This document shows positions 1 to 64,000 of a stretch of 64,000 nt of DNA, one piece after another (within the stretch, counting starts at the first letter, position 1; the number at the start of each line of letters is the position of its first letter). Made by a program: the position numbers and the translations under genes. Under the pieces are notes generated by a model. It did no database searches, was not told where the DNA came from, and worked only from the letters and a program-made list of their open reading frames with translations. Source of the DNA: Zoogloeaceae bacterium G21618-S1 (GTDB taxonomy: Bacteria > Pseudomonadota > Gammaproteobacteria > Burkholderiales > Rhodocyclaceae); contig JAPWHF010000008.1 of assembly GCA_027214125.1 (NCBI GenBank), positions 223,225 to 287,224 of the forward strand, in the 5' to 3' direction.

Positions 1-54
1 GCCGCTGCAGCCGGCGCCGTGATGCCGTGGGTGATGATGTACTTCGTCTGGTAA
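1..54 (+). CDS. C-terminal end of an upstream membrane protein (partial)
   Basis: Frame 1 is open from the window edge to a TAA at 52-54 and encodes a hydrophobic tail ending in VMPWVMMYFVW, which would fit a last membrane segment. Only 17 residues are visible, so the family cannot be named. Its position ahead of a siderophore receptor would suit a PepSY-type or other iron-reduction membrane protein, but that is a guess. Confidence 0.35.
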   Translation, partial: AAAAGAVMPWVMMYFVW

Positions 55-76
55 TTATTGATCCATCGCAATTTTG

Positions 77-96
77 TTGCGAACGATTCGCATTTG
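77..96. promoter_or_regulatory. candidate Fur box
   Basis: TTGCGAACGATTCGCATTTG resembles the Fur consensus GATAATGATAATCATTATC, with a GCGAA/TTCGC inverted core and an AT-rich flank. It lies about 130 bp before the start of a TonB-dependent siderophore receptor, a typical Fur target. Prediction by eye only. Confidence 0.4.
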
Positions 97-223
97 CGTT
101 AAAGTTCGCATCCGATGGCGCCCCCCAAATGGCCGCCATCGCCTACAACACTTCAGTGATCGGATCAGCCCGCCACCCGCGCGAAGCCGGGAAGCCAGCC
201 ACATCCCCAACAAGGAAATCGGC

Positions 224-2371
224 ATGCTTCCCGTCAACACCCGCCCGGCGCGCACCGGCGCGATTGCCATCGCGCTCGCCGCCCCGCTCCCCCTGTTTGC
301 CCAAACCGGCACCGCCCCCACACAGGTGCTGCCCACGGTCGAAGTCAGCGAAACGAATCCGCGCGACACGCAAAGCTACCAGGGCGGCACGACCCGGCTC
401 GGCAAGCTCGACCAACTGCCCAAGGACGTTCCGCAAGGCATCACCATCATCAGCGACAAGCTGCTCTTCGAGACCAACGCCGACACGCTCAAGGACGCGG
501 TGCGCCATGTCTCGGGCCTGACCTTCAATGCGGGCGAAGGTGGCCGCATCGGCGACAACATGACGCTGCGCGGCTTCTATTCCTTTGGTGACCTGTACCT
601 CGACGGCATCCGCGATGTGGCGCAGTACAACCGTGAAACCTTCGACATCGAGCAGCTCGAAGTGCTGCGCGGCTCGGCCGCGATGCTGTTTGGCCGCGGC
701 CAGGCCGGCGGCGTGATCAACCGCGTCAGCAAGCCGCCTCGCCTGGTCGACCGGACCACGCTGACCACCACCGTCGGCACGCAAGACTACGGACGGGTGA
801 TTGCCGACATGAACAAGGTCACCGGCCAGGACGCCGCGTTGCGCGTCAATCTCATGAAAACCGAGGGCGGCAGCACCCGCGACGATGTGCAGACCAACCG
901 CGAGGGCATCGCCCCGAGCTTCCGCTGGGGCATTGGCACCACCGACGAATTCTCGGTGGGCGCGCTCTACCTCAAGACACGCAACACGCCGGACTACGGC
1001 GTGCCCTTCTACAAGAACCGGCCGCTGGACGTCAGCGGCGACACCTTCTACGGCACCACCTCGGACTACGAAGACAACGAAACCACCCTGCTCACCGGCA
1101 GCTGGAAGCATCGCGTTTCCAGCGACACCGTCATCCGCAGCCTGATCCGCGCAGCCGACTACCAGCGCGATGTGTGGCTGACCGCACCGCGCCTGCAAAA
1201 CCCGACCGATGCCACCGTGGCAGACGGCACGGCAGTGGTCCGCCGCAGCGGCAACCACCGCGGCGGCGAAGAGCACACGCTCACCGTGCAATCGGATCTG
1301 AGCACAAAATTCGCCACCGGCGCACTCAAGCACGAAGTACTCGGCGGGGTCGAGTTTCTCAAGGAGCGCGCCGCGCGCTGGACCTACCGACTGGCGAGCG
1401 GCGAAACGGCTCCAGTGACCACCGTCGGCAACCCGAACAGCAGCCCGGCCATGCCGGCCTCCTATGGCAACACCGAGAAGCTCTCACGTTCGAGCTATAG
1501 CGGTGACACCGTCAGCGTGTTCGCGCAGGACGCGATCGAGTTCCTGCCCGGCTGGAAAGTCCTGCTCGGCATCCGTCACGACAAGATGAACGCCGACTAC
1601 AGCAACGGCGCAGTGGTCGACTACGGCGAAAACAGCTATCGCAGCAGCCTGTCATTCCAGCCCGACGACACGCAGCACTACTACCTGTCGTGGACCGACT
1701 CGTTCAACCCCACGGCCGACCTCTACCAGTTCAGCACCACCACCGAGACCTATCCGGCCGAGCGCAGCCGCAGCCTCGAACTGGGCGCCAAGTGGGATCT
1801 CTACGAAGGCGACCTGTCGCTGCGCGCCGCGGTCTATCGCGCCGAGAAGGACTGGGAGCGCAACACCGACATCGAAACCGCCAGCACCAACGCACTGCTG
1901 TCGAAAAAACGCCACACCAACGGCATCGAGCTCGAAGCCGCCGGGCGCATCACCTCGCGTTGGGAGGTGTTTTTCGGCTGGACCGCGATGGACGCCAAGG
2001 TCGATGAGGCGGCGCCAGGGCGCAATCCCAACATCGCCGGCATGCGACCGCGCAACACGCCACCCTTCGCCTGGAACCTGTGGACCACCTACAAACTCGA
2101 CGCCCACTGGAAGATCGGCGGCGGCATTGAAGCCAAGGGGCCGCGCCTGGCCTACGGCGTGGGCGGCAGCAATCCGATCACGCCCAACGTCGCACCGGGC
2201 TACCGCCGGGTGGACGCCATGGTGGCCTACGAAATGCCCAAGTACACGCTCAAGGCCAACCTGCTCAACGTGTTCGACACGCTGTACTACAGCTCGGTGT
2301 ACGAAAACGGTGGCCACGCCGTGCCCGGCACCGGTCGCGCCCTGCAGCTGACCGCCGAAGTCCAGTTCTGA
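224..2371 (+). CDS. TonB-dependent siderophore receptor, Fiu-like
   Basis: Outer-membrane receptor predicted to import ferric siderophores (catecholate type by resemblance to Fiu) using TonB energy. The ATG at 224 has AAGGAAA just upstream and opens a signal peptide (AIAIALAAPLPLFAQ). A TonB-box-like VLPTVEV segment follows, then a plug domain (LPKDVPQGITIIS, TLRGF, YLDGIRDVAQYNRETFDIEQ, LRGSAAMLFGRGQAGGVIN) and a long beta-barrel ending in the aromatic residue F (LTAEVQF). At 715 residues it is of normal receptor length. A piuC-type hydroxylase gene follows 53 bp downstream, the same pairing as fiu-ybiX in E. coli and piuA-piuC in Pseudomonas. Likely iron-repressed through the upstream Fur-like site. 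Exact ligand unknown. Confidence 0.93.
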   Translation: MLPVNTRPARTGAIAIALAAPLPLFAQTGTAPTQVLPTVEVSETNPRDTQSYQGGTTRLGKLDQLPKDVPQGITIISDKLLFETNADTLKDAVRHVSGLTFNAGEGGRIGDNMTLRGFYSFGDLYLDGIRDVAQYNRETFDIEQLEVLRGSAAMLFGRGQAGGVINRVSKPPRLVDRTTLTTTVGTQDYGRVIADMNKVTGQDAALRVNLMKTEGGSTRDDVQTNREGIAPSFRWGIGTTDEFSVGALYLKTRNTPDYGVPFYKNRPLDVSGDTFYGTTSDYEDNETTLLTGSWKHRVSSDTVIRSLIRAADYQRDVWLTAPRLQNPTDATVADGTAVVRRSGNHRGGEEHTLTVQSDLSTKFATGALKHEVLGGVEFLKERAARWTYRLASGETAPVTTVGNPNSSPAMPASYGNTEKLSRSSYSGDTVSVFAQDAIEFLPGWKVLLGIRHDKMNADYSNGAVVDYGENSYRSSLSFQPDDTQHYYLSWTDSFNPTADLYQFSTTTETYPAERSRSLELGAKWDLYEGDLSLRAAVYRAEKDWERNTDIETASTNALLSKKRHTNGIELEAAGRITSRWEVFFGWTAMDAKVDEAAPGRNPNIAGMRPRNTPPFAWNLWTTYKLDAHWKIGGGIEAKGPRLAYGVGGSNPITPNVAPGYRRVDAMVAYEMPKYTLKANLLNVFDTLYYSSVYENGGHAVPGTGRALQLTAEVQF

Positions 2372-2424
2372 TCCCCCGAGGGCGGTCGCCGACGCGACCG
2401 CCCGCCCAACTTGCGAGCCACTGC

Positions 2425-3114
2425 ATGCTCTTGCATCTTCCCGACATCCTCGACCGCGATACCGTCGCGCACTGCCGTCAATTGTTCGAAGCCGCCGACT
2501 GGGTCGACGGCGCACTCACCGCCGGCCGCCAGTCGGCCCAGGTCAAATCCAACCTGCAGCTGCCCGAACACGCTACGCAAATCGATGAATTGCGCCAGAT
2601 CGTGCTCGACGGCCTGTCACGCAGAGCCCAATTTTTTTCCGCCGCGCTGCCCCAGCGCATCCTGCCGCCGCTGTTCAACTGCTACCGCGACCAGAGCAAC
2701 CACTTCGGCCAACATGTGGACAACGCGGTGCGCAGCCCGGCCGGCAGTGCCGAGCAAGTGCGTACCGACCTGTCGGCCACGCTGTTCTTCAGCGACCCAG
2801 GCGAATACGACGGCGGCGAACTGGTGATCGAAGACACCTTCGGCACCCAGCAGATCAAGCTACCCGCCGGCCATCTGGTGCTCTACCCCTCATCCAGCCT
2901 GCATTGCGTCACCCCTGTTACTCGCGGCACGCGCCTGGGCTCATTCATGTGGATGCAGAGCATGGTGCGCGAAACCGAGCGCCGCCGCCTGCTCTACGAA
3001 ATGGACCTGGCCATCACCGGTCTGCGCCAGTGCTCGCTCGCCGCCGACACCCCCGAGGTCGTCCGCCTCACCGCCTGCTATCACAATCTGCTACGCATGT
3101 GGGCGCAGGTCTGA
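2425..3114 (+). CDS. piuC: PKHD-type Fe(II)/2-oxoglutarate hydroxylase PiuC/YbiX
   Basis: 229-residue member of the Fe2+-dependent PKHD hydroxylase family, about the usual 225-residue length. The HxD pair is in HFGQHVDNAVR, the distal histidine in SLHCVTPVTRGTR, and the arginine just after it fits the 2-oxoglutarate ligand. Co-oriented and probably co-transcribed with the siderophore receptor. The substrate of this family is not established; a role in iron-siderophore handling is inferred from the conserved neighbourhood. Confidence 0.92.
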   Translation: MLLHLPDILDRDTVAHCRQLFEAADWVDGALTAGRQSAQVKSNLQLPEHATQIDELRQIVLDGLSRRAQFFSAALPQRILPPLFNCYRDQSNHFGQHVDNAVRSPAGSAEQVRTDLSATLFFSDPGEYDGGELVIEDTFGTQQIKLPAGHLVLYPSSSLHCVTPVTRGTRLGSFMWMQSMVRETERRRLLYEMDLAITGLRQCSLAADTPEVVRLTACYHNLLRMWAQV

Positions 3115-3248
3115 CCCATCCGATTTCGCGACGCATCCATGTCGCACGCCACCCGCAGCCTTCGCCTCGCCATGCGCGCCCCGGCGTGAAGGCACACCTG
3201 TCAAAAACCGCCTAAAATGCCGGCCAACACGACTCTCGGACGCATGGC

Positions 3249-3737
3249 ATGGAAAAGTTTTTCGAACGCACGATGTACGCCTCTCGCTGGCTGCTTGCGC
3301 CCATCTACCTGGGCCTCAGCCTCGCGCTGCTGGCGCTGGGCCTGAAGTTTTTCCAGGAGGTCTTTCACGTCCTGCCGCATGTCTTCGACACCGCCGAAAC
3401 CGACCTCATCCTGCTGGTGCTGTCGCTGATCGACATGGCGCTGGTTGGTGGTCTGCTGGTGATGGTGATGTTCTCCGGCTACGAAAACTTTGTTTCGCAG
3501 CTCGACATCGGCGATGAGGCCGAGAAGCTCAACTGGCTCGGCAAGATGGACTCGTCGAGCCTCAAGAACAAGGTGGCAGCGTCGATCGTAGCGATCTCCT
3601 CGATCCACCTGCTCAAGGTATTCATGAACGCCAGCAACCTCGATAACGAGAAGCTGCTGTGGTACGTCGTCATCCACCTGACTTTTGTCGTCTCGGCCTT
3701 CGCCATGGGCTATCTCGACAAGATCACCCGCCACTGA
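3249..3737 (+). CDS. UPF0114 (YqhA/TIGR00645) inner-membrane protein
   Basis: 162 residues with about four hydrophobic segments. Recognisable family pattern: N-terminal [20 protein letters not shown], then [20 protein letters not shown], and the helix region [16 protein letters not shown]. The family is widespread and has no firmly established function. The stop codon overlaps the next ATG (TGATG at 3735-3739), so it is translationally coupled to the following small gene. Confidence 0.9.
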
Positions 3738-3970
3738 TGCCGACGACCGCCTTCCGCCAAGCTCCCCTGCGCCACGTCGATGACGCGCAGGCACTGGTGA
3801 CGGCGGTCAGTGGCGAACTCGACGCCCGCCAGCTCAGCCTGCGCCCCCCGCCGCCCATCCCCGACACCTGCTGCGGCCGCGGCTGCAACGGCTGCGTGTG
3901 GGAAGGCTATTTCAACGCCCTGGTGTATTGGCGCGACGACGCCTGCACCCTGATCGAGAGCCACGCCTGA
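3737..3970 (+). CDS. small Cys-rich oxidoreductase-like domain protein
   Basis: 77 residues. The C-terminal half carries PPPPIPDTCCGRGCNGCVWE followed by YFNALVYW, the signature of the 'oxidoreductase-like' N-terminal domain family (Pfam PF09791). The four clustered cysteines suggest metal binding or redox activity; the function is unknown. Starts in a TGATG overlap with the UPF0114 gene and ends in another TGATG overlap with the TPR gene, so the three form a tight operon. Confidence 0.85.
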   Translation: MPTTAFRQAPLRHVDDAQALVTAVSGELDARQLSLRPPPPIPDTCCGRGCNGCVWEGYFNALVYWRDDACTLIESHA

Positions 3971-4431
3971 TGCCCACTCTACTCGCCGAAGCCGAAGCCG
4001 CCGCCGAGCGCGGCGACCACACCACCGCCCTGCGCCTGCTCAAAGCCGCCGCGGCCGAGGCACCGGCGAACACCGCCATCGCCTATCGCCTCGGCGCCGA
4101 ATACGCGCACCTCGAACTCTTCGACTCGGCCGAAGCCGAAATGGCACGTGCGCTGGCCGGCGAGCAGGATCATCCCGTCGCCCGGTTTCATCTGGGCTTG
4201 CTGCAAATTACGCGCGGACGTTTCGAAGACGCGCTACAGACCTGGCAGCCACTGGATGCGCTCCCCGACACCCACGCGCTGCGCCGCTACAAGCAGGGCT
4301 TCGAACACCTGGCGAATGACGCCTTTGCCCCGGCGAGAGAACGTCTGGAAGCCGGTCTGGCCACCTCGGGCAGCGCCCCCGCGCTCGACCGCGACATGCG
4401 CCGTTTGCTCGCCAGCCTGCCGCCGGATTGA
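3970..4431 (+). CDS. TPR-repeat protein
   Basis: 153 residues made of helical repeats with tetratricopeptide spacing: AEAAAERGDHTTALRLLKAA, then AYRLGAEYAHLELFDSAEAE and RFHLGLLQITRGRFEDALQT. No signal peptide, so probably cytoplasmic. The ATG overlaps the previous stop by one base. Specific partner unknown. Confidence 0.8.
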   Translation: MPTLLAEAEAAAERGDHTTALRLLKAAAAEAPANTAIAYRLGAEYAHLELFDSAEAEMARALAGEQDHPVARFHLGLLQITRGRFEDALQTWQPLDALPDTHALRRYKQGFEHLANDAFAPARERLEAGLATSGSAPALDRDMRRLLASLPPD

Positions 4432-4452
4432 TCCCCGCGGCAGGCCGGTGCA

Positions 4453-5832
4453 TCAGGCCGGATCGAAAATCCGACCCGGATTGAGCAACTGTTTGGGATC
4501 AAGCGCCTGCTTGAGCGCGCGCATCACCGCGATCTCGCCCTCGCTGCGGCAATAGCCCAGCCAGGCGCGTTTTTCGGCACCGATGCCATGCTCGGCCGAG
4601 ACCGAGCCATGACGACTTTTCAGTGGCGCATACACGGCCTCGTCGCACACCGCATGCTCGGCGCCGTCCACGCCGGGCTGAACGAACAGGTGCAGATTGC
4701 CGTCCGCCATGTGCCCAAAAACAATGCAACGCGCGTCCGGCCACTCAGCCGCGATGTTGGCGCGCATTTCGGTCACATAGCTCGTCATTTCCCGGATCGG
4801 CAGGCTCACGTCGTACAGGAACGTGGTACGCCCATGCAGCATCGCTTCGAAGTCCTCACGCACCTCCCATAGCGCCCGGCGCTCGCTCTCGGACTTGGGT
4901 ATCACCGCATCGACGATCAAGCCCGCTTCGAAGGCGGCTTCGAGCAGCGTCTCGAACCGCGCGGTATCGGCCACCGCATCTGCACCCTCGGCCTGCAGCA
5001 TCACGTAGAACGGATAGTCCCGATCCATCGGCGCGCGGTGCCCGCCCGGCTCAGTGGCCGCCTGAAAGTAGTCGTTCCACATCACCTCATATGCACTCAG
5101 CGTGCCGGCCAGATCGCGTTGCATGCGCGACAACAGCTCGGTCACCTGATCGAAGCTGTCGAGCGCCACCAGCGCCGCATTGCAACTGGTGGGCAACGGA
5201 TGCAAGCGCAGTACCACGCGGGTCACGATGCCCAGCGTCCCCTCGGTGCCGATCATCAGTTGCTTGAGGTCGTAGCCGGCATTGTTCTTGAGCATCTGGT
5301 TCATGCTCGACAACACCGTGCCGTCGGCCAGCACCGCCTCCAGCCCAAGCACCAGCGCACGCATCATGCCGTAGCGCAGCACATTGATACCGCCGGCGTT
5401 GGTCGCCACATTACCGCCGATGGTGCAACTGCCGCGCGCGCCCAGATCCAGCGCAAACAGCAGATCCTGCGCCCGCGCCGCCTCCTGCATCGCCTGCAGC
5501 GTCACGCCGGCCTGCACCGTGGCCGTGCCACCGACCGGGTCGATGGACTCAATCGCGTTCATCCGCTCGAGCGACAGAATCAGCTCTTCCTCCGACGCCA
5601 CCGCACCCTGCACACAGCCCGTCAGTCCGCCCTGCGTCACCACGGGCTGATCAAAGCGGTGGCAGATCGCCAGCGCGACGCTCACCTCTTCTGTCGTCCG
5701 CGGGCGCAGCACCGCCATCGCACGGGTCGGCGAAGCATCCCAGTAACTGGTCGCGCGCGCCGCGACTGCCTCACCATGCACAACCACGTCTTCACCGAGC
5801 GCGTCGATCAAGGCTCGCAATACATCACCCAT
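4453..5832 (-). CDS. FAD-linked oxidase, GlcD/D-2-hydroxyacid dehydrogenase family
   Basis: 459-residue flavoprotein of the FAD-binding-4/FAD-oxidase-C family, which oxidises 2-hydroxy acids such as glycolate, D-lactate or D-2-hydroxyglutarate. The FAD-binding part shows PVVTQGGLTG and GSCTIGGNVATNAGGINVLR; the C-terminal domain shows SVSAEHGIG and ends LNPGRIFDPA. I chose the ATG at 5832 because a GGAGG precedes it; an in-frame ATG 36 bases upstream lacks support. A GntR/FadR regulator is transcribed divergently 92 bp away and probably controls it, perhaps in response to the hydroxy acid. No GlcE/GlcF partner is adjacent, so glycolate oxidase is less likely than a stand-alone dehydrogenase. 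Confidence 0.88.
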   Translation of the reverse strand: MGDVLRALIDALGEDVVVHGEAVAARATSYWDASPTRAMAVLRPRTTEEVSVALAICHRFDQPVVTQGGLTGCVQGAVASEEELILSLERMNAIESIDPVGGTATVQAGVTLQAMQEAARAQDLLFALDLGARGSCTIGGNVATNAGGINVLRYGMMRALVLGLEAVLADGTVLSSMNQMLKNNAGYDLKQLMIGTEGTLGIVTRVVLRLHPLPTSCNAALVALDSFDQVTELLSRMQRDLAGTLSAYEVMWNDYFQAATEPGGHRAPMDRDYPFYVMLQAEGADAVADTARFETLLEAAFEAGLIVDAVIPKSESERRALWEVREDFEAMLHGRTTFLYDVSLPIREMTSYVTEMRANIAAEWPDARCIVFGHMADGNLHLFVQPGVDGAEHAVCDEAVYAPLKSRHGSVSAEHGIGAEKRAWLGYCRSEGEIAVMRALKQALDPKQLLNPGRIFDPA

Positions 5833-5924
5833 TGCCCACTTCCTCCACTTCCCGCGCCCGCCGGCCACACCGTGAGCTGGAAATAACTTGTATGATAGGT
5901 CGATTGCGACTTATAACATCAACT

Positions 5925-6665
5925 ATGCACGAACGCCAAGCACCGATCACACCGGCACAGCCGACCGAAACGCCACCCCCCCAGACCCGGGTCGACAATG
6001 CCATCAGGGCGATCACCGACCACATTCATGGTCAGTCACTCAAGGTTGGCGACAAGCTGCCCAGCGAAGCGCGCTTCGCCGAATGGCTCGGCGTCAGCCG
6101 AACCGTCATCCGCGAAGCCTTCAAGTCGCTCTCGGCGATGCGGATCATCGAGATGCGCGCGGGCCGACGCGCCCAAGTGTGCGGTTTTGACGGATCGGTC
6201 ATTGCGCTGTCACTGACCCATGCGCTGCGCACCGAGCAGATTAATCCGCAACAGATGTGGGATGCCCGTCGCGCGGTCGAGACGCGCACCGTCACCCTGG
6301 CCGCCATCCGCCGCAGCGATGCCGAAGCCCGCAGGCTACTTGCCCTGGTGGCACAGATGCATGACTGCGTGGACGATCTGGCGCGAATGACCGAACACGA
6401 CATCGCCTTTCATGTCGCCATCGCCGAGGCCAGTCGAAATCCGCTCTTCCCGGTCCTGGTCGCCGCGCTGACCAGCGCCATGCGCGAAACCAACCCGATG
6501 GTCTGGCGTCAGCGCCGCGACGATGAATCTCGACAGGAGGTGGTGCGAGCCCATGAGGCCATCGCCCAGGCCATTGCCGCCGGCGACCCGGAAGCCGCCT
6601 GCAACGCCCTGGCACGACACTTTGACCTGGCGTCGCAAGGCCTGGTCATGGCCGGGTTCAACTAA
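5925..6665 (+). CDS. GntR-family (FadR subfamily) transcriptional regulator
   Basis: 246 residues. N-terminal winged helix with KLPSEARFAEWLGVSRTVIR at about residues 45-64, followed by an all-helical FCD ligand domain (EHDIAFHVAIAEASRNPLF). Divergent from the flavoprotein gene, so the likely local regulator. An upstream in-frame ATG at 5892 would place the start inside the AT-rich TTGTATGAT...TTATAACATC stretch, which looks more like promoter/operator; I prefer the ATG at 5925, although neither has a strong ribosome-binding site. Confidence 0.87.
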   Translation: MHERQAPITPAQPTETPPPQTRVDNAIRAITDHIHGQSLKVGDKLPSEARFAEWLGVSRTVIREAFKSLSAMRIIEMRAGRRAQVCGFDGSVIALSLTHALRTEQINPQQMWDARRAVETRTVTLAAIRRSDAEARRLLALVAQMHDCVDDLARMTEHDIAFHVAIAEASRNPLFPVLVAALTSAMRETNPMVWRQRRDDESRQEVVRAHEAIAQAIAAGDPEAACNALARHFDLASQGLVMAGFN

Positions 6666-6697
6666 AGACATCCTGGGCCAAGTGTCACGCCGATGTC

Positions 6698-7306
6698 TCA
6701 CCCAAGAAACACGGGGTCCGAAAACACCAGGGTGCCATCGGCCCGCACCAACAAATTGCCCTCGCTGAGAATGTCAGGCAGCACCTGATACGCTTCGACA
6801 AACGCTGCCAGCGCAAGCAGGGCATCAAGCAGCGAACCAGAAATGTCCGGCGGCGGCGACTGAAGCAGCGAGAAAAACGCCATCCGCCCCATGTCCGCGC
6901 CGAGATTGGCCCACTGCCGACACGATGCCCAATAAGCATCAGTCAGAGCGGCTGCGGCGCATGCCGCAGGTGTCTCCGGGCGGATCGGATACAAGCGCTC
7001 CATTTCGATCAGATGCAGCAGATTTCCGGTGGAGGCGCGGCCGATGACGCCATGATCAGCAAACACGATCGGGAAATGCAGGCCGGTCGGGCGGTCATCG
7101 GCGGTGTAGTAGAAATGATCCGCCGGTGAGCTGACGACTTTCAACACCCGCTCGCCATCGCGCTTGGCGAGCACGATGCTGTACTCGCCGCGACCAATTT
7201 CGATAAGACCATCGAGCATGGGGTGCGGCGGCACCGGGTCGGCAAAGAGCATGTCGGCACGGCCGAAGCGCTCACGCGCGCTGACCATACCCGATTCGCA
7301 GGACAT
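6698..7306 (-). CDS. uncharacterised protein-kinase-fold-like protein
   Basis: 202 residues, no family confidently named. The N-terminal part has a nucleotide-loop-like IEIGRGEYSIVLAKRDGERV followed by LKVV (candidate ATP-binding lysine). Near the C-terminus DILSEGNLLVRADGTLVFSD resembles the catalytic D-x-x-x-x-N loop and a degenerate DFG (SDP). This suggests a divergent or minimal kinase-like fold; activity is uncertain. It lies 9 bp after fabI on the same strand, so the two are probably co-transcribed. An internal ATG at about residue 19 is an alternative start. Confidence 0.65.
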   Translation of the reverse strand: MSCESGMVSARERFGRADMLFADPVPPHPMLDGLIEIGRGEYSIVLAKRDGERVLKVVSSPADHFYYTADDRPTGLHFPIVFADHGVIGRASTGNLLHLIEMERLYPIRPETPAACAAAALTDAYWASCRQWANLGADMGRMAFFSLLQSPPPDISGSLLDALLALAAFVEAYQVLPDILSEGNLLVRADGTLVFSDPVFLG

Positions 7307-7315
7307 GCGAAAAGT

Positions 7316-8095
7316 CTAGCCGACGATGTTGTATCCCGCGTCGACAAAGTGAATGCCACCGGTAATCAGGCGCCCTGCGTCCGACACCAGAAAGGCGGTC
7401 AGCGCGCCAATGTCCTCGGGAGTAACCAACGAGTGCATGGGCGCGCGCTCGATGGCCGAGGCCATCAGGTCATCGAAGCGCGCGATGCCCGAAGCGGCGC
7501 GGGTCATCAGCGGGCCGGGTGACACGGCATTCACGCGGATGTTCTTCGGCCCCAGTTCGCATGCCATGTAGCGGGTGGCCGCTTCGAGCGCCGCCTTGCA
7601 CAAGCCCATCACGCCGTAGTTGGCGATAACTTTTTCCGAGCCGAGGTAGGTCATGGTGATCAGCGATCCACCGCCCGCCTTTTCCATCAAGGGCTCGACC
7701 ATCTTGGCCATGCGCACAAAGGAATGCGTGGACACATCCATGGCCATCGCAAAACCGTCGGCAGACGTATCAACAACGCGGCCGTGCAGATCGTCCCGCT
7801 TGGCGAAGGCCATGCTGTGGATCGCGAAATCGAGTTTGCCAAAATGCTCAAGAATCTTCGCCTGCACATCCGCCATGGTCTCCGGGCGGGTCACATCAAG
7901 CGCGTAAACGTGCTCCACCCCCAGACGATGCACCACCGGCTCGATGAACGCCCGGGTCTTGTCATTCTGATAGGTCACGATCAGCTTGGCCCCCGCCTCG
8001 ACGCAGGATTCGGCCACGCCGGTCGAGATCGACTTCTCGTTTGCGATACCGGTAATCAGTCCGACTTTTCCACTCAGATCGACAATTGCTTGCAT
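7316..8095 (-). CDS. fabI: enoyl-[acyl-carrier-protein] reductase (NADH), FabI
   Basis: 259-residue short-chain dehydrogenase that reduces trans-2-enoyl-ACP in the last step of fatty-acid elongation. FabI-specific features: LITGIANEKSI replacing the classic glycine-rich loop, SMAFAKRDDLHG, and the active-site run TYLGSEKVIANYGVMGLCKA with the two tyrosines and the lysine spaced as in E. coli FabI. The C-terminus HFVDAGYNIVG is typical. GGAG lies 8 bases before the ATG. Confidence 0.95.
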   Translation of the reverse strand: MQAIVDLSGKVGLITGIANEKSISTGVAESCVEAGAKLIVTYQNDKTRAFIEPVVHRLGVEHVYALDVTRPETMADVQAKILEHFGKLDFAIHSMAFAKRDDLHGRVVDTSADGFAMAMDVSTHSFVRMAKMVEPLMEKAGGGSLITMTYLGSEKVIANYGVMGLCKAALEAATRYMACELGPKNIRVNAVSPGPLMTRAASGIARFDDLMASAIERAPMHSLVTPEDIGALTAFLVSDAGRLITGGIHFVDAGYNIVG

Positions 8096-8260
8096 GATTC
8101 ACGCTCCATTGAGTCAATATTCTGCGTCGCACCAAGTGCGACCGTCCAGCCAATTAGACGGCGAACAGGGGCCAAACCTGAAGAACTTTTTGTGACAAAG
8201 GCTCTGAATTTTTGCGCCGCAGCATCCGTAGACTAGAATGCATCTTACAAGGAGGCGGAA

Positions 8261-8779
8261 ATGAGCCGATCCGAGATTTACGTCTTTCTGGACTTCGATG
8301 GCGTTACCCATCCGCTGCGCGAGGTGGAAGACTTTCGCTGTCTGCCACGTATCGAAACCGTGCTGCGCGAATTCGACGAATGCCGCGTGGTCATCACCTC
8401 CGACTGGCGCACGCTGTTTTCCCTGCGTCGACTGCAGGCCCACTTCTCAGACGACATTCGCGCACGCGTCGTCGGTGTGACCCCGTTCCGGCTACCGGGC
8501 CACAACAGCGACTTCTACGGCCTGCGCGAAGCCGAAGCCCGCCAGTGGCTCGCGGATCACCACGCAGCCGACGCACCCTGGCTAGCCATCGACGACGCGC
8601 CCGGCAACTGGCCGACCCGCGCCCGACTGATCCTCACCGACTTCAAATCCGGCTTCATGGACGAAGACGCCCGACGCATGCGCTCCGTCCTCAAAGCGTT
8701 TCGCGCAGGCGTTGTCCATGACGATGCCCCGCGCCACAACCCGTATTGGAGCCCATCCGGGCTCACGCCGAGCACCTGA
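8261..8779 (+). CDS. HAD-domain protein
   Basis: 172 residues. FLDFDGVTHPL near the N-terminus gives the DxD nucleophile motif of the HAD superfamily, and VVITSDWRT supplies motif II. LAIDDAPGNWP and LILTDFKSGF form the later acidic motif. Resembles the HAD domain described in 'Swiss Army Knife' RNA-repair proteins and related small phosphatases; substrate unknown. A strong AAGGAGGCGG (8249-8258) precedes the ATG. Confidence 0.8.
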   Translation: MSRSEIYVFLDFDGVTHPLREVEDFRCLPRIETVLREFDECRVVITSDWRTLFSLRRLQAHFSDDIRARVVGVTPFRLPGHNSDFYGLREAEARQWLADHHAADAPWLAIDDAPGNWPTRARLILTDFKSGFMDEDARRMRSVLKAFRAGVVHDDAPRHNPYWSPSGLTPST

Positions 8780-9051
8780 CCCAACCCGCAGCGACGCAAC
8801 ACTCCGTTCGCACAGCGGCCAATGGCGGCACACCGGAGCCCCCAGACCAACGCCCCCCGGCTGACCCGACAAACTTACGGGCTCAATGCCCACCGCGTTT
8901 TACCGGCACCCTCCGCTCGCAAGCGACCCTCCCTGAAGCGTCGCACTTTTTTACACTTCCAAAAGCGCTTCGCTTGAAGTGGTTTCAGCAGCAGGTAAAA
9001 AACCCAACAGACTATTTTAATATCAATTGCTTACGAAAGAATTTTAGAATC
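8780..9051. other. intergenic region without a gene
   Basis: No convincing reading frame. The first 160 bases are GC-rich. A weak hairpin (CACTTC...GAAGTG around 8943-8981) and an AT-rich stretch after 8990 lead into the sigma-54 promoter of the PEP-CTERM gene. The AT-rich part is where an enhancer-binding activator would be expected. Confidence 0.5.
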
Positions 9052-9067
9052 TGGCCTGATTTGTGCT
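9052..9067 (+). promoter_or_regulatory. candidate sigma-54 (-24/-12) promoter
   Basis: TGGCCTGATTTGTGCT matches the RpoN consensus TGGCACG-N4-TTGCW at nearly every conserved position, with GG and GC separated by exactly 10 bases. It lies 77 bp before the PEP-CTERM start codon. PEP-CTERM genes are known to be controlled by RpoN with the PrsK/PrsR sensor-activator pair in related bacteria. Confidence 0.7.
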
Positions 9068-9143
9068 CTGCGACAACAGAACAATTTGTTACCAAAATTC
9101 TTCCACCGAAGAACGGTATTTACGCAACACAAAGGGGTTCAAC

Positions 9144-9929
9144 ATGAAGATCAAGAAAAACATCGCCGTTGTCTGCGCGGCAATCAGCCTGATGAGTGCA
9201 GGTGCCGCAAACGCGGGTGTTGCCGCAATTTGGAGCGATGCCTACGCCCCCTCCAAGCTGAACGACTTCTACAATGGTCTGGCAGGACATAGCTCGTCCA
9301 TCGTGTCGGGCCAACTCGACACCATCAACCTGACCGGTGTTAACCTGTTGTGGGCAATCCAGCCGACGAACGACTACACCGCAGCTGAAATCAGCGCCAT
9401 GAGCTCGTTCCTGTCCGGTGGTGGCCGTATCGCCTTCATGGGCGAGCACGGGACATTCGTTCCGGCCTACAACACGCGCATCAACTTTGCGCTGGCCGCG
9501 CTCGGCTCGACCATTTCGGTCGTAAACACCGTGTCTGATTCGGGCTTCCGCTCCGCATCGGTGGCTGACGGCCAGATTCTGACCCACCCGCTGACCGACG
9601 GCGTCAATACCTACGAATACGCGGCGTTTGCCCCCCTGCTGGTGTCCGGCAGCGCACAGGTTCTGATGGTTGGCGAAGAAAACCCGAACGACATCATGAT
9701 GGCCTACCAGAACATCGGCCCGGGCAGCGTGTTCCTGATCACCGACCAGAACGTTTGGGACAACGCCCCCAACTGGGGCGCCTTCGACAACGAGCGCATG
9801 TTCGAGAACCTGCTCTCTGGCGACACCGGCGCACCGCCAGTCAATCAGGTTCCGGAACCCGCCTCGCTGGCACTGCTCGGCATGGGCCTGCTGGGTCTGA
9901 ACCTGGCTCGCCGCCGCAAGGCTGCCTGA
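9144..9929 (+). CDS. PEP-CTERM sorting domain protein (secreted, uncharacterised)
   Basis: 261 residues. Signal peptide MKIKKNIAVVCAAISLMSAG ending in ANAG, a body with no recognised enzyme motif, and a classic C-terminal sorting tail: VPEPASLALLGMGLLGL then LARRRKAA. The PEP-CTERM tail is recognised by exosortase (EpsH/XrtA) and marks cell-surface or extracellular-matrix proteins linked to exopolysaccharide and floc formation. The body has FLSGGGRIAFMGEHG and EENPNDIMMAY, somewhat like GATase1/ThuA-type flavodoxin folds, but this is uncertain. Starts at ATG 9144. Monocistronic: own sigma-54 promoter, strong terminator. Confidence 0.88.
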   Translation: MKIKKNIAVVCAAISLMSAGAANAGVAAIWSDAYAPSKLNDFYNGLAGHSSSIVSGQLDTINLTGVNLLWAIQPTNDYTAAEISAMSSFLSGGGRIAFMGEHGTFVPAYNTRINFALAALGSTISVVNTVSDSGFRSASVADGQILTHPLTDGVNTYEYAAFAPLLVSGSAQVLMVGEENPNDIMMAYQNIGPGSVFLITDQNVWDNAPNWGAFDNERMFENLLSGDTGAPPVNQVPEPASLALLGMGLLGLNLARRRKAA

Positions 9930-9952
9930 TCACTGCAAGTAATTGCAGCTGA

Positions 9953-9988
9953 AACGACAAAAGCGACCGCGAGGTCGCTTTTGTCGTT
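9953..9988. terminator. strong bidirectional terminator hairpin
   Basis: Perfect 16-bp stem (9953-9968 with 9973-9988, loop GCGA) flanked by AA/TT. It sits between the ends of the converging PEP-CTERM gene and ahpF. Confidence 0.85.
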
Positions 9989-10005
9989 AACACGGGGCTA
10001 TACCA

Positions 10006-11580
10006 TTACACCGTTGACGCTGCCTCGTGCGGCACCGAACTGCGAATCAAGTGATCGAAGGCCGACAGCGCCGCCTTCGAGCCCTCGCCCATGGCGATGA
10101 TGATCTGCTTGTAGGGCACGGTGGTCGCGTCGCCGGCGGCGAACACGCCAGGCACGCTGGTTTCACTACGCGCATTCACTTCGATCTCGCCATGCTTGCT
10201 CAGATCGACCACACCCTTGAGCCAATCGGTATTGGGCAGCAGGCCGATCTGCACGAACACGCCTTCGAGTGCCACCGTATGCGACTGGCCAGTGGTCCGG
10301 TCGGCATAGACCAAAGCATTGACCTTGCCATCGACGCCGGTCACTTCGGTGGTTTGCGCGTTGGTATGAATGGTGACATTCGGCAGGCTCTTGAGCTTGG
10401 CCTGCAGCACCGCATCGGCGCGCAGTTCGCCACCGAACTCCAGCAAGGTGACCTGCGCCACGATGCCGGCCAGGTCAATCGCCGCCTCGACCCCCGAGTT
10501 ACCACCGCCGACCACCGCCACGCGCTTGCCCTTGAACAAGGGGCCATCGCAGTGCGGGCAGTAGGCCACGCCGCGGCCGCGGTATTCGCGCTCGCCGGGC
10601 ACGTTCATCTCGCGCCAGCGGGCACCGGTGGCGAGGATGATGGCTTTCGCCTTCACGGTGGCGCCGCTGGCCAGCCGGATTTCATTGAGTTCACCGGGAA
10701 TCAGCGCCTCGGCGCATTGACCGTCCATCACGTCCACTTCGTACTGCTTCACATGCTGTTCGAGCGCCGCGGCCAGCTTCGGCCCCTCGGTTTCCTTCAC
10801 CGAGATGAAATTCTCAATCGCCAGGGTGTCGAGCACCTGGCCGCCGAAGCGCTCCGACACCACGCCGGTGCGCACGCCCTTGCGCGCGGCGTAAATGGCC
10901 GCTGCCGCACCGGCCGGACCGCCGCCGACGATGAGCACGTCGAAGGCGTCCTTGTCGGCAATCTTCGCTGCGTCGCGCGCCGCGGCGCCGGTGTCGAGCT
11001 TGGCGACGATCTCCCTGAGGCTAGTACGCCCCTGGCCGAAGGGCTCGCCATTCAGATAGACATTGGGCACGGCGAGGATCTTGTTGCGCTCGACCTCGTC
11101 CTGGAACAGCGCACCATCAACCATGGTGTGGCGGATATTGGGGTTGAGGGTCGCCATCAGGTTCAATGCCTGCACCACCTCCGGGCAGTTCTGGCAGGAC
11201 AACGAAATGTAAGTAACGAAATCGAAGCGGCCTTCAATCGCCTGGATCTGCGCGATCACATCGGCCTCGACCTTGGGTGGATGGCCGCCGATCTGCAGCA
11301 GCGCCAGCACCAGCGAGGTGAACTCGTGCCCCATCGGAATGCCCGCGAAGCGCACGCCCACGTCGGCGCCCGCCCGGTTGAGGGCGAAGGACGGCGTGCG
11401 CACGGCCGCATCGCGGGTCTCGAACAGGGTGATCTTGTCGGTCAGGCCGGCGATGTCCTTGAGCAGCGCGAGCATCTCGGCAGACTTGGCGCTGTCATCG
11501 ACATTGGCCGTGATCTCGATCGGCTGGGTGACGTTCTGCAGGTAGGTCGAAAGCTGTTGTTTGAGATTGGCGTCGAGCAT
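10006..11580 (-). CDS. ahpF: alkyl hydroperoxide reductase subunit F
   Basis: 524-residue NADH-dependent flavoprotein disulfide reductase that recycles AhpC. The N-terminal tandem thioredoxin-fold region holds the CxxC of LSCQNCPEV, then FAD binding [18 protein letters not shown], the active CxxC in AYCPHCDGP, an NAD site ([17 protein letters not shown]) and the C-terminal FAD motif GVFAAGDAT. Length is normal. Lies 223 bp downstream of ahpC on the same strand, so the pair is a peroxide-defence unit. Confidence 0.96.
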
Positions 11581-11803
11581 GGCGTAGCTCCTGAATCAGA
11601 TTTTGGGCGTAAAAATGCCCGGCAGCCCCGGGCATGGGGAGAAGCGGTGTCGGAAAGGCGTAGGTGTCGGTGCCGACGTCTTTCCGTCGCCGCCTCAAAG
11701 AGGGGCGGCGGCCGTGGGGGCCGAGGAAGCGCCGGGCCGCCCCAAGCTTCCTCAGCCCCCTCGGGGGGCAGGCCGCCGCGTAAGCGGCGGCCGTGGGGGC
11801 TCC
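11581..11803. other. ahpC-ahpF intergenic region with GC-rich palindromes
   Basis: Contains GCCCCCTCGGGGGGCAGGC-type palindromes (about 11752-11773) and a GCCGCCGC/GCGGCGGC hairpin (about 11771-11790) just after the ahpC stop. They could attenuate or stabilise the transcript between ahpC and ahpF. Similar CCCCCCGAGGGG sequence recurs near 51078, so it is probably a dispersed repeat. The ahpF ribosome-binding site AGGAG lies just before 11580. Confidence 0.5.
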
Positions 11804-12370
11804 TTAGATTTTGCCCACGAGGTCCAGCGACGGCGCCAGGGTGGATTCACCCGGGGTCCACTTGGCCGGGCAGACTTCACCCGGGTGGGCGGCCACGTAC
11901 TGCGCAGCCTGGATCTTGCGAACCAGCTCTTTCGCGTCACGGCCGATACCCAGATCGTGAATCTCGGCAACCTTGATCTCGCCTTCCGGGTTGATCACGA
12001 AGGTGCCGCGCAGGGCCAGGCCTTCTTCCTCGATCATCACCTCGAAGTTGCGCGAGATGGTGCCGGTCGGGTCGCCGATCATCGCGTAGTTGATCTTCTT
12101 GATCGTCTCGGAGGCGTCATGCCAGGCCTTGTGGGTGAAGTGGGTGTCGGTCGAGACCGAGAACACTTCCACGCCCATGTCCTTGAGCTGCTCGTAGTAG
12201 TCGGCCAGGTCGCCCAGTTCGGTCGGACACACAAAGGTAAAGTCGGCCGGGTAAAAGAACACCACCGACCACTTGCCCAGCAGCGACTGCTCGGTCACTT
12301 CCTTGAATTCGCCGTTTTTGTAGGCAGTGGCTTTGAAAGGCTTGATCTTGCTGTTGATGAGGTTCGACAT
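11804..12370 (-). CDS. ahpC: alkyl hydroperoxide reductase subunit C (2-Cys peroxiredoxin)
   Basis: 188 residues, the standard AhpC length. Peroxidatic cysteine C48 in [10 protein letters not shown], resolving cysteine about C167 in GEVCPAKW. Reduces H2O2 and organic hydroperoxides, recycled by AhpF. The start at 12370 ([12 protein letters not shown]) has GGAG at 8 bases' distance; a longer reading frame to 12478 has no support and runs into the OxyR-type operator. Confidence 0.96.
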
Positions 12371-12445
12371 GTGATTTTCTCCAGGTGGTTGAGGGTGTTG
12401 TTGAAGCACTGGAGCCATCCTATTGCGCCGCACTATATTGATCCA

Positions 12446-12482
12446 ATTGAACGTACAAATTTTCCTGATAGGCGTCACCTAT
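12446..12482 (-). promoter_or_regulatory. candidate OxyR binding site for ahpC
   Basis: On the minus strand the sequence reads ATAG-N7-CTAT-N7-ATTT-N7-CAAT, against the OxyR consensus ATAG-N7-CTAT-N7-ATAG-N7-CTAT: the first two elements are perfect and the spacing is exact. Just downstream is a possible -10 TATAGT (complement of 12432-12437). The site is about 75 bp before the ahpC start, as expected for OxyR activation. Confidence 0.7.
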
Positions 12483-12586
12483 AGGTCAGCGATTGCGCGC
12501 CGCGCTTTGCCGAAAACCGCCAATGCGGTAACGTTCAGCCCCATCCGGGGCATGCGCCCCGCCCTCCTGTTTTTCAGGCACTGCAC

Positions 12587-13750
12587 ATGAAATTCGATCT
12601 GGTCATCGTCGGCGCCGGCCTCGCGGGCGCCAGTCTCGCCGCCGCCTTGCGCGGCAGCCGGCTGAAGATCGCGGTGGTGGAATCCCAGCCGCCCGCCCGC
12701 GCCGAAGGCTGGGACAGCCGCATCTACGCCATCAGCCCCGGCAATGTGGACTTCCTCACCCAGATCGGCGTCTGGCCACACCTCGACACCGCCCGCCTCA
12801 CCCCGGTCTACGACATGGCCATCCACGGCGACGCTGGCGGCCAGCTCGACTTCTCGGCCTACGATTGCGGTCTGCGCGAACTGGCCTGGATCGTCGAATC
12901 CGGGCTGATGCAGCGCGAGCTGTGGGAGACCATCAAGCGCCAGCACAATCTCACTTTGCTGTGCCCGGCGCGGCCGGTGAGCCTGGCCGTCGATGAGGAC
13001 GCCGCCACGCTCGCCCTCGACAACGGTAAAACACTCACCGCCTCGCTGGTGGTCGCCGCCGACGGCGCGCGCTCCTGGGTGCGCGAACAGGTCGGCATTG
13101 CCGCCACCACCACGCCCTACGACGAAAAAGGCGTGGTCGCCAATTTCCACTGCGAGAAGCCGCACCGCAACACGGCCTATCAATGGTTCCGCGAGGACGG
13201 CATCCTCGCTTACCTGCCGCTGCCCGACAACATGATCTCCATCGTCTGGTCCGCGCCCGACGACGTGGCCGACGCGCTTGTCGCCCTCTCGCCCGAGGCG
13301 CTGGGCCAGCGCGTCGCCGAGGCCGGTCAGCACACACTCGGCAAGCTCACGCCCGAAACACCGGCCGTCGCCTTCCCGCTGCGCCTGATGCGCGTTCCGC
13401 AGCCCACCGCACCGCGCGTCGCGCTCATCGGCGACGCCGCGCACGCCATCCATCCGCTCTCCGGCCACGGCATCAATCTTGGCTATCAGGACGCCAAGGC
13501 GCTGGCCGAGCTGCTCGGCCCGCTACCCGCCTGGCGCGACCCCGGCGAAGCCGCGCTGCTGGCCAGCTACGCCCGCGCCCGCGCCGAAGAAACCACGCTG
13601 CTGCAGTCCACCACCCATGCGCTCAACCGCCTGTTCAAACCCGACAACGGCCTTTTATCGGGTTTGCGCAACATCGGACTGAACCTCACCAACCAAATCC
13701 CTGTCGTACGCAACGCACTGGTGCGATACGCCATCAGCGGACATTTTTGA
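12587..13750 (+). CDS. UbiH/UbiF/COQ6-family FAD monooxygenase
   Basis: 387-residue flavin hydroxylase of the ubiquinone-biosynthesis type. Domains: N-terminal Rossmann fingerprint VIVGAGLAGASLAAAL, the DG motif VVAADGARSWVRE, and the GD motif IGDAAHAIHPLSGHGINLGY. Length fits UbiH/UbiF/VisC. Which ring position it hydroxylates cannot be told from sequence alone. Followed 15 bp later by a dsbC-type gene with its own GGAG. Confidence 0.9.
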   Translation: MKFDLVIVGAGLAGASLAAALRGSRLKIAVVESQPPARAEGWDSRIYAISPGNVDFLTQIGVWPHLDTARLTPVYDMAIHGDAGGQLDFSAYDCGLRELAWIVESGLMQRELWETIKRQHNLTLLCPARPVSLAVDEDAATLALDNGKTLTASLVVAADGARSWVREQVGIAATTTPYDEKGVVANFHCEKPHRNTAYQWFREDGILAYLPLPDNMISIVWSAPDDVADALVALSPEALGQRVAEAGQHTLGKLTPETPAVAFPLRLMRVPQPTAPRVALIGDAAHAIHPLSGHGINLGYQDAKALAELLGPLPAWRDPGEAALLASYARARAEETTLLQSTTHALNRLFKPDNGLLSGLRNIGLNLTNQIPVVRNALVRYAISGHF

Positions 13751-13765
13751 TTCCTGGAGAACCGG

Positions 13766-14494
13766 ATGAACCACCCCCGACTGCGCGCCGCGCTGGCCAC
13801 CCTCACCCTGGCCGCAGGTTTCGCCCATGCCGACGAAGCCGATGTTCAGAAGAAGGTCGAAGCCTTCATCGGCGCCCCGGCCGTGAGCAGCGTCAAGGCC
13901 ACGCCCTACAACAAGCTCTATGAAGTGGTGCTCAAATCCGGCGAGCTGGTCTACACCAATGAAGCGGTGAGCTTCATCATCGACGGCCAGGTGATCGACA
14001 CCAAGACCCGCAACAACATCACCCAGGCCCGCCTCAACGCCCTGTCAGCCATCGACTTTGCCAGCCTGCCGCTCAAGGATGCGGTCAAGCATGTGCGTGG
14101 CAAGGGCGAGCGCGTCATCGCCACCTTCGAAGACCCCAACTGCGGCTTCTGCAAGCGCCTCGCCGGCGAACTGCAAAGCATGGACAACGTCACCGTCTAC
14201 ACCTTCCTCTACCCCATCCTCAGCCCCGATTCGCTCGACAAATCCAAGCGCATCTGGTGTGCCGAAAACCAGGGCACGGTATGGATGGACTGGGTCGGCG
14301 CCGGCAAGGCACCGCCCGCCTCGGCCAACTGCGACACCTCCGCCATCGAGCGCAACGTCGCCCTCGGCCAGCAACTGCGCATCAGCGGCACCCCCACCAT
14401 CTTCCTCGCCGACGGCAGCCGCATCGGCGGCTTCCTGCCGGCCGCGCAGCTGAACCCGGCCATTGACGAGGCGCAGGGCAAGGCCAAGAAGTAA
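13766..14494 (+). CDS. dsbC: periplasmic thiol:disulfide isomerase, DsbC family
   Basis: 242 residues. Cleavable signal peptide (LRAALATLTLAAGFAHA), an N-terminal dimerisation region, and a thioredoxin-fold domain with the active site C126-GF-C129 in EDPNCGFCKRL. The cis-proline loop is GTPTIFL. Rearranges wrong disulfides in the periplasm, kept reduced by DsbD. GGAG precedes the ATG; a strong terminator follows. Confidence 0.93.
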   Translation: MNHPRLRAALATLTLAAGFAHADEADVQKKVEAFIGAPAVSSVKATPYNKLYEVVLKSGELVYTNEAVSFIIDGQVIDTKTRNNITQARLNALSAIDFASLPLKDAVKHVRGKGERVIATFEDPNCGFCKRLAGELQSMDNVTVYTFLYPILSPDSLDKSKRIWCAENQGTVWMDWVGAGKAPPASANCDTSAIERNVALGQQLRISGTPTIFLADGSRIGGFLPAAQLNPAIDEAQGKAKK

Positions 14495-14515
14495 GCCGAC
14501 GCCTCCGTTGCAGAC

Positions 14516-14548
14516 ACCCCCTGCCGGCTCATCGCCGACAGGGGGTTT

Positions 14549-14553
<5 letters not shown>
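14516..14553 (+). terminator. rho-independent terminator of dsbC
   Basis: 13-bp stem (14516-14528 with 14534-14546, one G-T wobble) followed by a T-run. The T-run overlaps the last codon of the convergent cbbR. The stem sequence is closely similar to the terminator at 31714. Confidence 0.85.
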
Positions 14554-17054
<2,501 letters not shown>

Positions 17055-17057
17055 CCG

Positions 17058-17149
17058 TCGCCCGGATGCCGGCCGAAGGCCGGAATCCGGGCGCGATGTG
17101 CCCGATTGCCACGCCGACCCCGGATTGCGCTTCGCTGCATCCGGGCGAC
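17058..17149. repeat. palindromic intergenic repeat (cbbL-cbbS)
   Basis: 92 bp bounded by perfect 13-bp inverted termini (GTCGCCCGGATGC at 17058-17070 and its complement at 17137-17149) with a nested hairpin CCGGCCgaaGGCCGG. Likely forms a stem in the mRNA between the large- and small-subunit cistrons. Confidence 0.8.
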
Positions 17150-17179
17150 GCCGAGAACACGAATCTTTGGAGACCCACC

Positions 17180-17605
17180 ATGCGAATCACCCAAGGCGCC
17201 TTTTCCTTCCTGCCCGACCTCACCGACGCGCAGATCGCCGCGCAGATCGAGTACTGCCTGCGCAACGACTGGGCGGTGGCCATCGAATTCACCGACGACC
17301 CGCACCCGCGCAACACCTATTGGTCGATGTGGGGCCACCCGATGTTCGACCTCGCCGACGCTGCCGGTGCCATGCAGGCGCTGCGCGAATGCCGCGAGGC
17401 GCGGCCCGGGCACTACATCCGCATCAACGCCTTCGACCCGAGCGCGGGCTGGGAGTCGGTGCGCCTGTCCTTCATCGTCGGCCGCCCGGCGGTCGAGCCC
17501 GGCTTCCGCCTGGTGCGGCGCGAAGGCCCCGGCCGCACGCTGCACTACACGCTGGAGAGCTACGCCGTCGGCCGCCAGCCCGAGGGCGAGCGCTACGCCA
17601 CGTAG
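17180..17605 (+). CDS. cbbS: RuBisCO small subunit, red-type
   Basis: 141 residues, matching the longer red-type small subunit. Starts [19 protein letters not shown] and contains the conserved [10 protein letters not shown] block plus a C-terminal extension ([19 protein letters not shown]) that forms the beta-hairpin of form IC/ID enzymes. Ribosome-binding site TTGGAGAC. Its TAG stop is provided by the first bases of the following repeat (gTAGgttggg). Confidence 0.97.
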
Positions 17606-17690
17606 GTTGGGTTGAGCAAAGCGAAGCCCAACAACCACCGACTGAGCCGGCAACGCCCCAGCTTGGGTTTCGCCGCGCCCAAGCCAAGCT
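17602..17690. repeat. dispersed intergenic repeat (cbbS-cbbX), degenerate copy
   Basis: Begins GTAGGTTGGGTTGAGC like the copies at 19835 and 25365 and continues with GCGAAGCCCAAC. The right arm is diverged (GCTTGGGTTTCGCC), so pairing is partial. Overlaps the cbbS stop codon. Confidence 0.65.
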
Positions 17691-17723
17691 GCGCCGCCCC
17701 AAGCACACGCACCGGAGACCGAC

Positions 17724-18698
17724 ATGACCCAGCCCCTCGCCGCCCCGACCGACACCATCGACCTGGCCGCCGAATACCGCGAGGCCGGCGTGGCCGACGT
17801 GCTCGACCGCCTCGACGCCGAGCTGGTCGGTCTGGCGCCGGTCAAGCGCCGGGTGCGCGAGATCGCCGCCCTGCTGCTGGTCGACCGCGTGCGCGAGCGC
17901 CTCGGCCTGGCCAGCACCCCGCCCTCGCTGCACATGTGCTTCACCGGCAACCCCGGCACCGGCAAGACCACGCTGGCGCTGCGCATGGCCGAGATCCTGC
18001 AGCGCCTCGGCTATGTGCGCAAAGGCCATGTGGTGGCGGTCACGCGCGACGATCTGGTCGGCCAGTTCATCGGCCACACCGCGCCCAAAACCAAGGACGT
18101 GCTCAAGCGCGCCATGGGCGGCGTGCTGTTCATCGACGAGGCCTACTACCTGTTCCGCCCCGAGAACGAAAAGGACTACGGCCAGGAGGCCATCGAGATC
18201 CTGTTGCAGGTGATGGAAAACCAGCGCGACGACCTGGTGGTGATCCTCGCCGGCTACGCCGATCGCATGGACCGCTTTTTCGAATCCAACCCCGGCATGA
18301 AGTCGCGCATCGCCCACCATGTCGAGTTCCCCGACTACAACAACGCCGAACTGGCCCAGATCGCCGAGCGCATGCTGGCCGACTGGAACTACCGTTTCGA
18401 CGCCGCCGGCCGCGCCGCTTTCGACGACTACCTGCACCACCGCCGCGCCAAGCCGCATTTCGCCAACGCCCGCAGCGTGCGCAATGCGCTCGACCGCATG
18501 CGCCTGCGCCAGGCGCTGCGCCTGTTCGACGGCGCGACGCCGGTCGCCGCCGACGACTTGCAGATCCTCACCGCCGCCGACGTGCGCGCCAGCCGCCACT
18601 TCCACCCAACGCCGCCGACCCTGGTCGGCCAGGCGCCGCCGGACGCGGAGATCGACGCCTACGACCCCGACCGTATCCCGGAGCGCAGCGACTACTGA
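17724..18698 (+). CDS. cbbX: CbbX, AAA+ RuBisCO activase (red-type)
   Basis: 324-residue AAA+ ATPase that removes inhibitory sugar phosphates from red-type RuBisCO by tugging the CbbL C-terminus. Walker [10 protein letters not shown] (residues 75-83), pore-loop region [10 protein letters not shown], Walker [11 protein letters not shown] (from residue 133), sensor ILAGYADRM and arginine-finger region NPGMKSRI. Its presence agrees with the red-type large subunit. Confidence 0.97.
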
Positions 18699-18761
18699 TG
18701 GCCGGTTGAAACCCGCCAACACCCGGCCCGACGCACACCAAAAAAATGCGAGGAGACACGC

Positions 18762-19838
18762 ATGTTCAGCCTGGAACGCACCACGCTCACCGAGTACCTG
18801 ATCTCCCAGCGGCGCAGCCACCCCGGCGCCACGGGCGAGTTCAACGCCCTGATCCTGCAGGTCGCCCAGGCCTGCAAGGCCATCTCGCGGGCGGTCGCGC
18901 ACGGCGCGCTGGGCGGCGTGCTCGGCGCCCTCGAAGCCACCAACGTGCAGGGCGAAACCCAGCAGACGCTCGACGTGCTGGCCGACGACATCTTCCGCCG
19001 CGCCACCCACTGGGGCGGCGCCCTGGCCGGCATGCTGTCGGAAGAGAACGAAGCGCCCATCCCGATTCCCGAGGGCCACAAGCGCGGCAAATACCTGCTG
19101 CTGTTCGACCCGCTCGACGGCTCGTCCAACATCGACGTGAATGTCTCGGTCGGCTCCATCTTCTCCATCCTGCGCAGCCCGCGCCCCGGCGAGGCCGCCA
19201 CCGAGGCCGACTTCCTGCAGCCGGGCACGCGCCAGGTGGCCGCGGGCTATGCCATCTACGGCCCCTCGACGCTGCTGGTGCTCACCGTCGGGCGCGGCGT
19301 GGCGGGCTTCACCTTCGACCCCGTCTTGGGCGAGTTCTTCCTCACCCGTGACGACATCCGCATTCCGCCGGCGACTCAGGAGTTCGCCATCAACGCCTCC
19401 AACTCGCGCTTCTGGGAGGCGCCGGTGGCGCGCTACGTGGCCGAATGCCTGGCCGGCAAGAGCGGCCCGCGCGGCAAGGACTTCAACATGCGCTGGGTCG
19501 CCTCGCTGGTGGCCGAAGCCCACCGCATCCTCACCCGCGGCGGCGTCTTCCTCTACCCGCGCGACCGCAAAGACCCGGCCAAGCCCGGCCGGCTGCGCCT
19601 GCTCTACGAGGCCAACCCCATCGGCTGGCTCATCGAGCAAGCCGGCGGCCGCGCCTCCACCGGCGTGCGCCCGGTGCTCGAAGTCGCGCCCGAATCGGCA
19701 CACCAGCGCATCGGCTTCGTCTTCGGCTCGCGCGACGAGGTCGAGCGCATCGAGCGCTACCACGCCGAACCGGTACTCGGTGGCGACCACCACGACGCGC
19801 CGCTGTTCAACACCCGTGGTTTGTTCATGACGGCGTAG
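18762..19838 (+). CDS. cbbF: fructose-1,6-bisphosphatase class I
   Basis: 358 residues. Hydrolyses fructose-1,6-bisphosphate (and possibly sedoheptulose-1,7-bisphosphate) in the Calvin cycle. Metal-binding motifs SEENEAPIPI and LLLFDPLDGSSNID are clear; the substrate-binding region is LYEANPIGWLIEQAGG. AGGAG precedes the ATG. Its TAG stop lies inside the next palindromic repeat. Confidence 0.96.
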   Translation: MFSLERTTLTEYLISQRRSHPGATGEFNALILQVAQACKAISRAVAHGALGGVLGALEATNVQGETQQTLDVLADDIFRRATHWGGALAGMLSEENEAPIPIPEGHKRGKYLLLFDPLDGSSNIDVNVSVGSIFSILRSPRPGEAATEADFLQPGTRQVAAGYAIYGPSTLLVLTVGRGVAGFTFDPVLGEFFLTRDDIRIPPATQEFAINASNSRFWEAPVARYVAECLAGKSGPRGKDFNMRWVASLVAEAHRILTRGGVFLYPRDRKDPAKPGRLRLLYEANPIGWLIEQAGGRASTGVRPVLEVAPESAHQRIGFVFGSRDEVERIERYHAEPVLGGDHHDAPLFNTRGLFMTA

Positions 19839-19928
19839 GTTGGGTTGAGCGCAGCGAAGCCCAACGTGCAATGCCGTGCCGGGTGCCCATGCCGCGTGTT
19901 GGGCTTCGCTGCGCTCAACCCAACCTAC
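19835..19928. repeat. palindromic intergenic repeat (cbbF-cbbP), perfect arms
   Basis: Two perfectly complementary 31-bp arms (19835-19865 and 19898-19928) around a 32-bp loop. Starts GTAGGTTGGGTTGAGC and ends in the complement. The TAG in its first four bases is the cbbF stop codon. Confidence 0.9.
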
Positions 19929-19966
19929 CCTCCACCCCAATTCCCCATCCGCACGAGGGCAACACC

Positions 19967-20842
19967 ATGTCCGACCGTCATCCCATCATTGCCATCACCG
20001 GCTCCTCCGGCGCCGGCACCAGCACCGTGCAGCGCACCTTCGAGGAGATCTTCCGCCGCGAGGGCGTCACCGCCGCCACCATCGAGGGCGACAGCTTCCA
20101 CGCCTTCGACCGCCTGCAGATGCGCGAAAAGATGGCCGAGCACGAAGCCGGCGGCGAAAACCGCTTGTCGCACTTCGGCCCCGAGGCCAACCTCTTCGGC
20201 GAGCTGGAAAACCTCTTCCGCCACTACAGCGAATGTGGCCAGGGCAAGCGGCGCAAATACCTGCACAACGCCGAAGAGGCCGCCCCCTACAAACAGGAGC
20301 CGGGCAGCTTCACCCCGTGGGAAGACCTGCCCACCGGCACCGACCTGCTGTTCTACGAAGGGCTGCACGGCGCGGTGGCCGACGGCGAGATCGACGTGGC
20401 GCGCTTCGTCGACCTGCTCATCGGCGTGGTGCCGGTGGTGAACCTGGAGTGGATCCAGAAGCTGCATCGCGACAAGTCCATGCGCGGCTACAGCACCGAG
20501 GCGGTCACCGACACCATCCTGCGGCGCATGCACGACTATGTGCACTACATCGTCCCGCAGTTCGCCCGCACCCATGTGAACTTCCAGCGCGTGCCGATGG
20601 TGGACACCTCCAACCCCTTCATCGCCCGCGCCATCCCCACCGCCGACGAATCGATGGTGGTGATCCGCTTCGCCAACCCCAAGGGCATCGACTTCCCCTA
20701 CCTGCAAAACATGATCCACGACAGCTTCATGAGCCGCGCCAACACCATCGTGGTGCCGGGCGGAAAGATGGAGCTGGCCATGCAGCTGATCTTCACCCCC
20801 TTCGTGTGGCGGCTGATGGAGCAGCGGAGGCAGTTGCTGTGA
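19967..20842 (+). CDS. cbbP: phosphoribulokinase
   Basis: 291 residues. Makes ribulose-1,5-bisphosphate from ribulose-5-phosphate and ATP, the second Calvin-cycle-specific enzyme. P-loop GSSGAGTST (residues 12-20), catalytic-region [10 protein letters not shown], and FYEGLHGAV. Proteobacterial (class I) length. Start fixed by homology at [12 protein letters not shown] with GAGGGC upstream. Confidence 0.97.
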
Positions 20843-20859
20843 TCCGCGCCAATCACTCC

Positions 20860-20941
20860 GTAGGGCGGATAAGCGCAGCGCATCCGCCGGCAGCGCCTCA
20901 TGCGGGACACGGCGGATGCGCCTTCGGCTTATCCGCCCTAC
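20860..20941. repeat. palindromic intergenic repeat (cbbP-cbbT)
   Basis: Starts GTAGGGCGGATAAGCGCAGC and ends with a near-complementary arm ending TTATCCGCCCTAC, with an inner CCGCCG/CGGCGG stem. Same class as the copies at 23021 and 47511. Confidence 0.85.
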
Positions 20942-20987
20942 CCGAACGCCGCGACACACCGCCCCCCAACTTGCCCGGAGACCGCCC

Positions 20988-23024
20988 ATGACCGCCCGCC
21001 TCGCCACCGCCGCCCTCGACACCCTGCGCGCCAACGCGCTGCGCTTTCTGGCCATCGACGCTGTCGAGGCCGCCCGCTCCGGCCACCCCGGCATGCCGAT
21101 GGGCATGGCCGAGATCGCCGTCGCGCTGTGGACCCGCCATCTCAGGCACGACCCGGCCGACCCCGCCTGGGCCGACCGCGACCGCTTCGTGCTCTCCAAC
21201 GGTCATGGCTCGATGCTGCTCTACGCCCTGCTCCACCTCACCGGCTACGACCTGCCGCTCGACGAACTCAAGCGCTTCCGCCAGCTCGACAGCCGCTGCC
21301 CCGGCCACCCCGAGGTCGGCCACACGCCCGGCGTCGAGACCACCACCGGCCCGCTCGGCCAGGGCCTGGCCAACGCGGTGGGCATGGCGCTGGCCGAGAA
21401 GCGGCTGGCGGCCGAGTTCAACCGGCCCGGCCACGCCATCGTCGACCACCGCACCTGGGTCTTCCTCGGCGACGGCTGCCTGATGGAAGGCATCAGCCAC
21501 GAGGCCGCCAGCTTTGCCGGCGTGCAGCGCCTGTCCAAACTCATCTGCCTGTGGGACGACAACCGCATCTCCATCGACGGCGACGTAGCCGGCTGGTTTG
21601 CCGATGACACCCCGGCGCGCTTCCGCGCCTATGGCTGGAACGTGGTCGAGCGTATCGACGGCCATGATGTCGAGGCGGTGGACCGCGCCATCCGCGAGGC
21701 GCTGGCCAATGCCGACAACGACATCGGCCCCACCCTCATCTGCTGCCGCACCACCATCGGCCACGGCAGCCCGGCACGCGCCGGCACGGCGGGCGTGCAT
21801 GGCGCGCCGCTGGGTGCCGACGAAATCGCCGCCACCCGCGCCGCGCTCGGCTGGCCGCACGCCCCCTTCGTGATACCCGACGAGATCCGCGAGAGCTTCG
21901 ACGCCCGCGCCCACGGCGCCCGCCGGCAGGCCGAGTGGCAGACGGCCTTCGAAGCCTACCGCAGCGCCTACCCCGCGCTGGCCGCCGAGTTCCAACGCCG
22001 CCAGCGCGGCGAGCTGCCGGTGAGCTGGCGGGTGCTCAGCACCGCCCTGCTACGCCGCGCGCACAACGACGCGGCCACCATCGCCAGCCGCAAGGCCAGC
22101 CAGAACGCCATCGAACGCATCGCCCGCGCCCTGCCCGAACTGCTCGGCGGCTCGGCCGACCTGACCCACTCCAACCTCACCGACTGGCCCGGCTGTGGCG
22201 CCCTGCATGCCAACCCCGAAGCCACCCGCCCCGGCCGCCACATCCACTGGGGCGTGCGCGAATTCGGCATGGCCGCGGCGCTCAACGGCATGGCCCTGCA
22301 CGGCGGCCACCTGCCCTTTGGCGCCACCTTTCTGGTCTTTTCCGACTACGCCCGCAACGCCATCCGCATGAGCGCGCTGATGCGCCTGCGCGTGGTGTAT
22401 GTGATGACGCATGACGCCATCCACCTCGGCGAAGACGGCCCCACTCACCAGCCGGTCGAGCACCTGCCCAGCCTGCGCCTGATCCCCGGCCTCGACGTGT
22501 GGCGCCCCTGCGACGCGGTCGAAACCCAGGCCGCGTGGAACGCCGCCGTCGCCCGCGCCGACGGCCCCAGCCTGCTCGCCCTGTCGCGCCAGGCCCTGCC
22601 CCATCAAAACCGCAGCGACGCCCAGCTCGACGCCATCACCCGCGGCGGCTATGTGCTGGCCGATGCCGACGCGCCGCAGCTGGCGATCCTCGCCACCGGC
22701 GCCGAAGTCGCGCTGGCCATGGCCGCGCGCGAGCGCCTGGCCGCCGAGGGCATCGCCGCGCGCGTGGTGTCGATGCCCAGCACCAGCGTCTTCGACCGGC
22801 AGGACACCGCCTGGCGCAACGCCGTGCTGCCGCCCGAGCTCCCCCGCCTCGCCGTCGAAGCCGCCCAGCCCGACCTGTGGTGGAAAACTCTCGCCGGCGC
22901 CCCGCGCAGCGCCGTACTCGGCATCGACCGCTTCGGCGAGTCGGCCCCCGCCGAGGCCCTGGCCGAACGCTTCGGCTTCACCGTCGAGGCTGTCGTGGCC
23001 GCGGCAAAAGATCTCGTGACGTAG
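20988..23024 (+). CDS. cbbT: transketolase
   Basis: 678 residues. Thiamine-diphosphate enzyme transferring C2 units in RuBP regeneration. N-terminal [47 protein letters not shown] motif [15 protein letters not shown]...WDDN, pyrimidine domain [15 protein letters not shown] and [21 protein letters not shown] precedes the ATG at 20988. The TAG stop is part of the next repeat. Confidence 0.97.
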
Positions 23025-23107
23025 GGCGGAAAAGCGCAGCGCCTTCCGCCATCGCAGCTCACGCGAGGCATGGCGGATGACGCGCCTGCGGCGCTCTTCC
23101 ACCCTAC
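23021..23107. repeat. palindromic intergenic repeat (cbbT-cbbG)
   Basis: Starts GTAGGGCGGAAAAGCGCAGC, ends CTCTTCCACCCTAC; arms are imperfectly complementary. First bases supply the cbbT stop codon. Confidence 0.8.
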
Positions 23108-23140
23108 GCCCCCCCGAATTCAAAACCACCGGAGACACCC

Positions 23141-24154
23141 ATGACCATCCGCATCGCCATCAACGGTTACGGTCGCATCGGCCGCAACGTGCTGCGCGCC
23201 TTCTACGAGGGCGGCAAGCGCCACCCCGTGGAGATCGTTGCCATCAATGATCTGGGCAACGCCGAGACCAACGGCCACCTCACCCGCCACGACAGCGTGC
23301 ACGGCCGCTTCGGCCATGCGGTGGCAGTGGCCGACGGGCATCTGGTGATCGACGACGACATGATCCATGTCAGCGCCGAGCGCGACCCGGCCAAACTGCC
23401 CTGGCGTGAATTGGGCGTGGACGTGGTGCTCGAATGCACCGGCCTGTTCACCAGCAAGGCCAGCGCCGGCGCACACCTGGCCGCCGGCGCCGGCAAGGTG
23501 CTGATCTCCGCCCCCGGCGCGGCGGACGTGGACGCCACCATCGTCTATGGCGTCAATCACCACACCCTGCGCGCCGCCCACCAGGTGGTGTCCAACGCCA
23601 GCTGCACCACCAACTGCCTGGCGCCGCTGGCCTGGGCGCTGCACGGCCCGCTCGGCATCGAGCGCGGGCTGATGACCACGGTGCATTCCTACACCAACGA
23701 CCAGGTGCTCACCGACGTCTATCACACCGACCTGCGCCGCGCCCGCAGCGCCACCCAGTCGCTGATCCCCACCAAAACCGGCGCCGCCGCGGCCGTGGGG
23801 CTGGTGATACCCGAGCTGGCCGGCCGGCTCGACGGCTTCGCCATCCGCGTGCCCACGCCCAATGTGTCTTTTACCGACTTCACCTTCATCGCCAGCCGCG
23901 CCACCAGCGTCACCGAGGTGAACGACCTGGTGCGCGAAGCGGCCCACGGCCGGTTGGCCAGCATCCTCGCCATCAACGACGCGCCGCTGGTGAGCTGCGA
24001 CTTCAACCACGACGCCCACTCCGCGATCTTCGACACCACGCTGACGCGCGTGGATGAGAACCTGGTGAAAGTCACCGCCTGGTACGACAACGAATGGGGC
24101 TTTTCCAACCGCATGCTCGACACCACCGTGGCCATGATGGAGGCAGCGCAATGA
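23141..24154 (+). CDS. cbbG: glyceraldehyde-3-phosphate dehydrogenase, type I
   Basis: 337 residues. Reduces 1,3-bisphosphoglycerate. Rossmann start [14 protein letters not shown], catalytic Cys155 in [12 protein letters not shown], and the conserved [14 protein letters not shown] near the C-terminus. GGAG before the ATG. Ends in an ATGA overlap with pgk, so the two are translationally coupled. Confidence 0.96.
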
Positions 24155-25368
24155 ACATCCTCAGACTCGAAGACCTCGCCCTGCGCGGCCAGCGCGTGTT
24201 CATCCGCGCCGACCTCAACGTGCCCATGACGCCCCACGGCGAAGTGGCCGACGACACCCGCCTGCGCGCCGTGCTGCCCGGCATCCGCCACTGCCTGGCG
24301 GCCGGCGCGGCGGTGATGATCACCTCGCACCTGGGCCGCCCGGTCGAAGGCGCGCTCACCCATGCCGACTCGCTCGCCCCGGTCGCCGTGCGCCTGTCCG
24401 AACTGCTCGGCCAGCCCGTGCCGCTGCTCGGCGACTGGACGCACGGCAAGTTCCGCCTCGACCCAGGCGAGATCGTGCTGCTCGAAAACTGCCGCGGCAA
24501 TATCGGCGAGCTGGCCGACGACGCCGCGCTGGCCGGGCGCATCGCGCGCTGGATCGACATCTATGTGAACGACGCCTTCGCCGCCGCCCACCGCAGCCAG
24601 TGCACCACCCACGCGCTCGCCCTGGCCGCGCCCATCGCCTGCGCCGGCCCGCTGCTGTGCGCCGAGCTCGACACCCTCGGCCGCGCCCTGGCCCAGCCGG
24701 CCCGCCCGCTGGTGGCGGTGGTCGGCGGCTCGAAGGTGTCCACCAAGCTCACCGTGCTCGAACGCCTCGCCGACCGGGTCGACACCCTCATCGTCGGCGG
24801 CGGCATCGCCAACACCTTCATCGCCGCGCGCGGCCACGGCGTGGGCAGCTCGCTCTATGAACCCGCCCTGCTCGACGCCGCCCGCCGCATCGCCGCCCGC
24901 ATGGCCGAGCGCGGCAGCCGCCTGTGGCTGCCCGAGGATGTCATCACCGCCACCCGCTGCGCCGCCGACGCCACGCCCCACATCCGCGCCATCGACGCCG
25001 TGCCGCCCGGCGAGATGATCCTCGACGTCGGCCCTGCCAGCGACGCGGCCATCGAAGCCATCATGCTCGGCGCCGGCACCATCGTCTGGAACGGCCCGCT
25101 CGGCGTCTTCGAGCTTGCGCCCTTCGCCGCCGGCACGCGTGCCCTGGCCCGCGCCATCGCCGCCAGCCCCGGCCACAGCATCGCCGGCGGCGGCGACACC
25201 CTGGCCGCCATCGCCGCCTTCGGCGTTACCGACGCCATCGACACCATCTCTACCGGCGGCGGCGCCTTCCTGGAGTTTCTCGAAGGCCGCGAACTGCCCG
25301 CCGTCGCCGCCCTCAAGGCCCGCGCCGGCGGCCGGCAACGCCAGCCGACAACGATGGCCACGGCGTAG
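24151..25368 (+). CDS. cbbK: phosphoglycerate kinase
   Basis: 405 residues. Phosphorylates 3-phosphoglycerate. Shows the substrate motif [45 protein letters not shown] and the C-terminal [13 protein letters not shown]. The start codon overlaps the cbbG stop; the TAG stop lies in the following repeat. Confidence 0.96.
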
Positions 25369-25455
25369 GTTGGGTTGAGCGGAGCGAAGCCCAACGGGCG
25401 ATGTGCCCATCTCTGGCGTGGCTTGTTGGGCTTCGCGTTGCTCAACCCAACCTAC
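25365..25455. repeat. palindromic intergenic repeat (cbbK-cbbA)
   Basis: Same family as 19835-19928: GTAGGTTGGGTTGAGC at the left, complementary arm ending CTCAACCCAACCTAC at the right. Supplies the cbbK stop codon. Confidence 0.88.
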
Positions 25456-25464
25456 GCCCCCAAA

Positions 25465-25482
25465 GGCGGGTTTCAACCCGCC
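25465..25482. repeat. short palindrome GGCGGGTTTCAACCCGCC
   Basis: 18-bp near-perfect palindrome immediately after the longer repeat. Copies or variants recur at 47611, 59302 and 59351, marking a dispersed family. Confidence 0.75.
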
Positions 25483-25543
25483 ACCCCACATCCCCAACCG
25501 GCGGGCACCAGCCTGCCAAAAATCGAAATTCCGGAGACCTCCC

Positions 25544-26587
25544 ATGCCCATGATCGCCCTGCGCCAACTGCTCGACCACGCCGCCGAACACAGCTACGGC
25601 GTGCCCGCCTTCAACATCAACAACATGGAACAGATCCAGGCCATCATGGCCGCCGCCCACGCCACCGACAGCCCCGTCATCCTCCAGGCCAGCGCCGGCG
25701 CGCGCGGCTACGCGGGAGAAGCCTACCTGCGCAAGATGGTCGAAGCCGCCGCCGAGCAACACCCCCACCTCCCCATCTGCCTGCACCAGGACCACGGCGC
25801 CAGCCCCGCCGTGTGCCAGCAATCCATCCGCTCCGGCTTCACCAGCGTGATGATGGACGGCTCGCTGCGCGACGACATGAAAACCCCCGCCAGCTACGCC
25901 TACAACGTCGATGTCACCCAAAAGGTGGTCGAAATGGCCCACGCCGTCGGCGTCAGCGTCGAAGGCGAGCTCGGCTGCCTCGGCTCGCTCGAAACCGGCC
26001 AGGCCGGCGAAGAAGACGGCGTGGGCGCCGAAGGCACGCTCGCCCACGACCAGCTCCTCACCGACCCCGCCGAAGCCGCTGATTTCGTCGCCGCCACCGG
26101 CGTCGACGCGCTGGCCGTGGCCATCGGCACCAGCCACGGCGCCTACAAATTCACCCGCCCACCCACCGGCGACATCCTCGCCATCGACCGCATCCGCGCC
26201 ATCCACCAGCGCATCCCCGACACCCACCTCGTCATGCACGGCGCCTCCAGCGTCCCGCAGGAATGGCTCGCCATCTTCCGCGAATACGGCGGCGACATCG
26301 GCGAGACCTACGGCGTACCGGTCGAAGCCATCGTCGAAGGCATCAAGAGCGGCGTGCGCAAGATCAACATAGACACCGACCTGCGCCTCGCCATGAGCTG
26401 CGCCATCCGCCGCCTCGCCGTCGAAAACCCGCGCGAGTTCGACCCCCGCAAATTATTCAAAGCCGCCCGCGACGCCGCCCGCCAGATCTGCCAGTCCCGC
26501 TTCGAAGCCTTCGGCACGGCCGGGCATGCGAGCCGGATCCGGATGGTGCCGTTGGAGGAAATGGCGAGGGGGTATGCGAGGCGGTAG
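25544..26587 (+). CDS. cbbA: fructose-bisphosphate aldolase class II, Calvin-cycle subtype
   Basis: 347 residues. Zinc-dependent aldolase making fructose-1,6-bisphosphate (and sedoheptulose-1,7-bisphosphate). [18 protein letters not shown], zinc-site [16 protein letters not shown]-type region ([14 protein letters not shown]), [10 protein letters not shown], and VMHGASSVP with [19 protein letters not shown] precedes the ATG. Last gene of the operon; no cbbE (rpe) or cbbZ follows. Confidence 0.96.
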
Positions 26588-26639
26588 GTCCGGTGTTGCT
26601 TTGCGACGGCTTGCCGTCGGTCTGCTGGAGCATCTTTCG

Positions 26640-26665
26640 ACCCGCCTGTGTGGCGGGTTTTTCTT
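26640..26665 (+). terminator. terminator of the cbb operon
   Basis: CCCGCC/GGCGGG stem (26641-26646 with 26652-26657) followed by TTTTTCTT, 52 bp after the cbbA stop. Confidence 0.8.
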
Positions 26666-26977
26666 GGGGTGTGCTTGGTGAGGCGGTGTTGGTTGCTACA
26701 TGCTGAGGCGCTTGATGGTGGCGCTTGTCATCGGGAGAAATTTCGTATTCATTCCTTTCGGAATGCGATTTTTGGCGGATCGGCGTGCGTGCAGCGGACA
26801 GGCGGGGCTGGGAAGACGTGGGAGCGTAGGGAGTGATATCGACACGAAGACAGACTTGCTCCGACGGCCCGAATCCGTATCTCCTCCATCGCCTCGTGCG
26901 ATATCGAACGACCGTCTCTCTTGCTCATGCCGCATTATCGCATCCCGACAAGAAATGTCCGCTAACCTATGTAGTTA
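26666..26977. other. intergenic region without a supported gene
   Basis: Lower GC than the cbb operon. A few short frames exist but have neither plausible protein sequence nor ribosome-binding sites. Possibly eroded DNA between the operon and the TauE locus. Confidence 0.5.
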
Positions 26978-27157
26978 TTAGTAAGCGGCCGCCCTGAGGA
27001 GCGTAACGCGAGCGTCATCAAGCACATCGACGAGTTCGCTGGCGACGAACCGGCTGGGATCACTCCCGGTTGAGGCATCGTCCTGGAGCACGAGCGCCAA
27101 CCGATACGCCCGCTCGAGTAACGCGGCAACGGTGAGCAGATCTGTCTGACCGTCCAT
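26978..27157 (-). CDS. small hypothetical protein downstream of TauE
   Basis: 59 residues, MDGQTDLLTVAALLERAYRL then a charged middle and VDVLDDARVTLLRAAAY. The ATG lies six bases after the TauE stop codon on the same strand, which suggests translational coupling, and the composition is normal for a soluble helical protein. No family recognised. Confidence 0.5.
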   Translation of the reverse strand: MDGQTDLLTVAALLERAYRLALVLQDDASTGSDPSRFVASELVDVLDDARVTLLRAAAY

Positions 27158-27163
27158 TTCGTA

Positions 27164-27907
27164 TCATCCGGCTCGAATGAGGTTGGCCATGCCGAGGGCG
27201 ATGAAGACCACAAACAGCGCCTTCTGGAATGCGGGGCCGGCGAGGCGCCCTCGCAGCACTTCTCCAAGTTTCAAACCACCGAAGGCACCCGCAAGTGCCA
27301 CGCATACGGCGATTCCCGCCGAGATCGACCACTCGCCGAGTGGCACCGACTCATGCACTCGAACAGCCAAGGCCAGTGTGGCGACGGTGAACGATAGCCC
27401 CAGGGCTTGCACCATCTCGTCCTTGTTCAGGCGGATCGATTGCAGGTAGGGGACCCACGGGAGGACGAAGACGGCAGTGAGCGCAGTGACCACGCCGGTT
27501 GCGGCCCCTGCAGTCGCGCTGAACCACCTGTTGCGCGCCGAGAGGACAGGGAGGACTGGGCGCCATAGCCCCCACACTCCGTAGACAATCAGGCTGCTGC
27601 CCAGCCAGCCCTTCGCCGAGCTAGCGGTCTCCGTGCCATCAAACCCAGGCGTGGCAACCGTGAAGATCGCGATAGCGACCCAGCCGGGCCACAGGCGCAC
27701 AGCCAGTGGGCGCAGGTGCGGTCCACGGCATTGCGCCACGTTGGTCGCAAACGATGGGGCGACAACCAGTGCCGCGGCGTGCACCGGGGCCATCCACAGC
27801 CCCAGCAAGCTCATTGCAACCGTTGGCAATCCCATGCCGGTAATCCCCTTCACGGCGCCTGCAAGAACGAACACCGCGATCACGATCGGAAATTGAAACG
27901 TATCCAT
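27164..27907 (-). CDS. TauE/SafE-family membrane transporter
   Basis: 247 residues with about seven to eight hydrophobic segments. The family-typical N-terminal VFVLAGAVKGITGMGLPTVA and the mirrored C-terminal GAFGGLKLGEVLRGRL are clear. Members export sulfite, sulfoacetate or other organosulfur/anionic compounds. Start placed at MDTFQFPIVIAV (27907), ten codons inside the longest frame. Divergent LysR regulator next door is its likely controller. Confidence 0.87.
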   Translation of the reverse strand: MDTFQFPIVIAVFVLAGAVKGITGMGLPTVAMSLLGLWMAPVHAAALVVAPSFATNVAQCRGPHLRPLAVRLWPGWVAIAIFTVATPGFDGTETASSAKGWLGSSLIVYGVWGLWRPVLPVLSARNRWFSATAGAATGVVTALTAVFVLPWVPYLQSIRLNKDEMVQALGLSFTVATLALAVRVHESVPLGEWSISAGIAVCVALAGAFGGLKLGEVLRGRLAGPAFQKALFVVFIALGMANLIRAG

Positions 27908-27961
27908 GGCTGCATGGTGTCGGCTGCAGGGACGCACTGTCTATCTGATTGCCCCGCATGT

Positions 27962-27984
27962 ATCCTTCGGATATTCCGTAGGAT
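27962..27984. promoter_or_regulatory. palindromic LysR-type operator
   Basis: ATCCTTCGGA-TAT-TCCGTAGGAT: ten-base arms with one mismatch each side of a TAT centre. It overlaps the ATG of the LysR gene (27983), so binding would also repress the regulator's own expression. Confidence 0.6.
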
Positions 27985-28912
27985 GAAGTCCGTGACCAGT
28001 AGACCGCGCCGCACTGTCGACTACCGCATCGACCCGTTCGATCTGCACCTCTTCGCAACAGTCATGGAGCATGGCACGATCACCGCCGCTGCTGCAGCCG
28101 TGAATCTTTCACTTGCCGCGGCAAGTGCGCGCCTCAAGGCTTTGGAGGACGCTACGGGAACTCGCTTGCTGGATCGTTCAAGGAGTGGTGCTACCCCAAC
28201 CGATGCCGGTCGCACGCTAGCGCGCCAGGCAAATCGCGTCTTGGCAGAACTCGAATCGCTGCACGTCGAAATGGCGAGCTTCGGGGACGGGTTACGCGGC
28301 ACCGTACGGCTTCTGTGCAACACCGCGGCGATTTCGGAGACCCTGCCGCGCGCGATCGCCAGCTTCCTGATGACGAACCCTGATATCGATGTCGACGTAC
28401 AGGAACTGCCGAGCGATGCGGTGATCGACGCACTGCGCCGTGGAACCGCCGATCTCGGCATCGTGGCCGACTACGTCGACACCTCCGGACTGAACGTGCG
28501 TCGATGGGTTGACGATCGTTTGGTAGCACTTCTGCCAAGTCGCTGGTCCATAGGGCGTCGCCGGTCGCTCGCGTTCCGCGAGTTGCTGGAGCTCCCATTC
28601 GTAGGATTGGCCCGGGACAGCGGGCTCAGCCGCTTCCTGGTTGCCCAGGCCAGCCGCAGCGGCCGCATCCCGCGTCATAGAGTGCGCCTCGGTAGCTTTG
28701 ACGCCATTGCGCAGGTGGTGGCGACAGGTGTTGGTGCTGCGGTCATGCCAGCGAGCGCAGCGTCGCGTCACCGCGAAGCGGGGACCCGCATCGTTGCGCT
28801 ATCCGATGCTTGGGCTCGCCGAAAGCTCCTCATCTGCATGACACCGCCCGGCGAGCAGCTGACCATCGTTCGCGCACTGGCAGACGCGCTCTCGCCTCCC
28901 GAGCCAGCCTAA
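27983..28912 (+). CDS. LysR-family transcriptional regulator
   Basis: 309 residues. Helix-turn-helix GTITAAAAAVNLSLAAASAR followed by LKALEDATGTRLLDRSRSGA, then a LysR substrate domain. Divergent from the TauE gene with a palindrome between them; probably senses the transported compound. Start at ATG 27983 with a GTAGG just upstream. Confidence 0.88.
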   Translation: MKSVTSRPRRTVDYRIDPFDLHLFATVMEHGTITAAAAAVNLSLAAASARLKALEDATGTRLLDRSRSGATPTDAGRTLARQANRVLAELESLHVEMASFGDGLRGTVRLLCNTAAISETLPRAIASFLMTNPDIDVDVQELPSDAVIDALRRGTADLGIVADYVDTSGLNVRRWVDDRLVALLPSRWSIGRRRSLAFRELLELPFVGLARDSGLSRFLVAQASRSGRIPRHRVRLGSFDAIAQVVATGVGAAVMPASAASRHREAGTRIVALSDAWARRKLLICMTPPGEQLTIVRALADALSPPEPA

Positions 28913-28947
28913 ATTACGACCCCGCGGCGGCTTACCCCGCCTTCGAC

Positions 28948-28977
28948 GAGGGGCAGGGGTCAGAGGGGCAGGGGTCA
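28948..28977. repeat. 15-bp tandem repeat x2 at the left edge of the RAYT element
   Basis: GAGGGGCAGGGGTCA occurs twice without change (28948-28962, 28963-28977), leading into GGTCTA. Confidence 0.85.
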
Positions 28978-29898
28978 GGTCTAGATTGGTAGCAGTCGGC
29001 AAGCGTAGGTGATACCGTTCAGGTCATGACCCGTCCCATCCGAATCGAGTTTTCTGGCGCCCTCTATCATGTCACTTCCCGTGGCGATCGACGCGAGGCG
29101 ATTTACGAAGACGATGCCGACCGGGAAAGTTTCCTGGCGCTGTTGGGTCAGGTGGCTGAGAGCTTCAACTGGGTTTGCCACGCCTTCTGCCTGATGACAA
29201 ATCACTACCATCTGGTTATCGAGACTCCGGATGGCAACCTGTCGAAGGGCATGCGTCAGCTCAATGGCGTGTTCACGCAGTACAGCAACCGTCGCCACCG
29301 GCGTGGCGGGCATTTGTTCCAAGGGCGTTTCAAGGCGATTCTGGTCGATGGCGACAGCTATCTGCTGGAGCTTGCACGTTACGTCGTTCTGAATCCCGTG
29401 CGCGCGCGGATGGTGGATGACCCCGGTGCGTGGCCGTGGAGCAGCTACCTGGCGATGCTCGGTGCGGCGGACGCTCCGCCATGGTTGGCGACCGATGGAC
29501 TGCTGGCGGCCTTTGCCAAGCGGCGCTCGGATGCGATTCGGCGTTACATGAAGTTTGTCGCAGAAGGGGTCGGCGCGGAGCCGATCTGGAATCATCTACA
29601 GGGGCAGGTATTCCTGGGTGACGATGATTTTGTGGCGCGCAGCCTGAAACACGCGAAGACGGCTGACACGGTGAACATTCCGAAGGCCCAGCGGCGACCG
29701 CCGCCGCCTGCACTCGGCGCAATCGCGCGGACGCATCAAGACCGCGATGCGGCGATGGTGGCCGCACACGCGACCGGCGCCTACAGCTACCAACAGATCG
29801 CCGAGCACTTTGGCGTGCACTTCACTACCGTTGGCCGGGTAGTGCGCGCTGCCAGGGGGCGTGGCGCGCATTGATGCTATTAAGCTAGGCCTGACCCC
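28971..29898 (+). mobile_element. RAYT transposase unit with inverted GGGGTCAGG ends
   Basis: The transposase gene is bracketed by GGGGTCAGGTCTA (28971-28983) and its near-complement TAGGCCTGACCCC (29886-29898), 12 of 13 bases matching. REP-associated tyrosine transposases usually sit between such REP-like sequences. Confidence 0.7.
29026..29874 (+). CDS. REP-associated tyrosine transposase (RAYT, Y1 family)
   Basis: 282 residues. IS200/IS605-like Y1 HUH transposase domain: GALYHVTSRGDRREAIYEDD, the HUH motif in MTNHYHLVIETP, and the catalytic tyrosine region LARYVVLNPVRARMV followed by WPWSSY. The C-terminal part (YSYQQIAEHFGVHFTTVGRV) is a helix-turn-helix added in many RAYTs. Single-strand transposase thought to spread REP sequences. 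Confidence 0.92.
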   Translation: MTRPIRIEFSGALYHVTSRGDRREAIYEDDADRESFLALLGQVAESFNWVCHAFCLMTNHYHLVIETPDGNLSKGMRQLNGVFTQYSNRRHRRGGHLFQGRFKAILVDGDSYLLELARYVVLNPVRARMVDDPGAWPWSSYLAMLGAADAPPWLATDGLLAAFAKRRSDAIRRYMKFVAEGVGAEPIWNHLQGQVFLGDDDFVARSLKHAKTADTVNIPKAQRRPPPPALGAIARTHQDRDAAMVAAHATGAYSYQQIAEHFGVHFTTVGRVVRAARGRGAH

Positions 29899-29927
29899 TT
29901 ACGCTCCCGTGACCCCTTACGCTCCCG
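29892..29927. repeat. 18-bp tandem repeat x2 at the right edge of the RAYT element
   Basis: TGACCCCTTACGCTCCCG occurs twice in a row (29892-29909, 29910-29927). The TGACCCC core is the complement of the left-edge GGGGTCA. Confidence 0.85.
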
Positions 29928-29951
29928 ATTTTTTCGTCTCCCACTGTTCCG

Positions 29952-30215
29952 TTGGGCTATGCCGACGGTGAACTGGACGTCTCGGAGCTCCCGAGAGAGG
30001 GTGAGGTGTTTCCTTGGCCAGAGCGAGTACGTACGGCAAAGCCAGAGTATTTTTCGGACCTTCAGAGTAAGGTTTGGGGTGTTTCTGTACCCGGGGCTGC
30101 GGGGCCGCTTGCGGTCGTAACGCTGTATGGCATCGTACTGCCCTCAAGGAACGAGGCGCTTGAGTGTTCTCGGTATCTTCAACAAACGCTGGGGCTGGGT
30201 TTCAATGAGCACTAA
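29952..30215 (+). CDS. hypothetical cassette protein, possibly 5'-truncated
   Basis: 87 residues if TTG at 29952 starts it: YADGELDVSELPREGEVFPW, then VTLYGIVLPSRNEALECSRY. No family recognised. The reading frame begins exactly at a GTTGGGC core (29951-29957) and ends 12 bp before an attC site, so it looks like a gene cassette. A start codon inside the recombination core without a ribosome-binding site is odd; the gene may be a remnant or start at an internal GTG near 30003. Confidence 0.5.
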   Translation: MGYADGELDVSELPREGEVFPWPERVRTAKPEYFSDLQSKVWGVSVPGAAGPLAVVTLYGIVLPSRNEALECSRYLQQTLGLGFNEH

Positions 30216-30227
30216 ATCTGCGCTTTC

Positions 30228-30302
30228 GCCCAACAATACGTTCGTGTGGGACCGTCCAAAATGCTGCGCATTTTTCCCGGCCCCACAACTAATTCGTTGG
30301 GC
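30228..30302 (+). other. attC site (integron), relic cluster site 1
   Basis: 75 bp bounded by GCCCAAC (30228-30234) and its complement GTTGGGC (30296-30302). Inner arms GTGTGGGACC and GGCCCCACAAC pair with mismatches, as in attC L boxes. Separates the 29952 and 30333 genes. Confidence 0.8.
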
Positions 30303-30332
30303 CTCTCAGGCCGTATATTGGAGCCGTCAAAC

Positions 30333-30911
30333 ATGACTCACATGCAGTCACTTATTGCGTCGTTTGTACTTGCGTTGTTGGTTACCGCATGCGCTGGCGT
30401 GCCTGTCACAGAAGTTCGAAATTCGTTGGCGTCTGCGAAACCATGCTGTAACAGCTATGACCAGCTTCAGTTCAAGCCGCTGCAGCCGGGAGAAAGAACA
30501 AAAATTGAGCTTTCCACGTCGTCGCCTGTATTTATCTTGTCGGTAGGGTCAGCCTATGTTGAAGCTCTTTCTCTACCGCCAAGTGTTAGTTTTCTAGCCG
30601 TTCAAGCCCTCCACACTGGGTACTTGCCAAAGGCGACATATCCCGACCCCATATTCATCTTCCTTGACGCAGCGAAGCAACCGATTGCCGAGGAAATGGA
30701 TCTCCCAATTCAGTGGAACCGACATCAAGTCTTCCCGGGCTTGTACGAGTATTTCTACGGCACCCGCATAGCAGTCCCGGCGGCGGCACGCTATGTTGTG
30801 GTTGCCGCACATCCCAATTCCAGTCGCGTGCAAGTGGCCATTGCTGAGCTTGGCAATCGCTGGCCTGTGCATCCTGCACCCGTCGGCACAGTCGCTCTGA
30901 TTCCCCAATGA
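30333..30911 (+). CDS. MalM-like lipoprotein in an integron cassette
   Basis: 192 residues. Lipoprotein signal peptide with lipobox LVTAC at about residues 16-20. The next part, AKPCCNSYDQLQFKPLQPGE, and SPVFILSVGSAYVEALSLPP follow the MalM (maltose operon periplasmic protein) family pattern, whose biochemical role is unclear. GGAG at 30321-30324 before the ATG. Left cassette core GTTGGGC at 30296 and the GCCCAAC just after the stop codon are complementary, so the gene is a cassette. No maltose genes are nearby. Confidence 0.75.
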   Translation: MTHMQSLIASFVLALLVTACAGVPVTEVRNSLASAKPCCNSYDQLQFKPLQPGERTKIELSTSSPVFILSVGSAYVEALSLPPSVSFLAVQALHTGYLPKATYPDPIFIFLDAAKQPIAEEMDLPIQWNRHQVFPGLYEYFYGTRIAVPAAARYVVVAAHPNSSRVQVAIAELGNRWPVHPAPVGTVALIPQ

Positions 30912-30914
30912 GAG

Positions 30915-31000
30915 GCCCAACCCTGCTGTCGCCCCCGTTCGCTTCGCTCTCTGGACGCTGCGCGATGAACCCGCGCAGCGTCGGTCACCTTTGGCGACGG
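30915..31000 (+). other. truncated attC site, relic cluster site 2
   Basis: Starts with an intact core GCCCAAC (30915-30921). It contains CTGGACGCTGCGCGAT and GCGCAGCG, identical to parts of the attC at 61665-61751, but no GTTRRRY core is found at the right end: the sequence dissolves into GGGTCAGGTCT repeats. Confidence 0.65.
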
Positions 31001-31031
31001 GTCAGGTCTCAATACTGTTCGCTTAGGAAAC

Positions 31032-31127
31032 GGGGTCAGGTCTTGAAATACGACATCCCAATCTGCGCAGTAGATCAGTTTGACCAGTGGTTCGAGTACG
31101 GAAATGTTGGATTTAAAGACTGACCCC
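31032..31127. mobile_element. small non-autonomous RAYT-type element
   Basis: 96 bp bounded by GGGGTCAGGTCT (from 31032) and its near-complement AGACTGACCCC (31117-31127), with no coding capacity. Ends match those of the RAYT unit at 28971-29898, so that transposase could have mobilised it. A further GGGTCAGGTCT lies at about 31000. Confidence 0.6.
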
Positions 31128-31236
31128 AATGCCGAAGGCTTTCCGTCCGACCGGCGCCCCCGTTTCGGCGACACTGATCAGCTCCCTCGCCGCTATACAA
31201 CCCGATTGGCGGCGTTCGACATCACAGGAGAGAAAC

Positions 31237-31605
31237 TTGGCGAATCTCAAGGTCTCTGAAATCAAGGCTTTCGTTCCGTCGAAGGACTTCGAGGTTTCCA
31301 AGCAGTTCTACAAGGATCTCGGATTCACCATGGCGTCGGAAGGCGGCGGCATTGCCTACTTTCATTTTGGGCATGTCAGCTTCTTGCTCCAGGACTTCTG
31401 CGCAGAGGCGCTTGCGGAGAACTTCATGATGCATATCCTCGTCGAGGATGTGGACGCGTGGTGGAATCATGTCCACGAGAGTGGCGTGCTTTCAAAGTAC
31501 GGGGTCAGCGTCACCGACCTGGCTGAGCAGCCCTGGAAAATGCGGGATTTTTGCCTGTTTGACCCATCGGGCGTTCTTTGGCGAATTGGCCAGAATACAG
31601 ACTAG
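31237..31605 (+). CDS. VOC (glyoxalase/bleomycin-resistance) family protein
   Basis: 122 residues with the vicinal-oxygen-chelate fold pattern: KAFVPSKDFEVSKQFYKDLG, FMMHILVEDVDAWW and RDFCLFDPSGVLWRIGQNTD. Starts with TTG at 31237, which has AGGAG at 31226-31230; no ATG fits better. Substrate unknown. VOC genes are frequent in cassettes, but I see no attC after this one. Confidence 0.82.
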   Translation: MANLKVSEIKAFVPSKDFEVSKQFYKDLGFTMASEGGGIAYFHFGHVSFLLQDFCAEALAENFMMHILVEDVDAWWNHVHESGVLSKYGVSVTDLAEQPWKMRDFCLFDPSGVLWRIGQNTD

Positions 31606-31713
31606 TCGCGGAGCGACGCTGGCGCAGGACGCGTCAGCAAAGCGCTTCCGCCAAGCGGCGGCACTTCTATCACCTCAAGCTGCGGAATGCGCTTCGCGCT
31701 TCTGCCCTGCACA

Positions 31714-31748
31714 GCCCCCTGCCGACTCTGGGTCGGCAGGGGGTTTTT
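31714..31748 (+). terminator. rho-independent terminator
   Basis: CCCCCTGCCGAC / GTCGGCAGGGGG stem with loop TCTGG and TTTTTCTT tail. Ends transcription about 110 bp after the VOC gene. The rest of 31606-31911 shows no gene. Confidence 0.85.
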
Positions 31749-31911
31749 CTTTCGGGCGCCGGGCGATGAACGCTCGATGAACGCGGACTTCAGACGCTGT
31801 TCAAGTCCACCCGACGAGAATGCATTCACGGCTGGCGCATCGGCATCACGGATCGCCAGGCAGGCACCACGTCATCACGACAATGCGCGCATCGCGCCAA
31901 AGGAGCTCATC

Positions 31912-32049
31912 ATGAAATTCCGCCAGACTGCATTTTCCCGCGAACTTCTCGCCGTCGTCACCGGCACCATGCTGGCCGTGGCCACGGTCGCCTTCTTTAC
32001 CCTGCCCTACAGCATCGCACCGAGCATCGTGCTGCAACACCTGACCTGA
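31912..32049 (+). CDS. small single-pass membrane protein
   Basis: 45 residues: MKFRQTAFSRELLAVVTGTM then a hydrophobic helix to about residue 40. AAAGGAG at 31899-31905 is a strong ribosome-binding site, so I consider this a real small gene. Function unknown. Confidence 0.65.
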   Translation: MKFRQTAFSRELLAVVTGTMLAVATVAFFTLPYSIAPSIVLQHLT

Positions 32050-32207
32050 CCGCAGGTGTGCCGCTGCAGCCGTGTCCGCTGGCCATTGCGGCGCGCGTCT
32101 GGTGGACGGACAAGGACCGCGCGCGGCATTCCCGCGACAAGAGCTCAAACGGTATCAGCGTTGCTGGCGTCAGTTCGATCTACGCCCAGGGTTCCGGGGT
32201 TTCTCAT

Positions 32208-32414
32208 CTAGTCGAGCCGGAACCCGACCTTCAGCTTGACCTGAAAATGCGCAATCTTGCCGTCCACAATGTGGCCACGCGACTCGATGACTTCGAACCA
32301 ATCGAGATGATCGACGGTTTCAGCTGCGCGGGCGATGGCATTGCGAATGGCGTCGTCAGTGCTGGTCGCGGACGAGCCGGCCAGCTCGATGATCTTGTAA
32401 ACATGCGCGCTCAT
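32208..32414 (-). CDS. dodecin
   Basis: 68 residues: VYKIIELAGSSATSTDDAI, NAIARAAETVDHLDWFEV and FQVKLKVGFRLD match the dodecin family, a dodecameric flavin-binding storage protein. The tryptophan that stacks on flavin is present (LDWFEV). Ribosome-binding site GGAGACC before the ATG. Confidence 0.93.
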   Translation of the reverse strand: MSAHVYKIIELAGSSATSTDDAIRNAIARAAETVDHLDWFEVIESRGHIVDGKIAHFQVKLKVGFRLD

Positions 32415-32640
32415 GGCGGTCTCCTGGGTCGTGGGTGTGTCTGACCCCAGTATAGGTAGCCATGCCGGGGGTTGCCGTACGGCGCCGATATTGCACCCGA
32501 CTGCGGCACTTTGGCGAAAATCGGCTGTCTTTCATTGAGCCACGCGCTAGCATCCGGGCCGGATCGACATCCCAACCGCGCCGCGCACAACAAAAACAGA
32601 TAACGCGCGCAATGCTGCCCGCGCCCTTCAAGGAAGCACC

Positions 32641-33255
32641 ATGCTGGAAAAACTCGGCCAGGATGCACTCATCATCTGGGCCACCATCGACCCGATCGGC
32701 ACGATGGCGCTATTTACCGGCCTCACCGCGCACCTGTCGGCCGAGAACCGTCGGCGAACCGCGTACAAGACCGTGCTCTACGCGGGCGCAGTGCTGCTCG
32801 GCTCCATTGTCATCGGACAGCTGATTCTCAACGCCATGGGCATCCGTCTCGCGTCCTTCCAGCTCGGCGGCGGCATCATCCTGTTTCTCTTTGGCCTGAA
32901 GATGATCTTCGGCGCCGACACGCCCTCGCCGCGGCAAGAGCCCGAGCACGACATCGCCGTATTCCCCCTGGCCATTCCGGCCACCGCCACGCCTGGCGCG
33001 ATCCTCGCGGTCATTCTTCTGACGGACAACCATGTCCACCCGATCCCGGTGCAGATCGGCACGGCGCTGGTCACCATCGCCATCCTCGGAGTCACCTTGC
33101 TCTTGCTGCTGATGTCGACCCGGATCATCAAGGTCATCGGCGTGAGTGGCGCCTCGATCCTGACCCGCGTGATGGGCATGATCCTCGCCGCCTTCTCAGT
33201 CGAACTCGCCATGAACGCGCTCGGCATCGGCCAATGGATCTCGCCGCCTCAGTAA
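32641..33255 (+). CDS. MarC/YchE-family integral membrane protein
   Basis: 204 residues, about six membrane helices. Family motifs: FIWATIDPIGTMALF-like N-terminus (IIWATIDPIGTMALFTGLTA), LGGGIILFLFGLKMIFG, FPLAIPATATPGAILAVI and TRVMGMILAAFSVE. Function not established; MarC itself is not required for multidrug resistance. Confidence 0.9.
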   Translation: MLEKLGQDALIIWATIDPIGTMALFTGLTAHLSAENRRRTAYKTVLYAGAVLLGSIVIGQLILNAMGIRLASFQLGGGIILFLFGLKMIFGADTPSPRQEPEHDIAVFPLAIPATATPGAILAVILLTDNHVHPIPVQIGTALVTIAILGVTLLLLLMSTRIIKVIGVSGASILTRVMGMILAAFSVELAMNALGIGQWISPPQ

Positions 33256-33298
33256 GCGCATTGCCCCAACAAACCGCCAGCCACACAAGGAAGAGCCC

Positions 33299-33943
33299 AT
33301 GCCAAGCGCGTCAACATTCTGGGACCGGATTGCCGAACGCTACGCCAGACAGCCGATCGTTGACGAAGCGGCGTATCAAAAAAAACTGCAGCTCACCCGC
33401 GAGCATTTCACGCCCGACATGCACGTGCTCGAATTCGGCTGCGGCACCGGATCGACCGCGCTGGCCCATGCGCCGTATGTCGCGCATATCCACGCCATCG
33501 ACATCTCACCAAAGATGCTCGACATCGCCCGGCAAAAAGCGGCCGCGGCTCACATCGACAATGTCACCTTCGAACTCGCAAACATCGACACGCTGGACGA
33601 GACCGGTCCGCGCTTCGACGCTGTCATGGGACACAGCATTCTGCATTTGCTCGACAACAAGGATGCGGCCATCGCCAAGGTCTACCGCCTACTCACACCG
33701 GGCGGCGTGTTTGTCAGCAGCACCATGTGCCTGGGCGACTCGCTCAAAATGCGGGTCATCAAAGCCTTCGTGTCTGTCGGCGCCGTCTTTGGCCTCCTGC
33801 CCCGGCTGCGCGCATTCACCCAAAAGGCGCTACTCGACAGCTTTCGCAAGGCCGGATTTGACATCGCACATCACTGGCAGCCCAAGGCCAACCGCGGCGT
33901 ATTCATCATCGCCAGAAAGCCCGCCGAAACCGCACACCCCTGA
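33299..33943 (+). CDS. class I SAM-dependent methyltransferase
   Basis: 214 residues. Motif I HVLEFGCGTGSTALAHA, post-I acidic loop AIDISPKMLDIARQKA, and the post-motif III segment LTPGGVFVSSTMCLGD. Substrate cannot be inferred. AAGGAAGAG before the ATG, close behind the MarC gene. Confidence 0.88.
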   Translation: MPSASTFWDRIAERYARQPIVDEAAYQKKLQLTREHFTPDMHVLEFGCGTGSTALAHAPYVAHIHAIDISPKMLDIARQKAAAAHIDNVTFELANIDTLDETGPRFDAVMGHSILHLLDNKDAAIAKVYRLLTPGGVFVSSTMCLGDSLKMRVIKAFVSVGAVFGLLPRLRAFTQKALLDSFRKAGFDIAHHWQPKANRGVFIIARKPAETAHP

Positions 33944-34031
33944 CGCCTGACCGGGATACGCAAGCGCCGCAGGGTTCCTGGCCTACAATGACGGCACACC
34001 GTTTCCTCCGCCCTCACAGAACTCCCACCGC

Positions 34032-34871
34032 ATGCGTATCACCGCCTTCGACCGCCTTGCCTGCCCCCTGGACGGCGCCCCTTTGCAGCGCGACGGCGCC
34101 GCATGGCGCTGCGCCGACGGGCATAGTTTCGACATCGCCAGCCAGGGCTATGTCCATCTGTTGCCGGTGCAGCAAAAGCGCTCGCGCGACCCCGGCGACA
34201 GCAAAGCCATGGTGGCCGCCCGGCGCCGCTTCCTGAATGCCGGCCACTATCAGCCAATCGCCGAAGCGGTGAGCCGGGCGACACTGCTCGACCTGCCCGC
34301 CGAAGGCGCAAGCTGCCTGGATGCAGGCTGCGGCGAAGGCTACTACCTGCGCCAGCTTGCCGCCGCGGCGAACGACGAGCACACACTGTCCGTTCTCGGG
34401 CTCGACATCTCGAAATGGGCCACCCTCTCGGCCGCCAGGCAGGATGCATGCCCCGCCTGGGTAGTCGGCAGCAACGCGAAGCTGCCGGTCTTGTCGGCCA
34501 CTCTAGACCGGGTGCTGTGCCTGTTCGGCTTTCCGATGTATGCCGAGTTTGCCCGCGTGCTCAAACCAGGCGGCGTGCTGTTGCAAGTCGACGCCGGCCC
34601 CGAGCATCTGCGTGAACTGCGCGAAATCATCTACCCGAGCCTGAAGCCTGAGCGTGCCAGCGAGGCGCCAGCGCCGGACGGTTTTACCGCCCTGCCCACC
34701 GAGACCGTCCGTTTTCCGCTGAGCATTTCAGGCGCCGATGCAATCGCCGATCTGCTGGTGATGACGCCGCATTTCTACCGTGCAAACGCCGAAGGCCGCA
34801 CAAAAGCAGCGGCCCTCACGGCGCTCGATGTCACGGTAGACGTTCGATTGACTCGCTACCTGCGCGACTAG
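34032..34871 (+). CDS. RlmA-like 23S rRNA (guanine-N1) methyltransferase
   Basis: 279 residues. N-terminal zinc-ribbon region followed by GYVHLLPVQQKRSRDPGDSK and ARRRFLNAGHYQPIAEA, the RlmA signature, then SAM motif I CLDAGCGEGYYLRQLA and LDISKWA. RlmA methylates G745 of 23S rRNA. Of the four zinc ligands (C-C-C-H in E. coli), C11, C27 and H31 are present but the second cysteine is aspartate (CPLD). Confidence 0.88.
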   Translation: MRITAFDRLACPLDGAPLQRDGAAWRCADGHSFDIASQGYVHLLPVQQKRSRDPGDSKAMVAARRRFLNAGHYQPIAEAVSRATLLDLPAEGASCLDAGCGEGYYLRQLAAAANDEHTLSVLGLDISKWATLSAARQDACPAWVVGSNAKLPVLSATLDRVLCLFGFPMYAEFARVLKPGGVLLQVDAGPEHLRELREIIYPSLKPERASEAPAPDGFTALPTETVRFPLSISGADAIADLLVMTPHFYRANAEGRTKAAALTALDVTVDVRLTRYLRD

Positions 34872-34891
34872 ACCGCACGCCCGCCGCACCG

Positions 34892-37800
34892 CTATTTGAG
34901 CGAAAACACCACCCGACTGCTCGGCCCGGCGTCCTTGTCCTGCGCTTTCCGGGCCGACGGCGTGACCATGAAAACCCGCTCGGCGCTGATCTTGCCTACC
35001 CCCACCAGCCAATCACGCACCGCCTGCGCACGCGCCTTGCCGAGGGCGGCCAGGTCGGCCTCACTCACCGGCGCGTTCTTGAGCATCAGCGCACGCATCT
35101 GATCGGCCGGAATCGATTTGGTCAGGCCGACGAAGTTGCGCGGTTTGCCTTCGAAGTCAGCCTCATCGTAGGCCTCGGTGAGCAGTTCTTCGCGACGATC
35201 GGCAGGGATCTCGATGTCCTCCAACGCAGGCGGCGTCTTGCCGGCATCGAGCAAGGCCTCGCGTTGGCGGTCGCGCATCCGGTTGAGGATCCACTGCTCG
35301 CGCAGGCCCGGCTCGTCGCGGGCGGGGTCGACCTGACCGGTCAGCTCAATCTTGAGCGCGGGGCGCTCGGTAAGCGCCTTGGCGAGCGATTCGAGCTTCT
35401 TGGTGGTCTCGGCCGACAGGCGATGCGTGCCAGGCGCAAACTCCGCATAGGCCAGATCTTCGCCGCCACCAAACACCGATCCGAGCAAGGCAAAGGGTGA
35501 GGTCACCGCCTTGACGATGAGGTTGAAAAACGCCCGCCACACCAACCCGGCCACACTGAACTGCGGATCGTCGAGCGTACCGCTGACCGGAATCGACAGG
35601 TCGATCTCGCCCTTGCTGTTTTTCAGCAAGGCCACCGCCAGATGCACCGGCAGGCTGACCGCGTCGGGGCTGTCAACCGCATCGCCAAAGGTCAGCTGAT
35701 CGAGCAGGATCTTGTTCTCGGCGGTGAGCTTGCGGTCGGTGATTTGATAAGTCAGATCGGCTGACAGCTTGCCCTTGGCGATGCCGTAACCGACATATTT
35801 GCCCGAGTAGGGCGACACCGTGGGCAGTTCGAAACCACGCATGGTGGCAACGATGTCGAGGTAGCGGTCTTCACGCAAGGGGTTGAGCTGGCCGGTGATG
35901 GTGACCGGCGCGGCATGGTCGATGGCAGCGGTGAGCGACAGCGTGGCCACGCTGGTCGGGGCGGACGACAGGCCTTCGAGCGTGCCGGCCACCTCGGTCA
36001 GATTGGCGTCGTAATTGGGCCGCACGAAACGATCGGCAAAGGCGACATTGCCCTTCTCAAGCACGATCCGGTCGATGCGGATCGGCGGCAGCGCCGGCGA
36101 TGGTGGCGCGACCGTGGCCGTCGCGACCGGCTCGGCCGCAGCCGCCGACGAGGCCCCGCCGTCAAACTCGCCCGGCGTCACCGACGATGAGCTGACCGCG
36201 GATGGCGTCGCGGCCTTGGCTGCAGCCTGTTCCGCGGCCGCCTGCTTGCTGTCTTTTTCGGCCGCGGTCATTTCCCGGAAGTTCAAGCGCCCCTCGGCGC
36301 TGAGTACCAGCCGCGAGAAAAAATCGCTCAGCGTGATCTCGGTCGCCGACAGCGACAGCGGATCGGTGCGCACATCGAGCCCGTCGACCGCCAGCCGCTT
36401 CCAGGTGAGCACATCGGTGTTGGCACGGGTATCGACCGCGATCAGGTCGGTGATGGCGGCATCGCCCCGGAAGCGCACCGGTGGCGCGCTCTGGCCCGAC
36501 GCCGCCCCCACGCTGAGCTGCCCGCCCAGCGACAGATTGGCCGAACGCAGGCTCGCCTCGATGCCTTCGGTCGCATAGGCCTCGAAGGCGCGCAGCGGCA
36601 AGTGCTTGACGTCCAGGCGCATGTCCACCGCCAGCGAGGCGAGGTCGACCTTGCCCTTGGCCGCGACATAGCCGCCTTTGTTGACCACCGCGCTGAGCGT
36701 GAGCGGCACCGGCTGGCTCAGATCGGACCCCAGTGCACCCACCGACAACTCGGTGCGCTCGATGTCGACCACCACCGGCGTCCGCACGGCGCGGTCTTCA
36801 AAACGGACATCCCAGCCACTGAGATCGGTTTGCGCGAGACGCACTTTCCAGGCCGGTTCGGCAGGCGTTGTCGCCTCTGGCTCGGCCGACGGCGCCACGA
36901 TCTGGGCAAGGTCGATGCTGCCATCGCGCGCGCGGCGCAGGCTCACATTGCCGCCCGTGCTGCCGATCCGCGCGACGGTCACATTGCGCGCTGCCGTATC
37001 CAGTGCAACGCCCGAGACCTTCAGCGACGCAACCTGGACCGAGGGCTTCTTTTGCGCATCGAGCTGCAGCGCCAGCTTGGCCAGATCGAGCTGCCCCTTC
37101 GCCACGCGAAGCCCGGCCGCGTCGAATTCGTAGGGCAGGCTGACGCCCACCGTGCCCCCCGTGAGCTTCGCGCCGACCAGCTGGTTCGCGTAGTACGGCG
37201 CGTAATGCGTCAGTGGCAGGCCGCTGAGCGTCAGCGTGCCCGAGGCACGCACTGGCGCAATGGCCAGCTGCCCCTCATGCGCAATCTGCTCGCCGGACTC
37301 ACTGCGCGCCGCAACGGTCAGTTGAGCGTTCTGCCTGCCATCGGTGACAAAACCGCTGAGGCCTACGTCGATATCCTTGAGCGTGGTCTCGAAGGGCCCG
37401 GCCGGCGCGGCCGCGTCACTGAAATGAAACTGAGCACCGCTCACCTGAAACTGTTCGACCGCCACACGGAACGCCGTCTCCGGTGTCTGGGTCTCCGGTG
37501 TCTGGGTCTCCGGTGTCCGGGTCTCCGGTGTCCGGGCCTCCGATGCGGCCGGCATCAGTTGCAATACATCGAGCGAGCCATCGGCCAGCCGACGCAGATG
37601 AATGACCGGCTGATCGACCTGGATGCGATCAATTTTCAGCGAACGGCCGAACACATCGAATTGGCTAATCGCTACGTCAACTTTCGGCAGGGTGATGACC
37701 GGGCGATCATCCCGATGCTGAACCTCGAGCGCCGCGAGCGTCGCCGTGCCGGCCAGCGTCAAGCGCGGCCCCTGCCCCTTGGGCTCCGAAAACGCCAGCT

Positions 37801-38593
37801 CAAGCTGCGTGCTGAGCGCACCAGACAACAACTTGAAAGCCGGCTCGAAGGGCAGGTAGGCCATGTAGGGCGTGATTTCGAGCGCATCGAGTTCGATGTC
37901 GAACACCGTCTCGAGGTCCTCGCCGAAGGGGCGGGTGTGGCCATCAAGCCGGAAGGCCGTGTCATCGACCTGCGCCGACAGCGCCGGCTGCACATAGCGT
38001 TCGACCTCGGCCGGGAAGCCCGAGATAAACGGCACGCCAACCGTCAGCTCGCGCACCGTGTGCTTGACACCCACGAGACGGTCTTCAATATCCAGCGAGC
38101 CGCCGGATATCTCAATATTGTTGATCGAGAACCGGGCCGAGCGCTTCGCCTCGTCAGCCGGTGACGACGCCGACTGCGCAAAGCGCGCAATCACGTCCGA
38201 CCAGTTGTGCTGCGTTTCATCCACGCGCACCAGGCGCAGCGACGGCGCATCAATACTCAGCCGCGAAAACACCAGCCCCCAGTACGCCAGCGACCGCCAT
38301 TGCAGATCGGTGTCGATCCGGCCGATACGCGCGGCGTCGGGCGTGCCATCCGCCTCGGCCACCGCCAGACCCGACAGCGACAGACTCAAGCTGAACGGAT
38401 TGAAACGCATCTCGTCGAGCGTGACCTGCCGCCCAAGTTGCTCGCTGGCCAGCTTCGGCAATTGCCATTTGACCAACGCCGGCAGCCCGAAAAAACCCGC
38501 CAGCGCATACACCGCCAAGGCGATGACAATACGCAACGCCCAAAGCTGGATGCGGGACTTCCGGTTCGTCGTCGGTGCCTCAGACTCGCTCAT
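34892..38593 (-). CDS. giant AsmA-like / DUF748 membrane-anchored protein
   Basis: 1233 residues. One N-terminal membrane anchor (ALRIVIALAVYALAGFFGLP) followed by a long periplasmic beta-rich DUF748 region of the AsmA/TamB-like class, involved in outer-membrane lipid transport or biogenesis. Late in the protein, YAEFAPGTHRLSAETTKKLE followed by LAKALTERP is OmpA/PAL-like. A short tandem repeat of TPETR/TPETQ units (about residues 353-372) forms a linker. Monocistronic and convergent with the rlmA-like gene. Confidence 0.88.
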   Translation of the reverse strand: MSESEAPTTNRKSRIQLWALRIVIALAVYALAGFFGLPALVKWQLPKLASEQLGRQVTLDEMRFNPFSLSLSLSGLAVAEADGTPDAARIGRIDTDLQWRSLAYWGLVFSRLSIDAPSLRLVRVDETQHNWSDVIARFAQSASSPADEAKRSARFSINNIEISGGSLDIEDRLVGVKHTVRELTVGVPFISGFPAEVERYVQPALSAQVDDTAFRLDGHTRPFGEDLETVFDIELDALEITPYMAYLPFEPAFKLLSGALSTQLELAFSEPKGQGPRLTLAGTATLAALEVQHRDDRPVITLPKVDVAISQFDVFGRSLKIDRIQVDQPVIHLRRLADGSLDVLQLMPAASEARTPETRTPETQTPETQTPETAFRVAVEQFQVSGAQFHFSDAAAPAGPFETTLKDIDVGLSGFVTDGRQNAQLTVAARSESGEQIAHEGQLAIAPVRASGTLTLSGLPLTHYAPYYANQLVGAKLTGGTVGVSLPYEFDAAGLRVAKGQLDLAKLALQLDAQKKPSVQVASLKVSGVALDTAARNVTVARIGSTGGNVSLRRARDGSIDLAQIVAPSAEPEATTPAEPAWKVRLAQTDLSGWDVRFEDRAVRTPVVVDIERTELSVGALGSDLSQPVPLTLSAVVNKGGYVAAKGKVDLASLAVDMRLDVKHLPLRAFEAYATEGIEASLRSANLSLGGQLSVGAASGQSAPPVRFRGDAAITDLIAVDTRANTDVLTWKRLAVDGLDVRTDPLSLSATEITLSDFFSRLVLSAEGRLNFREMTAAEKDSKQAAAEQAAAKAATPSAVSSSSVTPGEFDGGASSAAAAEPVATATVAPPSPALPPIRIDRIVLEKGNVAFADRFVRPNYDANLTEVAGTLEGLSSAPTSVATLSLTAAIDHAAPVTITGQLNPLREDRYLDIVATMRGFELPTVSPYSGKYVGYGIAKGKLSADLTYQITDRKLTAENKILLDQLTFGDAVDSPDAVSLPVHLAVALLKNSKGEIDLSIPVSGTLDDPQFSVAGLVWRAFFNLIVKAVTSPFALLGSVFGGGEDLAYAEFAPGTHRLSAETTKKLESLAKALTERPALKIELTGQVDPARDEPGLREQWILNRMRDRQREALLDAGKTPPALEDIEIPADRREELLTEAYDEADFEGKPRNFVGLTKSIPADQMRALMLKNAPVSEADLAALGKARAQAVRDWLVGVGKISAERVFMVTPSARKAQDKDAGPSSRVVFSLK

Positions 38594-38806
38594 GCGCGCC
38601 CTCCTCGATCAACAACCAGCTTACCAGCGCTTGCCGCGCCCGCGCACGCGTCGATGATTGCAATACGTGTCGGCTGCGTCAGGCCGGTGGCCGGCAAAGT
38701 CGCCTCGAAAACCATCCCACCCGTGTCCTTGCGCCGCAGCGGTTGCTACATTCATCTGCACTGCGGCGGGTAGAATGACCCACTTACCAATGGTTTGGGC
38801 ATTCTC

Positions 38807-39193
38807 ATGAGCGCTGAAGTTGATTACACAAACAACCCGTTGCACGGCGTTGGTTTAAAACAATTGCTGACCGAAATCGTCGACCACTACGGTTTTGAAC
38901 TTCTCTATGCCTATTTGAATATCAATTGCTTCAACAAGAATCCCGGCATTGATTCCAGTGTGAAATTTCTCAAGAAAACGGACTGGGCGCGCGAGAAAGT
39001 CGAGGCCTTCTATTTATATCAATTCAAGAGCCTGCCCCGCGCCTCTGACGCGCAGTTTGAATTACCCCCCAGAGAGCGCGTGATTCCACTGGACCAAACC
39101 CCCGGCGAGCCCGCTGAATTGAGCTTTGAAGACGCCGAGCGCCTGGCCGAGAAGCGCGCCAGGAAAGCGGCCTTGCGAAACGATCGCTTCTGA
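38807..39193 (+). CDS. VF530-family DNA-binding protein
   Basis: 128 residues. The block [54 protein letters not shown] is the VF530 (DUF2132) signature, a small helical DNA-binding fold. The C-terminal extension is charged. ATG at 38807; ribosome-binding site is weak. Confidence 0.88.
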
Positions 39194-39220
39194 TTCAAAC
39201 CGGATGGACGCTCACGGCGC

Positions 39221-39311
39221 ATGTCGCTTGGGCGAAGGACGAAAGCCCAACACTCGGCGCGCAATGTTTGCTCCGCTGATGTTGGGCTTCGCTGCGCTCA
39301 AACCAACCTAG
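39221..39311. repeat. dispersed palindromic repeat, diverged copy
   Basis: Right arm GTTGGGCTTCGCTGCGCTCA-AACCAACCTAG matches the 19835 and 25365 copies; left arm is degenerate (GCGAAGGACGAAAGCCCAAC). It fills the VF530-esterase gap. Confidence 0.7.
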
Positions 39312-39420
39312 ATGGTATCGCCGTGCGTTTCCAGGAGGCCGGCTTGGGCCAAATCCCGCCGCCCGTTCGCCTCGGCACTCGATTCACGTGCCGCTCAAGC
39401 CGGTGACACCTCGCCCGGCG

Positions 39421-40098
39421 TTACCGACCCAGCACACTCATCAGCCACTGCTCAACATCGCGGATCTCTTCCATCACGATGCCGTGCTCGACGAAATAGG
39501 TTTGCCAGGTGATCGGGTAGCCCGCGGCCGTGAGCTGGGCGAAGGATTGCAAGGCGAAGTCGTGGGGGATCACGCCATCGTCGCGGCCGTGGGCCATGAA
39601 GATGGGCACATCACGATTGGCCTCGCTGGCCTCATCCTTCAAGGTCTCGGCCAGCGGCAGGTAGGTGGATAGCGCGAGTACGCCGGCCAGGCGTTTGGGG
39701 TGGCGCAGCGCGGTGTGCAGGGCGATGGCGCCGCCCTGCGAGAAGCCGGCGAGCACGATGCGCTCGTCGGGGATGCCGCGGGCGTTTTCGCGGGCGATGA
39801 GGGCTTCGATCTGCGCGGCAGATTCATGCACACCAGCCGCGTCTTCGCGGCGTTTGGAAAAATCCTGCGCAACGATGTCGTACCAGGCGCGCATCACATA
39901 GCCGCCGTTGATGGTCACCGGGCGCATGGGCGCATGCGGGAAGACGAAGCGGGTGGGCGGCAACGCGGCTTCGTCGAAGGCGTCGACCACCGGCTCGAAG
40001 TCATGCCCGTCGGCGCCCAGGCCGTGCAGCCAGATCACGGCATGGGTGGGTTGGGGGCCGGTTTCGATTTCAACGCAGGGCAGCAATTCGGCAGACAT
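39421..40098 (-). CDS. carboxylesterase / phospholipase, alpha/beta hydrolase
   Basis: 225 residues, family of small serine esterases (acyl-protein-thioesterase-like). IWLHGLGADGHDF, oxyanion/nucleophile elbow VLAGFSQGGAIAL (Ser), aspartate in MAHGRDDGVIP and histidine in VEHGIVMEEI. Cytoplasmic. Substrate range unknown. Confidence 0.93.
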   Translation of the reverse strand: MSAELLPCVEIETGPQPTHAVIWLHGLGADGHDFEPVVDAFDEAALPPTRFVFPHAPMRPVTINGGYVMRAWYDIVAQDFSKRREDAAGVHESAAQIEALIARENARGIPDERIVLAGFSQGGAIALHTALRHPKRLAGVLALSTYLPLAETLKDEASEANRDVPIFMAHGRDDGVIPHDFALQSFAQLTAAGYPITWQTYFVEHGIVMEEIRDVEQWLMSVLGR

Positions 40099-40204
40099 CG
40101 GGACTCCGCAATCAGGTCAAAGGCACAGGCGTGTCACATTACACGAGGCCGGCCGATCATGTCGGCGAGGTCCGCGGTCAAGTTTGATCCGGCCATGCCA
40201 ATGA

Positions 40205-40232
40205 AAAACGCCCGGCACGGGCCGGGCGTTTT
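40205..40232. terminator. bidirectional-looking terminator hairpin
   Basis: 12-bp perfect stem AAAACGCCCGGC / GCCGGGCGTTTT with a 4-base loop, directly after the end of the NSS transporter gene. Confidence 0.85.
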
Positions 40233-40250
40233 CTTGACATCGATTGCGAC

Positions 40251-41597
40251 TCAGAGGCTGGAGACAAACACCACCAGCACGCCGATCGGTGCAACAAAGC
40301 GAACGACCAGATTCCACAGAGCGAAGCCGCCACTGCTCAGGTTCAACTCGTCGCGCACGCTCTCGCGGTCCAGGCACCAGCCGACGAACAGCACGGCACC
40401 GAGGGCGGTCAGCGGCAGCAGGAACTTGCTGGTCAGCTTGTCGAGCAGGTCGAAGATGTTGTTGCCGAAGATCAGCACATCGCTCCACACATTGAAGGAC
40501 AACAGCGCGGCAATGCCCAGCCCCCAGATGACCGCGCTGGCCAGCAGCGTGGCGCCCACCCGGCCCAGCGGCGTGCGCTCTTGCAGCAACTCGACGGACG
40601 GCTCAAGCAGCGAGATGGCCGAGGTCAGTGCGGCGAAGGTCAGCAGCAGGAAGAACATGCCACCGAGGATCACGCCCCCGGTGATCTTGCCGAACACCAG
40701 CGGCAGGGTCACGAAGATCAGGCCCGGGCCGGCGGCCGGGTCGAGGCCGTTGGCAAACACGATCGGAAAGATCGCCAGACCGGCGCCGAGGGCGATCACG
40801 GTATCCATGATGGCCACGGTGCGCGCCGCACGCAGCAGGTCGACTTTCTCGCCGAGGTAAGAGCCATAAGCGATCATCACGCCCATGCCGAGCGACAGGG
40901 TGAAGAAGGCGTGGCCGAGGGCGGCCAGCACGACTTCGCCGGTGAGCTTGGAGAAGTCAGGGGCAAACAGGTACTCCAACGCACGGCCGAAACCATCGGA
41001 GGCCGCACCGTAGCCGACCATCAGCGCCAGCAGCACGCCGAGGGCCGGCATCAGGATCTTGGAGGCGCGCTCCAGACCGCCCGCCACACCCATGGCGACC
41101 ACCCCTGCGGTCAGCGCCATGAAGGCGGTGTGCCAGATGGTGAGCGAACCGGGGTCGCCCAGCATGCCGGAGAAGGCGGCGCCGGCGGCGTCCTTGTCCA
41201 TGCCATTGAAACCGCCGCTGACAGCATCGACCAGATAAGACAGCGCCCAGCCACCGATCACGCTATAGAAAGACAGAATCAGGAAACCCGCCAGGGTGCC
41301 GCTGACACCGACCATGACCCAGCCCTTGCTGCGGCCATTGGCCTCGGCCAGATCGGCCATGGTGTTGATCGGATTTTTCTGACCACGACGACCAATCATC
41401 CATTCAGCAACGATGATCGGCAGACCGATCATGGCGATGCAGATCAGGTAGACCGCCACAAACGCGGCGCCGCCGCTCTGGCCGACCATGTAGGGGAACT
41501 TCCAGATATTGCCCAGACCCACCGCGGAACCGACCGCGGCGAGCATGAAACCCATGCGCGACGACCACTGACCGTGGCCTTGTTTGAGTGCTGACAT
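40251..41597 (-). CDS. Na+-dependent NSS-family amino-acid transporter
   Basis: 448 residues, about 11-12 membrane helices. TM1 signature GFMLAAVGSAVGLGNIWKFP then YMVGQSGGAAF, and TM6-8 regions as in bacterial NSS (LeuT/MhsT-like) carriers for amino acids or neurotransmitter-like compounds. I place the start at 41597 (MSALKQGHGQWSSRMG), nine bases after GGAG; five codons upstream there is an ATG that would sit directly on an AAGG. Next to amino-acid catabolic genes on the same strand. Confidence 0.92.
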   Translation of the reverse strand: MSALKQGHGQWSSRMGFMLAAVGSAVGLGNIWKFPYMVGQSGGAAFVAVYLICIAMIGLPIIVAEWMIGRRGQKNPINTMADLAEANGRSKGWVMVGVSGTLAGFLILSFYSVIGGWALSYLVDAVSGGFNGMDKDAAGAAFSGMLGDPGSLTIWHTAFMALTAGVVAMGVAGGLERASKILMPALGVLLALMVGYGAASDGFGRALEYLFAPDFSKLTGEVVLAALGHAFFTLSLGMGVMIAYGSYLGEKVDLLRAARTVAIMDTVIALGAGLAIFPIVFANGLDPAAGPGLIFVTLPLVFGKITGGVILGGMFFLLLTFAALTSAISLLEPSVELLQERTPLGRVGATLLASAVIWGLGIAALLSFNVWSDVLIFGNNIFDLLDKLTSKFLLPLTALGAVLFVGWCLDRESVRDELNLSSGGFALWNLVVRFVAPIGVLVVFVSSL

Positions 41598-41717
41598 GCG
41601 TGCTGTCTCCATCCTTGATTAACAATTCGGCTCTCCGCGCACGCCCTGCTTGGCGCGGAAAAATTCGGCCGGATCACTCTTCTATGTATGTGATGTCGCG
41701 ATCCGGCGTGTGCTGAC

Positions 41718-42770
41718 TCAGCGCTTGAAGCGACTTTCGGCCAGTGCGTCGGCCACTTCTCCCGTCGGACGCTGTTCGGTGCTGGCACGCTCGAAAATTT
41801 CGAGCAGCGTGCCGTAAATGCCTTCGACATGGGCCAGCAGCGCGGCGCGGTCGAAACCGGTGCGCTCGTAGTACACGTCGATGATGCCGCCGGCGTTGAT
41901 GACGTAGTCCGGCGCATAAAGAATGCCGCGACGCATCAGCTCGGAGCCATGACGGGCTTCGGCCAGCTGGTTGTTGGAGGCGCCGGCCACGATGCGGGCC
42001 TTCAGTTGCGGGATGGTCTGGTCATTGATGACCGCGCCCAGCGCGCACGGGGCGAACACGTCGACGTCCTGACCGTAGATCGCGTCCGGGGCCACCACGA
42101 CCGCACCCAGCTCGGCTTCGGCACGGCTCAGGTTGTCCTGGTGGATGTCGGTCACCCACAGCTTGGCGCCGGCCGCGTGCAGCTGCTGGGCCAGATCGAA
42201 ACCGACGTTGCCCACGCCTTGCAGGGCCACGCGCACGCCGTCCAGCGAGTCACGGCCGAGCTGAGCCTTGACCGCGGCCTTGATACCGACAAAGGTGCCC
42301 AGGGCGGTCGCCGGCGACGGGTCGCCGCTACGCGTGCCGCCGCCATCGGTCGGCTTGTCGACGATGCCGGCCACATGCGCGGTGCGCTCGGCCAGGTACT
42401 TCATGTCGGCCACGCTGGTGCCCGAGTCTTCGGCGGCGATGTAGCGGCCATTGAGGTTGTTCAGGGCGCGGGCAAAGGCGTCGAGCAGCGCCGGGGACTT
42501 GTCGGTGCGCGGGTTGCCGATGATCACCGACTTGCCGCCGCCGAGCTTGAGACCGGCCAGGGCCGACTTGTAGGTCATGCCACGCGACAGGCGCAGCACG
42601 TCGTGAATCGCCTCTTCCTCGCTGGCGTAGGGCCACATGCGGCAACCGCCGAGGGCCGGGCCGAGGTTGGAATTGTGAACGGCGATGATGGCTTTCAGGC
42701 CGCTGGCATCGTCGCTAACGAACACGACCTGTTCATGGTCGGCGAAATCGCGCAGGGAAAATACGGACAT
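41718..42770 (-). CDS. Leu/Phe/Val-type amino-acid dehydrogenase
   Basis: 350 residues of the Glu/Leu/Phe/Val dehydrogenase family. Catalytic region [14 protein letters not shown] and [11 protein letters not shown] (lysine), substrate loop [10 protein letters not shown], and NAD fold [17 protein letters not shown]. The length and the GGGKSVI motif fit leucine/phenylalanine dehydrogenase better than glutamate dehydrogenase. Deaminates an amino acid to its 2-oxo acid, which the neighbouring ferredoxin oxidoreductase could decarboxylate. Confidence 0.92.
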
Positions 42771-42887
42771 GATGTGTCTCCTTCCTTCTTGGTATGGGCA
42801 CCCCTCACGGATACCCGAATGGATGCAGCACGCCCGCCGCCATCTCTTGTGGCGACTTGGGCGAGCGTGCTGCGGGTTTTAAGCGAC

Positions 42888-45800
42888 TTAGGCTTTGGCC
42901 TTCGGCATGTGACGCATCACCTGGGACTCGCCCAGCGTGCTCTTGCCTTCGAAGCGCGCCATCAGCGTTTTCTGCTGATTGCGGGCATGCTCGACATAGC
43001 GCTCACGCACATGGCCGAAGCCGCGCATCTGCTCGGGCAGGCTGGCCAACTCGACCGCCGTTTCGTGGTTGCTCGGCTTGAGGCCGGCCAGCACGGTGGC
43101 AATCAGCGCCTCGTACTCGGTGATCAACGCACGGTCCAGCTTGCGATCAGCACTGCGCGCGAAGGGGTCGAGTGCGCCACCACGCAGGTGCTTGAAGCGG
43201 GCCATCAAGCGCATGGCCTTGAGCATCCACGGGCCATAGGCACGCTTCTTCAGGTGACCGGTCGCGGCGTCCTTGTCGGCGAGCAGTGGCGGGGCCAGAT
43301 GGAAGACCAGCTTGTAGTCGCCTTCGAACTGATCTTCGACGCGCTGCAGGAAATCGCTGTCGGTGTACAGACGCGCCACTTCGTACTCGTCCTTGTAGGC
43401 CAGCAGCTTGTAGTAGCCACGCGCCACGGCTTCGGTCAGCAGGGTGATGCCCGGCGACACGGCCTCTTCGGCCTTGCGCACCGTGTTCACCAGCGCCATG
43501 TAGCGTTCGGCGTAAGCGGCGTCCTGATAGGCGGTGAGCTGCTCTTTGCGACGCGCAATCACCTGATCGACCGTGGTCGACAGCGTGTGGTGCGCCGGTA
43601 CATGCGCCGGCTGGGCGGCTTTGGCCACCACGGCCATATCCACCGCGGCCGCACGGCCCCACTGGAAGGCGGTGATGTTGGCCTTGACCGCCGCACCATT
43701 GATCTCGATGGCGCGGATGATGGCGTCACGGGTCAGCGGTACCAGGCCTTTCTGCCAGGCGTAGCCGAGCATGAACAGGTTGGTGGCAATCGCGTCACCC
43801 ATGATCGCCGTGGCCAGGCGCGAGGCATCCAGGAAGTCTACCTTGTCCGCGCCGACGGCCTCGGCGATACGCGCTTCCATCCCGTCTTGCGGGAACTGCG
43901 GGTCCGGATTTTTCTGCACATCACCACTACGTGCCTGAGCGGCAAAGCCGCGCACGAAGTCGCTGGTGTTGCTCTTGTCGCTGTTGATGACCACGCGGGT
44001 GTGCTCGCTGCGCATCTTGGCAATGGAGTCGTCAGAGGCAGCCACCACCAGATCGCAACCGATCACGGCATTGGCTTCGCCGGCGGCCACTCGCGCTGCG
44101 TAGAGCGACTCGGGCTTGTCGGCGATGCGTACATGCGAGAACACCGCGCCGCCCTTCTGGGCCAGACCGGCCATGTCGAGTACCGACACGCCCTTGCCTT
44201 CGAGGTGAGCGGCCATACCGAGCAGCGCACCGATGGTCACCACGCCGGTGCCACCGACGCCGGTAATCAGCATGCCCCACGGCGCCACCGTACCCGGCAG
44301 CGTCGGCTCGGGCAGATTGGCGAACAGGGTCTCGGTCGGCGTGGCGGCCTTGCCCTTCTTGAGCGAGCCGCCTTCGATGGTGACAAAGCTCGGGCAGAAG
44401 CCCTTGATGCAGGAAAAGTCCTTGTTGCAGGCGGACTGGTCGATGGTGCGCTTGCGACCGAATTCGGTCTCGACCGGCATCACCGACATGCAGTTGGATT
44501 TCTCCGAGCAGTCGCCACAGCCTTCACACACCAGATCGTTGATGACCACACGCTTGGCGGGGTCCGGGAAGGTACCGCGCTTGCGACGACGACGCTTTTC
44601 GGCGGCGCAGGTCTGGTCGTAAATGATCGCGCTGGTGCCGGAGATCTCGCGCAGCTCGCGCTGCACGGCATCGAGTTCGTCGCGATGGCGGATCGGCGTG
44701 TGGGCCGGCAGGCCGACGTCACCGGCGTACTTCTCGGGCTCGTCGGTCACCACCACCAGGTTGTGGATGCCTTCGGCAGCGATCTGGCGGGCGATGATCG
44801 GCACGGAGAGCTGGCCGTCATGCGGCTGACCGCCGGTCATGGCAACCGCGTCGTTGTAGAGAATCTTGTAGGTGATGTTCACACCCGCGGCAATCGACTG
44901 GCGAATCGCCAGCAGGCCGGAGTGCATATAGGTGCCGTCACCCAGGTTGGCAAACACATGCCGGGTGTCGGTGAACGGGGCCTGACCGACCCAGGGCACA
45001 CCCTCGCCGCCCATCTGGCAGAAGGTCTGGGTCGACTCGGGCGACAGCCAGGTGGCCATGTAGTGGCAACCAATACCGGCCAGCGCCTTGGAGCCCTCGG
45101 GCACCTTGGTGGACGAGTTGTGTGGGCAACCCGAACAATAGTGCGGAATGCGGGCGATGGCGCGGTTCGGCTTGGCCAGCGCGGCTTCCTTGGCTTCGAG
45201 GAAGGCCAGACGCGCGGCGATGCGGTCGGAGGTGTAGTGGCGGGCGATGCGTGCGGCGATGACACGGGCAATCATGGCCGGGGTCAGCTCGCCGGCGGCC
45301 GGCAGCAGCCATTCGCTGTGCGGCAGCGACCACTCGCCTTTCTCGTCGAACTTGCCGATCACGCGCGGGCGGGCCGACTCGCTCCAGTTGTAGAGCTCTT
45401 CCTTGATCTGGTATTCGAGGAACTGACGCTTCTCTTCGATGACGAGAATCTCTTCCAGCCCCTCGGCGAACTCGCGCACGCCTTCGGCTTCGAGCGGCCA
45501 GACCATGCCGACCTTGTACAGGCGCAGGCCGATCTTGGCGGCCACGGCGTCGTCGATGCCCAGGTCTTCCAGCGCCTGGCGCACATCGAGGTAGCTCTTG
45601 CCGCTGGTGACGATACCCAGACGCGGCGTCGGGCTGTCGATCACGATCTTGTTCAGTTTGTTGGCGCGGCAGTAGGCCAGCGCGGCGTACAGCTTGTGAT
45701 GGAGCAGGCGCTTTTCCTGCACCAGCGGGGGATCAGGCCAGCGGATGTTGAGGCCGTCGGCCGGGATCGGAAAATCGGTCGGGATGATGGTCTCGACCGC

Positions 45801-46481
45801 GAAGGGATCGACGTTCACCGACGCGGAGGTCTCGACGGTATCTGCCAAGGCCTTGAAGGCCACCCAACAGCCGGAGTAACGCGACATGGCAAAGCCGTGA
45901 ATGCCCATGTCCAGGTATTCCTGGATGTCGGCCGGGGCCAGCACCGGCATCATCAGCGCCTTGAACACATGCTCGGTCTGGTGCGGCAGCGTCGAGGACT
46001 TGGCCGCGTGGTCGTCACCGGCAATCGCCAGCACGCCACCAAACTTGGACGTACCCGCCGCGTTGGCATGGCGGAACACGTCACCGGTGCGATCGACGCC
46101 CGGGCCCTTGCCGTACCACATGGCAAACACGCCGTCGTACTTGGCGCTCGGGTCGAGGTTGACCTGCTGGGTGCCCCACACCGCGGTGGCGGCGAGGTCT
46201 TCGTTGATGCCGGCCTGGAACTTGATGTGGTTCGGCTCGAGGAATTTCTTCGCCCGCCAGAACTCGTGGTCCACGTTACCCAGCGGCGATCCGCGGTAAC
46301 CGCTGACAAAACCGGCGGTGTTCAGCCCGGCGCGCTCATCACGCGCGCGTTGCAACATCGGCAGGCGCACCAGCGCCTGGGTACCGTTCAAATAGACGCG
46401 CCCGCTGGGCAGCGTATATTTGTCGTTCAACGTCACTGTGCGCAGTGCGCCCGCTTCTGCATCCTTGTGGGGTGCGTTCAT
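42888..46481 (-). CDS. fused indolepyruvate:ferredoxin oxidoreductase (IorA-IorB type)
   Basis: 1197 residues. Converts aryl or branched 2-oxo acids to acyl-CoA with reduction of ferredoxin. Domain order: N-terminal pyruvate-oxidoreductase-like domain, TPP-binding domain with NLGDGTYMHSG and NDAVAMTGGQ, a cysteine-rich [4Fe-4S] region (CEGCGDCSEKSNC then ACNKDFSCIKGFCP), and a C-terminal gamma-type domain beginning ITGVGGTGVVTIGALL. Such fusions are typical of beta- and alphaproteobacteria. AGGAGAC precedes the ATG. Confidence 0.94.
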   Translation of the reverse strand: MNAPHKDAEAGALRTVTLNDKYTLPSGRVYLNGTQALVRLPMLQRARDERAGLNTAGFVSGYRGSPLGNVDHEFWRAKKFLEPNHIKFQAGINEDLAATAVWGTQQVNLDPSAKYDGVFAMWYGKGPGVDRTGDVFRHANAAGTSKFGGVLAIAGDDHAAKSSTLPHQTEHVFKALMMPVLAPADIQEYLDMGIHGFAMSRYSGCWVAFKALADTVETSASVNVDPFAVETIIPTDFPIPADGLNIRWPDPPLVQEKRLLHHKLYAALAYCRANKLNKIVIDSPTPRLGIVTSGKSYLDVRQALEDLGIDDAVAAKIGLRLYKVGMVWPLEAEGVREFAEGLEEILVIEEKRQFLEYQIKEELYNWSESARPRVIGKFDEKGEWSLPHSEWLLPAAGELTPAMIARVIAARIARHYTSDRIAARLAFLEAKEAALAKPNRAIARIPHYCSGCPHNSSTKVPEGSKALAGIGCHYMATWLSPESTQTFCQMGGEGVPWVGQAPFTDTRHVFANLGDGTYMHSGLLAIRQSIAAGVNITYKILYNDAVAMTGGQPHDGQLSVPIIARQIAAEGIHNLVVVTDEPEKYAGDVGLPAHTPIRHRDELDAVQRELREISGTSAIIYDQTCAAEKRRRRKRGTFPDPAKRVVINDLVCEGCGDCSEKSNCMSVMPVETEFGRKRTIDQSACNKDFSCIKGFCPSFVTIEGGSLKKGKAATPTETLFANLPEPTLPGTVAPWGMLITGVGGTGVVTIGALLGMAAHLEGKGVSVLDMAGLAQKGGAVFSHVRIADKPESLYAARVAAGEANAVIGCDLVVAASDDSIAKMRSEHTRVVINSDKSNTSDFVRGFAAQARSGDVQKNPDPQFPQDGMEARIAEAVGADKVDFLDASRLATAIMGDAIATNLFMLGYAWQKGLVPLTRDAIIRAIEINGAAVKANITAFQWGRAAAVDMAVVAKAAQPAHVPAHHTLSTTVDQVIARRKEQLTAYQDAAYAERYMALVNTVRKAEEAVSPGITLLTEAVARGYYKLLAYKDEYEVARLYTDSDFLQRVEDQFEGDYKLVFHLAPPLLADKDAATGHLKKRAYGPWMLKAMRLMARFKHLRGGALDPFARSADRKLDRALITEYEALIATVLAGLKPSNHETAVELASLPEQMRGFGHVRERYVEHARNQQKTLMARFEGKSTLGESQVMRHMPKAKA

Positions 46482-46533
46482 AGACCGTCTCCTCCATTGT
46501 GTGGTTTGGCCTTGTTTCGCTGAATGATAGAAA

Positions 46534-46549
46534 ACGATATCGCTATCGT
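46534..46549. promoter_or_regulatory. palindromic operator between IOR and its LysR
   Basis: ACGATA-TCGC-TATCGT perfect 6-bp arms in the AT-rich 106-bp divergent intergenic region. LysR-type position between both promoters. Confidence 0.55.
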
Positions 46550-46587
46550 AAAATCACAAGAATTCTATTTAGGTATCAATAAAAGTA

Positions 46588-47493
46588 ATGGCAAGTGAAA
46601 TCACGCTCCGCCAGCTGCGCTACTTCACCGCTGCCGCCGAAACCGGGCAGTTCTCGATGGCCGCGGCCAAGATGTTTGTGTCGCAGTCGGCCATCACCAA
46701 TGCCATCTTGCTGCTCGAAGAGCGCCTCGGCGTCAAACTGTTCGACCGCCTGCCCCACGGCGTCGTCCTCACCGCCGAAGGTCATCGCTTTTATCAGCAC
46801 GCCGGCAACATCCTCGACTCGGTGCAAGACGCCCTGCGCGAGCCGCGCTTCTGCGCCGACAGCCTCAGCGGCAGCATCCGCATCGCCGCCACCTACACCG
46901 TGCTGGGCTACTTCCTGCCGCCGCTGTTTTCGCGCTTTCGCGCCACCTACCCGGAAGTGGATCTGGACCTGCACGACATGGGCCGGCTGGAAGTGGAAGC
47001 CGCCGTCGAGTCCGGCAAGCTCGAACTGGGCGTGGTCGTACTCTCCAACGTAGAGCACCCCGAGCGCTTCGGCCACCATGTATTGATGCGCTCACGCCGC
47101 CAGCTATGGGCCGCGGCAGGCCATCCGGTGCTGCAAACGCCTTACCCCTCGCTGGCCGACATCGCCAGGCAGCCCTACATTTTACTCACCGTCGACGGCG
47201 GCGAAGACGCCAACCGCCGGTTCTGGATCGACAACGGTCTGGAACCCCGCGTGGCCTTCCGCACCAGTGTCATGGAAGCTGTCCGCGGCATGGTCGCTCA
47301 CGGCTTTGGCGTCACCATCCTCAGCGACATGGTCTATCGCCCCTGGTCGCTCGAAGGCAAGAAGATCGAAGCCCGGCCCATCCTCGACGCCGTCCCGCAC
47401 ATGGAAGTCGGCCTGATCTGGCCCAAAGACGCCAAACTCTCCGAGCCCGCCGAAGCCCTGCGCCAGTTTTTGATTCAGGCCTGCGGCAGCTGA
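46588..47493 (+). CDS. LysR-family transcriptional regulator of the IOR locus
   Basis: 301 residues. Helix-turn-helix TGQFSMAAAKMFVSQSAITN then AILLLEERLGVKLFDR; LysR substrate domain follows. Divergent from the indolepyruvate:ferredoxin oxidoreductase gene, so probably its regulator, responding to an aromatic or branched-chain metabolite. Confidence 0.92.
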   Translation: MASEITLRQLRYFTAAAETGQFSMAAAKMFVSQSAITNAILLLEERLGVKLFDRLPHGVVLTAEGHRFYQHAGNILDSVQDALREPRFCADSLSGSIRIAATYTVLGYFLPPLFSRFRATYPEVDLDLHDMGRLEVEAAVESGKLELGVVVLSNVEHPERFGHHVLMRSRRQLWAAAGHPVLQTPYPSLADIARQPYILLTVDGGEDANRRFWIDNGLEPRVAFRTSVMEAVRGMVAHGFGVTILSDMVYRPWSLEGKKIEARPILDAVPHMEVGLIWPKDAKLSEPAEALRQFLIQACGS

Positions 47494-47510
47494 CCGGCGA
47501 GACGCGCCCC

Positions 47511-47596
47511 GTAGGGCGGATAAGCGCAGCGCATCCGCCGAACAAGGCCCCGACGTGGCACCGATGGCGGATGCGCCTGCGGCTTGTCCGCCCTAC
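47511..47596. repeat. dispersed palindromic repeat
   Basis: Left arm GTAGGGCGGATAAGCGCAGC, right arm ends TTGTCCGCCCTAC. Same family as 20860-20941. Confidence 0.85.
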
Positions 47597-47610
47597 GACG
47601 CCGAGCTTGA

Positions 47611-47630
47611 GGGCGGGTTTCAACCCGCCC
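47611..47630. repeat. short palindrome, GGGCGGGTTTCAACCCGCCC
   Basis: 20-bp palindrome of the same type as 25465-25482. Lies between the LysR gene and the converging reductase gene and may act as a terminator. Confidence 0.75.
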
Positions 47631-47646
47631 GGGCCGGTCGGGTGGC

Positions 47647-48942
47647 TCAACGCATCTCGAAGGCTTCCTGATGAAAGCGCACCCGCCAGCGACTCAGCCC
47701 CTCGCGCAAGGCCGCACCGAAGGCCTTCGGCCCGCAGAACCACACATCCGCCGCGCCGTTCACCTTCATTCGCTCGACGCTCAGCGGCGCCTCGCGGTCG
47801 GTGCTGATGACGGTCAGTCGCACCGCCGGCAAGTTCGCGCATAAGTCGGTCACGCGCGACACAAAGGGATCGGTGTCACGGTTGCGCACGCAGTAGTACA
47901 GATCGGCCGACAGCGCATGTTCAGGCGTCGCTTGCATGGATTCCAGCCAGGCCAGGAAAGGTGTTACCCCCACGCCGGCCGCCACCCAGATCTGCCGAGC
48001 GCCGGTGCGGGCTCGCGAGTGGTCGAAGCAACCATAGGGCCCCTCGACCGTCACCGGCTGTCCGGCCTGCACGCGGCGAGCCAGTGTCTCGGTGTAGTCG
48101 CCCAGCGCCTTGATCTCGAAGCGCAAGCGGCCGTCGCCCGCATCGGCACTGGCAATGGTGAAGGGGTGCGGCCCCTCGAAGCGATCGAAGTTGAGAAACA
48201 CAAACTGCCCCGCGCGATGCCCCGGCCAATCGGCCAGTTGGCACACCACCTCGGTCACGCCCGCGGCGGGCGTGCTCACCGCTGCCACCGTCCCGGCGTG
48301 ACGCCGACGCTGGCCGATGCGCCCGGTCAGCGCCATCAGCGCTGCCGTCGACCCGGCCGCCGCCATGACCGCCAGCATCCAGCCGACCGGCTGCGACCAA
48401 TAAGCCACCGGCGCCAGAAAGGCCGCATGGATCACCAGCGCCAGATACAGCACCGGCATGGCCTTGTGCAGGTAGCGCCACAGGTGGAAGGGAAAGCGCT
48501 TCCACAGCGTCAGCACCAGCATGGCGAGCAAGGCATAGATCGCCCACTCACCAAGCTCTTCCGCCATATCGCGCAGCGCCTCAAAGATTCCATCGCCGTG
48601 CTCCTTGGGCAAGCGCCCCGCACGGCCCCACAGCGCCTTGATGATGTCGTCGGACATCTCCACCAGCCAGTGCAGCGCGGCGAAGCCGATGGCCAGGATG
48701 CCGGCCCACTTGTGGGTCCGATACATCTTGTCGAGTCCGCCGAAGGCGCGCTCCAGCCACGCCGGGCGGGTCGCCAGCAGCATGATCAGCGACATCAAGG
48801 AGAAGGCCCACAGGCCGGTGAGGTAGAGCGCCTGATGGCGCAGCATCCACGGCAGCGCGCCGCCACCCTGATCCGGTGCGCCACCCGCCAGCGCCCAAAT
48901 CAGCGCGACGCCGGCCACGTAAAGTGCGAGGAAGGTTTTCAT
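47647..48942 (-). CDS. ferric-reductase-like cytochrome b with FAD/NAD(P) domain
   Basis: 431 residues. About six N-terminal membrane helices with histidines in the heme-binding pattern (RTHKWAGILAIGFAALHWLV, WRYLHKAMPVLYLALVIHAA), then an FNR-type module: FAD motif HPFTIAS, NAD motif WVAAGVGVTPFLAWL and C-terminal VWFCGPKAFG. Start taken at MKTFLALYVAG (48942), which has AGAGAGAA upstream. Third gene after SHP and DHC: in other bacteria the same trio is known as an electron-transfer cluster. Confidence 0.9.
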   Translation of the reverse strand: MKTFLALYVAGVALIWALAGGAPDQGGGALPWMLRHQALYLTGLWAFSLMSLIMLLATRPAWLERAFGGLDKMYRTHKWAGILAIGFAALHWLVEMSDDIIKALWGRAGRLPKEHGDGIFEALRDMAEELGEWAIYALLAMLVLTLWKRFPFHLWRYLHKAMPVLYLALVIHAAFLAPVAYWSQPVGWMLAVMAAAGSTAALMALTGRIGQRRRHAGTVAAVSTPAAGVTEVVCQLADWPGHRAGQFVFLNFDRFEGPHPFTIASADAGDGRLRFEIKALGDYTETLARRVQAGQPVTVEGPYGCFDHSRARTGARQIWVAAGVGVTPFLAWLESMQATPEHALSADLYYCVRNRDTDPFVSRVTDLCANLPAVRLTVISTDREAPLSVERMKVNGAADVWFCGPKAFGAALREGLSRWRVRFHQEAFEMR

Positions 48943-48989
48943 GATTATTCTCTCTTGCAGTACCCGATTACGTCTGCATAAACGCCATC

Positions 48990-49484
48990 TCAATCATCTT
49001 CAAAGTAGCCACGCTCGGCATCCACGTGGCAGGCCACGCAGTTGGCCTTAGTGGCGATTTCCTTGCGCGTCCACTCACGCGGCGACACCTCGCGATGCTC
49101 GCGCACCCACTTGGGCAACTCGGTGATGCGCTGTGGTGCGGCCGAGGCCGACACACCGCGCAACCAACGGCGCATGTCGCCATAACCGGTGCTATCGGCG
49201 GCATGAGCGACCAGATAGGTGGTGATCTGTTTGGCGGTGGCGGCATCCACGCTGGCGTCTTCGCCAAAGTGATTGTCCAGCTCGCCCATCATTTTCTGCC
49301 ACGAGCGTGCCGGCAGCAGCCCGGCCGGAAAGGCCATGTGGCAACTGCCACACTCCTGGCGAGTGAGCGGATCGGTGACTGGCGCAAAGAACTCGTCGCT
49401 GCCGGCCTTGGCGCGTTCGAGCATCACGGCACCGACGGCAAACAAGGCAACGCCCACGGCGATTGATCGGATCAAAGGTTTCAT
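48990..49484 (-). CDS. diheme cytochrome c (DHC)
   Basis: 164 residues. Signal peptide/anchor (SIAVGVALFAVGAVMLERAKA), heme sites C45-GS-C48-H49 and C149-VA-C152-H153 at the two ends of the protein, as in the DHC family. Periplasmic. Probably passes electrons between the membrane cytochrome b and SHP. GGAGACAGACC precedes the ATG. Confidence 0.92.
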   Translation of the reverse strand: MKPLIRSIAVGVALFAVGAVMLERAKAGSDEFFAPVTDPLTRQECGSCHMAFPAGLLPARSWQKMMGELDNHFGEDASVDAATAKQITTYLVAHAADSTGYGDMRRWLRGVSASAAPQRITELPKWVREHREVSPREWTRKEIATKANCVACHVDAERGYFEDD

Positions 49485-49500
49485 GGTCTGTCTCCTGATG

Positions 49501-49914
49501 TTATTGAGTGGTCATGAAGGCGAGCCAGTCGCCTTTTTCGCGAGCGCTGCATTCACGCCCCAGCACCTCACGGCAGTTGCGCCGGAACCACTTCTCGACC
49601 TTGGCCGCGTCGGTGTATCGCGTCGGCGCGACGGACACCGCCACCGGCTCGATGGACTTGCCGACAGGCGTGCGGCCGGCGGCGCGGGTGTTCTCACCAT
49701 GGCAACTGGTGCAACTCGGGGAGTCCGCCTTGCCGCCACTGTGGCGGTCGCGGTGGAGCGCCTCGCCCCGCGCGGCCGAGAAGCCGGCAAAGGTGGCATC
49801 CTCGGCTTTCGCCTGAGCGGTATAAGCGGCGAGAATGTCGTCTCGCGGGGCGGCTTGCACGGCCGACATCGCTGTCAGTGCAACCAGAAACAAGGTTCGA
49901 GAAAGTGTCTGCAT
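49501..49914 (-). CDS. SHP-type cytochrome c (DUF1924)
   Basis: 137 residues. Signal peptide LFLVALTAMSAVQAA, single heme site C68-TS-C71-H72 (SPSCTSCHGENTRAAGRTP), and FRRNCREVLGRECSAREKGD near the C-terminus, typical of sphaeroides heme protein, which binds oxygen or NO at a labile axial ligand. Two adjacent ATGs (49917 and 49914); GGAG spacing favours 49914. First gene of the SHP-DHC-cytochrome b operon. Confidence 0.9.
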   Translation of the reverse strand: MQTLSRTLFLVALTAMSAVQAAPRDDILAAYTAQAKAEDATFAGFSAARGEALHRDRHSGGKADSPSCTSCHGENTRAAGRTPVGKSIEPVAVSVAPTRYTDAAKVEKWFRRNCREVLGRECSAREKGDWLAFMTTQ

Positions 49915-50056
49915 CATCGTCTCCGCCGGAAGTAGCAACTGTTCGTCATGGCTTGCAGTGTGCGCAGCAGCGCCTGAACACTTCCTGAAGTGGGCGTTCA
50001 TCTCCCGTTCAGCCACACAGGGGTAGAAAATAGGCATGAAGACACGGAGACTGACC

Positions 50057-50377
50057 ATGCGCTGGATCCTTGCCCTGCTGCTGAGTACCGCCCTGATCGC
50101 CCCCGGCCTGGCCGATAGCGACCATGACCGCGCCCGCCGTGCGCTCGACGCAGGCCAAGTGATGCCGCTGCCCGCCATCCTCGAACGCGTGGCGCTGGAC
50201 TACCCCGGCAAGGTGCTCGAGGTCGAACTCGAAGACGACGACGATCGCTGGATCTACGAGATCAAGCTGGTGCAACCCGGCGGGCGCCTGCTCAAGCTGG
50301 AGGTCAATGCCGCCGACGCCCGCATTCTGAAAGCGCGTGGCAAGTACCGCGGTCGCAACGAACAAGGAGAACGTTGA
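50057..50377 (+). CDS. PepSY-domain periplasmic protein
   Basis: 106 residues: signal peptide MRWILALLLSTALIAPGLA followed by a PepSY domain (LPAILERVALDYPGKVLEVE then WIYEIKLVQPGGRLLKLEV). ATG 50057 has GGAG seven bases upstream and is preferred over an ATG at 50036. The stop overlaps the response-regulator ATG (TGATG), so it belongs to the two-component operon and may be a sensor accessory. Confidence 0.85.
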   Translation: MRWILALLLSTALIAPGLADSDHDRARRALDAGQVMPLPAILERVALDYPGKVLEVELEDDDDRWIYEIKLVQPGGRLLKLEVNAADARILKARGKYRGRNEQGER

Positions 50378-51039
50378 TGCGCATCCTGGTCGTCGAAGAC
50401 GAACCCACCCTCGCCCAGCAACTGACCGACGCGCTGACAGACGCCGGTTACGCGGTCGATCGCGCCGACAACGGTCTCGATGCGCACTACCTCGGCGACA
50501 CCGAGCCCTTCGACGCCGTAATACTCGACCTCGGCCTGCCACAGATGGACGGGCTCACCGTGCTCGGCAAATGGCGCAGTGCCGGGCGAGCCATGCCGGT
50601 GCTGATCCTCACCGCGCGTGACGACTGGCATCAGAAGGTGGCCGGCATCGACGCCGGCGCCGACGACTACCTCACCAAGCCTTTCCACATGGCCGAGCTG
50701 CTGGCCCGCCTGCGCGCCCTCATCCGCCGCGCCGGCGGCCACGCCAGTGCCCTGCTCAATTGCGGCCCGCTATGCCTGGACACCCGCAACAGCCAGCTCA
50801 CCGATGACGGCCGGCCGGTGTCGCTCACCAGCCATGAATACCGTGTACTGAGCTACTTCATGCACCACCCCGGCAAAGTCATCTCCCGCACCGAACTGAC
50901 CGAACACCTCTACGCACAAGACTTCGATCGCGACTCCAACACCATCGAAGTCTTTGTCGGCCGGCTGCGCAAGAAGCTGCCCGAAGGCATGATCGAAACC
51001 GTGCGCGGCCTCGGCTACCGGCTGATTGAGCCGGCATGA
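50377..51039 (+). CDS. OmpR-family response regulator (QseB/PmrA-like)
   Basis: 220 residues. Receiver domain with acidic pocket VVEDEPTLAQQL, phosphoacceptor in AVILDLGLPQMDG, lysine in YLTKPFHMAELL; C-terminal winged helix (SLTSHEYRVLSYFMHHPGKV and SNTIEVFVGRLRKKL). AAGGAGA lies seven bases upstream. Partner of the following kinase; the neighbouring, divergent SHP operon is a possible target. Confidence 0.94.
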   Translation: MRILVVEDEPTLAQQLTDALTDAGYAVDRADNGLDAHYLGDTEPFDAVILDLGLPQMDGLTVLGKWRSAGRAMPVLILTARDDWHQKVAGIDAGADDYLTKPFHMAELLARLRALIRRAGGHASALLNCGPLCLDTRNSQLTDDGRPVSLTSHEYRVLSYFMHHPGKVISRTELTEHLYAQDFDRDSNTIEVFVGRLRKKLPEGMIETVRGLGYRLIEPA

Positions 51040-51187
51040 GCTCAGCCGCACGACCACCCGACGGACGCTCGACACCCCCCCGAGGGGAGCGCAGGCGCTC
51101 CGCGCCAGCGCGACGGGCTGGCTTTGCATGGCCAAACTTCCGTCACACCCGCGACGGGAAGATCGTTCCGTGAGCCCACGACCTGCA

Positions 51188-52537
51188 ATGCACCGATCAC
51201 TGCGCCTGCGCCTGCTTGCCGGTTCGCTGGTGTGGATTCTTGCCGCCGTCGCAATCGCCGGCTTCCTGTTGGCGGATCTGTTCAGCCAGCATGTGCGCGA
51301 GCGAGTCGACGCAGAACTGAACGGCCATCTCGATCAGCTCACCGCACTCTTCGATATCGCCCCCGACGGCACCGCCACACTGCGCATGCCACTGTCCGAC
51401 CCCCGCTTGAGCCGCCCCTATGCCGGCCTCTACTGGCAGGTGGATGGCGGCCCGGCCGGCACCATCGGCCTGCTGCGCTCGCGCTCGCTGTGGGACACCG
51501 CGTTGGCGGTTCCCGGCGACGCACTGGCCGACGGTGAGGTGCATGTGCACGACGTGCCCGGCCCCGACGCCAGCCGTCTGCGCATGATGGAGCGCCTCAT
51601 CCGCCCCGCCGAACACCCCGACACCGCCTACCGCCTGATCGTCGCGCTCGACACCCGGCAAATCGACGAGCCGGTCGAAGAATTCTCAACCCTGCTGAGC
51701 ATTGCCCTCGGCGTGCTCGCCCTCGGCCTGATCGCGGCGGCAGTGGTGCAAGTGGGCGTCGGCCTCGCCCCGCTCAAGCGCATGCGCGCCGCCCTCGGCG
51801 CGGTGCGCGACGGCCACGCCCGCCGACTCGAAGGCGACTACCCGCAGGAAGTCCAACCACTGGTCGACGAACTCAACACCCTGCTCGCCCACGACGAAGC
51901 CATGGTCGAGCGCGCCCGCACCCAGGCCGGCAACCTCGCCCATGCGGTCAAGACGCCGCTGAGCATCCTCGCCAACGCTGCTCGTCAGGACAGCAGTGAC
52001 CTCGCCCGGCTGGTCGACGAGCAGGTTGGCGACGCCCGCCGCCAGGTGGACTACCACCTCGCCCGCGCCCGCGCCGCGGCGGCCGTCCAGCAAGCCGGCC
52101 TCAAGACCCCGCTGCGCCCGGTGCTCGACGGCCTGATCCGGGTCATGAGCCGCCTGCATGCCGAGCGCAATCTGCACATCGCCGTTGCCGACGTGGCCGA
52201 CACCCTGACCTGCCGGGGCGACACCCAGGACCTGCAGGAGATGCTCGGCAATCTGCTCGACAACGCCTGCAAATGGGCGGCCACCCAGGTGGCCATCAGC
52301 GCCGCCATCCATGACGGCCAGCTCGCGGTGCATATCGACGACGACGGCCCCGGGCTGTCAGAGGCGCAACGCAGCACAGTGCTGGCGCGCGGCGTGCGCG
52401 CCGATGAACACACCCCCGGCTCCGGCCTCGGGCTGGCCATCGCGCATGATCTGGCCCGCGTCTATGGCGGCGATCTGCGCCTCGACACCGCACCGCTCGG
52501 CGGCCTGCGCGCCACGCTGCAACTGCCCGCCGCCTAG
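51188..52537 (+). CDS. sensor histidine kinase
   Basis: 449 residues. Two membrane helices (LLAGSLVWILAAVAIAGFLL and LLSIALGVLALGLIAAAVVQ) around a ~140-residue periplasmic sensor, then HAMP-like linker, H-box NLAHAVKTPLSILANAA, N-box LGNLLDNACKWA and G-boxes DDDGPGLSE / GSGLGLAIAHDL. Start at ATG 51188; a GTG at 51170 with GGGAAG upstream is an alternative. The 148-bp gap before it holds a CCCCCCGAGGGG palindrome. Confidence 0.9.
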   Translation: MHRSLRLRLLAGSLVWILAAVAIAGFLLADLFSQHVRERVDAELNGHLDQLTALFDIAPDGTATLRMPLSDPRLSRPYAGLYWQVDGGPAGTIGLLRSRSLWDTALAVPGDALADGEVHVHDVPGPDASRLRMMERLIRPAEHPDTAYRLIVALDTRQIDEPVEEFSTLLSIALGVLALGLIAAAVVQVGVGLAPLKRMRAALGAVRDGHARRLEGDYPQEVQPLVDELNTLLAHDEAMVERARTQAGNLAHAVKTPLSILANAARQDSSDLARLVDEQVGDARRQVDYHLARARAAAAVQQAGLKTPLRPVLDGLIRVMSRLHAERNLHIAVADVADTLTCRGDTQDLQEMLGNLLDNACKWAATQVAISAAIHDGQLAVHIDDDGPGLSEAQRSTVLARGVRADEHTPGSGLGLAIAHDLARVYGGDLRLDTAPLGGLRATLQLPAA

Positions 52538-52614
52538 CCCGGCCCCGTCTGTAGTCCCTACTGCCCAAAGGGTTTCAGCCCGACGATGCTCACCAAAAAA
52601 AGTGGTGCGCAGAC

Positions 52615-52643
52615 TTGACGCATTCAAATAGGACCAATATAGT
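52615..52643 (+). promoter_or_regulatory. sigma-70 promoter of the suf operon
   Basis: TTGACG (52615-52620), 17-base spacer, TATAGT (52638-52643): close to consensus in all three parameters. Confidence 0.8.
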
Positions 52644-52650
52644 TCTATTT
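52626..52650. promoter_or_regulatory. palindromic operator over the suf -10 (SufR/IscR-like)
   Basis: AAATAGGAC-N7-GTTCTATTT, eight of nine pairs matching. It covers the spacer and -10, a repressor position. The Rrf2 regulator encoded just downstream is the natural ligand. Confidence 0.65.
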
Positions 52651-52679
52651 AAAACCATAACACTCATGGAGCCGCCCCA

Positions 52680-52874
52680 ATGATTACCCCCCCGGCCATC
52701 CATCGCCTGCTTACCGATTCGGCCCACTACTTCGGGCTGCTCCCCACGCCGGCGCTGACCGTCACCTTGCTTGGCACGTTGCGTCGCCAGGCTCAGCCCA
52801 CCCGGACCCCGGCCAACGATGGCCGCCTTCGGCTCACCCCGATGGACGACGAGGACCAGACATGCTGCGCGTAA
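52680..52874 (+). CDS. small hypothetical protein, leader of the suf operon
   Basis: 64 residues, begins MITPPAIHRLLTDSAHYFGL and has a Thr/Leu-rich middle; no domain recognised. Its end overlaps the start of sufR by 13 bases, suggesting translational coupling, and it follows the promoter directly. Confidence 0.55.
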   Translation: MITPPAIHRLLTDSAHYFGLLPTPALTVTLLGTLRRQAQPTRTPANDGRLRLTPMDDEDQTCCA

Positions 52875-53332
52875 GCAAACTGACCGACTACGGCACGCTG
52901 GTGCTCACGCACATGGCGGGCTTTCCGGACCACCTGTTCAGCGTCGCCGAGCTGACCCAGATCCTGCATCTGAACGCGCCGACGATCAGCAAGGTGCTCA
53001 AGGCGCTCGGCCGGCACGAGCTGGTCAGCAGCGTGCGCGGCGCGCGCGGCGGCTACGCTCTGGCGCGCCCCGCCACGCAGATCAGCGTCGCCCAGATCAT
53101 CGACGCGCTCGAAGACCAGCCCTTTGGTCTTACCGAATGCAGCGCCACCGCCGGCACCTGCGACATCGAAGGTGATTGCCGCATCCGTGCCAACTGGCAG
53201 CGCATCAACACCGTGGTGCGCCGCGTGCTCGACGACGTCTGCCTCGCCGACATGGTGGAGCCCCTGCCGCTGGCCACCGAGGCCCGCATGGTGCGACACG
53301 CCACCCCCGCCATCAAATGCACACCGCAGTAA
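52862..53332 (+). CDS. sufR: SUF system Fe-S cluster regulator (Rrf2 family)
   Basis: 156 residues. Rrf2/IscR-like winged helix ([20 protein letters not shown] then [17 protein letters not shown]) and a cysteine cluster [17 protein letters not shown] that should bind an Fe-S cluster. Matches the proteobacterial 'SUF system regulator' family that precedes sufB. Likely represses its own operon through the 52626-52650 palindrome when Fe-S clusters are sufficient. Confidence 0.92.
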
Positions 53333-53348
53333 CCAGGAGATGTCTTCC

Positions 53349-54800
<1,452 letters not shown>

Positions 54801-54858
54801 GGACCGGGACGCAAGCACAGCATCACGTCCCGTCAAAGCAAACTCAGGAGATTTACAC

Positions 54859-55640
<782 letters not shown>

Positions 55641-55641
<1 letters not shown>

Positions 55642-56951
55642 TGAGCGCTGTCGACACCTGGGTGTCCGCCTTCCACGCGCGCTCGGCGCAGCAACCCGGC
55701 GCCACGCTGCCCTGGCTGGCTGATCTGCGCCGCCAGGCCATCTACCGCTTCGCCGACGAAGGCTGGCCCACCCGCCGCCACCCGCGCTGGCAGCACACCT
55801 CGCTGGCCTTCATGGACCAGCAAGACTTCGCCGCCAACGCCGTCGCGCCCGACGCCGCGGCCGCCCTCGCCCGCCTGCGGGGCGACGACGCCGGCCACTG
55901 GCTGGTGTTTGTTGGTGGGCGGTTCAATGCGGAACTGTCGGACATCGGCGCCCTGCCCGCCGGTGTGCAACTGACGAGCCTGGCCGACGCGCTGGACCAG
56001 CACCCCGAGGCGGTGCAAGCCGCCTTCGGCAGCGCCACCGATGGCGACAGCCCGGCCGCGCTCAACCTCGCGCTCGCGACTGACGGCGCCTGGCTGCGCC
56101 TGCCGCTCGGCGTGGCGCTGGAGGCCCCGGTGCATCTGGTGTTCATCACCAACGCCACCGACGCCAGCCAGCACCTGCGCAACCTGATCGTCGCCGAAGC
56201 CAACAGCGAAGCGACCATCGTCGAGCACTACCTGGGCGAAGGCGAGGCCACCACGCTCACCACCGCCGCCACCCGGCTGCAGGTGGACGCCGACGCGCGC
56301 ATCACCCACCTCAAGCTGCAGCAAGAAGCCGAGCCCGCCATCCACCTCGCCAGCATCAACGCGACTCAGGCGCGTGGCGCGCACTTTGCCTCGCACTCGC
56401 TGTCCTTCGGCGCCCGGCTGGCGCGCAACGATATCCACACCCGCTTCGACGGCGAAGGCTGCGACACGCTGCTCAATGGCCTGTACCACCTCGACGGCCG
56501 CCGCCATGTGGACCACCACACCAGCATCAACCACGCCCAGCCGCGCGGCAACAGCCGCGAGTTCTACCGTGGCCTGCTCGATGGCAACTCGCGTGGCGTC
56601 TTCACCGGCCGCATCATCGTCGCCAAGGATGCTCAGCGCAGCGACGCCATGCAGCGCTGCGACAACCTGCTGCTCTCGCGCGCAGCCGAAGCCGATGCCC
56701 GGCCCGAGCTCGAGATCTACGCCGACGACGTGAAATGCGCCCACGGCGCCACGGTCGGGCAGATGGACGAGGACAGCCTGTTCTATTTGCAAACCCGCGG
56801 CCTGGACGACGCCCACGCCCGCCGCCTGCTCACCTATGCCTTCGCAGCCGAAGCGCTCGACCGCATCGCGCTGCTGCCGCTGCGCAAGCAAGCCCGCGCC
56901 GCGCTCATGGCGCGCCTGCCCGGAGGCGAACTGCTGGAGGAACTGTTGTGA
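55641..56951 (+). CDS. sufD: Fe-S cluster assembly protein SufD
   Basis: 436 residues, paralogue of SufB in the SufBC2D scaffold. Right-handed beta-helix region (RLARNDIHTRFDGEGCDTLL), NHAQPRGNSREFYRGLLDGN, and C-terminal KCAHGATVGQMDEDSLFYLQ. TAATG overlap with sufC. Confidence 0.95.
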
Positions 56952-58209
56952 ACACCGTCGCTGATCCGCTCCGCGCACCGGTCGCCACCCGACTGCCGGT
57001 GGCGGATGACTTTCCCATCCTCGCCCGGCCGGTGCACGGCCGCCGGCTGGTCTATCTCGACAACGGCGCCACCACGCAAAAGCCGACGGCGGTGATCGAG
57101 GCCGAAGCGCGCTTCTATCGCGAGTCGAATGCCAACATCCACCGCGGCGTGCACTGGCTGTCGCAACACGCCACCGAACTGTATGACGCCGCGCGCGCCA
57201 CCGTGCAGCGCTTTATCGGCGCCGCGCGGGCCGACGAGATCATCTTTACCCGCGGCACCACCGAGGCCATCAACCTGGTCGCCAACACCTGGGGGCGCAA
57301 GCAGCTCACCGCGGGCGACGAGATCCTCATCACCACGCTGGAGCACCACTCCAACATCGTGCCCTGGCAGATGCTGTGCGAGCAGACCGGTGCGGTGCTC
57401 AAGGTCGCGCCGGTCAATGAAATCGGCGAGGTCGAGCTCGACGGCTTCGACGCGCTGCTGAGCCCACGCACCCGGCTGGTCGCCATCACGCATATCTCCA
57501 ACGCGCTGGGCACGGTCAACCCGGTCGCCGAGATGGTGGCGCACGCGCATGCGGTCGGCGCCGTGGTGCTGGTCGACGGCGCACAAGCCGTGGCCCACCA
57601 GGCCGTCGACATGCAGGCGCTGGGTTGCGATTTCTACGCCTTCTCGGGCCACAAGCTCTACGGCCCCACCGGCATCGGCGTGCTCTACGGCCGTGCCGAG
57701 TTGCTCGCCGACATGCCGCCGTGGCAAGGCGGCGGCGACATGATCCGCACCGTCAGCTTCGAGCGCAGCACCTACGCCGAGGCGCCGCAACGCTTCGAGG
57801 CCGGCACGCCCAACATCGCCGGCGCCGTCGCGCTGGGTGCCGCCATCGACTATGTGCAGGCCCTCGGCATGGACCGCATCGTGGCGCATGAACACGCCCT
57901 GCTCGAGCACGCCACCGCCGCGCTCAGCGCCATCCCCGGCCTGCGCATGATCGGCACCGCGGCCCACAAGGCGGGCATTCTATCTTTCATGATCGAGCAC
58001 ATTCACCCGCACGACCTGGGCACCATTCTGGACAGCGAAGGCGTCGCTATCCGCGCCGGCCACCACTGCGCCATGCCGCTGATGACCCGCTTCGGCATCC
58101 CCGGCACAGCGCGCGCCTCGCTGGCCGTCTATAACGATGACACTGACATCGCCGCGCTGGTCACCGCCATCGAGAAGGCGCAAACCCTGTTCGGCACGAG
58201 GAAAAAACC

Positions 58210-58213
<4 letters not shown>
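56948..58213 (+). CDS. sufS: cysteine desulfurase SufS
   Basis: 421 residues. PLP enzyme that delivers sulfur from cysteine to SufU. PLP-lysine in FSGHKLYGPTGIGVLYG, catalytic Cys about residue 374 in AGHHCAMPLM. Starts with GTG (56948), overlapping the sufD stop by four bases, and overlaps sufU at the other end. Confidence 0.96.
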
Positions 58214-58662
<449 letters not shown>

Positions 58663-58672
58663 GGAACGCATC

Positions 58673-59242
58673 ATGGGCGACGCCTACGGCGAAACCGACT
58701 CCCGCACCCTGCTGCGCGACTGCGCCGCAGTCAGCGTGCCCTGGGGTAACCCCGAAACGCTGGAGGCCGGCAACTACGCGCTCATCACCCAGCGCCTCGG
58801 CGGCTCCATCACCGTCATGTGCGGCGGCAACCTGTATCGCATTGACGAACGCAACGCCGACGCCCTCGGCCTCGAGCCACAGCTGCCCGCCACGCCACCG
58901 CCCGCCGACGCCGGCGAGCGCAGCATCGACAGCATCGAGCAAGCCGCGTGGACACAGCTGGGCACCTGCTTCGACCCCGAGATCCCGATCGACATCGTCA
59001 ATCTCGGCCTGGTCTACGCCTGCACCGCCGAAATGATCGAGCCCGACAGCTTCCGCCTCACGGTCAACATGACACTCACCGCGCCCGGCTGCGGCATGGG
59101 CACCGTCATCGCCGACGAAGCCCACGCCAAGCTGCTCGACATCCCTGGCGTCAAAGAGGCCGAAGTCAATCTCGTGTGGGACCCACCCTGGAGCCGCGAA
59201 ATGATGAGCGACGCCGCGCGGCTTGAAATGGGCATGTTCTAG
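58673..59242 (+). CDS. sufT: SufT, MIP18/DUF59-type Fe-S maturation factor
   Basis: 189 residues. N-terminal extension specific to SufT followed by a DUF59 domain: GTCFDPEIPIDIVNLGLVYA, and NMTLTAPGCGMGTVIADEAH holding the conserved cysteine, then VNLVWDPPWSREMMSDAA. Helps mature Fe-S proteins. Last gene of the suf operon, 10 bp after sufU. Confidence 0.94.
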   Translation: MGDAYGETDSRTLLRDCAAVSVPWGNPETLEAGNYALITQRLGGSITVMCGGNLYRIDERNADALGLEPQLPATPPPADAGERSIDSIEQAAWTQLGTCFDPEIPIDIVNLGLVYACTAEMIEPDSFRLTVNMTLTAPGCGMGTVIADEAHAKLLDIPGVKEAEVNLVWDPPWSREMMSDAARLEMGMF

Positions 59243-59298
59243 GCGCAGTGCACCCAGGTCGGCGGAAGCCGAACCTACCAACAGCAAAGCATCACCCC

Positions 59299-59370
59299 GT
59301 AGGGCGGGCTTCAACCCGCCACCGCGAACCGGGTCGGCGTGCCCCACGCAGGGCGGGCTTCAACCCGCCA
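59299..59370. repeat. two copies of the GGGCGGGCTTCAACCCGCC palindrome
   Basis: Copies at 59302-59320 and 59351-59369 between sufT and serA. Same dispersed family as 25465 and 47611; may end the suf transcript. Confidence 0.75.
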
Positions 59371-59404
59371 ACACCGCCGCCCGACAGAAACCGGAGCCCC
59401 CAAC

Positions 59405-60637
59405 ATGATCGACGAAGCCTTCCACCCCGACACTCTGCGCTGCGTCCTGCTCGAAGGCATCCACGCCTCTGCCGTAGACGTGTTCGAAAGCCACGGCTAC
59501 ACCCATGTCGAGCAACACGCCACCGCCCTCTCGGGCGACGCACTCACCGCCGCCATCGCCAAGGCCCACTTCATCGGCATCCGCTCCCGCACCCACCTGA
59601 CCGAGGCCGTGCTCGACAAAGCCCCGCACCTGCTCGCCATCGGCTGCTTCTGCATCGGCACCAACCAGGTTGACCTCGCCGCCGCCGCACGGCGCGGCAT
59701 CCCGGTGTTCAACGCCCCCTTCTCCAACACCCGCAGCGTCGCCGAGCTGGTGCTCGCCGAAATCATCATGCTGCTGCGCGGCATCCCCGAAAAAAACGCC
59801 GCCCAGCACCGCGGCGGCTGGATGAAACACGCCACCGGCTCGCACGAAGCGCGCGGCAAAACCCTCGGCATCATCGGCTACGGTCACATCGGCACCCAGA
59901 TCGGCATCCTCGCCGAACAACTCGGCATGCGCGTGCTCTACCACGACATCGAAAGCCGCCTCGCGCTGGGCAACGCCCACGCCGTCCCAACGCTCGACAC
60001 CCTGCTCGCCCAAGCCGACGTCGTCAGCCTGCATGTGCCTCAAACCCCCGCCACCCAGAACCTCATCAACGCCAAACGCCTCGCGCAGATGAAACCCGGC
60101 AGCCACCTCATCAACGCCTCGCGCGGCACCGTCGTCGACATCGACGCCCTCGCCCAGGCGCTGGCCAGCGGTCACCTGCGCGGCGCCGCCATCGACGTCT
60201 TCCCGCAGGAGCCCGGCGGCAACAGCGACAACTTCACCTCACCGCTGACCCGCTTCGATAACGTCATCCTTACCCCGCACATCGGTGGCTCCACGCTCGA
60301 AGCGCAAGAAAACATCGGCACCGAAGTCGCCACCCATCTCATGCGCTACGGCCAGAACGGCTCCGTGCTCATGGCCGTCAACTTCCCCGAACTCTCCCTC
60401 CCCGTCCAGCACGGCGCCACCCGCATCCTCCACATCCACCGCAACGTCCCCGGCGTCCTCGCCAAAATCAACGACATCGTCTCCGCCGCCGGCATCAACA
60501 TCGCCGCGCAGTACCTGCAAACCGGACCCGAGCTGGGGTATGCGGCGATTGATATCGATGCCGAACTATCGGCGGACGATCTCGGGCGGCTGCGGGGGAT
60601 TGACGGGACTTTGAGGTGCCGAACGCTGGTGCGGTAA
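59405..60637 (+). CDS. serA: D-3-phosphoglycerate dehydrogenase
   Basis: 410 residues. First step of serine synthesis. NAD fingerprint LGIIGYGHIGTQIGILAEQL, active-site region NASRGTVVDIDALAQAL, LTPHIGGSTLEAQENIG with catalytic histidine, and a C-terminal ACT domain (LHIHRNVPGVLAKINDIVS). Length equals E. coli SerA (410). Feeds on 3-phosphoglycerate, the product of RuBisCO. Confidence 0.96.
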   Translation: MIDEAFHPDTLRCVLLEGIHASAVDVFESHGYTHVEQHATALSGDALTAAIAKAHFIGIRSRTHLTEAVLDKAPHLLAIGCFCIGTNQVDLAAAARRGIPVFNAPFSNTRSVAELVLAEIIMLLRGIPEKNAAQHRGGWMKHATGSHEARGKTLGIIGYGHIGTQIGILAEQLGMRVLYHDIESRLALGNAHAVPTLDTLLAQADVVSLHVPQTPATQNLINAKRLAQMKPGSHLINASRGTVVDIDALAQALASGHLRGAAIDVFPQEPGGNSDNFTSPLTRFDNVILTPHIGGSTLEAQENIGTEVATHLMRYGQNGSVLMAVNFPELSLPVQHGATRILHIHRNVPGVLAKINDIVSAAGINIAAQYLQTGPELGYAAIDIDAELSADDLGRLRGIDGTLRCRTLVR

Positions 60638-60659
60638 TCGAATAGCCGCTTTGGTTGTG

Positions 60660-60701
60660 GCGCCACCCACAGGGGATGCAGACATTCCTTCTGGGTGGCG
60701 C
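60660..60701 (+). terminator. hairpin after serA, probable terminator
   Basis: 10-bp perfect stem GCGCCACCCA / TGGGTGGCGC (60660-60669 with 60692-60701) whose loop can extend the pairing. No clear T-run, so termination is an inference; it marks the edge between core gene and integron region. Confidence 0.5.
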
Positions 60702-60795
60702 TTGCCGTTTACCGGGGGCTCGGGTCTAATTCCTATCGGATATGACGATCCGCGACGAGTATCGCAACAACGCAGCCCTCTCGTGCGCCCTCCAA

Positions 60796-60941
60796 AGTGA
60801 CGCAATTGCCACTTGGTTTTAGGAGGGTCTACAACTAACTGGATCGTTGATTTTTAACAGCTTTTTTGATCTCACGAGTGACGATTGCGGCGCAGTGACG
60901 CAATGTTTTACGTCGATTAGGAGGTCTACTTATAGTTAGAT
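60796..60941 (+). other. duplicated motif and left cassette core: candidate attI region
   Basis: Two imperfect direct repeats of about 46 bp (60796-60841 and 60894-60941). Each starts AGTGACGCAAT, has TTAGGAGG exactly 23 bases later, then TCTAC. The second ends in the recombination core GTTAGAT (60935-60941), left edge of cassette 1. Repeated integrase-binding motifs next to a GTTRRRY core are how attI sites look. No integrase gene is adjacent (serA is upstream), so this remains a proposal. Confidence 0.5.
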
Positions 60942-60948
60942 CACTACT

Positions 60949-61665
60949 ATGGCCGTAACGATTAAACACTTGCCGATGGCCCCACATGTATTAGCGTGGC
61001 GCAAAAACATTGCCGAGGTGGATAGGCTCCTTGAAATACACAAGCAACTTTCCGGCAGTGGTCCTGGGCGGCGGCGTGATGTTCAAGTTCTAAACAAAAG
61101 TGCTCTTGTGATGCTCTTGGCTTGCTGGGAAGCGTATGTTGAGGATCTGGCAAAAAATGCTTTTGATGTGATGTTGAACAACGCATCGTCACCATCGGTT
61201 TTTCCAGAATTCGTGCTCGCGATTGCAGGCAAGGAAGTCAAGAATGGAGGAGCTGTCGATCTATGGTCTCTTGCAGGTGATGGCTGGAAGGATTCCCTAA
61301 AAAAGCATCGAGAAAAAATTCTCGACAAATACGTGGTCAAGGGTAGTTTCAATACTCCTAGCGCAGATAACATCGACAGACTTTTCTCCGAGTTAATTGG
61401 GCTTACTTCGGTATCAAGGCAATGGCATTGGCCAAAGATGAAAAATGCTGTGGCTCTCACTAAATTACAAATGCTTATTGAAAAGCGAGGCGAAATAGCC
61501 CATCGCGTGGAGTCAAGTGAAGCCGTCCTTAAGAAGGACATCGAAATGTATCGAAATCTTATTAGCCGGCTGTGCGTGATTACCCATAACCGAACTTTGG
61601 CTCTCATTTATGCACGAGTGAAAAAGCGGCCTTGGCGAAGATATAAATATGGAAAGACATCGTGA
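60949..61665 (+). CDS. HEPN (RiboL-PSP type) domain protein, cassette 1
   Basis: 238 residues. Helical; NKSALVMLLACWEAYVEDLA near residues 49-68 and EKRGEIAHRVE near 178-188 match the RiboL-PSP-HEPN pattern, with the HEPN R-x4-H motif at R180/H185. HEPN domains with this motif are usually metal-independent RNases in toxin-antitoxin, abortive-infection or RNA-processing systems. No antitoxin gene is adjacent. The start ATG is 8 bases after the cassette core and its stop overlaps the attC core. Function as a nuclease is inference. Confidence 0.75.
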   Translation: MAVTIKHLPMAPHVLAWRKNIAEVDRLLEIHKQLSGSGPGRRRDVQVLNKSALVMLLACWEAYVEDLAKNAFDVMLNNASSPSVFPEFVLAIAGKEVKNGGAVDLWSLAGDGWKDSLKKHREKILDKYVVKGSFNTPSADNIDRLFSELIGLTSVSRQWHWPKMKNAVALTKLQMLIEKRGEIAHRVESSEAVLKKDIEMYRNLISRLCVITHNRTLALIYARVKKRPWRRYKYGKTS

Positions 61666-61751
61666 TCTAACATGGCGCTCAACCTCGCTCCCTTTGGTCG
61701 CTGGACGCTGCGCGATAAAGCTGCGCAGCGCCGGTTAGCTCTACGTTGGGC
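61665..61751 (+). other. attC site of cassette 1
   Basis: 87 bp from ATCTAAC (61665-61671, overlapping the gene's stop) to GTTGGGC (61745-61751). Central stem CGCTGCGCGAT / GCTGCGCAGCG. Confidence 0.88.
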
Positions 61752-61757
61752 GTCTCA

Positions 61758-62258
61758 ATGACTGGCTTCGTTTGCGCCACTTGCGGGCAATATCACAACG
61801 AGTTGCCAATGTGCTTCGGTGCTAGCGCTCCTGCACTTTGGCTTTCTCTGTCGGAGGCCGAGCGCAATTCTCGCGCCAAACTTACCTCCGACCAATGCGT
61901 ATTGGATGACAAGCACTTCTTTGTCCTCGGTCGCATTCTTCTCCCGGTCATCGATGGGCCTGGCCCGTTCGTTTGGCTTGCGTGGGTCTCGCTGAGCGAA
62001 ACGAATTTCCTTCGTGCATGCGAACTCTGGCATAGCGAAGGGCGCGAAACTGAGCCTCCATATTTCGGGTGGCTGCAAAGTGCGCTGCCCTATGAGCCCA
62101 CCACTTTGAGTCTCAAGACCAGCGTACAAACCATGCCTGCTGGCGAGCGCTCCAACATTATCCTGGAGCCCTCCGATCATCCGCTGTCACTTGAACAACA
62201 GCATGGCATCACAATGGCTCGCGTTCAGCAAATTGCCGAGGCTTGTCTACATGGGTAG
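61758..62258 (+). CDS. DUF2199 domain protein, cassette 2
   Basis: 166 residues, whole length matches DUF2199: FVCATCGQYHNELPMCFGAS (Cys pair C6/C9, probably zinc-binding), KHFFVLGRILLPVIDGPGPF, FVWLAWVSLSETNF, EPPYFGWLQSALP, TLSLKTSVQTMPAGERSNI, LEPSDHPLSLEQQHGIT. Function unknown. DUF2199 genes occur often on mobile elements. ATG seven bases after the cassette core. Confidence 0.85.
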   Translation: MTGFVCATCGQYHNELPMCFGASAPALWLSLSEAERNSRAKLTSDQCVLDDKHFFVLGRILLPVIDGPGPFVWLAWVSLSETNFLRACELWHSEGRETEPPYFGWLQSALPYEPTTLSLKTSVQTMPAGERSNIILEPSDHPLSLEQQHGITMARVQQIAEACLHG

Positions 62259-62264
62259 CACGAC

Positions 62265-62336
62265 GCCCAACATCACAATCCACCGGACCTCCGGCAAGCT
62301 ACGCTTGCCTGCGTCCGGTGATTTTCCACGTTATGC
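62265..62336 (+). other. attC site of cassette 2
   Basis: 72 bp from GCCCAAC (62265-62271) to GTTATGC (62330-62336); inner arms CACCGGAC / GTCCGGTG form a perfect stem, with a second hairpin GGCAAGC/GCTTGCC. Confidence 0.88.
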
Positions 62337-62342
62337 ATAAAA

Positions 62343-62741
62343 ATGGAATATGTAGATAAACCTAATGGTGCCACATCTGACGAGATAGAAAACCTTGAGT
62401 CTTCTATCAAAGTGACTCTGCCAAATGACTATAAAAAGTTACTACTAGAAAGTGATGGCCCAATTTTATATTTCGGCCATAAAGAACTTCAGTTCTTTTC
62501 TGTTGGCGAAATATTAGGCGAGGATATTTATCAACTTAAGAAATATATGCCTAATTGTTTTCCAATTTGCCTAGATGGCAATAGCAATATTTGCGTAGCT
62601 AAAATTGAAAACCGAAAAATCATCGGTTTTTATGTGGCACCAACCAGCAACATTGGCTGGGATGATGCAAAATATATTACAGAGTCTTTCCAGGAATTTA
62701 TTACAGATGCGTTGTCACCTGAAAAAAAAGTATATGCATAA
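62343..62741 (+). CDS. SMI1/KNR4 (SUKH) family protein, cassette 3
   Basis: 132 residues. GATSDEIENLESSIKVTLPN then DYKKLLLESDGP is the SUKH signature (LP-x-DY), with a later IGFYVAPTSN region. SUKH proteins often serve as immunity proteins to contact-dependent or polymorphic nuclease toxins; here no toxin is adjacent. Strongly AT-rich compared with its neighbours, so recently acquired from a different genome. Confidence 0.8.
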   Translation: MEYVDKPNGATSDEIENLESSIKVTLPNDYKKLLLESDGPILYFGHKELQFFSVGEILGEDIYQLKKYMPNCFPICLDGNSNICVAKIENRKIIGFYVAPTSNIGWDDAKYITESFQEFITDALSPEKKVYA

Positions 62742-62816
62742 CAAGCGGGTCAAAGTCGCTCCCTTCGGTCGCTGGGACGCGCAAAAACCGCGCGCCCTTT
62801 ACCCTTAACGTTAGAA
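62736..62816 (+). other. attC site of cassette 3
   Basis: 81 bp from GCATAAC (62736-62742, overlapping the gene's end) to GTTAGAA (62810-62816). Contains CGCTCCCTTCGGTCGCTGG, close to CGCTCCCTTTGGTCGCTGG of the cassette-1 attC. Confidence 0.88.
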
Positions 62817-62820
62817 GGCC

Positions 62821-63753
62821 ATGAAATTTCCCAAGCGTGGCGTTACGCACAAAATCGAAACCGCCTCTTGGCGCCTATTGCAGGAGCTTGCGCCGGACGA
62901 ATGGATCGTGCGCGAAGTATCAGAGCGTGATTACGGCATAGATGCCTATATCGAAATCGTTACCTCCTCTGGCGAGGTCACAGGAAACTTGGTTTCCATC
63001 CAGCTGAAGGGGGTTCAAGAGCTCGTTTGGAAACCTGGAGAGAGCGGAATAAAGAGTGCGCGCTCTCCCTCCATCAAGACGACAACAGCGAACTACTGGC
63101 TAAATCTGCCGGTACCTGTCTTCCTGTTCGTAGCGGAACTCTCGACGCGAAAGATTTACTACGTCTCGGTTGAAGAAGGAATCCGGTCTCAATTTGAGAA
63201 CCTTTCGAAGCAGGATTCAATCACCTTCAAGCTAATGGACGAACTGAATATTGAGTCTTCCATCGGCGCTGCCTTATTCGATTGGTTCGTTGCCCGTGAA
63301 AGGGCGCATCACCATTTTGTATTTCATATCACGAATCTCCTTAGCCACATCGAGTCGTTTGGTGACTTCATCGTCTACAACCAAAACCGAGATTCGTTCA
63401 TGGAAGTTGAGTCGGACAGGCATTTACAGTTGCGAGCGCTTTACGAGGCGTGCCGCATGGCGTCGTTGTATCTAGATCGAGAATGGAAAGTCGACTCACT
63501 TAAGAGTTTGTATCTCCGAGATCGAGAAGAGTGGAATGACCCTTATATCTTGTTGCACGAAAGGACTCTTGATTGTGTTCTTAGGCAGCTTGAAGAAATT
63601 TTTCCTCAGCTTGTCCGTAAGGCTCTTAAGCTCATCTCAGAAACGCAGGCCTCATACTGGAAAAGTCGTGACGCTATGTTTTTCAGGCTCTGTAGCAATG
63701 GGGAACTTGAGTGGTCGATCAAACATCTTGAACAAAAGATCGGGGTGCCGTGA
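62821..63753 (+). CDS. DUF4365 domain protein, cassette 4
   Basis: 310 residues. N-terminal ~150 residues match DUF4365: ERDYGIDAYIEIV, then GNLVSIQLKGVQELVW. The spaced D41, E45 and Q61-x-K63 resemble a PD-(D/E)XK nuclease core. DUF4365 domains occur in predicted antiphage or restriction-like proteins. The C-terminal half is helical and unassigned. ATG four bases after the left cassette core. Confidence 0.8.
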   Translation: MKFPKRGVTHKIETASWRLLQELAPDEWIVREVSERDYGIDAYIEIVTSSGEVTGNLVSIQLKGVQELVWKPGESGIKSARSPSIKTTTANYWLNLPVPVFLFVAELSTRKIYYVSVEEGIRSQFENLSKQDSITFKLMDELNIESSIGAALFDWFVARERAHHHFVFHITNLLSHIESFGDFIVYNQNRDSFMEVESDRHLQLRALYEACRMASLYLDREWKVDSLKSLYLRDREEWNDPYILLHERTLDCVLRQLEEIFPQLVRKALKLISETQASYWKSRDAMFFRLCSNGELEWSIKHLEQKIGVP

Positions 63754-63760
63754 TCTGGCC

Positions 63761-63859
63761 TTCTAACCCCTCGGTCAACACGGACCGCCTGCAAGCTGCG
63801 CTTGCAGGTTCCCTCCGCCGCTTCGCGGCTCCGGCGGCCGGTTACCTCAAACGTTGAGG
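63761..63859 (+). other. attC site of cassette 4
   Basis: 99 bp from TTCTAAC (63761-63767) to GTTGAGG (63853-63859). Contains hairpins CCTGCAAGC/GCTTGCAGG and CCGCCGC...GCGGCTCCGG. The last core departs from GTTRRRY at its final base, perhaps because the IS end begins here. Confidence 0.8.
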
Positions 63860-63939
63860 CTGTAGAAAAACCTCCTCACCCCGCCCCTGCCAGATAATGC
63901 TTTTCGTATAATCAGGCATCGCCTTTGCGGAGTCTCGCG
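63860..63939 (+). other. probable left end of an insertion sequence
   Basis: CTGTAGAAAAACCTCCTCAC directly follows the last attC core and precedes a transposase-like start. TGT(A/T)GAAAAA is common at IS1182-type termini. The other end lies outside the window. Confidence 0.45.
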
Positions 63940-64000
63940 ATGCCACGCTTCAAGACACCCGACTACGGCCTGAAGATGGTCCCGGTGGATTTTGCGGCGC
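63940..64000 (+). CDS. transposase N-terminus (partial)
   Basis: ATG at 63940 with GGAG nine to ten bases upstream; the visible 20 residues read MPRFKTPDYGLKMVPVDF then AA, similar to starts of IS1182/IS4-like DDE transposases (xKPxDYGQMKxxPVxF). Cut by the window end. Confidence 0.55.
   Translation, partial: MPRFKTPDYGLKMVPVDFAA

What the first reader, a model, noticed from the sequence alone, without database searches (positions are those of the whole stretch)
60935..63860. Intact integron cassette array without an integrase (CALIN) beside serA
Four cassettes, each with a gene and an attC. The left-edge core and the attC-opening core of every cassette are exact reverse complements (four of four), which is the expected signature of cassettes that can excise as circles. 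The window holds no intI-like gene. Cassette genes are of the defence/toxin-immunity kind (HEPN, SUKH, DUF4365, DUF2199). The array continues into or past an insertion sequence at the right edge.
Basis: partly seen in the sequence, partly recalled or inferred. Interest (0 to 1): 0.85.

Follow-up and report, generated by a model that had tools for sequence, protein, structure and literature searches.

The report
Gene cassettes on orphan integron site
Next to the serA gene of a Denitromonas-like bacterium, four integron gene cassettes stand in line behind a sequence that matches an integron docking site but has no integrase gene beside it; an intact integrase gene lies elsewhere in the same genome and likely fills such detached sites from a distance, and similar orphan sites recur across the bacterial family.

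Summary
Reading it as a plain CALIN misses the main point. Between serA and cassette 1 lies a 143-bp two-box attI (60797-60939). A model built without any serA-locus sequence finds it as its only hit in the window (71 bits, E 4e-21). It is homologous to the attI beside an intact intI in a sister species. The genome has one intact integron integrase, on another contig. Three sister species share the serA attI: one holds other cassettes, one a single different cassette, one a transposon-like insert at the core. In the wider family, 60 of 74 attI matches were fetched: 19 lie beside full-length intI, 6 beside partial intI, 35 beside none, and 24 of those 35 have an attC within 3 kb. Single-contig genomes show the same. 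Best explanation: orphan attI docking sites, probably left by intI loss and likely served in trans. Trans service is inferred, not shown. New variant of a known kind. An IS1182-like element, seen only beside attC-type cores, ends the array.

The parts
59402..60637 (+). serA (phosphoglycerate dehydrogenase), fixed left flank of the site
   Evidence: Pfam 2-Hacid_dh_C/2-Hacid_dh/ACT; 97% identical to a Denitromonas halophila MAG protein
60797..60939 (+). orphan attI, two-box ('type B') element; no intI beside it
   Evidence: Leave-serA-out model R3: only hit in 64 kb, 71.2 bits, E 3.7e-21; homologous to the attI beside intact intI in G004
60797..60833 (+). box A of the attI (GTGACG...TTTTAGGAGGGTCTACA)
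   Evidence: aligned in 11 sites; position
60895..60941 (+). box B of the attI with imperfect inverted repeat 60897-60914 and recombination core GTTAGAT 60935-60941
60935..61744 (+). cassette 1
   Evidence: core to core, R'' match 7/7
60949..61665 (+). HEPN (RiboL-PSP-HEPN, PF18735) gene
   Evidence: 65.9 bits; 97 homologues at E<=1e-3 among 408 candidates
61665..61751 (+). attC1 (model matches bottom strand)
   Evidence: 34.4 bits, E 1.4e-6
61745..62329 (+). cassette 2
   Evidence: R'' match 7/7
61758..62258 (+). DUF2199 gene (likely ATG start at 61758, checked; the ORF list starts at TTG 61746 inside the core)
   Evidence: 151.3 bits
62265..62336 (+). attC2
   Evidence: 17.7 bits, E 0.028; bottom-strand DNA fold z -4.5
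62330..62809 (+). cassette 3
   Evidence: R'' match 7/7
62343..62741 (+). SUKH-1 (SMI1/KNR4, PF09346) gene
   Evidence: 49.9 bits
62736..62816 (+). attC3
   Evidence: 20.9 bits, E 0.0043; fold z only -0.7
62810..63852 (+). cassette 4
   Evidence: R'' match 7/7
62821..63753 (+). DUF4365 gene
   Evidence: 65.8 bits; PADLOC Aga_REase-PNTD1-PNTD2 E 1.1e-11 over residues 34-124
63761..63859 (+). attC4
   Evidence: 42.2 bits, E 1.4e-8
63856..64000 (+). left end of an IS1182-like insertion sequence (transposase ATG at 63940, runs off the contig)
   Evidence: same left end at C7 and C44; full-length transposase in G003 L153
30228..30302 (+). separate lone attC in the window (not part of the array)
   Evidence: 30.9 bits, E 1.1e-5

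Best explanation
The array is four integron cassettes lined up behind an orphan attI, a homologue of an integron docking site with no integrase gene beside it, and it is likely filled and reshuffled in trans by an integron integrase encoded elsewhere in the genome. Shown: the four attCs and matched cores; a two-box attI between serA and cassette 1 homologous to the attI beside an intact intI in a sister species; one intact intI on another contig of the same genome; the same serA-attI junction in three sister species, one with different cassettes, one with a single different cassette, one interrupted at the core; many such intI-less attI sites in the genus and family, including single-contig genomes. 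Inferred: these sites are remnants of integrons that lost intI (short intI stubs survive at several other orphan sites, none recognisable at serA); an IntI made elsewhere binds the folded attC bottom strand, recombines it with the core GTT of the orphan attI, and so inserts or exchanges cassettes; the genes are read from a promoter at or near the attI. An IS1182-like element probably inserted later at the core of the last attC, and the assembly breaks there.
For: Leave-serA-out attI model: one hit in the window, 71.2 bits. Exactly three zero-mismatch copies of GTCTACTTATAGTTA in the own genome: beside intact intI (C7), beside broken intI (C44) and in the window. Genus: 12 two-box attI sites in 6 of 10 genomes, one of them beside an intact intI. 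Same flank, different cassettes at four loci: upstream 600 bp 85-97% identical; past the core the printed matches are attC-like pieces, and at C10/C29 the common right flank resumes after the cassettes (first six matches per pair printed). A 459-bp cassette is 100% identical in the G002 serA array and behind another orphan attI in G000, identity starting and stopping at the cores. Family: 45 of 199 genomes hit, versus 2 of 200 across the phylum, each count including the window's own genome. Of 60 fetched non-genus sites (of 74 hits), 19 lie beside full-length intI, 6 beside partial, 35 beside none; 24 of the 35 have attC within 3 kb. All 127 attC hits (E<=0.1) in those 60 regions lie downstream in the right orientation. 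Single-contig genomes G091, G164 and G019 hold an intact intI and distant orphan attI with exactly matched first cassettes.
Against: No recombination was observed. The only intact intI found in the window genome (C7) sits beside a different attI type ('type A') that the type-B model does not detect; only the 15-bp core is exactly shared, and cross-recognition between an IntI and a foreign attI is untested here. G005 carries two orphan attI sites but no TIGR02249 match at E<=1e-40. The serA site shows no significant intI stub (best tblastn E 0.2), so loss of intI there is inferred by analogy. In G003 and G006 the match ends with serA, without the element. With 2 mismatches allowed, the core pattern is no commoner than its reversed control (4 against 7 in the own genome); only exact copies stand out. 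attC2 and attC3 are weak alone and miss E 0.01 genome-wide. First-cassette core matches fail in 6 of 39 family cases, although the best GTT near the attI end was chosen, and 13 of 48 genus cassettes are not exact. 11 of the 35 intI-less family sites have no attC within 3 kb.
Confidence: 0.72

Rival explanations
1. A frozen relic: a once complete integron at serA lost its intI, and the cassettes left behind no longer move.
For: intI stubs next to other orphan attI: 22 residues 100% identical to the G004 IntI at G005:C40; short IntI starts read by eye at type A and C orphans; a broken intI at C44. Loss of intI is one of the CALIN origins listed in PMC8618304 (passage seen).
Against: All four cores are still exact; sister species with 85-97% identical flanks carry other cassettes; a cassette identical over 459 bp sits behind two different orphan sites in two species.
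Confidence: 0.15
2. Cassette contents at orphan sites changed by homologous exchange or transfer of whole arrays through the conserved flanks, not by integrase acting on the orphan attI.
For: Flanks are similar enough for exchange, and sites are shared between species.
Against: Identity of the shared cassette starts and stops at the cores, and it lies behind different attI types in different flanks; at the four compared loci the upstream match runs to the core and the cassettes after it differ.
Confidence: 0.09
3. Off-target insertion: cassettes landed at a chance GTT-like secondary site (attG) by serA.
For: attG insertion into bacterial genomes is described (mentioned in PMC12444791 and PMC12901181); PMC10127599 says that attI-like sites are frequent across genomes (passage).
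Against: The site is a 143-bp homologue of a real attI, present at serA in four species, once without a recognised cassette (G005).
Confidence: 0.02
4. Assembly break: the array belongs to an integron whose intI lies beyond the contig end.
For: The contig ends inside an IS just after attC4, and draft genomes overcount CALINs (PMC9024848, passage).
Against: intI would be expected on the serA side of the attI, where the rest of the contig is assembled without one; the serA-attI junction recurs in G002, G005 and G009; single-contig genomes show the same arrangement.
Confidence: 0.02

Closest known systems
CALIN (clusters of attC lacking integron-integrase)
   Same: Several attCs with cassettes and no intI beside them; that an IntI may excise or capture CALIN cassettes in trans is already in print (PMC9668308 and PMC12444791, passages).
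   Different: Anchored by a recognisable full attI at a conserved chromosomal locus; the CALIN definition says nothing about attI, and IntegronFinder 2.0 does not detect attI outside class 1 (PMC9024848, passage).
CALIN with its own attI in Shewanella prophage M16-3
   Different: One case inside one prophage; here the sites are dispersed over chromosomes, of several attI types, shared between species and found in many genera.
Xanthomonas CALINs at conserved loci away from ilvD-intI
   Same: intI-less cassette clusters at recurrent chromosomal positions (PMC12444791, passages).
   Different: No attI at those CALINs is mentioned in the passages that I saw; orphan attI would be a testable explanation for their fixed positions.
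Complete chromosomal integron (G004 C1:1839295, G000 C7)
   Same: attI, cassettes and attCs of the same make.
   Different: intI adjacent there, absent here.

Membership tests
[quoted passage not shown]
   four attCs, two strong and two weak; cores 4 of 4
CALIN | no integron integrase nearby | tested here: met
   no TIGR02249 match on contig C65; the right side is open because the contig ends in the IS
Complete integron | intI adjacent to attI | tested here: not met
   serA lies upstream of the attI; no match, and tblastn gives no significant stub
Complete integron | attI at the array start | tested here: met
   leave-locus-out model
Complete integron | cassettes in one orientation with matching R'/R'' cores | tested here: met
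   4 of 4
Complete integron | cassette promoter Pc | tested here: inconclusive
   one 9-of-12 promoter-like match at 60907-60936, mean 0.3 in shuffles
attI site | homology to sites directly upstream of intact intI | tested here: met
   G004 and 19 of 60 fetched family hits beside full-length intI
attI site | recombines with attC through IntI | not testable with these tools
   needs a recombination assay
attG insertion | site without attI or attC homology | tested here: not met
   site is an attI homologue

The most novel reading that the evidence does not exclude
A split integron: one integrase works a network of dedicated integrase-free attI docking sites spread round the chromosome. These orphan attI sites are kept over species lifetimes and outnumber integrase-linked ones in this bacterial family, so that many CALINs are live outstations, not debris.
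Probability: 0.45. Interest if true: 0.8.

Novelty: new variant of a known kind. Interest (0 to 1): 0.63.

Why it matters
CALINs are about as numerous as complete integrons (2961 against 2760 in PMC9024848, passage) and are usually read as decay or off-target insertion. If many begin with an orphan attI, one integrase could write to several expression sites at once, conserved CALIN positions get a simple explanation, and annotation tools need attI models. It makes a vague question, how CALINs form and whether they live, testable with defined sites and two-plasmid assays in E. coli K-12.

Tried and rejected
Rfam scan for attC: nothing up to E 1. Single-site folds give mixed z-scores (bottom strands -1.7, -4.5, -0.7, -3.2), so a covariance model was made. 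A first ungapped attC alignment gave a poor RNAalifold consensus and was replaced by A3 with a structure set by hand. serA as query in genome contigs returned 80 loci, none titled Denitromonas, and the IMG/VR scan with the IntI N-terminus gave 3 loci that were not used. A search for an intI stub at serA gave only insignificant matches (serA loci E 0.2 and above). The hairpin 60660-60701, shared with the C2 locus, was left unexplained. G000:C10 and G005:C40, compared as a possible fifth same-locus pair, share only a 162-bp stretch at 75% and were not counted. One literature query matched 'attitude' and was useless. One script printed nothing. The type-B model without serA rows does not find type A or C attI, so those were found by core pattern (15 hits in 10 genomes against 2 for the reversed control).

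Limits: 14 of 74 non-genus attI hits were not fetched; 3 IntI proteins were used as queries for the intI neighbour test; type A and C orphan sites were sought only inside the genus; R1 contains four serA rows, and R3 is the clean test for the window.
Full report
What was claimed and what is there. A covariance model of attC was built from 11 attCs outside the window (alignment A3, structure given by hand). Two of the four are weak alone (E 0.028 and 0.0043) and miss E 0.01 in a whole-genome search; the two strong ones have 93% and 80% relatives in the training set. The core test does not depend on model scores: left core and R'' are exact reverse complements in 4 of 4 window cassettes and in 35 of 48 over 16 genus loci, against a mean of 5.2 and a maximum of 13 in 2000 shuffles. 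The genes are HEPN_RiboL-PSP, DUF2199, SUKH-1 and DUF4365; a PADLOC Aga_REase model matches part of the last. What they do is untested.

Organism. The serA product is 97% identical to a protein named from a Denitromonas halophila MAG; Denitromonas is in Rhodocyclales.

The missed part: an attI. Pattern search in the own genome gives exactly three exact copies of GTCTACTTATAGTTA (with two mismatches allowed the pattern does not exceed its reversed control, 4 against 7). One lies beside the only intact integron integrase found (C7:80405-81349, 476 bits), one beside a broken intI (C44), and one in the window at the left edge of cassette 1. The window sequence before the core is a 143-bp two-box element. 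It is homologous to the stretch directly upstream of an intact intI in sister species G004, that is, to an attI. To avoid circularity a model was built from seven sites, none at serA; in the window it has one hit, 60797-60939, 71.2 bits, E 3.7e-21. A degenerate core pattern shows two more attI of a third type (C2, C3), and C10 holds a second two-box site, so the genome has at least six attI, one of them beside an intact intI.

The sites are old and their contents change. In the genus the two-box model gives 12 sites in 6 of 10 genomes; one (G004 C1:1839295) is beside an intact intI. The serA site is present in G000, G002, G005 and G009; in G003 and G006 the match ends with serA. Upstream identity over 600 bp is 96.8% (G000/G002), 84.7% (G000/G009) and 91.5% (G000/G005). 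Downstream of the core the printed matches between G000 and G002 are attC pieces, G009 gives no match to G000, and in G005 the core is followed by 243 bp of unrelated, transposon-like DNA (by eye) before the contig ends. C10/C29, C2/C31 and G006:C8/G009:C4 show the same change after the core. A cassette in the G002 serA array is 100% identical over 459 bp to one behind a different orphan attI in G000, and the identity begins and ends at the cores. This is the best sign of recent site-specific movement.

How far it goes. In 199 genomes of the family the model hits 45 genomes in 23 of 68 genera (41 genomes outside the genus, 74 hits); across the phylum it hits 2 of 200 genomes, one of them the window's own (many of those genomes may have no integron, so this bounds false hits but does not measure attI spread). 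Of the 74 non-genus hits, 60 were fetched. Nineteen lie beside a full-length intI, which validates the model as an attI finder; 6 lie beside a partial intI; 35 have no intI within 2 kb, and 34 of these 35 have at least 1 kb of upstream sequence. Of the 35, 24 have an attC within 3 kb, median 521 bp; 11 do not. All 127 attC hits at E<=0.1 in the 60 regions lie downstream of the attI in the right orientation. The first cassette's core is exact in 33 of 39 sites; among the intI-less ones it is 19 of 23 measured, and one more had no GTT in place. Each of the 41 genomes has some TIGR02249 match at E<=1e-15, which includes other tyrosine recombinases (6 of 14 control genomes ring too); in 33 of 41 at least one is over the curated cut-off. 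Single-contig genomes speak against assembly breaks: G091 has an intact intI at 1170946 and orphan sites at 2878555 and 636671; G164 has one at 1512769 and orphans at 3835562 and 3224755; G019 has one at 1793986 and an orphan at 1254003, all five orphans with exact first-cassette cores. Two G027 orphan hits have poor cores and the G154 orphan lacks the GTT; these are not counted as support.

Mechanism. Shown: attI homology, matched cores, same-site turnover, intact intI elsewhere. Inferred: an IntI acting in trans recombines attC with the orphan attI. Origin by intI loss is supported at other sites by stubs (22 of 22 residues at G005:C40; short IntI starts read by eye at type A and C orphans) but leaves no significant trace at serA. 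The main weakness is that the intact IntI found in this genome belongs to another attI type. G005 has orphan sites and no intI match at E<=1e-40, so some sites may be stranded.

Against the literature (passages seen, not whole papers). Three CALIN origins are listed in PMC8618304 (off-target insertion, intI loss, rearrangement). That CALIN cassettes can be moved by an IntI in trans is stated in PMC9668308 and PMC12444791. A CALIN with its own attI is reported in one Shewanella prophage (PMC9892861). Xanthomonas CALINs at conserved loci are reported without attI in the passages seen (PMC12444791). IntegronFinder does not detect attI outside class 1 (PMC9024848). Off-target integrase work at attI-like secondary sites is discussed in PMC10127599. 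Searches in the open library listed no paper that I recognised as reporting dispersed chromosomal orphan attI; I opened seven papers by passages only, and subscription papers are not covered. So this is a variant of a known kind with a precedent, not a new class.

The IS at the edge. The array ends in an IS. The full copy in G003 has an IS1182-like transposase (NF033551 255 bits, below its cut-off of 270). Among the ends printed from the genus loci, 8 of 8 left ends follow CGTT and 5 of 5 right ends precede [G/T]TCGTTAG, which suggests insertion at the attC core; two of the eight left ends (L134, second one in L153) lead into a different interior. The own genome has three left ends and two right ends near contig edges, so the window array probably continues beyond the IS.

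Noticed in passing
window 63856-64000; L153 205-1985; L186, L188: IS1182-like element whose printed ends all sit at attC-type cores (8 of 8 left ends, 5 of 5 right ends). The IS1111-attC group is the known attC-targeting IS set (recalled); this one belongs to another family.
   Followed up: partly
window 29028-30302: Lone attC at 30228-30302 behind a cassette-gene remnant similar by eye to a cassette in G001 (L167) and next to a REP-type transposase gene (by eye): a second small cassette cluster in the window.
   Followed up: partly
window 60651-60743: 42-bp hairpin plus about 50 bp shared at 83% with the upstream flank of the C2/C31 orphan attI loci, and in part with G003:C120 and G005:C31; a dispersed repeat of unknown role.
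   Followed up: no
L189 (G000:C19) and L196 (G006:C8): A 353-bp cassette 90% identical behind two different attI types in two species.
   Followed up: partly
G027:C1:851613 and 4307788 (L250, L254); L262, L263: attI hits followed by the same non-cassette sequence (GTTGCTCGAGA or GTTGAACTAAA) instead of a matched cassette; possibly capped or degenerate sites.
   Followed up: no
window 62821-63753: DUF4365 cassette protein partly matches the PADLOC model Aga_REase-PNTD1-PNTD2 (E 1.1e-11); the link to Argonaute-type defence is my reading of the model name.
   Followed up: no
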